This document shows positions 1 through 30,267 of a stretch of 30,267 bases of DNA, piece by piece (within the stretch, counting starts at the first letter, position 1; every line of letters begins with the position of its first letter). The position numbers and the translations under genes are program-made. The DNA comes from a virus, in IMG/VR virus record IMGVR_UViG_3300037847_004289, positions 1-30,267 of that record, one strand, 5' to 3'. The notes under the pieces were generated by a model. The model was given only the letters and a program-made list of their open reading frames with translations, made no database searches and was not told the DNA's origin.

Positions 1-2
1 CC

Positions 3-914
3 AGCAATCTTAAGTACCAGATCATGCTGGATAGTGTACAAGGGCGTGGTCCTGGGATGGCTTTTATCCCTTACTGTTCACTCCCTGAACTAGAGGCGTG
101 CATGACCGTATGGGAGTTCATGGAGATGATCCACTCCCGTTCATATACATACATCATCAAGAATGTATATCCAGATCCTGGTGAGGTTTTTGACCACATT
201 CTGGATGACGATAAGATCGTTGCCCGCGCAGAGTCGGTAACTTCTGCATACAATGAATTTGTCGAAGCAGCACACCAGTATGACACTGGTAATATGTGGA
301 GAGGAGACTTCAAGGATTCTCCTACTGCTAAATGGGAATCAAAAGAACTGAAGAGAAAACTTTATCGTGCTGTCGCCAATGTCAATATTCTCGAAGGCAT
401 CAGGTTCTATGTTTCGTTCGCTTGCTCGTTTGCGTTTGGCGAACTCAAACTTATGGAAGGATCCGCTAAAATTATCTCTCTCATCGCAAGAGACGAAAAT
501 CAGCACCTTGTCATTACTCAAAACATCCTCAACAAATGGCGCGAAGGGGATGATCCAGAAATGGAAGAGATTGCTAAGGAAGAGGAACCCGTAATCATCG
601 ACATGTTTAAGAGAACTGTTGAAGAAGAAAAGGCATGGGCTGAGTATCTGTTCAAAGATGGATCTATGATCGGTTTGAATGATAAACTCCTCGCACAGTA
701 TGTTGAGTGGATTGCAAATCGTCGTATGAAGGCGATTGGTTTGAAACCCATTTATGATATTCCTGCTAAAAATAATCCTCTTCCTTGGACTGAACATTGG
801 ATCTCTTCAAAGGGTCTCCAAGTCGCTCCTCAAGAGACAGAAGTTGAGTCATACGTTGTCGGTGGCATCAAACAGGACGTTAAAAAAGATACCTTTGCTG
901 GATTCCAACTCTGA
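3..914 (+). CDS. nrdB: Ribonucleoside-diphosphate reductase beta subunit (5' end outside window)
   Basis: Small subunit of class I aerobic ribonucleotide reductase. It holds the diiron centre and tyrosyl radical that drive reduction of NDPs to dNDPs by the alpha subunit. The reading frame is open to the window edge, so the N-terminus is missing. Counting from the Met at position 24, alignment by memory to E. coli NrdB gives these iron ligands: D3 in LLDS-like LDSVQGR (E. coli D84), E34 and H37 in EMIHSRSY, E124 in LEGIRFYVSF, and E158 and H161 in ARDENQHL. The radical tyrosine is Y41 of HSRSY. All are present, so the enzyme should be active. In T4-like phages nrdB normally follows nrdA, which would lie to the left. 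It supplies dNTPs for phage replication. Identification is secure; only the upstream length is unknown. Confidence 0.96.
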   Translation, partial: SNLKYQIMLDSVQGRGPGMAFIPYCSLPELEACMTVWEFMEMIHSRSYTYIIKNVYPDPGEVFDHILDDDKIVARAESVTSAYNEFVEAAHQYDTGNMWRGDFKDSPTAKWESKELKRKLYRAVANVNILEGIRFYVSFACSFAFGELKLMEGSAKIISLIARDENQHLVITQNILNKWREGDDPEMEEIAKEEEPVIIDMFKRTVEEEKAWAEYLFKDGSMIGLNDKLLAQYVEWIANRRMKAIGLKPIYDIPAKNNPLPWTEHWISSKGLQVAPQETEVESYVVGGIKQDVKKDTFAGFQL

Positions 915-921
915 TTTTGCG

Positions 922-954
922 GGGACTAAATACATTATAGTGTTGTATAGTCCC
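922..954 (+). promoter_or_regulatory. Inverted repeat overlapping a late promoter
   Basis: GGGACTA (922-928) pairs perfectly with TAGTCCC (948-954) around a 19-base loop, ending 11 bases before the ATG at 966. The left arm lies upstream of the predicted late start (about 938). Only transcripts reading through from nrdB could therefore form the stem. There is no T-run, so it is not a typical terminator. Confidence 0.45.
926..932 (+). promoter_or_regulatory. Putative late promoter CTAAATA
   Basis: CTAAATA resembles the T4 late promoter core TATAAATA and lies 33 bases before the ATG at 966. By T4 geometry transcription would start about 6 bases after the core, near 938. The core overlaps the left arm of an inverted repeat (922-954). 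Confidence 0.6.
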
Positions 955-965
955 TGTAACCCAGA

Positions 966-3900
966 ATGGCGAAGCAGACAATTGATATCGGATCTCAGCC
1001 AAATGATGGAACAGGTGATTCCTTAAGACAAGGCGCTCAGAAGATCAATAGTAACTTTAACGAGATATATCAAAGTTTTGGTGATGGTTTTAATTTATCC
1101 CAATTAACCATTGGTACTGCTACTACCGCAGGGTTTGCACAAACTGCGGGAATTGCAACGAATGCACAAAATTTAAATGGGCAACCTGCTTCATTTTACT
1201 TAAATTATAATAATCTAAACAACTTACCAACAATCCCAACCAATACTAATCAGTTAACCAATGGTGCTGGTTATATTACTACTACTGCTCTTGTAGGATA
1301 TGCAACGGATGGGGATCTAGTAGGATTTCAAACTGCTGGAAATTTAGTAGGGTTTATAACAAATATTCAAGCCGGTGCGGGGATTTCTGTATTTGAATCC
1401 CCTGCCGGCAATTTTATTGTCACATCAACTGGTGGTCTTGTAGAAATTATTGGAGATGTTACTCCACAACTTGGTGGTGATTTAGATCTTAACAACAATT
1501 CTATAACAGGGACTGGTAATATTGATTATACTGGAAACTTAGAACTTAGTGGTAATGTTGATATTACTGGTATTAATACCATTAATGGTACATCCAATTT
1601 TAATTCTCAAATAACATATTTTAATAGTCCTAGTGTAAATAGTCCAGCAAATTTCCGTATTGAGCCTGGAGAAGCAGGTCTTGGAGTAACTCTTAGATCA
1701 TCAGGTAGTCTTGAATTAAAAACGAATGGAAGTGCATTATCTGTAAATATTGGCAGTCAGTTAGGATTAGGTGTTGGTGGTGGCGGAGTATCTCAATATG
1801 TTTGGTTGTATGGAGGAAGTACTAAAAGACTTGAAACTACCAATACGGGTGTAGAAGTTACTGGTAATCTTACTGCTACTAAATTTATTGGAGATGGTTC
1901 TAGTTTAAGTGGTATTGCTACGGATGTTGGTCTTGCGGGAGTGGAGGCATCTGTCAATGCACTTGGAACTAACTTAAACATCGTTGGATTCTATGATGCA
2001 ACTCTTGGTGTCGTAACTTCACTGACATTAGTTGGACAATCAAGAGGCATTGCTATTGGTTCAACACTACCTTCTGCAGGAATTAATACTGGTGATTACT
2101 ATATTGTATCTACTGGTGGACAGGATGTTGGTATTGCAACTTATGCAAAACCAGGAATCTCCAGTGTATATGATGGAGACTGGATTGTTGGTATTGATAC
2201 AAACGCTTGGTCGATTCTATCCTATTCCCAACAAGTCGTTGCACCTAGAGCGACTAATGCTGATATTGCAAGAACTTTAGAATCTGATTCTAGTGTTAAC
2301 ACTAGTGGTATTATCACTGCCGGAACTTTTGATGGATCTCTTGCAGCATCAAATCTGACTGGACCATTACCAGCGATTGATGGTTCTGCTTTAACGAATC
2401 TTACTGGAGCATCTGCAGGAAGTTTTGGTGATTCTCTTAACGTGCCTGTATTAACAGTTGATTCTAATGGAAGAATTACTGGAATATCTACTGTAAGTAT
2501 TTCTGGAGGGGCCCTTGGACAAACGCAGTGGACTAGTTATCAATCAGGAATTAGTACAACATCTTCCGTTGGTATTGGAACTACAGTAATTACAGATACT
2601 CTAACAGTAAAAGGTGATGCTTTAATTGACGGTGTATTGCAAGTAGGTCTTGATGCTGGAACTTCAGGTACACTCAATCTTACGGGTAATGCGTCTCTAG
2701 TTTATGGTTCAAATAATTTAACTTTAAAGAACGATAGAACTGGTGGAAAAGTAGTTCTATTAGGGGACGACGGCGTAGAGATTATAAATCATGATACAAA
2801 TTTGAGAGCCGCATGGTTTAAAAGTGGAGTTACTTACTTATACAATGAAGGCAGTCTTAAATTACAAACAACTACTGGTGGTATAGATGTTACTGGTGTA
2901 GTCACTGCAACCAAATTCGTTGGTGATGGATCTGGACTAATTGGAGTCACTGCTTCGGGTACAGGAATAGAAATCAAGGATTCGGGAACTGTTGTTGGAA
3001 CTGCAGGAACTATTGATTTTGGTACGGGTGTTGATGTTTCTCCAGCATCTGCTGGTATTGTTACCATAACTGTTAATGCTGGTGCTGCGGATACTGCTAC
3101 GATTGTTTCTACTGCAGCAACAATCACAGATCATTTGGATCTTAGAGATGATAATGATGACACAAAGAGAATAAGAATTTTCCATGGGAGAAATGTTCTA
3201 TTTGATGACCTACAACCAATAACTGGTGATGGTGCTCTTTTCAATAACAATAAAGGTGAAATAGTATTCTTAAACACTGACCCTGAAAATGGTGATTTAG
3301 TTCCTCTTGCTCTTAAAGAACAGAGTGTAGGCATCGGAACCACAAATCCACTTCAAGCTCTCGACGTAAGAGGTAATGCACTAGTCAGTGGCATCCTTAC
3401 CGCAACTGGTGGATTCTCTGGATCTATTGATTCTGCAACTAATCTCACTGGTGGTATTGCAACCGCAACTCAACTTAGTGTAAGTGGCGTAACCACAATC
3501 AATCAGGGAAGAATCCAATCAAATCCTGATGCAAATATCAGATTTGGTAATTTACCAATCAATAGTTCTGTCACTAGAAATATTGCAATTGGTGACCAAG
3601 TTCTCCAGTCTTTGACTGGTGGTTCTGGTAGAAACATTGGTATGGGTGAGTTTGCACTAAAGAATGTTTCTAGTGGTGCATATAATATTGGACTTGGTAT
3701 TAGAGCTGGTGAAAAGATAAACACTGGATCTTACAACGTAGTCCTCGGTGGATTTGATGGTTCTAACCAGGATTTGGGTATATCTGGTTCTTCAAATAAT
3801 GTTGTTATTTCTGATGGTCAAGGTAAGATTAGATTCTATTCTGCGTCTGATAGAAGAGTTGGCATCGACACTACAATTCTTTCTACGGAGAAAGTAACAG

Positions 3901-5174
3901 TTGGTGGTAGTTTGACCGCAACATCTTTCCATGGATCTGCTACTGGACTTACAAATATTCCTGCAGGACAACTAACTGGAGTATTGCCTACCATCGACGG
4001 TAGTAACTTAATTAACGTTACTGCAAGTGGTACTGGTGTTAACGTTCTGAATAATCAGAACACTTTAGGTGTTGCTGGAACATTTGATTTTAGTTCTGGT
4101 ATTAATGCAAACTTTGGTGTTGGAATCTCAACCATATCTATTGATCCTAATTTACAACTGACTACTGCCAATGTAAGTGGAGTTGTTACTGCTAATTCTT
4201 TTGTGGGTAATGGTTCTGGATTAACGGGTATTTCTACATTTACAAATGATATTTTCTTAGGTGACGCCAACAAAATAAATCTTGGTGCCGATAATGATTT
4301 GCAGATATATCATGGTGGATCTTTAAATAATCACGCATATGTTACGAGCACCAATGGAAATCTTTATCTGACTAGTGGATCTAATGGTGCTGTACATCTT
4401 AGGGGTTATAACAAAACCAATGTTATTGTACAGAGCTCTTCAGTTCAACTTTTCTACGATACTTCCCTAAAATTAGAAACCACTGGTATTGGTGTTACTG
4501 TATATGGAACAACTGAAACTCAACAGTTAAATGTTTCTGGTGTTGCAACTGCAACATCGTTCTCGGGATCTGGTGCAGGACTAACCAGCATTCCTGCAGC
4601 ACAACTTACAGGATCACTACCTGCGATTGATGGTTCTAATTTGATCGGAGTTATTGCTTCTGGTACTGGTATTGAAATTAAGGATAGTGACTCTGTTGTT
4701 GGTTCTGCTGGAACTGTCAACTTTGGAGATGGATTGACAGTATCACCAGTGTCCGCTGGTGTTGTTACTGTAACCGCGGCTGGTGGTTCACTTCAAAATA
4801 GAGTCACTGTTTCTGCGTCTACTACATCGATCACAGACAATGCTACGGGATTTACTACAGTAACTGGATTTAAGACATATTCTCTTATGAAGGTGGGAGT
4901 ATCTACTGCTGCATGGGTAAGAATATACACCGATGGTGTATCAAGATCCAATGATACGTCTAGAGGTGTGGGGGAAGATCCTAATCCTGGAAGTGGAATA
5001 ATTGCAGAAGTAGTTACTACTGGAATCTCAACCCAACAGATGATCACCCCATTTACTATGGGTGGAAATATGGAAGATCCCGTAAATGACACTATTTACT
5101 TGTCTATTACTAACCTTTCTGGTTCTACCCAATCAATAACCGCAGATCTAACTATTCTCCAACTAGAAGCATGA
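966..5174 (+). CDS. Tail-fibre-like virion structural protein, repeat-rich (1402 aa)
   Basis: Probable late virion protein, most likely a fibre or baseplate-attached appendage. The N-terminus (about residues 1-40) carries IGSQPNDGTGDSLRQG followed by KINSNFNEIY. The same motif starts the opposite-strand fibre at 26900-23004, so it is probably a shared attachment domain. The body is a long array of degenerate beta-type repeats of the form TKFVGDGSGLxGV, LPAIDGSxLxxVxASG and GTGIEIKDSxxVVGxAG, typical of cyanophage structural proteins. The last ~120 residues, from about NRVTVSASTTSITD, are non-repetitive and look like a separate C-terminal domain. No endosialidase-type chaperone signature was recognised. 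No clear Shine-Dalgarno is seen before the ATG. A late promoter core (926) precedes it. Position in the virion and receptor role are inferences. Confidence 0.8.
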   Translation: MAKQTIDIGSQPNDGTGDSLRQGAQKINSNFNEIYQSFGDGFNLSQLTIGTATTAGFAQTAGIATNAQNLNGQPASFYLNYNNLNNLPTIPTNTNQLTNGAGYITTTALVGYATDGDLVGFQTAGNLVGFITNIQAGAGISVFESPAGNFIVTSTGGLVEIIGDVTPQLGGDLDLNNNSITGTGNIDYTGNLELSGNVDITGINTINGTSNFNSQITYFNSPSVNSPANFRIEPGEAGLGVTLRSSGSLELKTNGSALSVNIGSQLGLGVGGGGVSQYVWLYGGSTKRLETTNTGVEVTGNLTATKFIGDGSSLSGIATDVGLAGVEASVNALGTNLNIVGFYDATLGVVTSLTLVGQSRGIAIGSTLPSAGINTGDYYIVSTGGQDVGIATYAKPGISSVYDGDWIVGIDTNAWSILSYSQQVVAPRATNADIARTLESDSSVNTSGIITAGTFDGSLAASNLTGPLPAIDGSALTNLTGASAGSFGDSLNVPVLTVDSNGRITGISTVSISGGALGQTQWTSYQSGISTTSSVGIGTTVITDTLTVKGDALIDGVLQVGLDAGTSGTLNLTGNASLVYGSNNLTLKNDRTGGKVVLLGDDGVEIINHDTNLRAAWFKSGVTYLYNEGSLKLQTTTGGIDVTGVVTATKFVGDGSGLIGVTASGTGIEIKDSGTVVGTAGTIDFGTGVDVSPASAGIVTITVNAGAADTATIVSTAATITDHLDLRDDNDDTKRIRIFHGRNVLFDDLQPITGDGALFNNNKGEIVFLNTDPENGDLVPLALKEQSVGIGTTNPLQALDVRGNALVSGILTATGGFSGSIDSATNLTGGIATATQLSVSGVTTINQGRIQSNPDANIRFGNLPINSSVTRNIAIGDQVLQSLTGGSGRNIGMGEFALKNVSSGAYNIGLGIRAGEKINTGSYNVVLGGFDGSNQDLGISGSSNNVVISDGQGKIRFYSASDRRVGIDTTILSTEKVTVGGSLTATSFHGSATGLTNIPAGQLTGVLPTIDGSNLINVTASGTGVNVLNNQNTLGVAGTFDFSSGINANFGVGISTISIDPNLQLTTANVSGVVTANSFVGNGSGLTGISTFTNDIFLGDANKINLGADNDLQIYHGGSLNNHAYVTSTNGNLYLTSGSNGAVHLRGYNKTNVIVQSSSVQLFYDTSLKLETTGIGVTVYGTTETQQLNVSGVATATSFSGSGAGLTSIPAAQLTGSLPAIDGSNLIGVIASGTGIEIKDSDSVVGSAGTVNFGDGLTVSPVSAGVVTVTAAGGSLQNRVTVSASTTSITDNATGFTTVTGFKTYSLMKVGVSTAAWVRIYTDGVSRSNDTSRGVGEDPNPGSGIIAEVVTTGISTQQMITPFTMGGNMEDPVNDTIYLSITNLSGSTQSITADLTILQLEA

Positions 5175-5189
5175 TGAGTGATTACATCA

Positions 5190-5196
5190 ATAAATA
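5190..5196 (+). promoter_or_regulatory. Putative late promoter ATAAATA
   Basis: ATAAATA lies 22 bases before the ATG at 5219, in the short gap after the fibre gene. The predicted start near 5202 would give a leader of about 17 bases without a Shine-Dalgarno, because the AGGAG at 5196-5200 would be left upstream of it. Confidence 0.55.
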
Positions 5197-5218
5197 GGAG
5201 AAGAGCTCAATTTAACCT

Positions 5219-7180
5219 ATGGCAATAAGCACTTACGTTGTTGGATTAAATACTGGAAATGCCGGAACTTGGACTCCAGAAGAGGCCTTATTTGCTATTG
5301 GTGTTGGTTTAAGTTGGGCGCAGTTTCATGGATCGCCAGTAAGTGGACTAGCCGTTGGGGTTGCTACTTTTAGTGGCGGTGGCGCGGTTAATGCATCACA
5401 GGATAGTTTTTATAAAGATGTAAAACCCATAAGCACAAGTGGTATTGGAACTGGTGTAAGTTTTTGGATTGAAAGAGAGGCTGACCTCAGCGGAGGAATT
5501 GATGGTCTTATTGTAAACAGACCTGGTTATGGGTATACTGGTGGAGAAGTAGTTACTATTTCTGCAGAAGATATTGGTGGTGCAGCTAATGGTGCATCCG
5601 ATATTACCGTTCAATTAATAGTAGATGCTACAATACCTACTGGTACTGCTTATGCTGTAACTGCAACAGATTCTGGTGGGAACCTTCACGTTAGTGAAGG
5701 TTACGATATTAATGGATATCAGGGAATTAGTTCTGGTTTAACTTATACAATTTACGAAGGGGATACTTTAGAATTTACTAATTCTACTGGTTCTGAAAGC
5801 AATAATTATGATTTGTATTACTTAACAAATAAGTACGTAGCATCATTTCCCAACAATAGAGACTTGGTGACTACTTTTGGTGTTACTGGACTCGATAATG
5901 GTGAAACTAGAAGTTGGACACCAAAGTGGGGAGAACGTGGAACTTATTGGTTAACCAGACAATATTATTCCCATGAAAATGTAGAAGAATCGATTATAAT
6001 TAATGTCTTGCAAAGAGACTCTGCTGGAATCACTAGCGTAAGTTATGGATCTACCACAGCGTTCATGAACTACAGTGAGTATTCATATGGAACAGCAGTT
6101 TGGAAACAAGATGTCAATCCAAACAAATATTATGGAACTACATATCATTTTCTAGCATTCGATAGTTCATATAACTTATACTGTGCTCAAACTAGTGGAT
6201 ATCATCCAACAGACCATACTACATGTTTTCCCAACTGGACATCTAATGGAGATCCAAGTTCAAGTATGAACTACAAAGGACACAAGGGACAACCAAATAG
6301 ATCCGCTGGGACCGAAAAACTTGATTTGATCCATGGAAGTTATGATATTAATCAAAACGCTAGCAGTTATAGATACGGATGGTTAAGTAACAGTAGCAGT
6401 GCATGGACATACCAAAATAGTTTACAAACACTTTGTACACTTAATACAAATTATACAAGTTTTGAACTTAGATTAAGAGTGTGGAAATCGGGTATTGATC
6501 CAAACTTTGCAGTATTTGGATTTGATTATCCCACAGTATCTTCATCAGATATAGCTGACAACACGACGACAACTTGGTTCTGGCATAATTTTGAATCCAA
6601 TGTCTTTGATTTGGATCATGTCTTCTTAGGTGGATCCACCACGATTGGAAGGTATAATTCTTTTGATCATAGTAGTAATCAGCAACCTTATCTGGACTTT
6701 TATTGTTACTTAAATCCAAGTATCTACGGCAAGAGAGCTGCGCTTCGTGGATACACTTCCTATCCAAGTGGTCAGGAAAGACCTTATGATAGATATAAAC
6801 CTTCGATTGTTGTTAAGACTACGCATTCTGATACTGTGGATATGAGAATGTACTTTAGACCCGAATCTGGATTACTTCGTTTCAATTCGGTGATGAGAGA
6901 TAACGATAGCTATGTTTATGATGAAATTGATCCTTCCGTAGCCTCTAATAATATTATTAAAAATTTACCTTTGAGTAGTAAACTGATGCCTTGTCCTTAT
7001 TATCTACCAGATGATTTTGCAATTATTCAATTCGAGTACAACCAAATATATGCAAACATTCAAAGAGGTGATAGAGTAACTATTAGTGGTAGTGAAGTCT
7101 GGGAAGTTATTGATGGATCATATGATACGAATGAAAGTTCTAGAACTACTGGAGTTTTATTCTGCGGGAGGGTAGTCTGA
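5219..7180 (+). CDS. Putative virion structural protein with a cupredoxin-like region (653 aa)
   Basis: Not recognised as a named family. It is likely a surface structural protein because it sits between a fibre gene and small late genes and has its own late promoter core. Residues 1-140 are Gly/Thr-rich with NRPGYGYTGGE, a pattern I associate with cyanophage structural proteins. Residues about 145-265 look like a cupredoxin-type beta sandwich (YTIYEGDTLEFTN, then a closing GERGTYWLTRQYY), but no Cys-x2-His...Met copper site is visible. Residues 270-653 are rich in Tyr, Ser, Asn and Trp, without recognisable repeats, and could form a receptor-binding or adhesin head. Cysteines occur only in this second half. 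The stop overlaps the next start (TGATG). An enzyme cannot be excluded. Confidence 0.7.
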   Translation: MAISTYVVGLNTGNAGTWTPEEALFAIGVGLSWAQFHGSPVSGLAVGVATFSGGGAVNASQDSFYKDVKPISTSGIGTGVSFWIEREADLSGGIDGLIVNRPGYGYTGGEVVTISAEDIGGAANGASDITVQLIVDATIPTGTAYAVTATDSGGNLHVSEGYDINGYQGISSGLTYTIYEGDTLEFTNSTGSESNNYDLYYLTNKYVASFPNNRDLVTTFGVTGLDNGETRSWTPKWGERGTYWLTRQYYSHENVEESIIINVLQRDSAGITSVSYGSTTAFMNYSEYSYGTAVWKQDVNPNKYYGTTYHFLAFDSSYNLYCAQTSGYHPTDHTTCFPNWTSNGDPSSSMNYKGHKGQPNRSAGTEKLDLIHGSYDINQNASSYRYGWLSNSSSAWTYQNSLQTLCTLNTNYTSFELRLRVWKSGIDPNFAVFGFDYPTVSSSDIADNTTTTWFWHNFESNVFDLDHVFLGGSTTIGRYNSFDHSSNQQPYLDFYCYLNPSIYGKRAALRGYTSYPSGQERPYDRYKPSIVVKTTHSDTVDMRMYFRPESGLLRFNSVMRDNDSYVYDEIDPSVASNNIIKNLPLSSKLMPCPYYLPDDFAIIQFEYNQIYANIQRGDRVTISGSEVWEVIDGSYDTNESSRTTGVLFCGRVV

Positions 7181-7422
7181 TGGCTGATTACGTTTTTCCT
7201 GGATTACAAGCGTCAGTTGATGGATCTGTAGAGAATGTGGAATTTGGATCTGCAGTGCCATTTCCAACAAATATTGATTATACAATCTATCCTACATATG
7301 AAGACTTCCAAAATGGGGAGAGATATACGGATCTTTGGTTAAGTAAAAATATGAAGATTACACCTGCTGTTGAACCCACAAGACCACACACTGGTCAGAT
7401 GTATCCACGATTTGACCACTAA
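7180..7422 (+). CDS. Small conserved-looking protein of the structural block (80 aa)
   Basis: Unrecognised protein of 80 residues, translationally coupled to the gene before it by a TGATG overlap. It has no membrane segment or signal peptide. It is rich in Pro, Tyr and Asp, with a middle part DYTIYPTYEDFQNGERY and a C-terminal PTRPHTGQMYP. The coupling and shared late promoter suggest a partner, chaperone or small virion component of the 653-residue protein; this is inference only. The next late promoter core overlaps its stop codon. Confidence 0.6.
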   Translation: MADYVFPGLQASVDGSVENVEFGSAVPFPTNIDYTIYPTYEDFQNGERYTDLWLSKNMKITPAVEPTRPHTGQMYPRFDH

Positions 7423-7425
7423 ATA
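7419..7425 (+). promoter_or_regulatory. Putative late promoter CTAAATA
   Basis: CTAAATA overlaps the stop codon at 7420-7422 and lies 19 bases before the ATG at 7445. Its TAAAT could pair weakly with ATTTA at 7436-7440, but this stem is only five A-T pairs. Confidence 0.55.
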
Positions 7426-7444
7426 AAAGAAACTGATTTAAATT

Positions 7445-8008
7445 ATGGCTACTTCGATTAAAGTTTCCGAGACTATCGAGAAACTGCCAGCGAATCCATT
7501 CGCTTTTGAAGTTCTAAATCTTGCATCAAAACAAAAAAGTAATGCAAAGAAGGCTCAAGTATTGAGAACATATGGCGATCCTTCTTTGCAGACTGTACTG
7601 ATTTGGAACTTTGATGAGAGTGTAATCTCTCTTCTTCCTGAAGGTGTTGCGCCTTATGCTAGTACTAAAGAACAAACTTCTTACTCTGGAACATTAGGTG
7701 AGAAGATTGAAACTGCAGTAAACATGATGAATGAACTGGGTTCTCAATCATTGGGTTCCCAGGATCAAGGACAGACTTCTATTAGAAAAGAATACAAATA
7801 TTTTTACAATTTTATCAAAGGTGGTAATGATGGACTTTCCTCTATGAAGAGGGAGACTATGTTTATCAACATCCTGGAAGGTCTTCATCCTCTAGAGGCA
7901 GAACTTCTTTTGCTTACAAAAGATCATAAACTACAGACCAAGTATAAAATCAGTAAGAAAAACGTATCGGATGCTTTCCCCGAGATCCAATGGGGTAATA
8001 GATCCTAG
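7445..8008 (+). CDS. Conserved phage protein of unknown function (187 aa)
   Basis: Soluble protein of 187 residues without signal peptide or membrane segment. It starts ATSIKVSETIEKLPANPFAF, contains KEYKYFYNFIKGGNDGLSSM in the middle and ends in a basic stretch (TKDHKLQTKYKISKKNVSDAF). I recognise the general type as a conserved protein of T4-like cyanophages, but I cannot name a function. The section ILEGLHPLEAELLLLTKDHKL looks like a helical hairpin. It has its own late promoter core and its stop is followed by an early-type promoter region, so it ends the first structural block. DNA-binding, assembly or regulatory roles are all possible. Confidence 0.65.
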   Translation: MATSIKVSETIEKLPANPFAFEVLNLASKQKSNAKKAQVLRTYGDPSLQTVLIWNFDESVISLLPEGVAPYASTKEQTSYSGTLGEKIETAVNMMNELGSQSLGSQDQGQTSIRKEYKYFYNFIKGGNDGLSSMKRETMFINILEGLHPLEAELLLLTKDHKLQTKYKISKKNVSDAFPEIQWGNRS

Positions 8009-8027
8009 ATTCGGGTTCCCGAACCAC

Positions 8028-8061
8028 TTGACAAACCATAGGTATTAAGTTAGTATAAATA
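8028..8061 (+). promoter_or_regulatory. Dual promoter region: sigma70-like and T4 late
   Basis: TTGACA (8028-8033) is followed 17 bases later by TAGTAT (8051-8056), a sigma70-like pair. The perfect late core TATAAATA lies at 8054-8061. The late start is predicted near 8067, at the first bases of the palindrome 8066-8087. Confidence 0.6.
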
Positions 8062-8065
8062 CATC

Positions 8066-8140
8066 GAATTGTCACATGTGACAATTCTTTACATACGAAG
8101 ACATGTCGAGTCTTCTTTCATCCGCAGGTTCGACTCTGCG
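8066..8140 (+). promoter_or_regulatory. Structured 5' leader with three hairpins
   Basis: The leader of the OMP-like gene contains a perfect 22-base palindrome at 8066-8087 (stem GAATTGTCA around CATG). A second hairpin at 8097-8115 has GAAGAC/GTCTTC with a 7-base loop. A third at 8123-8140 has CGCAG/CTGCG around GTTCGACT. An alternative long stem, ATGTC (8103-8107) with GACAT, is also possible. GAGG at 8153-8156 is the ribosome binding site. Confidence 0.6.
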
Positions 8141-8164
8141 AGACATACTTAAGAGGTAACAAAA

Positions 8165-8545
8165 ATGTTCAAAACGACTATCGCTGCAGCCGCCGCTGCA
8201 ATCGCCTTTGCACCCGCTGCAGCCCTAGCCGGTCCCTACGTTAATGTAGAAACCAATGCTGGCTGGACTGGAGACGACTACACTGGAGCAACTACCGACG
8301 CTCATGTGGGCTACGAAGGTGCTCTGGGTTCTTCTGGTGCATCCTACTATGTTCAGGGTGGCCCCGCTATCGTATCTGTAGATGGCGAAGAACTCTCTAC
8401 CCGTTTTTCTGGTAAGGCAGGCGTTGGTATCCCCGTCACCGATGCACTGAGTGCATATGGTGAGGTCAGCTTCATCACGGCAGAAGACGAGTTCCTGGAT
8501 GATCTGGGAGTCGGTGGTAAGCTCGGCGTCAAGTACAACTTCTGA
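8165..8545 (+). CDS. Small outer-membrane beta-barrel-like protein (126 aa)
   Basis: Predicted exported barrel protein. Residues 1-22 form a signal peptide (MFKTTIAAAAAAIAFAPA, cleavage after ALA). The mature part of about 104 residues alternates polar and hydrophobic residues, with Gly and aromatic residues typical of short beta-barrels. The C-terminus KLGVKYNF ends in Phe with alternating hydrophobic residues, matching the outer-membrane beta-signal read by the BAM complex. With this length, six to eight strands are expected. It is preceded by a strong dual promoter, a structured leader and a GAGG site 8 bases before the ATG, and followed by a terminator, so it is a single-gene unit. A phage gene of this kind could alter the host surface, for example by blocking further infection, but that is inference. 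A virion role cannot be excluded. Confidence 0.75.
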   Translation: MFKTTIAAAAAAIAFAPAAALAGPYVNVETNAGWTGDDYTGATTDAHVGYEGALGSSGASYYVQGGPAIVSVDGEELSTRFSGKAGVGIPVTDALSAYGEVSFITAEDEFLDDLGVGGKLGVKYNF

Positions 8546-8558
8546 TCGCTTGACAATG

Positions 8559-8567
8559 TGATATAAT
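8559..8567 (+). promoter_or_regulatory. Extended -10 promoter
   Basis: TGATATAAT is a perfect extended -10 element (TGnTATAAT). The TTGACA at 8550 is only 6 bases upstream, too close to be its -35. The start would fall near 8574, inside the left arm of the terminator at 8571-8593. Confidence 0.55.
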
Positions 8568-8570
8568 ATA

Positions 8571-8593
8571 GGGGTCTACGGACCCCTTTTTTT
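8571..8593 (+). terminator. Rho-independent terminator
   Basis: GGGGTC pairs with GACCCC around a TACG loop and is followed by seven T residues. It ends the transcript of the OMP-like gene. The next ATG (8594) follows directly. Confidence 0.88.
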
Positions 8594-8776
8594 ATGAGAT
8601 ACCTTTTCCACCCTGTCACGATTATAAACCTAATGATCTGTGGATCTCTTGGGGTAATTGAATTTGTCCACACCAAAGCACATCACACCTTAGAACAAGA
8701 TGTTCATGGACATGTCCATAGAGCACTACAAAAAAATCCAGAGTTGGCACGATCTACTTGTTGGGAATTGGACTAA
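8594..8776 (+). CDS. Small His-rich membrane protein (60 aa)
   Basis: Unrecognised 60-residue protein. Residues about 6-25 (HPVTIINLMICGSLGVIEF) form one membrane segment or an uncleaved signal anchor. The rest is His-rich (HTKAHHTLEQDVHGHVH). The first ATG comes directly after the terminator T-run, with no Shine-Dalgarno. A second in-frame ATG at about 8633 would remove part of the hydrophobic segment. The stop overlaps the ATG of the next small gene by one base (TAATG), suggesting coupling. Function unknown; a small membrane-acting early protein is one possibility. Confidence 0.5.
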   Translation: MRYLFHPVTIINLMICGSLGVIEFVHTKAHHTLEQDVHGHVHRALQKNPELARSTCWELD

Positions 8777-8913
8777 TGAAAAAGAAAGAACAGATTGAAA
8801 TTCTAGAACGACGAATGGGTGAGATGGAAGAAGAACATATGAAATTACTTGTTCGGATTGCCCATCTTGAAGGAAAGTTGGAGAATCATGAACATGACTT
8901 GCGATCTGAGTAG
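8776..8913 (+). CDS. Small coiled-coil protein (45 aa)
   Basis: A 45-residue gene starting at the ATG that overlaps the previous stop. The protein begins MKKKEQIEILERRMGEMEEE and continues with evenly spaced Leu, Ile and Met residues (LVRIAHLEGKLENHEH), a heptad pattern giving one short helix or coiled coil. It is strongly charged, with no membrane segment. A role as a small adaptor or modulator is possible. It is real mainly because of the coupling, the regular helix pattern and the promoter placed after its stop. Confidence 0.5.
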   Translation: MKKKEQIEILERRMGEMEEEHMKLLVRIAHLEGKLENHEHDLRSE

Positions 8914-8926
8914 GATCATATATAAT
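8899..8926 (+). promoter_or_regulatory. Putative sigma70-like early promoter
   Basis: TTGCGA (8899-8904) and TATAAT (8921-8926) are separated by 16 bases and lie 23 bases upstream of the ATG at 8950. The match suggests early transcription by unmodified host polymerase. Confidence 0.55.
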
Positions 8927-8949
8927 AGTATCAGACCCACCTCTTTATA

Positions 8950-9222
8950 ATGTCCGAGTTTCCAAAAGACTGGCGTTATGCCGATGACCGTATGCAGATG
9001 CGTGCTGCGGTCTTTCGTGCTTTAAGTCATCATCTAGAAGAACATTGCCGTTCTGTCTATGAATTTTGCCATGACTGGGTAAGTCAAGGTAACAATCATA
9101 CCAACAACATTGAACACCATTTTCAGAATTATTTGAAGGAGACCAAACGTGAAACTGTCTACACCCTTGAAAAGTGCTTTGACCTCGATTATTCTAAGTA
9201 CTACGCTCCTGAGCGGGAATAG
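8950..9222 (+). CDS. Conserved-looking hypothetical protein (90 aa)
   Basis: Soluble, 90 residues, rich in His, Tyr and acidic residues. It starts MSEFPKDWRYADDRMQMR and has a central RALSHHLEEHCRSVYEFCHD with closely spaced His and Cys that could bind metal. No known family was recognised. It follows a sigma70-like promoter at 8899-8926. Its last 74 bases are shared, in another frame, with the next gene, whose GTG start and strong ribosome binding site lie inside it. Confidence 0.6.
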   Translation: MSEFPKDWRYADDRMQMRAAVFRALSHHLEEHCRSVYEFCHDWVSQGNNHTNNIEHHFQNYLKETKRETVYTLEKCFDLDYSKYYAPERE

Positions 9223-9835
9223 TGTCTTAGCTCATGAAAAGATAAAAGGGTTCAAGACCTACGATTCGATGGGCTGTATGTTACTTCGCGAATGTACAGA
9301 CGGTGTTTACGAAATCAAATCTAGCAGCGATCTGCGGACTTTCTATCCTGATACTGATTTTAGTCGTATTAGTGTGGAGTTCGATAGAATCGTCAAGTCA
9401 CTTAATAAGGTCGGAGTTGGTGTCTTTCTAGCCGACGAAAAGTGGTTCCCTGTTGGACACCGAGGTGTTTATCATACGGTTTCCAACAACTTCTTTCTTA
9501 ATCGTGCTCACATGCATCGACCTCATGTTCTTATGAGTGTCACTCGTCATGAAGGATGGCATGCCGCACAAGATTGTATGGCAGGTTCTATCGAGAACTC
9601 TATGATTGCCATCATCAAACCAGAGGACGAAGTTCCTATGATCTGGCAAGAGATGGTCAAGCGTACATACCCCCCTCACGCACAACCCTGGGAGAAAGAA
9701 GCAACCTGGGCGGGTAAGACCGAAGGTATGACACAAGATGCACTGGAAGCATGTGCGACTGGTTCCATGTGGGAGGTTTACAAACCCACCCCTCTAACGT
9801 TAGAATGGTTACGTGAAAACAACTTCGTCAACTGA
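9149..9835 (+). CDS. Exported HExxH-motif protein, putative zinc metalloprotease (228 aa)
   Basis: Residues 1-28 form a signal peptide (MKLSTPLKSALTSIILSTTL, then SGNSVLA before HEK). The mature protein contains RHEGWHAAQD, with HEGWH at residues 134-138 matching the HExxH zinc motif of gluzincin/metzincin peptidases. A third ligand may be a Glu in WEKEATWAGKTEG. Four cysteines (about 43, 49, 143, 202) could form disulfides outside the cytoplasm. The start is GTG at 9149, preceded by AAGGAGA (9136-9142, 6 bases away), the best ribosome site here. The gene overlaps the previous one by 74 bases. Its stop overlaps the next ATG (TGATG). Peptidase activity is inferred from the motif. Targets could be envelope proteins or peptidoglycan-linked factors, but none is shown. 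Confidence 0.7.
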   Translation: MKLSTPLKSALTSIILSTTLLSGNSVLAHEKIKGFKTYDSMGCMLLRECTDGVYEIKSSSDLRTFYPDTDFSRISVEFDRIVKSLNKVGVGVFLADEKWFPVGHRGVYHTVSNNFFLNRAHMHRPHVLMSVTRHEGWHAAQDCMAGSIENSMIAIIKPEDEVPMIWQEMVKRTYPPHAQPWEKEATWAGKTEGMTQDALEACATGSMWEVYKPTPLTLEWLRENNFVN

Positions 9836-10131
9836 TGGTACGGACTCAAAAGGCTCTCGAAAAAAACGTCAAGACTCTGAACAAGAAGACCACGACTACC
9901 AAGAAACCTCGCAAGACGAAGAAAGAAGACTTCAAGTTTGTCTTTACTAAGTCTAAGGATGATGCACTTTTTCCTCATGCACCTACCTTTCCATGGCGAC
10001 TTGATGATCGTAAGGAAGGAAAAACCTGTTGGTTCCAATGCCAAGAACATGTCGAGAAGTATGTGACTCGATATAAAATGACATCTAAAGAATATAAATG
10101 CCAATTGTCAATTAAGTATGGAGATAATTGA
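9835..10131 (+). CDS. Basic Lys-rich hypothetical protein (98 aa)
   Basis: The N-terminal 35 residues are extremely basic and low in complexity (TLNKKTTTTKKPRKTKK). The C-terminal part is compact, with FPHAPTFPWRLDDRKEG and CWFQCQEHVEKYVTRY. The cysteines and histidine could bind metal or nucleic acid. Translation is probably coupled, since the ATG overlaps the upstream TGA and no Shine-Dalgarno is visible. Its last 14 bases overlap the next gene. A nucleic-acid-binding role fits the tail but is not shown. Confidence 0.6.
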   Translation: MVRTQKALEKNVKTLNKKTTTTKKPRKTKKEDFKFVFTKSKDDALFPHAPTFPWRLDDRKEGKTCWFQCQEHVEKYVTRYKMTSKEYKCQLSIKYGDN

Positions 10132-10681
10132 TAACGTTTTATCTGAAGAAGATTATGAAAGATTGTGGACCACCATGATCAGTGATGACTTTGCGTGGTT
10201 CTTTGCAGTCACCAAAGTCAGACATTATGTGGGTGATAATCTTAAAAATCAATTACCTAATGACCATCCACATAATTGTCAACTTTGTCATCATTTTCAT
10301 GCACAGGATACTATCGCTAGTAAACATTGGGACTTAACTAAAGGTATTAGAGATAGACTAGAAGCAAGTGCATATTTAAGAGTAAAAGCAAATATGACTA
10401 TGGCCACTCATGTGCCTTTAGAAACAAAAATGCATATTGATTTCGGGGATGTTACGGGATATAAAACTGCAATCTATTACGTTAATTCAAATGATGGATA
10501 TACTAAATTTGAAACAGGCGAAATAGTAGAGTCCGTAGGAAATAGATTAGTTATATTTGATGGAAGAATCAAACACTGTGGAAGTACACATACAAATCAA
10601 AAATATAGAATTGTAATAAACTTTAATTACTTCTCTAATATCATACCAAACTTTGAATATCCAGAAATAGAACCATATTAG
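10118..10681 (+). CDS. 2OG-Fe(II) oxygenase-like protein (187 aa)
   Basis: Probable iron and 2-oxoglutarate dependent dioxygenase of the prolyl-4-hydroxylase type. The facial triad is visible as HID (H106, D108) in MHIDFGD and H153 in RIKHCGSTH. R164 in KYRIVINFNY is the expected 2-oxoglutarate anchor, 11 residues after the distal His. A Cys/His cluster HNCQLCHHFH at residues 52-61 is an unusual insertion that might bind zinc. The protein ends with a beta strand and a Pro/Glu tail. Such enzymes are common in T4-like cyanophages, where substrates are generally unknown; hydroxylation of a protein or nucleobase is possible. It overlaps the Lys-rich gene by 14 bases. Confidence 0.8.
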   Translation: MEIIDNVLSEEDYERLWTTMISDDFAWFFAVTKVRHYVGDNLKNQLPNDHPHNCQLCHHFHAQDTIASKHWDLTKGIRDRLEASAYLRVKANMTMATHVPLETKMHIDFGDVTGYKTAIYYVNSNDGYTKFETGEIVESVGNRLVIFDGRIKHCGSTHTNQKYRIVINFNYFSNIIPNFEYPEIEPY

Positions 10682-10691
10682 TAATCCCAGA

Positions 10692-10697
10692 TATAAT
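10692..10697 (+). promoter_or_regulatory. Possible -10 element TATAAT
   Basis: Perfect TATAAT just after the oxygenase stop, without a convincing -35 element. It could give early expression of the PTOX-zwf-gnd operon. Confidence 0.35.
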
Positions 10698-10721
10698 AGG
10701 GATATATAACTACACACTTCT

Positions 10722-10728
10722 CTAAATA
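10722..10728 (+). promoter_or_regulatory. Putative late promoter CTAAATA
   Basis: CTAAATA lies 21 bases before the ATG at 10750. With the TATAAT at 10692 it may allow both early and late expression of the metabolic operon. Confidence 0.5.
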
Positions 10729-10749
10729 CAGCTGCCTTGTTTCTATCAT

Positions 10750-11079
10750 ATGGGTGGTTCAAAACCAGCTAAGGTAGAAGATAAGGACCATGATGAAGAT
10801 AAGAGTGAAGTTCTTGGTAATCTGGTGAAAGTAGTCGTACTTATTTGGTCCGCATCTCTTCTCACGTTTAGCTACGTCAGACTTCCAAACGGTCAAAAAA
10901 TTCTTGATTTTGACCCTACCTTCATTGCATCAGTGTTCTCTGGCTCTTTGGCGGCTTTCGGACTTTCTCCTGCTAAGGCGGGTGGAAATGGAAACGGAAA
11001 GACCGCAGCGAAGAAACAGGAAGACACTGCCCCTCCAGTTCAATCTGCTATCGAACCAAAGGATAAACCAAAACAATAA
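10750..11079 (+). CDS. Small membrane protein with charged ends (109 aa)
   Basis: 109 residues: a charged N-terminus (VEDKDHDEDKSE), a membrane segment around residues 24-42 (VKVVVLIWSASLLTFSYV), a second hydrophobic segment around 57-74 (FIASVFSGSLAAFGLSPA), then a hydrophilic Gly/Lys/Pro-rich tail. Two segments with a polar tail resemble class II holins, but the gene heads a metabolic operon rather than lying next to an endolysin, so a photosynthetic or thylakoid membrane role is equally possible. The downstream ptox start is 14 bases away, so they are probably co-transcribed. Confidence 0.6.
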   Translation: MGGSKPAKVEDKDHDEDKSEVLGNLVKVVVLIWSASLLTFSYVRLPNGQKILDFDPTFIASVFSGSLAAFGLSPAKAGGNGNGKTAAKKQEDTAPPVQSAIEPKDKPKQ

Positions 11080-11093
11080 CCCAGGGGGTTATC

Positions 11094-11687
11094 ATGAAAA
11101 AGGTTAACACGTTCGTACTGTCAGTTACTATTGCAATCATAGACTATCTCTATAGAGGTAGACACTTTCAACGTTTTTGGGTGCTTGAGGAGATTGCTCG
11201 GGCACCCTATTTTGCGTTTTTGAGTGTCTTACATTTAAGGGAATCTCTAGGTTTGCGTGGTCAGTGGCATGTATACTTAATGAAAGAACACTTCGAGCAA
11301 TCAGTCAATGAAACCGAACATCTTGAATTTATGGAAAGTCGGGGCGGTAGTGCTTATTGGGTGGATCGCTTTGTCGCCAGACACCTCGTACTTGTCTATT
11401 ATTGGATCAATGTGGTTTATTATTGGTTGGCTCCTATGTCTGCATACCATTTGTCATACGAAATAGAAATGCACGCTGCTGAAACATATGCAAAGTATCT
11501 TGCATATGAAGATTATAATGATAAGGATATTTGGAGAATCATGAATGATGAGATCCAACATTTCCAAGAACTTGCAGAAGCGATGAGAATTCTTGATCCC
11601 GATCACTTAACTGTAAGAGAAAAGGATCGTGAACCATTTCCACCAGACGTAAGCGACATAGTAGTAAAAGAGGAGGTTATGAAATGA
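11094..11687 (+). CDS. ptox: Plastoquinol terminal oxidase / alternative oxidase (PTOX)
   Basis: Diiron quinol oxidase that passes electrons from plastoquinol to O2, forming water, at the photosynthetic membrane. Family hallmarks are in order: VLEEIARAPYFAF (E32), NETEHLEFMES (E73, H76), then YEIEMHAAETYAKY and NDEIQHFQEL (E153, H156). The hydrophobic helices around residues 36-48 and 96-116 fit a monotopic membrane protein. Length (197 aa) is shorter than plant PTOX, which has a transit peptide, but near phage forms. A purine-rich GGGGG lies shortly before the ATG. It overlaps the following 27-residue peptide by four bases (ATGA). Phage PTOX is thought to keep electron flow and ATP supply while carbon fixation is low; that role is established for the family idea, inferred here. 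Confidence 0.92.
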   Translation: MKKVNTFVLSVTIAIIDYLYRGRHFQRFWVLEEIARAPYFAFLSVLHLRESLGLRGQWHVYLMKEHFEQSVNETEHLEFMESRGGSAYWVDRFVARHLVLVYYWINVVYYWLAPMSAYHLSYEIEMHAAETYAKYLAYEDYNDKDIWRIMNDEIQHFQELAEAMRILDPDHLTVREKDREPFPPDVSDIVVKEEVMK

Positions 11688-11767
11688 CAACATTTTTCAT
11701 AATTCTTTTCATTTCCTTGTTAGTATCTGGTATGCAATTAACATGGCCAGGGAGATACCGAGGTTGA
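11684..11767 (+). CDS. 27-residue single-span membrane peptide downstream of ptox
   Basis: Tiny gene starting at ATG 11684, overlapping the ptox stop (ATGA), with a perfect AGGAGG (11671-11676) 7 bases upstream, one of the best ribosome sites in the window. The peptide begins MTTFFIILFISLLVSG, one membrane span, and ends in a short basic tail (GRYRG). Size and shape resemble the small single-helix subunits of photosystem II, cytochrome b6f or NDH-1, but I cannot match it to any of them. The next gene starts one base after its stop. Real expression is likely because of the ribosome site and coupling; function unknown. Confidence 0.6.
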   Translation: MTTFFIILFISLLVSGMQLTWPGRYRG

Positions 11768-11768
11768 T

Positions 11769-12008
11769 ATGAAAAAAGAAACTGAGGAAGAAAGAAAAAA
11801 ACGAATAGAGAAGATCGCCAGGCATATTCATCCACATGATGATGAACCAGATCCTACTGCGTATATGGGGAACTATAATTTTCCCCAAATGCTTTTTGCT
11901 TTCTGCCTTGGTTTCGTAACAATGTTTGTGTTATCAGTCAACGAAATTAACAACTTTAAGGGATGTCCACTCCCTGAATATTTTTTAAACGAAGGTAAAA
12001 TCAAATGA
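11769..12008 (+). CDS. Small single-span membrane protein (79 aa)
   Basis: The first 20 residues are very charged and helical (KKETEEERKKRIEKIARH). A His/Asp/Pro-rich stretch HIHPHDDEPDP follows. Residues about 39-57 (FPQMLFAFCLGFVTMFVLSV) form a membrane span, and a 20-residue C-terminus contains one Cys. GAGG at 11760-11763 precedes the ATG by five bases. The stop overlaps the next start (ATGA). It lies between ptox and zwf in a continuous operon, suggesting a membrane partner of the redox genes, which is inference only. Confidence 0.6.
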   Translation: MKKETEEERKKRIEKIARHIHPHDDEPDPTAYMGNYNFPQMLFAFCLGFVTMFVLSVNEINNFKGCPLPEYFLNEGKIK

Positions 12009-12181
12009 GTCAATTCTGTTTCACGGATCTCAGTGATCAGCAACGTCGTCTCCTAATTGATGCAGTATGGATGCGTCAAAGACAATACATCGCAGGAGAT
12101 AGAATGTTCCGAGAGTATGGAAAGATGCTCGACGATCTCCGTGAGGGGTTTGAAGATTATGTTCCTGGACAGTATAGATGA
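12005..12181 (+). CDS. Small soluble protein upstream of zwf (58 aa)
   Basis: 58-residue gene linked at both ends by ATGA overlaps, to the 79-residue membrane protein and to zwf. The protein begins MSQFCFTDLSDQQRRLLIDA and is mostly helical and charged (RQRQYIAGDRMFREYGKMLD), ending GQYR. It has no membrane segment. The tight coupling supports real translation. It could modulate G6PDH or simply be a small phage protein; nothing in the sequence decides this. Confidence 0.6.
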   Translation: MSQFCFTDLSDQQRRLLIDAVWMRQRQYIAGDRMFREYGKMLDDLREGFEDYVPGQYR

Positions 12182-13527
12182 GTAGACTTGTTATATTCGG
12201 TGCGACAGGAGATCTTTGTCGCCGTAAATTGATTCCAGCATTACATAAACTTTGGGAGAAAAAATTACTCCCAAGTGATTTTGTGGTTACTGGGTGTGCA
12301 AGGAGAGAACCAACTAGAGATCAATGGATTGAATCTCTTGGTGGCGATTATCCCGAAGAATTTTTACATCATCTAGACTATCAGTCTGCAGATTTGTCTA
12401 GAGTAGATACTTTAAAGAATCTAAAACCAGCACCAGAAACAGTATCTAGTGTTATTGAAGACACTACTTATTTTCTGTCAGTGCCACCAGAGAGATATGC
12501 AGATGCAATCCAAAATCTCAAAGAAGCGGGGCTTGTAGATGATCAAGAAAGATCCAGAGTTATTATTGAGAAACCTTTTGGGACCGATTATAAATCTGCT
12601 GATAGTTTACAGTCAGTGGTGGGCAGATGTTTACGCGAGAAACAAGTATATCGCATTGACCATTATCTTGGTAAAGATACTGTTAATAATATCCTTGCCA
12701 CTAGGTTTAGCAATACTCTGTTGGAACCACTTTGGAACAGGAATTACGTAGAAGAAGTTCAAATCTATGCAACCGAAACTATTGGTTGTGAAGGTAGATC
12801 TCAATACTACGAAACTGCAGGTGCAGTTAGAGATATGTTGCAGAACCACATGCTTCAGGTTCTTGCATTGATTGCGATGGAAGCACCATGTAAGATGGAT
12901 GCTAAAGAAATTCGTAGAGAAAAGACAAAGGTTCTTGCTGCATCTAGATTGGGTACTAAACTAATCTGTGGTCAGTACAATGGATATAGAGATGAAGAGG
13001 GCGTAGATCCCGAATCAAAAACTCCAACCTTTGTTGCAGGTGACATATATATCGATAACTGGAGATGGGAGGGTGTTCCATTTCACTTCATGACTGGTAA
13101 GAAAATGCCTTATCAGTGTGTTGAGGTTGTTGTAAAACTCAAGTCTCCCCCACAACAGTTGTTCAGTGGACATGAATATAATGATCGTATTGTGATGCGT
13201 CTTCAACCACATCCACACTTTGATATCAGAATTGATATGAAGGCGCCTGGATTTAAGAATGACGTAGAAACTGCAACTCTTACCCATCGTTATCCAGACT
13301 GGTTGGGAGTTGACGGGTATGAAAAATTATTGTATGATGCAATTCAAGGAAACCAATCCAACTTCGTTCACTCCGAAGAAGTATTAGAATCCTGGAGAAT
13401 CGTTGATGATCTTCTATGCACGGGAGATAAGTGCCCTATCATGACTATTCCTTATTTGTATAGTTATGGTTCTTGGGGCCCTCAACAAAAAACAGATTCA
13501 ATTACTAATTGGGATTATCCCGCATGA
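12178..13527 (+). CDS. zwf: Glucose-6-phosphate 1-dehydrogenase
   Basis: First enzyme of the oxidative pentose phosphate pathway: glucose-6-phosphate plus NADP+ gives 6-phosphogluconolactone and NADPH. Motifs visible: Rossmann GATGDL (residues 8-13), GCARREPT for the cofactor phosphate (39-46), EKPFG (131-135), the signature RIDHYLGKD (159-167), and catalytic His 224 in AVRDMLQNHMLQ. At 449 aa it is shorter than typical bacterial enzymes (about 490-510), with the loss spread over loops, but all core motifs are kept. The ATG overlaps the upstream stop, and its own stop overlaps the next ATG. With gnd downstream it forms the NADPH- and pentose-producing part of the operon, a known cyanophage auxiliary function. 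Confidence 0.97.
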   Translation: MSRLVIFGATGDLCRRKLIPALHKLWEKKLLPSDFVVTGCARREPTRDQWIESLGGDYPEEFLHHLDYQSADLSRVDTLKNLKPAPETVSSVIEDTTYFLSVPPERYADAIQNLKEAGLVDDQERSRVIIEKPFGTDYKSADSLQSVVGRCLREKQVYRIDHYLGKDTVNNILATRFSNTLLEPLWNRNYVEEVQIYATETIGCEGRSQYYETAGAVRDMLQNHMLQVLALIAMEAPCKMDAKEIRREKTKVLAASRLGTKLICGQYNGYRDEEGVDPESKTPTFVAGDIYIDNWRWEGVPFHFMTGKKMPYQCVEVVVKLKSPPQQLFSGHEYNDRIVMRLQPHPHFDIRIDMKAPGFKNDVETATLTHRYPDWLGVDGYEKLLYDAIQGNQSNFVHSEEVLESWRIVDDLLCTGDKCPIMTIPYLYSYGSWGPQQKTDSITNWDYPA

Positions 13528-13763
13528 CACCCACTATTGACCCGACAGATCCAAGGTACTTTCTACAAACCTCGGATGAACCATATGATAGACATCAATA
13601 CGTTCTATCATACAATGGAGAGAAAGAATTACTATTTGATGATTACGATCACTTGAGAGCTTACTGGTTTGAAACAGTTCGTAATTTTACTGGGTGTACA
13701 GTACAAGTTTTAGATATCAAAAAGAACAAGAAAAAGTCGAAGTCGAAAGGAGGATTCAAATGA
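13524..13763 (+). CDS. Small protein between zwf and gnd (79 aa)
   Basis: Start chosen at ATG 13524, which overlaps the zwf stop (ATGA); an upstream in-frame start at 13509 would lie inside zwf. The protein starts MTPTIDPTDPRYFLQTSDE, has an aromatic-rich middle (RHQYVLSYNGEKELLFDDYD) and a very basic tail (KKNKKKSKSKGG). It has no membrane segment. The tail coincides with the AAAGGAGG ribosome site of gnd, which partly explains the Lys/Gly-rich codons. Position suggests a link to the pentose phosphate enzymes, function unknown. Confidence 0.65.
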   Translation: MTPTIDPTDPRYFLQTSDEPYDRHQYVLSYNGEKELLFDDYDHLRAYWFETVRNFTGCTVQVLDIKKNKKKSKSKGGFK

Positions 13764-14815
13764 AAGTTGGAATGATTGGACTCGGACGGATGGGAGAAGG
13801 TATGTCTCGCCGTCTTATCGCAGCAGGACACGAAGTACATGGGTATCGTAACAATGTTAAAAAAGCTGAAGAACAATATGAAAAGGGTTATATCAGTGGA
13901 TATACCACTTCTTTGGAAAGCCTTGTTCAAGTAGTAAAAACAGGTGTTGGAACCCTTACACAGGAAGAGTCAAAATCTCCTGGAGTCTATATGATGGTAG
14001 TACCAGCAGAAACAGTAGAGGAGACACTCGATGAGTTACTATCATTTTGTGTGGAAGGCGATATTATTATTGATCATGGCAATAGCAATTTTAAGGACTC
14101 TCGACGGAGAGCAGAAAGGCTTGCTAAACTTGGCATCCAATATCTTGACTGTGGTACTAGTGGTGGTGTTTACGGCTTGGAGCGTGGATACTGTCTTATG
14201 GTTGGTGGTGCAGATTCTGCAGTATCCACCTGCCGTCCACTCTTTGATGCACTCAGTCCAGGCATCGGTGCCGCACCTAGAACCAATGACACAGACGGGT
14301 ATATTCTCTACCCTGAGGAGTATGGATGGATCTACGCTGGTCCAGCTGGTGCAGGTCATTTTGTAAAGATGGTTCACAATGGAATCGAATACGGAATCAT
14401 GCAAGCCTACGCCGAGGGTTTTAATATCCTGCATGAGGCTAATGCTGGGTCAGTTTATGTTAAAGAGGGCGATGCTGAGGTTGCTCCGATGGAGAATCCG
14501 AAAGATTATTGTTACGACATTGACGTTGCTAAAGTGGCTGAGTGTTGGAGGCGCGGTAGCGTTGTTGGGTCTTGGTTACTTGACCTTACTGCGGATGTAC
14601 TACGCAGGGATGGAGAGCTTAGTGACTTCGCTGGGGGCGTCTCCGATAGTGGGGAAGGTCGTTGGACTGTCCATGCTGCTGTGGACCTTGGCGTACCCGC
14701 TCCTGTCATCAGTAGTGCGTTGTGGTCACGTTTTGAGTCGCGCCGTCTTGGTGCTTTCGCAGCCAAGGTTCTAAACGGTATGCGCGCCATGTTCGGTGGA
14801 CACGATGTGAGATGA
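13760..14815 (+). CDS. gnd: 6-phosphogluconate dehydrogenase, decarboxylating (short form, 351 aa)
   Basis: Oxidises and decarboxylates 6-phosphogluconate to ribulose-5-phosphate, yielding reduced cofactor and pentose for nucleotides. Start is ATG 13760, with AAAGGAGG (13746-13753) six bases upstream, rather than an upstream in-frame ATG at 13694 inside the previous gene. Motifs: GLGRMG (7-12), DHGNSN (105-110), DCGTSGG (130-136) and catalytic HFVKMVHNGIEYG with K203, N207 and E210. Length fits the short bacterial class (about 300-350 aa) rather than the 470-aa class. Arg30 after the second strand may favour NADP+, an inference. Bases after about 14400 look richer in G+C than the first half and than neighbouring genes, which may mark a recombination joint. 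Confidence 0.95.
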   Translation: MKVGMIGLGRMGEGMSRRLIAAGHEVHGYRNNVKKAEEQYEKGYISGYTTSLESLVQVVKTGVGTLTQEESKSPGVYMMVVPAETVEETLDELLSFCVEGDIIIDHGNSNFKDSRRRAERLAKLGIQYLDCGTSGGVYGLERGYCLMVGGADSAVSTCRPLFDALSPGIGAAPRTNDTDGYILYPEEYGWIYAGPAGAGHFVKMVHNGIEYGIMQAYAEGFNILHEANAGSVYVKEGDAEVAPMENPKDYCYDIDVAKVAECWRRGSVVGSWLLDLTADVLRRDGELSDFAGGVSDSGEGRWTVHAAVDLGVPAPVISSALWSRFESRRLGAFAAKVLNGMRAMFGGHDVR

Positions 14816-14818
14816 TCA

Positions 14819-14825
14819 TTAAATA
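14819..14825 (+). promoter_or_regulatory. Putative late promoter TTAAATA
   Basis: TTAAATA follows the gnd stop and lies 23 bases before the ATG at 14849. The predicted start near 14831 lies at the end of the left arm of the hairpin 14825-14845. Confidence 0.5.
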
Positions 14826-14845
14826 GGTATGTAATTGTCATACCT
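14825..14845 (+). promoter_or_regulatory. Hairpin just before a start codon
   Basis: AGGTATG pairs perfectly with CATACCT around TAATTGT and ends three bases before the ATG at 14849. In read-through transcripts it would mask the start region; late transcripts would lack most of the left arm. Confidence 0.6.
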
Positions 14846-14848
14846 GCA

Positions 14849-15007
14849 ATGAATTTATTTCTACGCCCGTTGGAAGATCCAAACGGAGTCACCTGGTCAA
14901 TCATCTGGTGTCTCGTTATTCTTCTATCGGGCGTTGCTTATTACATATACACCATTATGAAGATGGCGTATGCAGAACTTGAAGAGGACGAGAATGATCA
15001 CGGCTGA
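14849..15007 (+). CDS. Small single-span membrane protein (52 aa)
   Basis: The protein begins MNLFLRPLEDPNGVTW, continues with a membrane span (SIIWCLVILLSGVAYYIYTI) and ends with an acidic tail (ELEEDENDHG). Its ATG lies directly behind a late promoter core and a perfect 7-bp hairpin, with no Shine-Dalgarno. The last 14 bases overlap the next gene. Family unknown. An assembly, lysis-timing or membrane role would fit late expression. Confidence 0.6.
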   Translation: MNLFLRPLEDPNGVTWSIIWCLVILLSGVAYYIYTIMKMAYAELEEDENDHG

Positions 15008-15548
15008 AGATAGTTTTCTTACTGAAGAAGAACGAAAGTTTGTTTTGGATTATTGTAAGAACGCTAGATTTCGTTATGGAGTTGCAGATTCAAGTCAATT
15101 TCTTCCTACGGGAATGGTTGCAGACATCTATAAGAATGAAAAAATATATAAACTTTTTAGTGATACGACTAAAAAATATGCACCAGGTAGAGAAATATAT
15201 TGGATGCATGTAAATTTATTTGTTCCAAAGGAAGTTCCATACTTTCATACCGACTCTGAAGAGGAAGGAGATCTTACATTTTTATACTATCCTAATGATA
15301 ATTGGCATTTTAATGATCTAGGATCCACTGAGTTTTTTGTAAATGATCAAGTGATTGGTGTCCCACCAATTCCAAATCGATTAATTTATTTTGATTCTCA
15401 ATTGAAACATAGAGCAACTACATTTAGATCTGATCATAGATTCAATGTTATTATCAAATATAAATCAATAGAAAACCTAGAAAAACTATATGAAACTGGA
15501 GATGCTTCCCCAGATAAATGGAATATCTCTCCTTATAATCCTATATAA
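14994..15548 (+). CDS. Second 2OG-Fe(II) oxygenase-like protein (184 aa)
   Basis: Start taken at ATG 14994, which overlaps the small membrane gene and has GAGGACGAG just before it. An in-frame ATG at 14970 would add eight residues. The dioxygenase triad is H85 and D87 in YFHTDSEEEGD and H139 in QLKHRATTF, with R149 in DHRFNVIIKY as the likely 2-oxoglutarate anchor. The spacing is the same type as in the first oxygenase (10118-10681), but the sequences differ, so they are distant paralogs rather than recent duplicates. Substrate unknown; protein or sugar hydroxylation is possible. Confidence 0.78.
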   Translation: MITAEDSFLTEEERKFVLDYCKNARFRYGVADSSQFLPTGMVADIYKNEKIYKLFSDTTKKYAPGREIYWMHVNLFVPKEVPYFHTDSEEEGDLTFLYYPNDNWHFNDLGSTEFFVNDQVIGVPPIPNRLIYFDSQLKHRATTFRSDHRFNVIIKYKSIENLEKLYETGDASPDKWNISPYNPI

Positions 15549-15568
15549 CTGTAGATACGATAAAACCA

Positions 15569-16027
15569 ATGGGCGCAATGACACCTCCAAGTCGGAAGAG
15601 TTGTTACAACTTCCGAGTGACGAAAATAAATAGAGTCGTCGATGGGGATACGATCGATGTCACAATTGATCTCGGTTTTGACCTTTATAAAAAAGAGAGA
15701 GTTAGAGTTGCTGGTGTGGATACGCCAGAGAAAAGAACGAGAGACCTAGAGGAGAAAGCCCTTGGAATCGACGCAACAAACTGGCTCAAAGAGAAACTGG
15801 ACGGCGCTATCGCTGGTGATGATGATCTTGTCATTAGGACTGAGCTTGTTGGCGGTGTTGGGAAGTATGGTCGTCTTCTCGGGTGGTTATACATTGGGGA
15901 CGCAGATGTGTCGCTCAACGAACAAATGATTGACGAGGGATACGCCTGGGCGTATGATGGTGGAACAAAACAGAAGAACTTTGAAGAACTTCGTGAAATC
16001 CGCAGGACACATGGCACACTTGTTTAA
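15569..16027 (+). CDS. Thermonuclease-fold (SNase-like) nuclease (152 aa)
   Basis: OB-fold nuclease of the staphylococcal nuclease family, which cleaves DNA or RNA using calcium. Motifs: VVDGDTIDVTIDLG (residues 23-36), RVAGVDTPEKR (46-56, with D51 and E54 as catalytic or metal residues), GKYGRLLGWLY (98-108, R102), and LNEQMIDEGYAWAY near the end. The arginines expected at both catalytic positions are present. No signal peptide is seen, so it probably acts in the infected cell, for example in host nucleic-acid breakdown for nucleotide recycling; that is inference. The start is uncertain between 15569 and the in-frame ATG at 15578; neither has a clear ribosome site. The next gene begins inside its last 17 bases. 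Confidence 0.88.
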   Translation: MGAMTPPSRKSCYNFRVTKINRVVDGDTIDVTIDLGFDLYKKERVRVAGVDTPEKRTRDLEEKALGIDATNWLKEKLDGAIAGDDDLVIRTELVGGVGKYGRLLGWLYIGDADVSLNEQMIDEGYAWAYDGGTKQKNFEELREIRRTHGTLV

Positions 16028-16301
16028 TTTTCTGTTTGCAGTAACTCTATGGGTTCAAGTCCCCCAATGGTCAGATGATTGGTCTCATTGTGCTGTTGAT
16101 GTCCCTGACACATCTTGTCACTGGTATATCGTTAATGCCGACAACACCTTCGGAGAAGGTTTCGACTGGGAAACTGCTCCTTGGTATTCCGCAGAAGGTC
16201 TATTAGACATTGCGAATCTTCATGATGAAACATTGCAAGATGGTGAGTTGTACACTATGGACGCTCTTCAAACGCTAAATAGGAGCGACTCGAATTCTTG
16301 A
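16011..16301 (+). CDS. Putative exported or membrane-anchored protein (96 aa)
   Basis: Start taken at ATG 16011, which has AGGA upstream; an in-frame ATG at 15930 would lie inside the nuclease gene. Residues 3-16 are hydrophobic (HLFNFLFAVTLWVQV), a short signal-like or anchor segment. The rest is acidic and Trp-rich (WSDDWSHCAVDVPDTSCHW, FDWETAPWYSAEG), with two cysteines that could pair outside the cytoplasm. It heads a run of four membrane or exported proteins up to 17978. Family unknown. A late promoter core lies within its 3' end. Confidence 0.6.
   Translation: MAHLFNFLFAVTLWVQVPQWSDDWSHCAVDVPDTSCHWYIVNADNTFGEGFDWETAPWYSAEGLLDIANLHDETLQDGELYTMDALQTLNRSDSNS
16275..16281 (+). promoter_or_regulatory. 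Putative late promoter CTAAATA inside a gene end
   Basis: CTAAATA lies 22 bases before ATG 16304, flanked by a weak CGCT/AGCG inverted repeat (16273-16287). It could drive the three membrane-protein genes that follow. Confidence 0.4.
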
Positions 16302-16303
16302 CG

Positions 16304-16555
16304 ATGCAAAAAGTAATTAATGTTATTGCACTCCTATCAGGTCTGACCTCATTGGCATTCATTGGTGGGAGTGTTTATGTTGTTATGAACCAAGATGCGT
16401 GGAGAGAAGAAGCGAAAGAACGTCTAACAGAACTAGTTGCAGGAGCAATCACTGATGAACTACCAGGTCTGATGGATGGTTTGGTTCCTTTAGAAACTGG
16501 TCCAGCAGTACCTTTCGGTGAGGCAGGGCCATCTTCAGGAGTAAGATTGCCATGA
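16304..16555 (+). CDS. Small single-span membrane protein (83 aa)
   Basis: Begins at ATG 16304; an in-frame TTG at 16298 would add two residues and overlap the previous stop. N-terminal membrane span at about residues 4-27 (INVIALLSGLTSLAFIGGSV), then an amphipathic charged stretch (DAWREEAKERLTELVAGA) and a Gly/Pro-rich end. The stop overlaps the next start (ATGA). Topology suggests a cytoplasmic tip and a periplasmic domain. Family unknown. Confidence 0.6.
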   Translation: MQKVINVIALLSGLTSLAFIGGSVYVVMNQDAWREEAKERLTELVAGAITDELPGLMDGLVPLETGPAVPFGEAGPSSGVRLP

Positions 16556-17199
16556 AGTTATTCCAGAGTACCAAAGAGGAACCAGGCGACTACTATCCAG
16601 AACCCAAGAAAGAGGTAAAAACTATGAAACCGATGAAGTGGTTTGTTATTACTGTTGGTGGAATTGTTGGAGTTGCTCACATTGGTATTCTGGGACATTT
16701 ACTGAAACCTCAACCTGAGGTTCATCAACCACCTGCATTCAATATTCCACATACTCCTTACTCGTCTTATAAAATTAAGGCAGGTAAAGATGGATATACA
16801 ATTGAATATCGTGCAAATGATCCTAAAGTTTTAGAATCATCTAGAACTCATGCCTCCGATAAACATAAGAAAGGTCTTTTTGGAGGTGGTACAGAAGTTC
16901 GTCGCGAGACTCGTTACGATCAATATACAATGGAAGGCACCCGTAATATGGGTTCAGGAGGTGCCGTATTGGACGGTGAGGGAAAGTCTGCAAAAGACGT
17001 AGAGTGCATCGTGGCGGACGCTGGAGCACGGTCACAGGGTGCAATGGCAGGTAGTGCTATTGCTGCTGGTGTTGCAGTTCCTGCTGTAATCAATATTCCA
17101 TATATCGGATGGTTAGCTGCAGGATGGGCAACTTTGTTAGGAACCAACGTTGGATCTGAAGTAGGATCACAAGTAGGTGAAGTGTTTAATGATTGCTGA
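16552..17199 (+). CDS. Membrane protein with glycine-zipper C-terminus (215 aa)
   Basis: A 29-residue acidic/basic N-terminus is followed by a span at about residues 30-48 (WFVITVGGIVGVAHIGILGH). A hydrophilic region holds a Gly-rich loop (KKGLFGGGTEVRRETRYDQY). The last 60 residues are Ala/Gly-rich with spaced glycines (GAMAGSAIAAGVAVPAV, then GWLAAGWATLLGTNVGSEVG), like glycine-zipper membrane segments found in envelope and pore-forming proteins. It ends in Cys. Start overlaps the previous stop, and the stop overlaps the next start (TGATG). Family unknown; a role in the envelope or in membrane passage fits the pattern. Confidence 0.6.
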   Translation: MKLFQSTKEEPGDYYPEPKKEVKTMKPMKWFVITVGGIVGVAHIGILGHLLKPQPEVHQPPAFNIPHTPYSSYKIKAGKDGYTIEYRANDPKVLESSRTHASDKHKKGLFGGGTEVRRETRYDQYTMEGTRNMGSGGAVLDGEGKSAKDVECIVADAGARSQGAMAGSAIAAGVAVPAVINIPYIGWLAAGWATLLGTNVGSEVGSQVGEVFNDC

Positions 17200-17978
17200 T
17201 GGAAATCCGTGATATTGCTATTGATGATGTGAATATACCTGACATTCAGGTTTATCAACCACCTGGATGGGCAACAAATCCTTCAGCAATATTCACTGCT
17301 CCACCAGTAACGGTGGAGATTGGTGTGCCTATTGTCAATATGCCTGGGTGCGTAGAAGCACATGAACAAAATACCACAAGAGAGAAAAGTGGTATTCTTG
17401 GTGAAGATGATCCCAAGGGTGTAAAGACTTTTTGTGATGCGGGTGTGCCATCTTTTGGGCCGATTGATTACAACCCAGATGAATTGGAGTATAACTACGA
17501 GCCACCTGTTCCAAAAGTAGAGCCGACGGATAGACCAGAACCACCAGCACCAGTAACACAAACCGAAACACCTCCACCACCAAAGTGTCCTACTAGGGAA
17601 CAAGAATTAAAAAACCCTATAGGAAAAATTCTAGAGGGTAACAAAAAGATTACTGGTTATGAACAGGTCGGTAAAGAATGTTTGATGGTGACTGAGAATC
17701 TAACCATTCCTGATCAGATTGTACAAAATATTCCCAACCCTGGAGTAGTAACTGCTACTGCTAGTATTGCTGTGGTCGCTACAACATCCGCTCTATTAGC
17801 AAAACCGTTGGCAGACTTACTGTTGAAAGTAGTCAAACCAACGGTCAAGAAAGTTATTAAAAAGATTGCTGCTATTAGGGGGAAGACCGTAAAGGTCGAA
17901 TCTGTACGGGACCGCCGAGATGAGCAGCGTCAGAGGAGTGCTGCAATTCGGGCATTACGGTTGATGAAGAAGAAGTGA
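17199..17978 (+). CDS. Pro-rich protein with C-terminal membrane segment and basic tail (259 aa)
   Basis: Start chosen at ATG 17199, coupled to the previous stop (TGATG). Residues 1-85 are beta-like with two cysteines. Residues about 90-130 are a Pro/Glu-rich linker (EPPVPKVEPTDRPEPPAP, TPPPPKCP). Residues about 180-200 are hydrophobic (ATASIAVVATTSALLAKPLA) and look like a membrane span. The last 60 residues are very basic (KKVIKKIAAIRGKTVK, then RRDEQRQRSAAIRALRLMKKK). A long Pro-rich linker beside a membrane anchor recalls proteins that cross the periplasm, but direction and function are unknown. Its last 104 bases overlap tail-to-tail with the minus-strand gene ending at 17875. Confidence 0.6.
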   Translation: MEIRDIAIDDVNIPDIQVYQPPGWATNPSAIFTAPPVTVEIGVPIVNMPGCVEAHEQNTTREKSGILGEDDPKGVKTFCDAGVPSFGPIDYNPDELEYNYEPPVPKVEPTDRPEPPAPVTQTETPPPPKCPTREQELKNPIGKILEGNKKITGYEQVGKECLMVTENLTIPDQIVQNIPNPGVVTATASIAVVATTSALLAKPLADLLLKVVKPTVKKVIKKIAAIRGKTVKVESVRDRRDEQRQRSAAIRALRLMKKK

Positions 17979-18807
17979 TAGGTCGAACTTGGGGAATATT
18001 GTGACGGTGTGGTGTAATAGTATTTTTACCAACCACCATCACATCCGCACAAATCTTTGCCATTTCTGTCCCAGGTTTAAAATATATTCCACGTTGCATT
18101 AATTCGCCACAATTCTTAAGCCTGGCGATCTCAAAATCAAGGCGCTTATTTGCAGTCAACTGTTGTTGTAATGCAATCTGAGTTGCTGCAGCTTCTTTAC
18201 ATTGATCCTGTAACTTTTTATCTGTCGGTGTACTCCAGGTCATGGAAAAACCAATAGAGAGGTTATAATTATCTTTCTGTCCTGTTCTCACTGGATCATA
18301 AAATTGCACAGAACCAGGATTATCTAAAACACCATCTCCAATTGGATTCCCTTCATCATCGAAGGCGCCAACATTATCACTCATATCATATACAGGGCTG
18401 TCATAATAATCTTCAAAAGGTTTTGATGCCGATACGTTTCCTGTTACAAATGGGGTGAAATTTCTTGTAGGACCCTGACATTGGATTCCACCGCCGTACG
18501 TATTCGTAATATATGGGCCTTGCAACACCTGGACGGCTTGATTTGTGACGCTGCCACTACTATTAGCAATAGGAGAAGCGGTAGCAGAGACGCCACCAAC
18601 AGTTTCTGCAAAGGATTGAGATGGGAAAAATCCAATTAGAATTACTGGGAGAAGATACTTGTAGTGTCTGTTACGCTTGTTACTTCGGTCTCTCTTTGGA
18701 TAATTGTATGGTTGCTCAGACCCGGCCCTGAATAAGTTTCTGTGAACTGAAACGCTGCCCCTGGTGTCGTTTGTGTGAACGTTGGTTTGCTTGTTGCACC
18801 AGTCCAT
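17875..18807 (-). CDS. Exported protein of a three-gene cassette, start unclear (up to 310 aa)
   Basis: The credible protein begins near plus-strand 18660, with a basic stretch and signal-like segment YLLPVILIGFFPSQSFAETV. No ATG, GTG or TTG lies near it. The only normal start in frame is ATG at 18807, 50 codons upstream and 165 bases inside the upstream gene. That extra sequence looks like a shadow frame (for example MDWCNKQTNVHTNDTRGS). Mature part: Gly/Ser/Asn-rich N-terminus, then GPYITNTYGGGIQCQGPT, an Asp-rich middle, a beta-like strand IGFSMTWSTPTDKK, and a coiled Gln/Ala/Leu-rich helix (AAATQIALQQQLTANKRLD). Four cysteines suggest disulfides. The C-terminus overlaps the opposite gene. 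Function unknown; envelope or virion surface possible. Confidence 0.6.
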   Translation of the reverse strand: MDWCNKQTNVHTNDTRGSVSVHRNLFRAGSEQPYNYPKRDRSNKRNRHYKYLLPVILIGFFPSQSFAETVGGVSATASPIANSSGSVTNQAVQVLQGPYITNTYGGGIQCQGPTRNFTPFVTGNVSASKPFEDYYDSPVYDMSDNVGAFDDEGNPIGDGVLDNPGSVQFYDPVRTGQKDNYNLSIGFSMTWSTPTDKKLQDQCKEAAATQIALQQQLTANKRLDFEIARLKNCGELMQRGIYFKPGTEMAKICADVMVVGKNTITPHRHNIPQVRPITSSSSTVMPELQHSSDAAHLGGPVQIRPLRSSP

Positions 18808-19085
18808 GATGATGTCACTCCATTAATAGTTACATTAACTGAACCTGTCCCTGGGGAAAGGTTTCCACTTGCGGTTACTCCAGATCCAGTTGCTGAATAC
18901 TGATAACCTGTATTATAGTCCATCGAATTGATGGTTTCTGTGATTTTACTAGTCGTCTCCGTATGGCTGGTCATGGAGCCTTGTGTAAAATTCGGGACCA
19001 CTGGAACCGAGTATGCGGGTTGAAGTAGTCCATGAATCACCCCAAGAACCAATCCGAGACCGATTGCTTCTTGTAATCTAGTCAT
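18642..19085 (-). CDS. Exported Ser/Thr-rich protein (147 aa)
   Basis: Residues 1-26 are signal-peptide-like (TRLQEAIGLGLVLGVIHGLL, ending PAYS). The mature part is low in complexity and rich in Thr, Ser and Gly (TSHTETTSKITETINS, SGNLSPGTGSVNVTINGVTS), without cysteines, typical of exposed beta-strand repeats. Its ATG overlaps the stop of the upstream gene (TGATG), so the two are coupled. It ends 18 bases before the region where the next gene's signal segment begins. Family unknown. Confidence 0.65.
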   Translation of the reverse strand: MTRLQEAIGLGLVLGVIHGLLQPAYSVPVVPNFTQGSMTSHTETTSKITETINSMDYNTGYQYSATGSGVTASGNLSPGTGSVNVTINGVTSSWTGATSKPTFTQTTPGAAFQFTETYSGPGLSNHTIIQRETEVTSVTDTTSIFSQ

Positions 19086-19579
19086 CAGTCGATAACAGTA
19101 ATTTCTGAAACGAACTGGCCAGTAGCAGAAGAACCTGCGCCGCCAGCGGTTACGGTAAGTGCTCCAGTAGTTAGAACAGTACCTGCAAGATCTCCAGCAG
19201 TGCCTGAAGCATAGGAAGTGGTGCTAGAGAAATTAGGCACCGTACCTACGGTAGCTGCACTAGTTGGAACTGCATCGCCTTGAGTGTAAGATTGACTAAA
19301 GGAGAATGCCGAACCAGCACTATCTTGAGTAGCAGTAATCGTACCAGGACTATAGATACCAGAAGTGATAGTACCAGCAGATACAGCACCTGCTGTGCTA
19401 CCGTCAGTGGTATCAATATTTGAGCCTGAAATGCTATAGGAAGAACCAATTCTTGTTGCAGTAGTTCTTGCTGCGTCAACAGTTAGTTGAACACTGGAAG
19501 CATGTTTCGTAACCAGTCCGCCGGCATTTGCTGCACTTGCGGTCATCAGTAGCATAATAAGAGGAATAAATTTCTTCAT
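19085..19579 (-). CDS. Exported Ser/Thr/Gly-rich protein (164 aa)
   Basis: Clear signal peptide MKKFIPLIMLLMTASAANAG with cleavage after ANA. The mature protein of about 145 residues is built from short Thr/Ser/Ala/Gly strands (GAVSAGTITSGIYSPGTITA, SSTTSYASGTAGDLAGTVLT) and has no cysteine, like a surface or fibre-type beta protein. First gene of the minus-strand cassette, with a late promoter core 30 bases upstream. Similar composition to the next protein suggests related roles. Family unknown. Confidence 0.7.
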   Translation of the reverse strand: MKKFIPLIMLLMTASAANAGGLVTKHASSVQLTVDAARTTATRIGSSYSISGSNIDTTDGSTAGAVSAGTITSGIYSPGTITATQDSAGSAFSFSQSYTQGDAVPTSAATVGTVPNFSSTTSYASGTAGDLAGTVLTTGALTVTAGGAGSSATGQFVSEITVID

Positions 19580-19608
19580 GTGAAAAGGATATTATGCACA
19601 TTATGCCC

Positions 19609-19615
19609 TATTTAG
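19609..19615 (-). promoter_or_regulatory. Putative late promoter CTAAATA within a palindrome
   Basis: On the minus strand CTAAATA lies 29 bases before the ATG at 19579. It sits inside GCCCTAAATAGGGC (19605-19618 region), whose GCCC/GGGC arms could form a short hairpin in read-through RNA. Confidence 0.55.
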
Positions 19616-19644
19616 GGCACTTAATATTGTCATAACAATAACTA

Positions 19645-20646
19645 TTAGCTTACAAAGTTAATTGTACCTAACATACCCCCGTGAAGTGTACACTGGTATA
19701 CAATTGAACTGGGCCCATCAAATGGAACGGTTAATATTTGTGTACCATTTTGAGATCCAGTTAGGAAACTTCCTCCAGGAGCATAATTTGAACCACCACT
19801 ACTGACTCTTAAAGCAAATGGGTGGCCACTTCCAGTTGAGTTTTCTAAGATATAAGTAAATCCTCTATGGAAGTAAAGAGTTGGGTTATTTGTGCTGTTG
19901 AGAACACCTGGTCCAGCGAAACGATATGCAGAAGCTCCGTTTGCTGTAATGTAATACTTGGTAGTAAATCCTCTGTCGCTTCCATCACCTGTTGTACTGT
20001 TACCCTGGAATGATGTTGCGGTTACAATTCCACTAAAGTTTTGATTAACACTTCCACTAGGAAGATTGGTCAGTCCAGAACCATCTCCGACAAAATTGGT
20101 TGCAGTTACAATACCAGAGAACGCTGCACCGCCAGAAGATATACGAAGTCTTTCTGTTAAATTATTATTTGTTCCTCTATCTGCATATGGTTGATGATTA
20201 AAAGCAAAATAATTTACATCAGTTATATTGAATCCACCTCCATTGTCACCAGTACTCATCTGGAGATGCTTTGAAGAATTCCAATTTGATATGATTGCTG
20301 GGACACCAGATGATTGAACATCTACCAATCCACCAGTAACAATTGCATTACCAGCAAAAGTAGAAACACCAGAAACATTTAGAGTATCAGCCTTTATGTT
20401 TGCAGTCGTGATACCACTACCACCGCCACCACCAGAATAGTTGGTAATATTACTAGTGGAGATGCCTGTAATGTTTGCACCATCACCAACAAATGCCGTT
20501 GCAGTTATAACACCTGCGATACTAGTGTTTGTTGTTATTGCAACCTGTTGACCACCAATATTTAAGTCACCTGCACTTTCAATGGTCGGTGTCCCTGCAG
20601 CGCCAATTACATTTAATTGTTTTACACCAAAAGGTTTTTGCGTCAT
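19645..20646 (-). CDS. Fibre-like protein with C-terminal cupredoxin-like domain (333 aa)
   Basis: The first ~230 residues carry the fibre repeats seen in the two giant proteins: ATAFVGDGANITGIS, ATNFVGDGSGLTNLPSG and ATSFQGNSTTGDGS. The last ~100 residues form a cupredoxin-like beta sandwich: strand FHRGFTYILENSTGSGHPF, then YQCTLHGGMLG near the end. His275, Cys319, His322 and Met325 match the ligand order of type 1 copper sites (His ... Cys-x2-His-x-x-Met), with 44 residues between the first His and the Cys, close to plastocyanin. Copper binding is inferred. No signal peptide, so it is a virion protein rather than an electron carrier. It has its own late promoter core; AGGTG precedes the ATG. 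Confidence 0.8.
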   Translation of the reverse strand: MTQKPFGVKQLNVIGAAGTPTIESAGDLNIGGQQVAITTNTSIAGVITATAFVGDGANITGISTSNITNYSGGGGGSGITTANIKADTLNVSGVSTFAGNAIVTGGLVDVQSSGVPAIISNWNSSKHLQMSTGDNGGGFNITDVNYFAFNHQPYADRGTNNNLTERLRISSGGAAFSGIVTATNFVGDGSGLTNLPSGSVNQNFSGIVTATSFQGNSTTGDGSDRGFTTKYYITANGASAYRFAGPGVLNSTNNPTLYFHRGFTYILENSTGSGHPFALRVSSGGSNYAPGGSFLTGSQNGTQILTVPFDGPSSIVYQCTLHGGMLGTINFVS

Positions 20647-20663
20647 GACACCTACTTTTTAAC

Positions 20664-20670
20664 TATTTAT
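20664..20670 (-). promoter_or_regulatory. Putative late promoter ATAAATA
   Basis: ATAAATA on the minus strand, 17 bases before the ATG at 20646, overlapping the end of the subtilase gene. Confidence 0.5.
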
Positions 20671-22991
20671 TCTTGGACTCTAATTGTTATGTCGCCAGTG
20701 AATGTGATGCCATCCCCGCCATCAATCAACTTAGTTAAATTTGGTTCTGCACCTGTTGGAGCATCCCAAATGACAGGTGCATCACTACCTTGGAGGGTGC
20801 GATTATCAGTCCACAACGAACTTGTGTAATCTGCACCACCTTCAACACCAGCATACACTGTAGATGTTCCTGCGGAATCTGTACTTCCCGCAAGAGGACC
20901 ACCCAGAGATGTAGTGAACCAGTGTTTCATATCTGCCCAAGTCCAATCTCTATTGTATTCAAGTTTAGTTGCCATGATTCCAACAGCAATAGGAGTTGCT
21001 GAACTTGTGCCATTGAATAGTCTATCTTCAGATTCTACAGACTGCACTCCATCAAGACTATAATAAGCGTCATATCTGTTATAACTAGTGCTTGCGTTGT
21101 TATCTGCTGCGGATAGACTGAGATCACATAATGCAAAAATATCAACACCGTTTCCCATGGTGCTATAAGTGGTTTTAGCTTGTCTATAAAAAGTTGAAAG
21201 TCCAACTTCGTTAGAAGCATTTTGTGCCACGCCAAATTCATCCAATGCACCAACCCCAATTCCTTTATAGTAAGATATTCCATTATCATCTTGTCGCCTA
21301 CCAATTTGCCCTGGATATCCAATCCTGTTATAGAATGGTCTGAATGATATTCCAGACATACTGGAATATCCCGACCTTTTTGCTTCCTCAGGAGTTTGTC
21401 CTTGACTCGCTGAGTAGTAGTTATTAAAGTCTGGGTGATCGCCTCTTACTACTTTTTGATCTCTATTGCCAGCAGCGTAACAGAAAATAACTCCAGACTC
21501 CACAAGTTCTCTGCCAGCTTGAAGAACAGAATTATCATATTCATATTCGATTACTAACGCATTACTATTACCAATAAGAGGACCTACTCTAGAACCATAA
21601 TACACCCCATTCGATCCGTCCAATGGAGCCTGACCAGTTCCTGCAGCATCTCTGTGGTTAATATATCCGCTAGAGAGAGAATTTACCCTATGACTCCAAC
21701 TATTACTGGAAATAGTAGGATCTTTTGTACCATACAGGGGATTGATTGGTTTGATTTGATGGAATACTTTTTGCAGATCAAATCCAACTTCCCAAAATGC
21801 TCCATAATCTCCATATAAATTTAGGAACCACTTATTTGCATTATAAGCCCAACCATATTGTCTACCATATGCTTGTGAGGCGCATGGAGTTCCATGGAAA
21901 CCATCATTATCTTGATAATCAGTATTGCTTCCGTTAGCCCTTGCTCTTGTATAACTTGTAGTTATAAGGATAGCACCAAAGTCTTCGACTGTACCTGGAA
22001 CTGCTGTTCCAGTACCGATACCCTGAGTTACAAATTTTGGTGATCTATAAGTTGTACTGTTGTTTCTCCACCAGTTTCTACCTGCTGTATCTGTAGGAAC
22101 TGTTGTTCCATCCCATCTAGTTGTTAAACTGGATGGATTTGCATTAAAGAAGTCTGGATCCAAATAATATGGAGCATCCAAAACTAAATCCAAAAGATCG
22201 CATGTACCTACTGTTGTAGAGATGCCACTGTTAGATAATTTATTACCACCAACATAATTTTGTGGAGTGTCTGACGTAGTGAGTGTACTGATACCTAAAG
22301 TATTTTGGAATTCAATGTGACCAAACCACATATCTTGGTCGCATACAATAACGTCTACGTGCTTACCAGTTCCGTATTGTGGTATTTGACTACCGAGTTG
22401 AACATATGATCCTGTTGTGGAAGCAACTCCATCTTGGTTTGCACCATTAGACCACCAACCACTAACCCAAGGACTTTCTTTTTGAACATGTCTCAACAGT
22501 TGCATCGATCCTCGGTTCTTCAGATTTGAACCAGGACTACTTGTCAGATAACTGTTTCTATTTGAATATCCCTGACACCAAACATTAGATGCATATCTAT
22601 TTTCTTTCGTCAAACTTTCAATCAAATCATCAGGGTTATCCATATAAGTTCCTGGATATGCTGCAGCATTGATGGTTACATTTGTAACGCCAGGATGATT
22701 TTTCAACTGTTGAACTTCTTCATCATCTAATAGATAGATTCCTCTGAGATCACTGTGATTACATGCACTTGGACATTCTACACTCCTAGATGGAATATTG
22801 TCTTCAAGAGTTCCATCTTGCATTAAGATTTCATGAACATGTTTCCAGTCTTCTTTTGTATGACAGAAGACACAGTATTCTTTTTTTGCTCCTGATTCTG
22901 TTGGTTCTTTTGTGTAAGTTTCTTTTCGAGCTTCAAATGCAACTCTTCTTTGTTCCAACCACTCTTCGTAACCCGTTTCAGTAGAAATCAT
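20667..22991 (-). CDS. Subtilisin-like serine protease, probable virion protein (774 aa)
   Basis: Peptidase S8 domain at about residues 200-680, with all elements in order: Asp218 in VDVIVCDQDMWFGHIEF, His366 in DGFHGTPCASQ, oxyanion Asn509 in FCYAAGNRDQK, and Ser663 in FNGTSSATPIAVG. Residues about 82-110 (LRGIYLLDDEEVQQLKNHPG) resemble the end of an I9-type propeptide, which would act as inhibitor and folding aid. Residues 40-77 hold a Cys/His group (CVFCH, CPSAC). About 95 residues follow the catalytic domain. No signal peptide. It sits between two fibre genes with a strong ribosome site (GGGAGGT) 12 bases after the upstream stop, so it is probably a late virion-associated protease acting on the host surface or on virion proteins. 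Family assignment is secure; role is inferred. Confidence 0.88.
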   Translation of the reverse strand: MISTETGYEEWLEQRRVAFEARKETYTKEPTESGAKKEYCVFCHTKEDWKHVHEILMQDGTLEDNIPSRSVECPSACNHSDLRGIYLLDDEEVQQLKNHPGVTNVTINAAAYPGTYMDNPDDLIESLTKENRYASNVWCQGYSNRNSYLTSSPGSNLKNRGSMQLLRHVQKESPWVSGWWSNGANQDGVASTTGSYVQLGSQIPQYGTGKHVDVIVCDQDMWFGHIEFQNTLGISTLTTSDTPQNYVGGNKLSNSGISTTVGTCDLLDLVLDAPYYLDPDFFNANPSSLTTRWDGTTVPTDTAGRNWWRNNSTTYRSPKFVTQGIGTGTAVPGTVEDFGAILITTSYTRARANGSNTDYQDNDGFHGTPCASQAYGRQYGWAYNANKWFLNLYGDYGAFWEVGFDLQKVFHQIKPINPLYGTKDPTISSNSWSHRVNSLSSGYINHRDAAGTGQAPLDGSNGVYYGSRVGPLIGNSNALVIEYEYDNSVLQAGRELVESGVIFCYAAGNRDQKVVRGDHPDFNNYYSASQGQTPEEAKRSGYSSMSGISFRPFYNRIGYPGQIGRRQDDNGISYYKGIGVGALDEFGVAQNASNEVGLSTFYRQAKTTYSTMGNGVDIFALCDLSLSAADNNASTSYNRYDAYYSLDGVQSVESEDRLFNGTSSATPIAVGIMATKLEYNRDWTWADMKHWFTTSLGGPLAGSTDSAGTSTVYAGVEGGADYTSSLWTDNRTLQGSDAPVIWDAPTGAEPNLTKLIDGGDGITFTGDITIRVQE

Positions 22992-23003
22992 TTCTTACCT
23001 CCC

Positions 23004-26000
23004 TCAAAGCATTTTGTTTGCACTGAATCTGTAAGTGGTGACTCCAGATATTCCAGTTAAAGGAACTAAGTTCACTTGAATTTGGCCTGCAGCAACAGAG
23101 ACTGATATATCTGCTATTCGATTTGGTTCATACATGACTCCATATTCCGATACATATGCAGTTGTTCCTACACCCATCACTAGTGCCTTTTGTGCCTGAT
23201 AGTTATTACCATTGATGATGTGTATTGTGTATTCTGCTGTTACGAAATCATCAACGTAAACATCCATTTCATGAGGTGTTCCTGCAGAGGCTGTGAACGA
23301 TGATGATGCAACTCCACTACCCTGATATACAGAGTTCTTGACTTGTAATACAGCATCTCCAACTGGATTTGTAGTTCCTAGACCGATTGATCCACCACCA
23401 TCAACCAGAGAAACACCATTCGTAGCTGTGTTGAACAAAACTCCTGCGTCGGGTGTTGCCCAAGCACCATCACCCCTGAGGAATGTAGAACTGCTTGGAG
23501 TTCCACTAGATGCAAGTCTGTTTACACCAACTGTACCAGAAGCGAGGGCGCCAGCATTTAAGTTTGTGATAGAAGAACCATCACCACTTAGAGTACTTGC
23601 GGTTAGTCCAGTGCAATTAAGGTTTGTGGTTTGTAGGATATTGGTGGATGGATTGAAATAAAGGACACCACTATCAACTTCAAGTTCTCTGTAACCACCA
23701 CCAGACTGAGTATCTCTTAAGAATGGAATTAGTTTATTTTGACTGTTGTCTGAAGATTCATAGACGTAAGAGAACGTTGTTGATCCAATACCAGCACCGC
23801 CAGTCTGATCTGCCACCCAAGCATAATCAGAACCATTCCAACTTAAGATTTGATTGGTAGACGCAGTGCCAACATTAAGGTGAGTATCTACATCATTATT
23901 TGTGAAGGAACCACCTCCACCTTCACCAGCAGAGTATCCTATAATCTGAGATGTGGTGATACCAGTTATTTGTGAACCAATACCAATGAACTCTGTTGCG
24001 GAAAGAGTTCCAGTGACTGTCGCGCCAATACTAGTGGTTTCTAATTTCTTAGAACCATTCCACCAAAGTTCTACAGATCCACCCGAATTAAATACACCTA
24101 AATTGACATCGCTAGGATTTTTAATCTGAAGAGAACTACTCTTTATTATCAAAGAACCTGCGCCAGTTTCCTCAATGTAACTTGTAGATCCATCACTGTA
24201 AATTTCTAATTCTATACTGTCACCAAATCTTAATCTATCATTATTCCCAAGAGATATGCTAGAACTGAATGATACATTACTAGTAAATGTAGAATCACCA
24301 CTAACATCTAGACGATTAAAGGAAGAAGATCCTGTGGTAGCAATACCAACTATACCAGTAATAAAACCAGCATCATTAGTCAACTCACTTGTACTAGTGG
24401 CTGAGGTGGTGATATATCCAGCAGCGCTATGATCTCCCCAACTATAAGAAGTATCCCAATTGGAAATCTGAGTGGATGTAATTGTTGATGCAGTTCCCGT
24501 GTAAGCAGGAACGGTTATAGTTGCAATGTCTCCAGTTACTGATGCAGTGATTCCAGTACCCACAAAGTTTAGAGTTTTTGCAGATCCAACTACAGATCCC
24601 TCATCTCTAATACTGAGAGATACATTAGTTGCTGCAACACCCGTGAGTCCAGAACCATCTCCAACAAAATTGGCTGCAGTAATAATACCACTGATATTTT
24701 GATTACCAGTCAGAGTTAAGTCAGCCGTAATTTCTACTTCATTATTAAATGAATCGAGGCGAAGGGTTCCTGCTTGGGTAGTAATTCTATTTGATTGACT
24801 GCCTGCCATAATCAGGTCGCCAGCATCCACTCTAGGTGTGGTTAATTCATTGCTTCCCAGATCTATGCCACCACTCATGGTGACAATTCCAGTGAATGTA
24901 GTTCCCCCCGTGGTTACAAATCCAGTTGTTGCACTATTGACATAACCTTCGGATGCAAGTCCTGCGACAATACCAGATGTTACAAAACCTGCATTGTTTG
25001 TTAGATCGCTGGTGTCTGATGGAATGGTAGGTTTATCTTGTAAATCAACATAACTACCAGAGAAAGTCTTGATACCAATTTGAGTATCAACATAGTTTGT
25101 AACGTATGCAGTGGTTGTGAATCCTCTACTTAGAACATAACCATCCGTCACAAACCCAACGATTGCGTTGTTCACATACCCCGTGGTCGCCATGCCAACA
25201 ACGGCATTGCTGATGTTACTGTCAACATAACCTTCGGATGCGAGACCTACGACAGAAGTTGTTGTGGCGTATCCTGTGAGGTTTGGTGGGGTATATTCAA
25301 ATACACCTGTTACCTGATTATATGTAAGTCCTGCAGAACCTGGTGAGTTTTGAGTTACAGATAGATCGGAGTATCCTATACCTGCACCTCCAGATCCTCC
25401 GATGTCTGCAGCGGCCTGCCAAGTGTCGCCAGACCACTTAAGAACATGCCCAATTGTTGGTGATGGTGCGTTTACATCATTCAGATCACTTATTGTCGTG
25501 GGTATACCTGGTCTACCAGATAGGTCACTATATGCACCAGAGAAAGTTCTGATCCCTATCTGAGCATCGACATAAGTTATTGCAGCATAGTTACCGATAT
25601 TACTGATGTTTAATGTCGTAATTCCAGTAATTGCACTACCATCACCAACAAACGATGTTGCGGTAAGGACACCGAGATTGATTCCCTTAGTTGTACTATT
25701 ACCAAGTCCTAGAACATCGTCGATGGTTTGAGTTTCAGTATATGATGTGAGATAACCAACGGTTGCATGATTACCCCAGTTATATGATGTGTTCCAATTA
25801 TTAATATCAGCAGTTCCAATTCCTAGTGAGATTGGTGCTTCTCTTTCCCACTTACTAGTTGAAAAATTATATCTAAGAATATTACCATTCCATCCAGAGT
25901 CTGGAACATCATCTAGTGTATCACTAAGATCTGTAAGTTTACTATTGGTATCTAATAACTGAATCCATGCACCAGCGTGTGCAAAATAACCATGTCCAGT

Positions 26001-26900
26001 TTCATGAACATGTGCAAACATGCCATGATATGTACTTGGACTTACTGTGTTTAGTCCACTAAGAGTTGCCCAAACGTTAGAGTAGTAGAGTTTATCTGCA
26101 GTAAGAGATCCTATAGTTATGTCTCTACTGGTTGAACTTCCTAAACTAACAACATCATCTAGTGTTTGCGTCTCTGTATATGATGTAAGATATCCTACCG
26201 CACCGTGATCTCCCCAATTATATGCCCTATCCCAGTTTGTGATATCTGCAGTAGTAATTCCACTGTACGGATATGTTGGCCAAGATACTGATACTGTTGA
26301 TATACCTTCACTGACAGGTGTTAGATCCAGATTGGGACCAAAGTCTAGTTTTGTTACGTCACCTACGGTTATATTATCATCGCGAACTTCGACGCCAGCT
26401 ATACCTCCTCCGCCGCCAGTTCCACCTGCTCCAATGATACTTGAAGCGACAGAAATGTTAACTCTACCTCTACCGTCTGGAGCACTAACCTCAATATTTT
26501 CTGCAAAATTTAATTCTTTTACAATACCTCTTCTAGTTCCATCTTCATAAACATCAATACCTGCACTTGTTGCAGTAACATTTGTTAGTTGAGATCCGTC
26601 TCCAAAGAATTGAAGAGCAGTTACAATTCCAGCAACCTTTAGATCTGTAACTTCGATTGACTGAACTGTCGAAACACCTGTATTTGTAAGTCCAGAAACT
26701 TCAATAGATGGTGTACCTGAAAGGTTTTGTGCAAGAGTAGAAATGCCTGCAGTGCTTGCGTAACTAATTACATCCGCACCATCCCCGAGGGTGTTGTAAA
26801 TCTCCGTAAAATTATCATTAACTTTGGACAGACCCGTTCTCAACGGATCTCCATTTCCATCATTGGGAGCGTTTCCTATGTTAATAACACGTTTAGACAT
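23004..26900 (-). CDS. Tail-fibre-like virion structural protein, repeat-rich (1298 aa)
   Basis: Second giant fibre-like protein. The N-terminus INIGNAPNDGNGDPLRTG then KVNDNFTEIYNTLGDGAD matches that of the 966-5174 protein, so both probably attach at similar sites. Repeats include xxFVGDGSxxTGI units and three copies of a WxxxYxWGxHxxxGY motif (WDRAYNWGDHGAVGYLTSY, WNTSYNWGNHATVGYLTSY, WDTSYSWGDHSAAGY), known from many phage tail fibres. The last ~110 residues, from about VYQGSGVASSSFTAS to ANKML, are non-repetitive. A late promoter core (26932-26938) and GGAG precede the ATG. It heads a minus-strand block with the subtilase. Receptor-binding function is inferred. Confidence 0.82.
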   Translation of the reverse strand: MSKRVINIGNAPNDGNGDPLRTGLSKVNDNFTEIYNTLGDGADVISYASTAGISTLAQNLSGTPSIEVSGLTNTGVSTVQSIEVTDLKVAGIVTALQFFGDGSQLTNVTATSAGIDVYEDGTRRGIVKELNFAENIEVSAPDGRGRVNISVASSIIGAGGTGGGGGIAGVEVRDDNITVGDVTKLDFGPNLDLTPVSEGISTVSVSWPTYPYSGITTADITNWDRAYNWGDHGAVGYLTSYTETQTLDDVVSLGSSTSRDITIGSLTADKLYYSNVWATLSGLNTVSPSTYHGMFAHVHETGHGYFAHAGAWIQLLDTNSKLTDLSDTLDDVPDSGWNGNILRYNFSTSKWEREAPISLGIGTADINNWNTSYNWGNHATVGYLTSYTETQTIDDVLGLGNSTTKGINLGVLTATSFVGDGSAITGITTLNISNIGNYAAITYVDAQIGIRTFSGAYSDLSGRPGIPTTISDLNDVNAPSPTIGHVLKWSGDTWQAAADIGGSGGAGIGYSDLSVTQNSPGSAGLTYNQVTGVFEYTPPNLTGYATTTSVVGLASEGYVDSNISNAVVGMATTGYVNNAIVGFVTDGYVLSRGFTTTAYVTNYVDTQIGIKTFSGSYVDLQDKPTIPSDTSDLTNNAGFVTSGIVAGLASEGYVNSATTGFVTTGGTTFTGIVTMSGGIDLGSNELTTPRVDAGDLIMAGSQSNRITTQAGTLRLDSFNNEVEITADLTLTGNQNISGIITAANFVGDGSGLTGVAATNVSLSIRDEGSVVGSAKTLNFVGTGITASVTGDIATITVPAYTGTASTITSTQISNWDTSYSWGDHSAAGYITTSATSTSELTNDAGFITGIVGIATTGSSSFNRLDVSGDSTFTSNVSFSSSISLGNNDRLRFGDSIELEIYSDGSTSYIEETGAGSLIIKSSSLQIKNPSDVNLGVFNSGGSVELWWNGSKKLETTSIGATVTGTLSATEFIGIGSQITGITTSQIIGYSAGEGGGGSFTNNDVDTHLNVGTASTNQILSWNGSDYAWVADQTGGAGIGSTTFSYVYESSDNSQNKLIPFLRDTQSGGGYRELEVDSGVLYFNPSTNILQTTNLNCTGLTASTLSGDGSSITNLNAGALASGTVGVNRLASSGTPSSSTFLRGDGAWATPDAGVLFNTATNGVSLVDGGGSIGLGTTNPVGDAVLQVKNSVYQGSGVASSSFTASAGTPHEMDVYVDDFVTAEYTIHIINGNNYQAQKALVMGVGTTAYVSEYGVMYEPNRIADISVSVAAGQIQVNLVPLTGISGVTTYRFSANKML

Positions 26901-26931
26901 TAAAACTCCGCCCTATGTCCCTATTTTATTA

Positions 26932-26938
26932 TATTTAT
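26932..26938 (-). promoter_or_regulatory. Putative late promoter ATAAATA (minus strand)
   Basis: ATAAATA, 31 bases before the ATG of the fibre gene at 26900. Back-to-back with the plus-strand late core at 26946-26952. Confidence 0.6.
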
Positions 26939-26945
26939 CGTACAC

Positions 26946-26952
26946 ATAAATA
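26946..26952 (+). promoter_or_regulatory. Putative late promoter ATAAATA (plus strand)
   Basis: CATAAATA, 15 bases before the ATG at 26968, only seven bases from the minus-strand core. Together they form a divergent late promoter pair. Confidence 0.55.
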
Positions 26953-26967
26953 AGAAAGTTCTGGACT

Positions 26968-27087
26968 ATGTTAATGAAAAAAATGATTGAAGATCTTATC
27001 GAAGCATATCGAGATTGGAAAGAGGAAAGAGCATTCAAGAAAAGACTGAAAGGTCAACAAAAACGTGATCCATATTTGTACAAATGA
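26968..27087 (+). CDS. Small basic protein (39 aa)
   Basis: 39-residue gene beginning MLMKKMIEDLIEAYRDWKEE, one amphipathic charged helix ending in a basic tail (KRLKGQQKRDPYLYK). Its stop overlaps the start of the carbamoyltransferase gene (ATGA), so it is probably coupled to it and shares the late promoter. Alternative in-frame ATGs exist at 26974 and 26983. Function unknown. Confidence 0.5.
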   Translation: MLMKKMIEDLIEAYRDWKEERAFKKRLKGQQKRDPYLYK

Positions 27088-28550
27088 TGACTAAGTGGGG
27101 AATCTCTGCGAATAGTCACAACGCTGCATTAAGTATATTCGTTGGAGATCAATTAGTTTTCGCCACATCTAGCGAAAGATATAGTAAGATTAAAAACGAT
27201 CCACATCTTTGTAAGTCACTAATTGATGATGCGATGTGGTGGGGTACGCCACAAGAGGTGTATTGGTACGAAAGTCCTAGAATTAAATCATACAGACAGT
27301 TTTTAGCTGGACAACATATACCTAAAGGTGAGAATAATATAGGTAACTACATTCGTAAAAATATCGGACACTTACCTGTCTATTATACTTCACACCACAA
27401 GAGTCATGCAGCTGCTGGATATTACACCAGTAAGTTTGATAATGCCGCGATTGTTGTTTTAGATGCTATTGGTGAATTTGAAACTTGTACTATCTGGAAA
27501 GGTCGTGGAGAAAAATTAAAAAAAGTATATTCACAGTCATACCCCTCTAGTTTGGGTCTTTGGTATTCCGCAATGACACAACGGTGTGGATTAAAACCAA
27601 ACGAGGAAGAATATATCCTAATGGGTATGTCCGCATTTGGAGATCCCGATAGACTTTATAGAGAGGTATTATCTGACTTCTTTGATTTAAATAAGAATCC
27701 ATACTACCTCAAACACAACTTACATAAAGGTTGTTCTATCTGGAGAGAAGATCTTCATAGTCAAAAAGACATATTTGATATTGCTGCGGCAACTCAAAAA
27801 GTGTATGAGAAGATGTTGGAAAGAACACTAATGAAAGCTAAGTCCATCGTTAAGAGTGACAACCTTGTACTCATGGGTGGGTGTGCTTTAAATTGTTCTG
27901 CAAATCCTATTGGATACAAGTTCTTCAAAGACGTTTGGATTATGCCTGCTCCTGGGGATGATGGTAGTTCTATTGGTGCAGTTCTTGCACATACCAAAAA
28001 ACATATTCCATGGAAGAATCCATACTTAGGTAAAAACTTAGGATACAACTCTGACAATGCAACTATTGTTGAAGATCTTTTGAGAAATCAGATTTGTGGA
28101 CTTGCTAGAGGTCGGGCAGAGTTCGGTCCCAGAGCTCTAGGTAATCGTAGTTTGATTGCAGATCCTAGAGGTACTGATATAAAAGATAGGGTCAACGAAA
28201 TTAAAAAAAGAGAACCATTCAGACCCTTTGCTCCTGCAATTCTAGAAGAGTTTGCCAGTGAATACTTTGACATGCCTTGTGAAAAATCACCATACATGCA
28301 AATGGTAGTTAAGTGTAGGAGACCTGATCTATACCCAGCAATTGTTCATGTTGATGGGACAAGTAGAGTTCAAACGGTATCTAAAGAAGATAACCCAGAA
28401 TTTAGAGAACTTCTTGAAATGTGGTACAAAGAAACTGGATGCCCGATGCTTCTGAATACTTCGTTAAATATAAAAGGAGAACCCATTTTGAATGACAAAG
28501 ATCAGATTATTCAATGGGAAGAAAAACATAAAATTAAAATCTGGACATGA
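27084..28550 (+). CDS. Carbamoyltransferase, NodU/CmcH/TobZ family (488 aa)
   Basis: Enzyme that transfers a carbamoyl group from carbamoyl phosphate to a hydroxyl of a sugar or other small molecule through a carbamoyl-adenylate. Motifs: HHKSHAAAGYY (residues 104-114, metal-binding in the Kae1-like domain), ILMGMSAFGDP (178-188), LMGGCALNCSANP for the nucleotide, and GRAEFGPRALGNRSLIADPR and REPFRPFAPAI in the C-terminal YrdC-like region. At 488 aa it is somewhat shorter than most members (about 550-600). It overlaps both neighbours (ATGA). With the SGNH hydrolase behind it, modification of a glycan or virion surface sugar is a reasonable inference; no sugar synthesis genes are in view. Confidence 0.9.
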   Translation: MMTKWGISANSHNAALSIFVGDQLVFATSSERYSKIKNDPHLCKSLIDDAMWWGTPQEVYWYESPRIKSYRQFLAGQHIPKGENNIGNYIRKNIGHLPVYYTSHHKSHAAAGYYTSKFDNAAIVVLDAIGEFETCTIWKGRGEKLKKVYSQSYPSSLGLWYSAMTQRCGLKPNEEEYILMGMSAFGDPDRLYREVLSDFFDLNKNPYYLKHNLHKGCSIWREDLHSQKDIFDIAAATQKVYEKMLERTLMKAKSIVKSDNLVLMGGCALNCSANPIGYKFFKDVWIMPAPGDDGSSIGAVLAHTKKHIPWKNPYLGKNLGYNSDNATIVEDLLRNQICGLARGRAEFGPRALGNRSLIADPRGTDIKDRVNEIKKREPFRPFAPAILEEFASEYFDMPCEKSPYMQMVVKCRRPDLYPAIVHVDGTSRVQTVSKEDNPEFRELLEMWYKETGCPMLLNTSLNIKGEPILNDKDQIIQWEEKHKIKIWT

Positions 28551-29359
28551 CAACATTAGTAACGTTTGGTGACAGTCATAGTGCTGGTGCAGAGCTGGAA
28601 TGCAAAGGTCATCCAGGATCACCAGAAAGAGCATATCCTGCCAAAATTGCAGAACACTATGGTTGGAAGTCTATAAACTTATCTACCTGTGGTGGTAGTA
28701 ACGCATGGTTGTGGAAGACTTTTGAGGACTGTATGCCTATTCTCATGGAAAAGGAAGAGGATCTATTTGTACTATGCAACTTCACAGAAATTTCAAGAAT
28801 GTATTTCTGGGATAATGGTAGTTCACCTATGGATCCTTATAACTTTGAACCCTATAGATACGCCAGACACGTTACTACAGTTGCACTAGATCCAGATCTT
28901 CATAAAAATCCCGATAAAGAACACTGTGTTTGGCCAGTTGGCATAATAGAACAGTATAGATATTGGTTGAAAAGAAATACTGATCAACAACTTGCAGAAA
29001 AAACTTTAAGGATAATAAAAGATATTCAATCAATATGTAAGTACCACAAAATTCCATTTTTATTCCATACCAGTTTAAATTGGTTTGAAGGTGATTGGAA
29101 AAATATTGATAAACAAACTTTTTACGGACATCAGGAAGACGAATACACAGAGAAATATCTTTGGAGAAGAGCTATAGATTATTCATATTGGGGAGTTGCT
29201 ACTAACCATAAAGATTGGAAACAAATACAAAAGAAACCTCGTTGGAGTATGCATTATCCAGAAGAATACCATGAATTCTGGGCAAAAACAATGATTGATT
29301 TCATAGAAGAACAAGGTATTCTTAACTCGCTTGACATGCCCTCATGGTTATCAGTATAA
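28547..29359 (+). CDS. SGNH/GDSL-type hydrolase-like protein (270 aa)
   Basis: The N-terminal TLVTFGDSHSAGAELE has the block I GDS motif with Ser10 as candidate nucleophile. TCGGSNAWLW fits block II Gly and block III Gly-x-Asn, and a C-terminal HYPEEYHEFWAKTM could supply the block V His. This family removes or moves acyl groups on sugars and lipids. The rest is aromatic- and Lys-rich (YRYWLKRN, HFTSLNWF-like HTSLNWFEGDWK). No signal peptide, so it acts inside the cell or is packaged. Translation is coupled to the carbamoyltransferase (ATGA). The pair suggests carbohydrate decoration such as carbamoylation plus acetyl editing; this is inference. Confidence 0.78.
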   Translation: MTTLVTFGDSHSAGAELECKGHPGSPERAYPAKIAEHYGWKSINLSTCGGSNAWLWKTFEDCMPILMEKEEDLFVLCNFTEISRMYFWDNGSSPMDPYNFEPYRYARHVTTVALDPDLHKNPDKEHCVWPVGIIEQYRYWLKRNTDQQLAEKTLRIIKDIQSICKYHKIPFLFHTSLNWFEGDWKNIDKQTFYGHQEDEYTEKYLWRRAIDYSYWGVATNHKDWKQIQKKPRWSMHYPEEYHEFWAKTMIDFIEEQGILNSLDMPSWLSV

Positions 29360-29380
29360 TGACTCTGTGGAGTTTCAGAA

Positions 29381-29387
29381 ATAAATA
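29381..29387 (+). promoter_or_regulatory. Putative late promoter ATAAATA
   Basis: ATAAATA, 21 bases before the ATG at 29409. The predicted start near 29393 lies just after the left arm of the hairpin 29387-29408. Confidence 0.55.
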
Positions 29388-29408
29388 TAGCTAAACTTAA
29401 AAAGCTAT
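29387..29408 (+). promoter_or_regulatory. Hairpin abutting a start codon
   Basis: ATAGCT (29387-29392) pairs with AGCTAT (29403-29408) around a 10-base loop and touches the ATG at 29409. Late transcripts starting in the loop could not form it. Confidence 0.5.
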
Positions 29409-29852
29409 ATGGTTGATTATGAGAACCCTTGGATGTACGAGGGTCGTGCGTTTTTGTCGGAAGATATTGGAGATAACTACGGGTTCGTTTATAAAATTAC
29501 GAACTCACTCAATGGTAGAGAGTATATCGGAAGAAAATATTTTGTCCAGAAGCGGAAACCAAAAGGTGGTAAACGCCGAGTTACTTCAGAGTCTGATTGG
29601 AAGAAGTACTATGGGTCTTGCCCTGAACTGAAAGAGGATATAAAGAAGTACGGAAAACAGAACTTTTCTCGCCAGATTCTGAGTATACATACTACACTAG
29701 GAAAGGTGAACTACGAGGAGACCCGTCAGTTGTTCGTCCAGGGAGTCCTGACCGAATCGCTTGACAACGGTGTCCCGAGGTTCTACAATTCTAATGTTCT
29801 CGGCCGTTACTACAGGAAGGACTACTTTCATGGAACAAGATCTGATGAATGA
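29409..29852 (+). CDS. GIY-YIG nuclease-like protein (147 aa)
   Basis: Residues 24-45 contain YGFVYKITNSLNGREYIGRK, the GIY-YIG signature (here GFVYKI...YIGRK). Downstream come the basic stretch KRKPKGGKRRVTSES, YYGSCPELKEDIKKYGKQNF and Glu in VNYEETRQLF, as in the nuclease domain of T4 homing endonucleases. It lacks an obvious extra DNA-binding domain, so it is a free-standing nuclease that could be a homing enzyme or a host-DNA nuclease. It is preceded by a late promoter core and a hairpin directly at the ATG, without a Shine-Dalgarno. Its 3' end overlaps the next small gene. Confidence 0.82.
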   Translation: MVDYENPWMYEGRAFLSEDIGDNYGFVYKITNSLNGREYIGRKYFVQKRKPKGGKRRVTSESDWKKYYGSCPELKEDIKKYGKQNFSRQILSIHTTLGKVNYEETRQLFVQGVLTESLDNGVPRFYNSNVLGRYYRKDYFHGTRSDE

Positions 29853-29973
29853 GACCCAGCTTCTCAAGGACAGTATCATTGATCGCATCCATGACCTAGT
29901 GGCTATGGGTGACTATCTGAACGCTTGTGCTGTTTATGAAGAATTCAAAGAATCATTTGAGGAACTTATCTAA
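29830..29973 (+). CDS. Small acidic helical protein (47 aa)
   Basis: Start chosen at ATG 29830, preceded by AGGAAGG (29814-29820) nine bases upstream; in-frame ATG 29845 is an alternative. The protein begins MEQDLMNETQLLKDSIIDRI and ends NACAVYEEFKESFEELI, acidic and helical. It overlaps the nuclease gene by 23 bases and ends one base before the next ATG. Family unknown. Confidence 0.5.
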   Translation: MEQDLMNETQLLKDSIIDRIHDLVAMGDYLNACAVYEEFKESFEELI

Positions 29974-29974
29974 A

Positions 29975-30267
29975 ATGTGGATGAACACTGTCTTTGTTGG
30001 TGGAACTGGAGTTCTTTCAGCTTTCATCATTCATAACACTAACACCACTGCACCCCCACCACCAGTAGAAATCCCCAAGGTAGAATTCAAAGTACCTTCT
30101 TGGAAATGTCCTGATTGCACACCAGAAGAACAGTATGTCTTATCAGAACTCCAAGAACACACCCGAATCACCGATCGTAATGCTCTTGCAACGATCATGG
30201 GTAACATTAAACAGGAAAGCAAGTTCATTCCCAACATATGCGAGGGAGGGGCTAGAGTTTCTTACGG
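29975..30267 (+). CDS. Membrane-anchored phage lysozyme-like protein (3' end outside window)
   Basis: Frame open to the window edge. Residues about 4-20 (NTVFVGGTGVLSAFIIH) form a membrane anchor or uncleaved signal. A Thr/Pro linker (NTNTTAPPPPVEIPK) and CPDC follow. Then comes ATIMGNIKQESKFIPNICEG, resembling the start of phage tail lysozyme domains (IMGNIxxESxFNP), where the Glu in KQES would be the catalytic acid. The anchored layout fits a signal-anchor-release type endolysin or a virion-associated lysozyme. Only about 97 residues are visible, so the fold is likely rather than certain. Confidence 0.7.
   Translation, partial: MWMNTVFVGGTGVLSAFIIHNTNTTAPPPPVEIPKVEFKVPSWKCPDCTPEEQYVLSELQEHTRITDRNALATIMGNIKQESKFIPNICEGGARVSY

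Follow-up and report, generated by a model that had tools for sequence, protein, structure and literature searches.

The DNA analysed here, a 30,267-nucleotide stretch covering positions 1 to 30,267 of the IMG/VR virus record IMGVR_UViG_3300037847_004289 (hereafter the window), carries a known protease family, the S8 subtilases, in a tightly linked fibre cassette. The protease gene (S8) follows a long fibre gene, fibre-1, whose C-terminal domain (CTD1) recurs ahead of S8 genes in many other viruses while the rest of the fibre changes. Such near-constant coupling of S8 with CTD1 fibres suggests a tail-borne protease in this marine cyanobacterial virus.

Identity of the protease

The preliminary description of this DNA had proposed a subtilisin-like protease with D218, H366, N509 and S663 as its catalytic set, and these assignments prove exact: sequence and model together identify the 774-aa protein as an S8 subtilase with all four residues intact, and catalysis is predicted. 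PF00082 (Peptidase_S8) matches it in Pfam with 44.7 bits, above the gathering score of 21.8, and E=1.4e-11, and the PHROGs profile phrog_9158/T4-GC 292, labelled there as 'unknown function', covers most of its length (residues 34-693, E=1.1e-76). When the window protein is aligned with 25 IMG/VR relatives, Asp, His and Ser and the oxyanion Asn stand in S8 order and are invariant in all 26 sequences, down to a relative of 25% identity (L045); all four are also kept in the cultured phages S-SCSM2R, S-SSM7, P-SSM2 and S-SCSM1. Structure prediction, which had been suggested as a check, bears this out: the AlphaFold2 model (pLDDT 75, pTM 0.76) aligns to 272 of the 276 residues of aqualysin I (4dzt; Z 26.9, 2.5 Å) and thus gives one subtilase domain, with PCSK9 and Bacillus subtilisins as the next matches close behind, and Foldseek places fervidolysin and pro-forms in its top ranks. 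Conservation and fold rule out a chance origin of the catalytic motif. Profiles of Peptidase S74 fibre chaperones and of prohead proteases gave no match in a Pfam scan at E<=1.

In the model, strands at residues 37-43, 83-88 and 102-107 and helices at 46-56 and 90-97 precede the catalytic domain, and a beta-alpha...beta-alpha-beta unit of this kind is the typical layout of an I9 prodomain. A profile built over this region in 17 relatives has five PDB matches, of which four are subtilisin-type propeptides, but only at E 0.3-1.4, and we therefore call the prodomain 'I9-like'. The segment at residues 82-110, described earlier as propeptide-like, belongs to this larger I9-like prodomain, which spans about residues 37-110. 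The insertion between the catalytic Asp and His is strongly conserved, has pLDDT of about 90 over much of its length and is missing from the distant L045. Model confidence is low in the C-terminal tail, whose pattern GxGxTFxGxxTI persists behind variable linkers, even where Ig-like or other domains are inserted ahead of it. We considered the tail as a general virion tag and rejected the idea: a tail profile matches essentially S8 proteins alone, which makes it family-specific. No hydrophobic N-terminal segment is seen, in line with the earlier statement that the protein has no signal peptide; the Cys/His-rich N-terminus noted at the same time is present as a minor feature and only partly conserved.

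The gene and its surroundings

The S8 reading frame starts with ATG and is flanked by two fibre genes, as the preliminary description had it; both share its strand, with fibre-1 12 nt upstream and fibre-2 20 nt downstream (Table 1). It is plausible that this block is a late operon. Although GATAAATA stands before fibre-1, exact TATAAATA occurs at chance level, and so we claim no late promoter; a promoter scan of the window gave no surplus over shuffled sequence, and Rfam and tRNA scans of it gave no matches. Elsewhere in the window are genes for glucose-6-phosphate dehydrogenase and a Nol-like carbamoyltransferase (12178-13527 and 27084-28550, both on the plus strand; Pfam, PHROGs), which are typical cyanophage metabolic genes. 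For the plus-strand gene at 29409-29852, the name 'NAD synthetase' of one matching PHROG is doubtful, as several homing endonuclease PHROGs match it too.

Table 1. Features of the S8 gene and the flanking fibre genes, in window coordinates
Feature	Coordinates	Strand	Basis
Fibre-1, 1298 aa, partner upstream of S8	23004..26900	-	phrog_9729, phrog_677, phrog_958
CTD1, last 99 aa of fibre-1, T4 gp9-C-like beta sandwich	23007..23303	-	model, linkage
RBS-like GGGAGG, directly past the fibre-1 stop codon	22998..23003	-	sequence
S8 subtilase gene, 774 aa	20667..22991	-	ORF, PF00082, phrog_9158, 26-sequence alignment, model
I9-like prodomain, residues 37-110	22662..22883	-	model secondary structure; kept in all relatives; weak PDB propeptide matches
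Catalytic Asp218	22338..22340	-	context VIVCDQD; alignment
Family-specific Asp-His insertion, residues 243-340	21972..22265	-	conserved in most of the alignment
Catalytic His366	21894..21896	-	context DGFHGTP; alignment
Oxyanion Asn509	21465..21467	-	context AAGN; alignment
Catalytic Ser663 in GTSSATP	21003..21005	-	context NGTSSATP; alignment
Conserved C-terminal tail GxGITFTGDITIRVQE, residues 755-774	20670..20729	-	tail-profile matches
Fibre-2, 333 aa, downstream of S8	19645..20646	-	phrog_677
Cupredoxin-like C-terminal domain of fibre-2, HPF...YQCTLHGGM	19648..19977	-	similarity to Copper-bind insert in L033 S8

All sequence relatives of the S8 protein among 50,697 phage records (31, 47 and 53 records for three queries) come from cyanophages or from marine single-cell viruses. 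Among the matches listed from 84,980 bacterial and archaeal genomes there is one full-length relative (L071), on an 8-kb contig within a Flavobacteriaceae genome bin; this is probably a misbinned phage contig, and on the matches listed we reject a cellular origin of S8. Several relatives are already labelled S8 or subtilisin-like, the P-SSM2 and S-SSM7 records carry PF00082 and T4-GC 292 notes, and Sullivan et al. 2010 (PMC3037559) mention an S8 peptidase for P-HM1 and for P-HM2; the protease as such was therefore known before. What appears to be new is its pairing with the CTD1 fibre: in the open-access literature searched for tail-borne phage subtilases we found no description of that pairing. 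Some public names mislead (L052, L070), with the S8-bearing S-SCSM1_228 called 'baseplate wedge subunit' and the S-T4 CTD1 fibre 'flagellar hook-length control protein'.

Linkage to one fibre domain

Fibres directly upstream of S8 have their last ~100 residues, CTD1, in common and differ in the remainder. A search of IMG/VR with CTD1 alone returned 80 loci, in which CTD1 always lies at the extreme C-terminus. S8 is the next gene in 72 of the 77 cases with enough downstream sequence (32 of 37 after clustering at 90% identity), counts that carry a bias toward linkage, as the search was seeded from CTD1s adjacent to S8. The proposed search for S8 domains beside fibre genes in other cyanophages thus came out strongly positive. 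Every strong CTD1 gene (E below 1e-25) adjoins S8 in 12 contigs or genomes of 118-252 kb, though identical scores make G003-G005 look like close kin and the twelve are not twelve independent events. S-SCSM1 has two CTD1 genes, one on either side of S8, contigs L044 and L023 each hold two fibre-S8 pairs, and other contigs have a second S8 in tandem.

The two partners also vary together. Across 68 pairs, CTD1 similarity correlates with S8 similarity (Spearman 0.29, 0 of 300 Mantel permutations), whereas the correlation between fibre body and S8 is about 0; between loci L001 and L016, for example, normalised bit scores are 0.66 for S8 and 0.73 for CTD1 but 0.04 for the body. CTD1 and S8 behave as one cassette on unrelated fibre stalks. 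The coupling has exceptions on both sides: weaker CTD1 relatives occur without S8 in S-SM2, S-SRM01 and S-CAM7, and in 14 of the 58 informative S8 clusters no recognisable CTD1 immediately precedes S8; the place is taken by a further S8 or a different fibre end, or CTD1 is missing there. Distant S8s in S-RSM4, S-WAM2, S-CAM4, S-CREM1 and Sf-FR1 stand directly behind a gene with a different common C-terminal domain. In the window itself, 966-5174 (+) encodes a fibre of 1402 aa. Its C-terminal ~210 aa match phrog_15343, and by eye its end resembles that other domain; we checked whether this frame is a further S8 protein, and it is not.

CTD1 is modelled as a beta sandwich (pLDDT 95), is conserved to near its last residue and, in the model, has the fold of the T4 gp9 C-terminal domain (residues 177-283; Z 11.4 over 96 residues, 2.3 Å), with an equal Z of 11.4 to the tailspike of Acinetobacter phage vB_ApiP_P1, in a C-terminal part. 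PF23618 matches CTD1 at E=2e-4, in only 2 of 46 members. Since gp9 is the socket protein that holds the long tail fibre in T4, it is a natural idea, by analogy, that CTD1 may serve as a socket.

Probable virion association and accessory domains

That the S8 protein travels in the virion, as the preliminary description supposed, gains indirect support from the fibre linkage, the accessory domains of its relatives and one tagged homologue, and the sequence is compatible with both uses named there, host cutting and fibre maturation. The homologue is S-SCSM1_228, a 1411-aa S8 protein tagged 'virion protein' but distant from the window protein and of another architecture. Mass spectrometry of CsCl-purified S-SCSM1 particles identified 45 proteins (PMC9602691); the tag is on 48 genes, an inexact match, but the terminase and some hub genes are untagged, which suggests that the tagging reflects the proteomics. 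S-SCSM1_228 carries Laminin_G_3 lectin domains, and other S8 relatives have Big_5, Ig or Copper-bind domains. With CTD1 linkage, lectin, Ig and cupredoxin homologues and the tag all pointing the same way, the indirect evidence favours a virion protein. A structural relative, the 'extracellular serine proteinase' of Atu_ph07, could not be placed among that phage's virion proteins.

The cupredoxin-like domain of fibre-2 also sits inside the L033 protease (E about 1e-5 to 1e-7 in a five-sequence comparison), and the insert is related to a cupredoxin-like domain in the L038 S8. Its His...Cys-x2-His-x2-Met pattern resembles a type 1 copper site, and the S-SCSM2R counterpart is labelled PetE. Cupredoxin-like ends are common among genes downstream of S8 family members, and the domain lies within the protease itself in L033 and L038-L041; the L038 S8 has CopC and four Big_5 matches besides. 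In S-TIM54 (L050, 8983-15417), the S8 protein is 2145 aa long and includes Ig domains as well as a BD-FAE (alpha/beta-hydrolase) fragment between prodomain and protease.

Possible function

We favour a fibre-associated virion subtilase, kept as a zymogen, that would cut a host surface protein; judged from sequence and models, this is the most likely reading, with about an even chance of being right. The protease would be made as a zymogen with its I9-like prodomain and would dock on CTD1 in the region of the fibre tip, perhaps by means of the conserved C-terminal tail of S8. The prodomain may hold it inactive within the producing cell and while particles assemble. Activation could follow once the particle is in seawater or meets a new host; the active protease might then cut a host surface protein and so promote adsorption or penetration, which would make it the protease equivalent of a tailspike depolymerase. 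More tentatively, and with clearly less than even confidence, we speculate that CTD1 is a dedicated docking socket and that the prodomain-caged S8 at the fibre tip cuts a cyanobacterial surface protein, making the pair a portable fibre-protease cassette.

The main rival is a fibre maturation protease that would, as the particle is assembled, cleave its cognate fibre-1 (for example in CTD1 or at the junction just ahead of it) or other fibres, in a role akin to that of S74 chaperone-peptidase domains, and might then leave or stay trapped in the virion. The CTD1-S8 linkage supports this reading and the virion enzyme both, and maturation can also call on there being one protease per CTD1 fibre, at the position of Tfa-like fibre chaperones, on the two-pair contigs L044 and L023 and on the co-variation of S8 with CTD1. 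But a well-folded domain conserved to near its last residue would be an odd one to cut off, the lectin- and Ig-fused members and the virion-tagged homologue fit a surface enzyme better, and some S8s follow fibres without CTD1. We consider maturation possible but rather unlikely, and put the virion enzyme ahead of it because CTD1 is conserved and well folded and the accessory domains are of surface type.

It is also conceivable, if improbable, that catalysis serves self-processing only and that the mature protein with its bound prodomain forms a structural or receptor-binding tip, as in PCSK9. PCSK9 is among the fold matches, the prodomain is strongly conserved and a family-specific insertion lies near the catalytic Asp; the invariance of triad and Asn in very divergent members speaks weakly against this, as self-processing alone could explain it too. 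Slightly less probable again is a protease that works on host proteins inside the infected cell and is placed in the fibre block by chance, which would suit the missing secretion signal but not the tight linkage to one fibre domain across tens of divergent loci, nor the extracellular type of the accessory domains. Sheath proteins bear a structural domain that is likewise named 'subtilisin-like' (PF04984), but that the protein is of this kind and no protease is hardly credible: PF04984 gave no match in the Pfam scan at E<=1, PF00082 is the only Pfam match and every catalytic residue is present, so that family and residue tests refute it.

Comparison with known systems

To our knowledge, little has been established about the receptors that marine cyanophages use or the steps by which they enter. 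If the favoured virion subtilase is real, a virion protease that moves between phages together with a single fibre domain would indicate that its target on the host surface is a protein, and CTD1 with S8 would be a simple marker of such an entry route across ocean viromes. Tailspike depolymerases and S74 chaperone-peptidases also tie an enzyme to a fibre, a likeness of working only, since here the subtilase is a separate gene and S74 is not found by Pfam. Secreted bacterial subtilases such as aqualysin I, proteinase K-like enzymes and fervidolysin have the catalytic fold and prodomain-first layout that are predicted for the window protein, which differs from them in its lack of a secretion signal, its large Asp-His insertion and its phage fibre context. 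Closer to it are S-SSM7 gp232, P-SSM2 gp297 and S-SCSM2R gp203 (T4-GC 292/phrog_9158), which share family, catalytic set, I9-like prodomain and the place directly behind a fibre gene, but are at most 37% identical and mostly labelled hypothetical. S-SCSM1_228 has the same S8 and N-terminal domains and CTD1 fibres on both flanks, but a long lectin-like C-terminal part is fused to it and identity is 26% over the catalytic part. T4 gp9, finally, has a C-terminal beta sandwich like that of CTD1, whereas CTD1 is the terminal domain of long fibres and has a protease as its linked partner.
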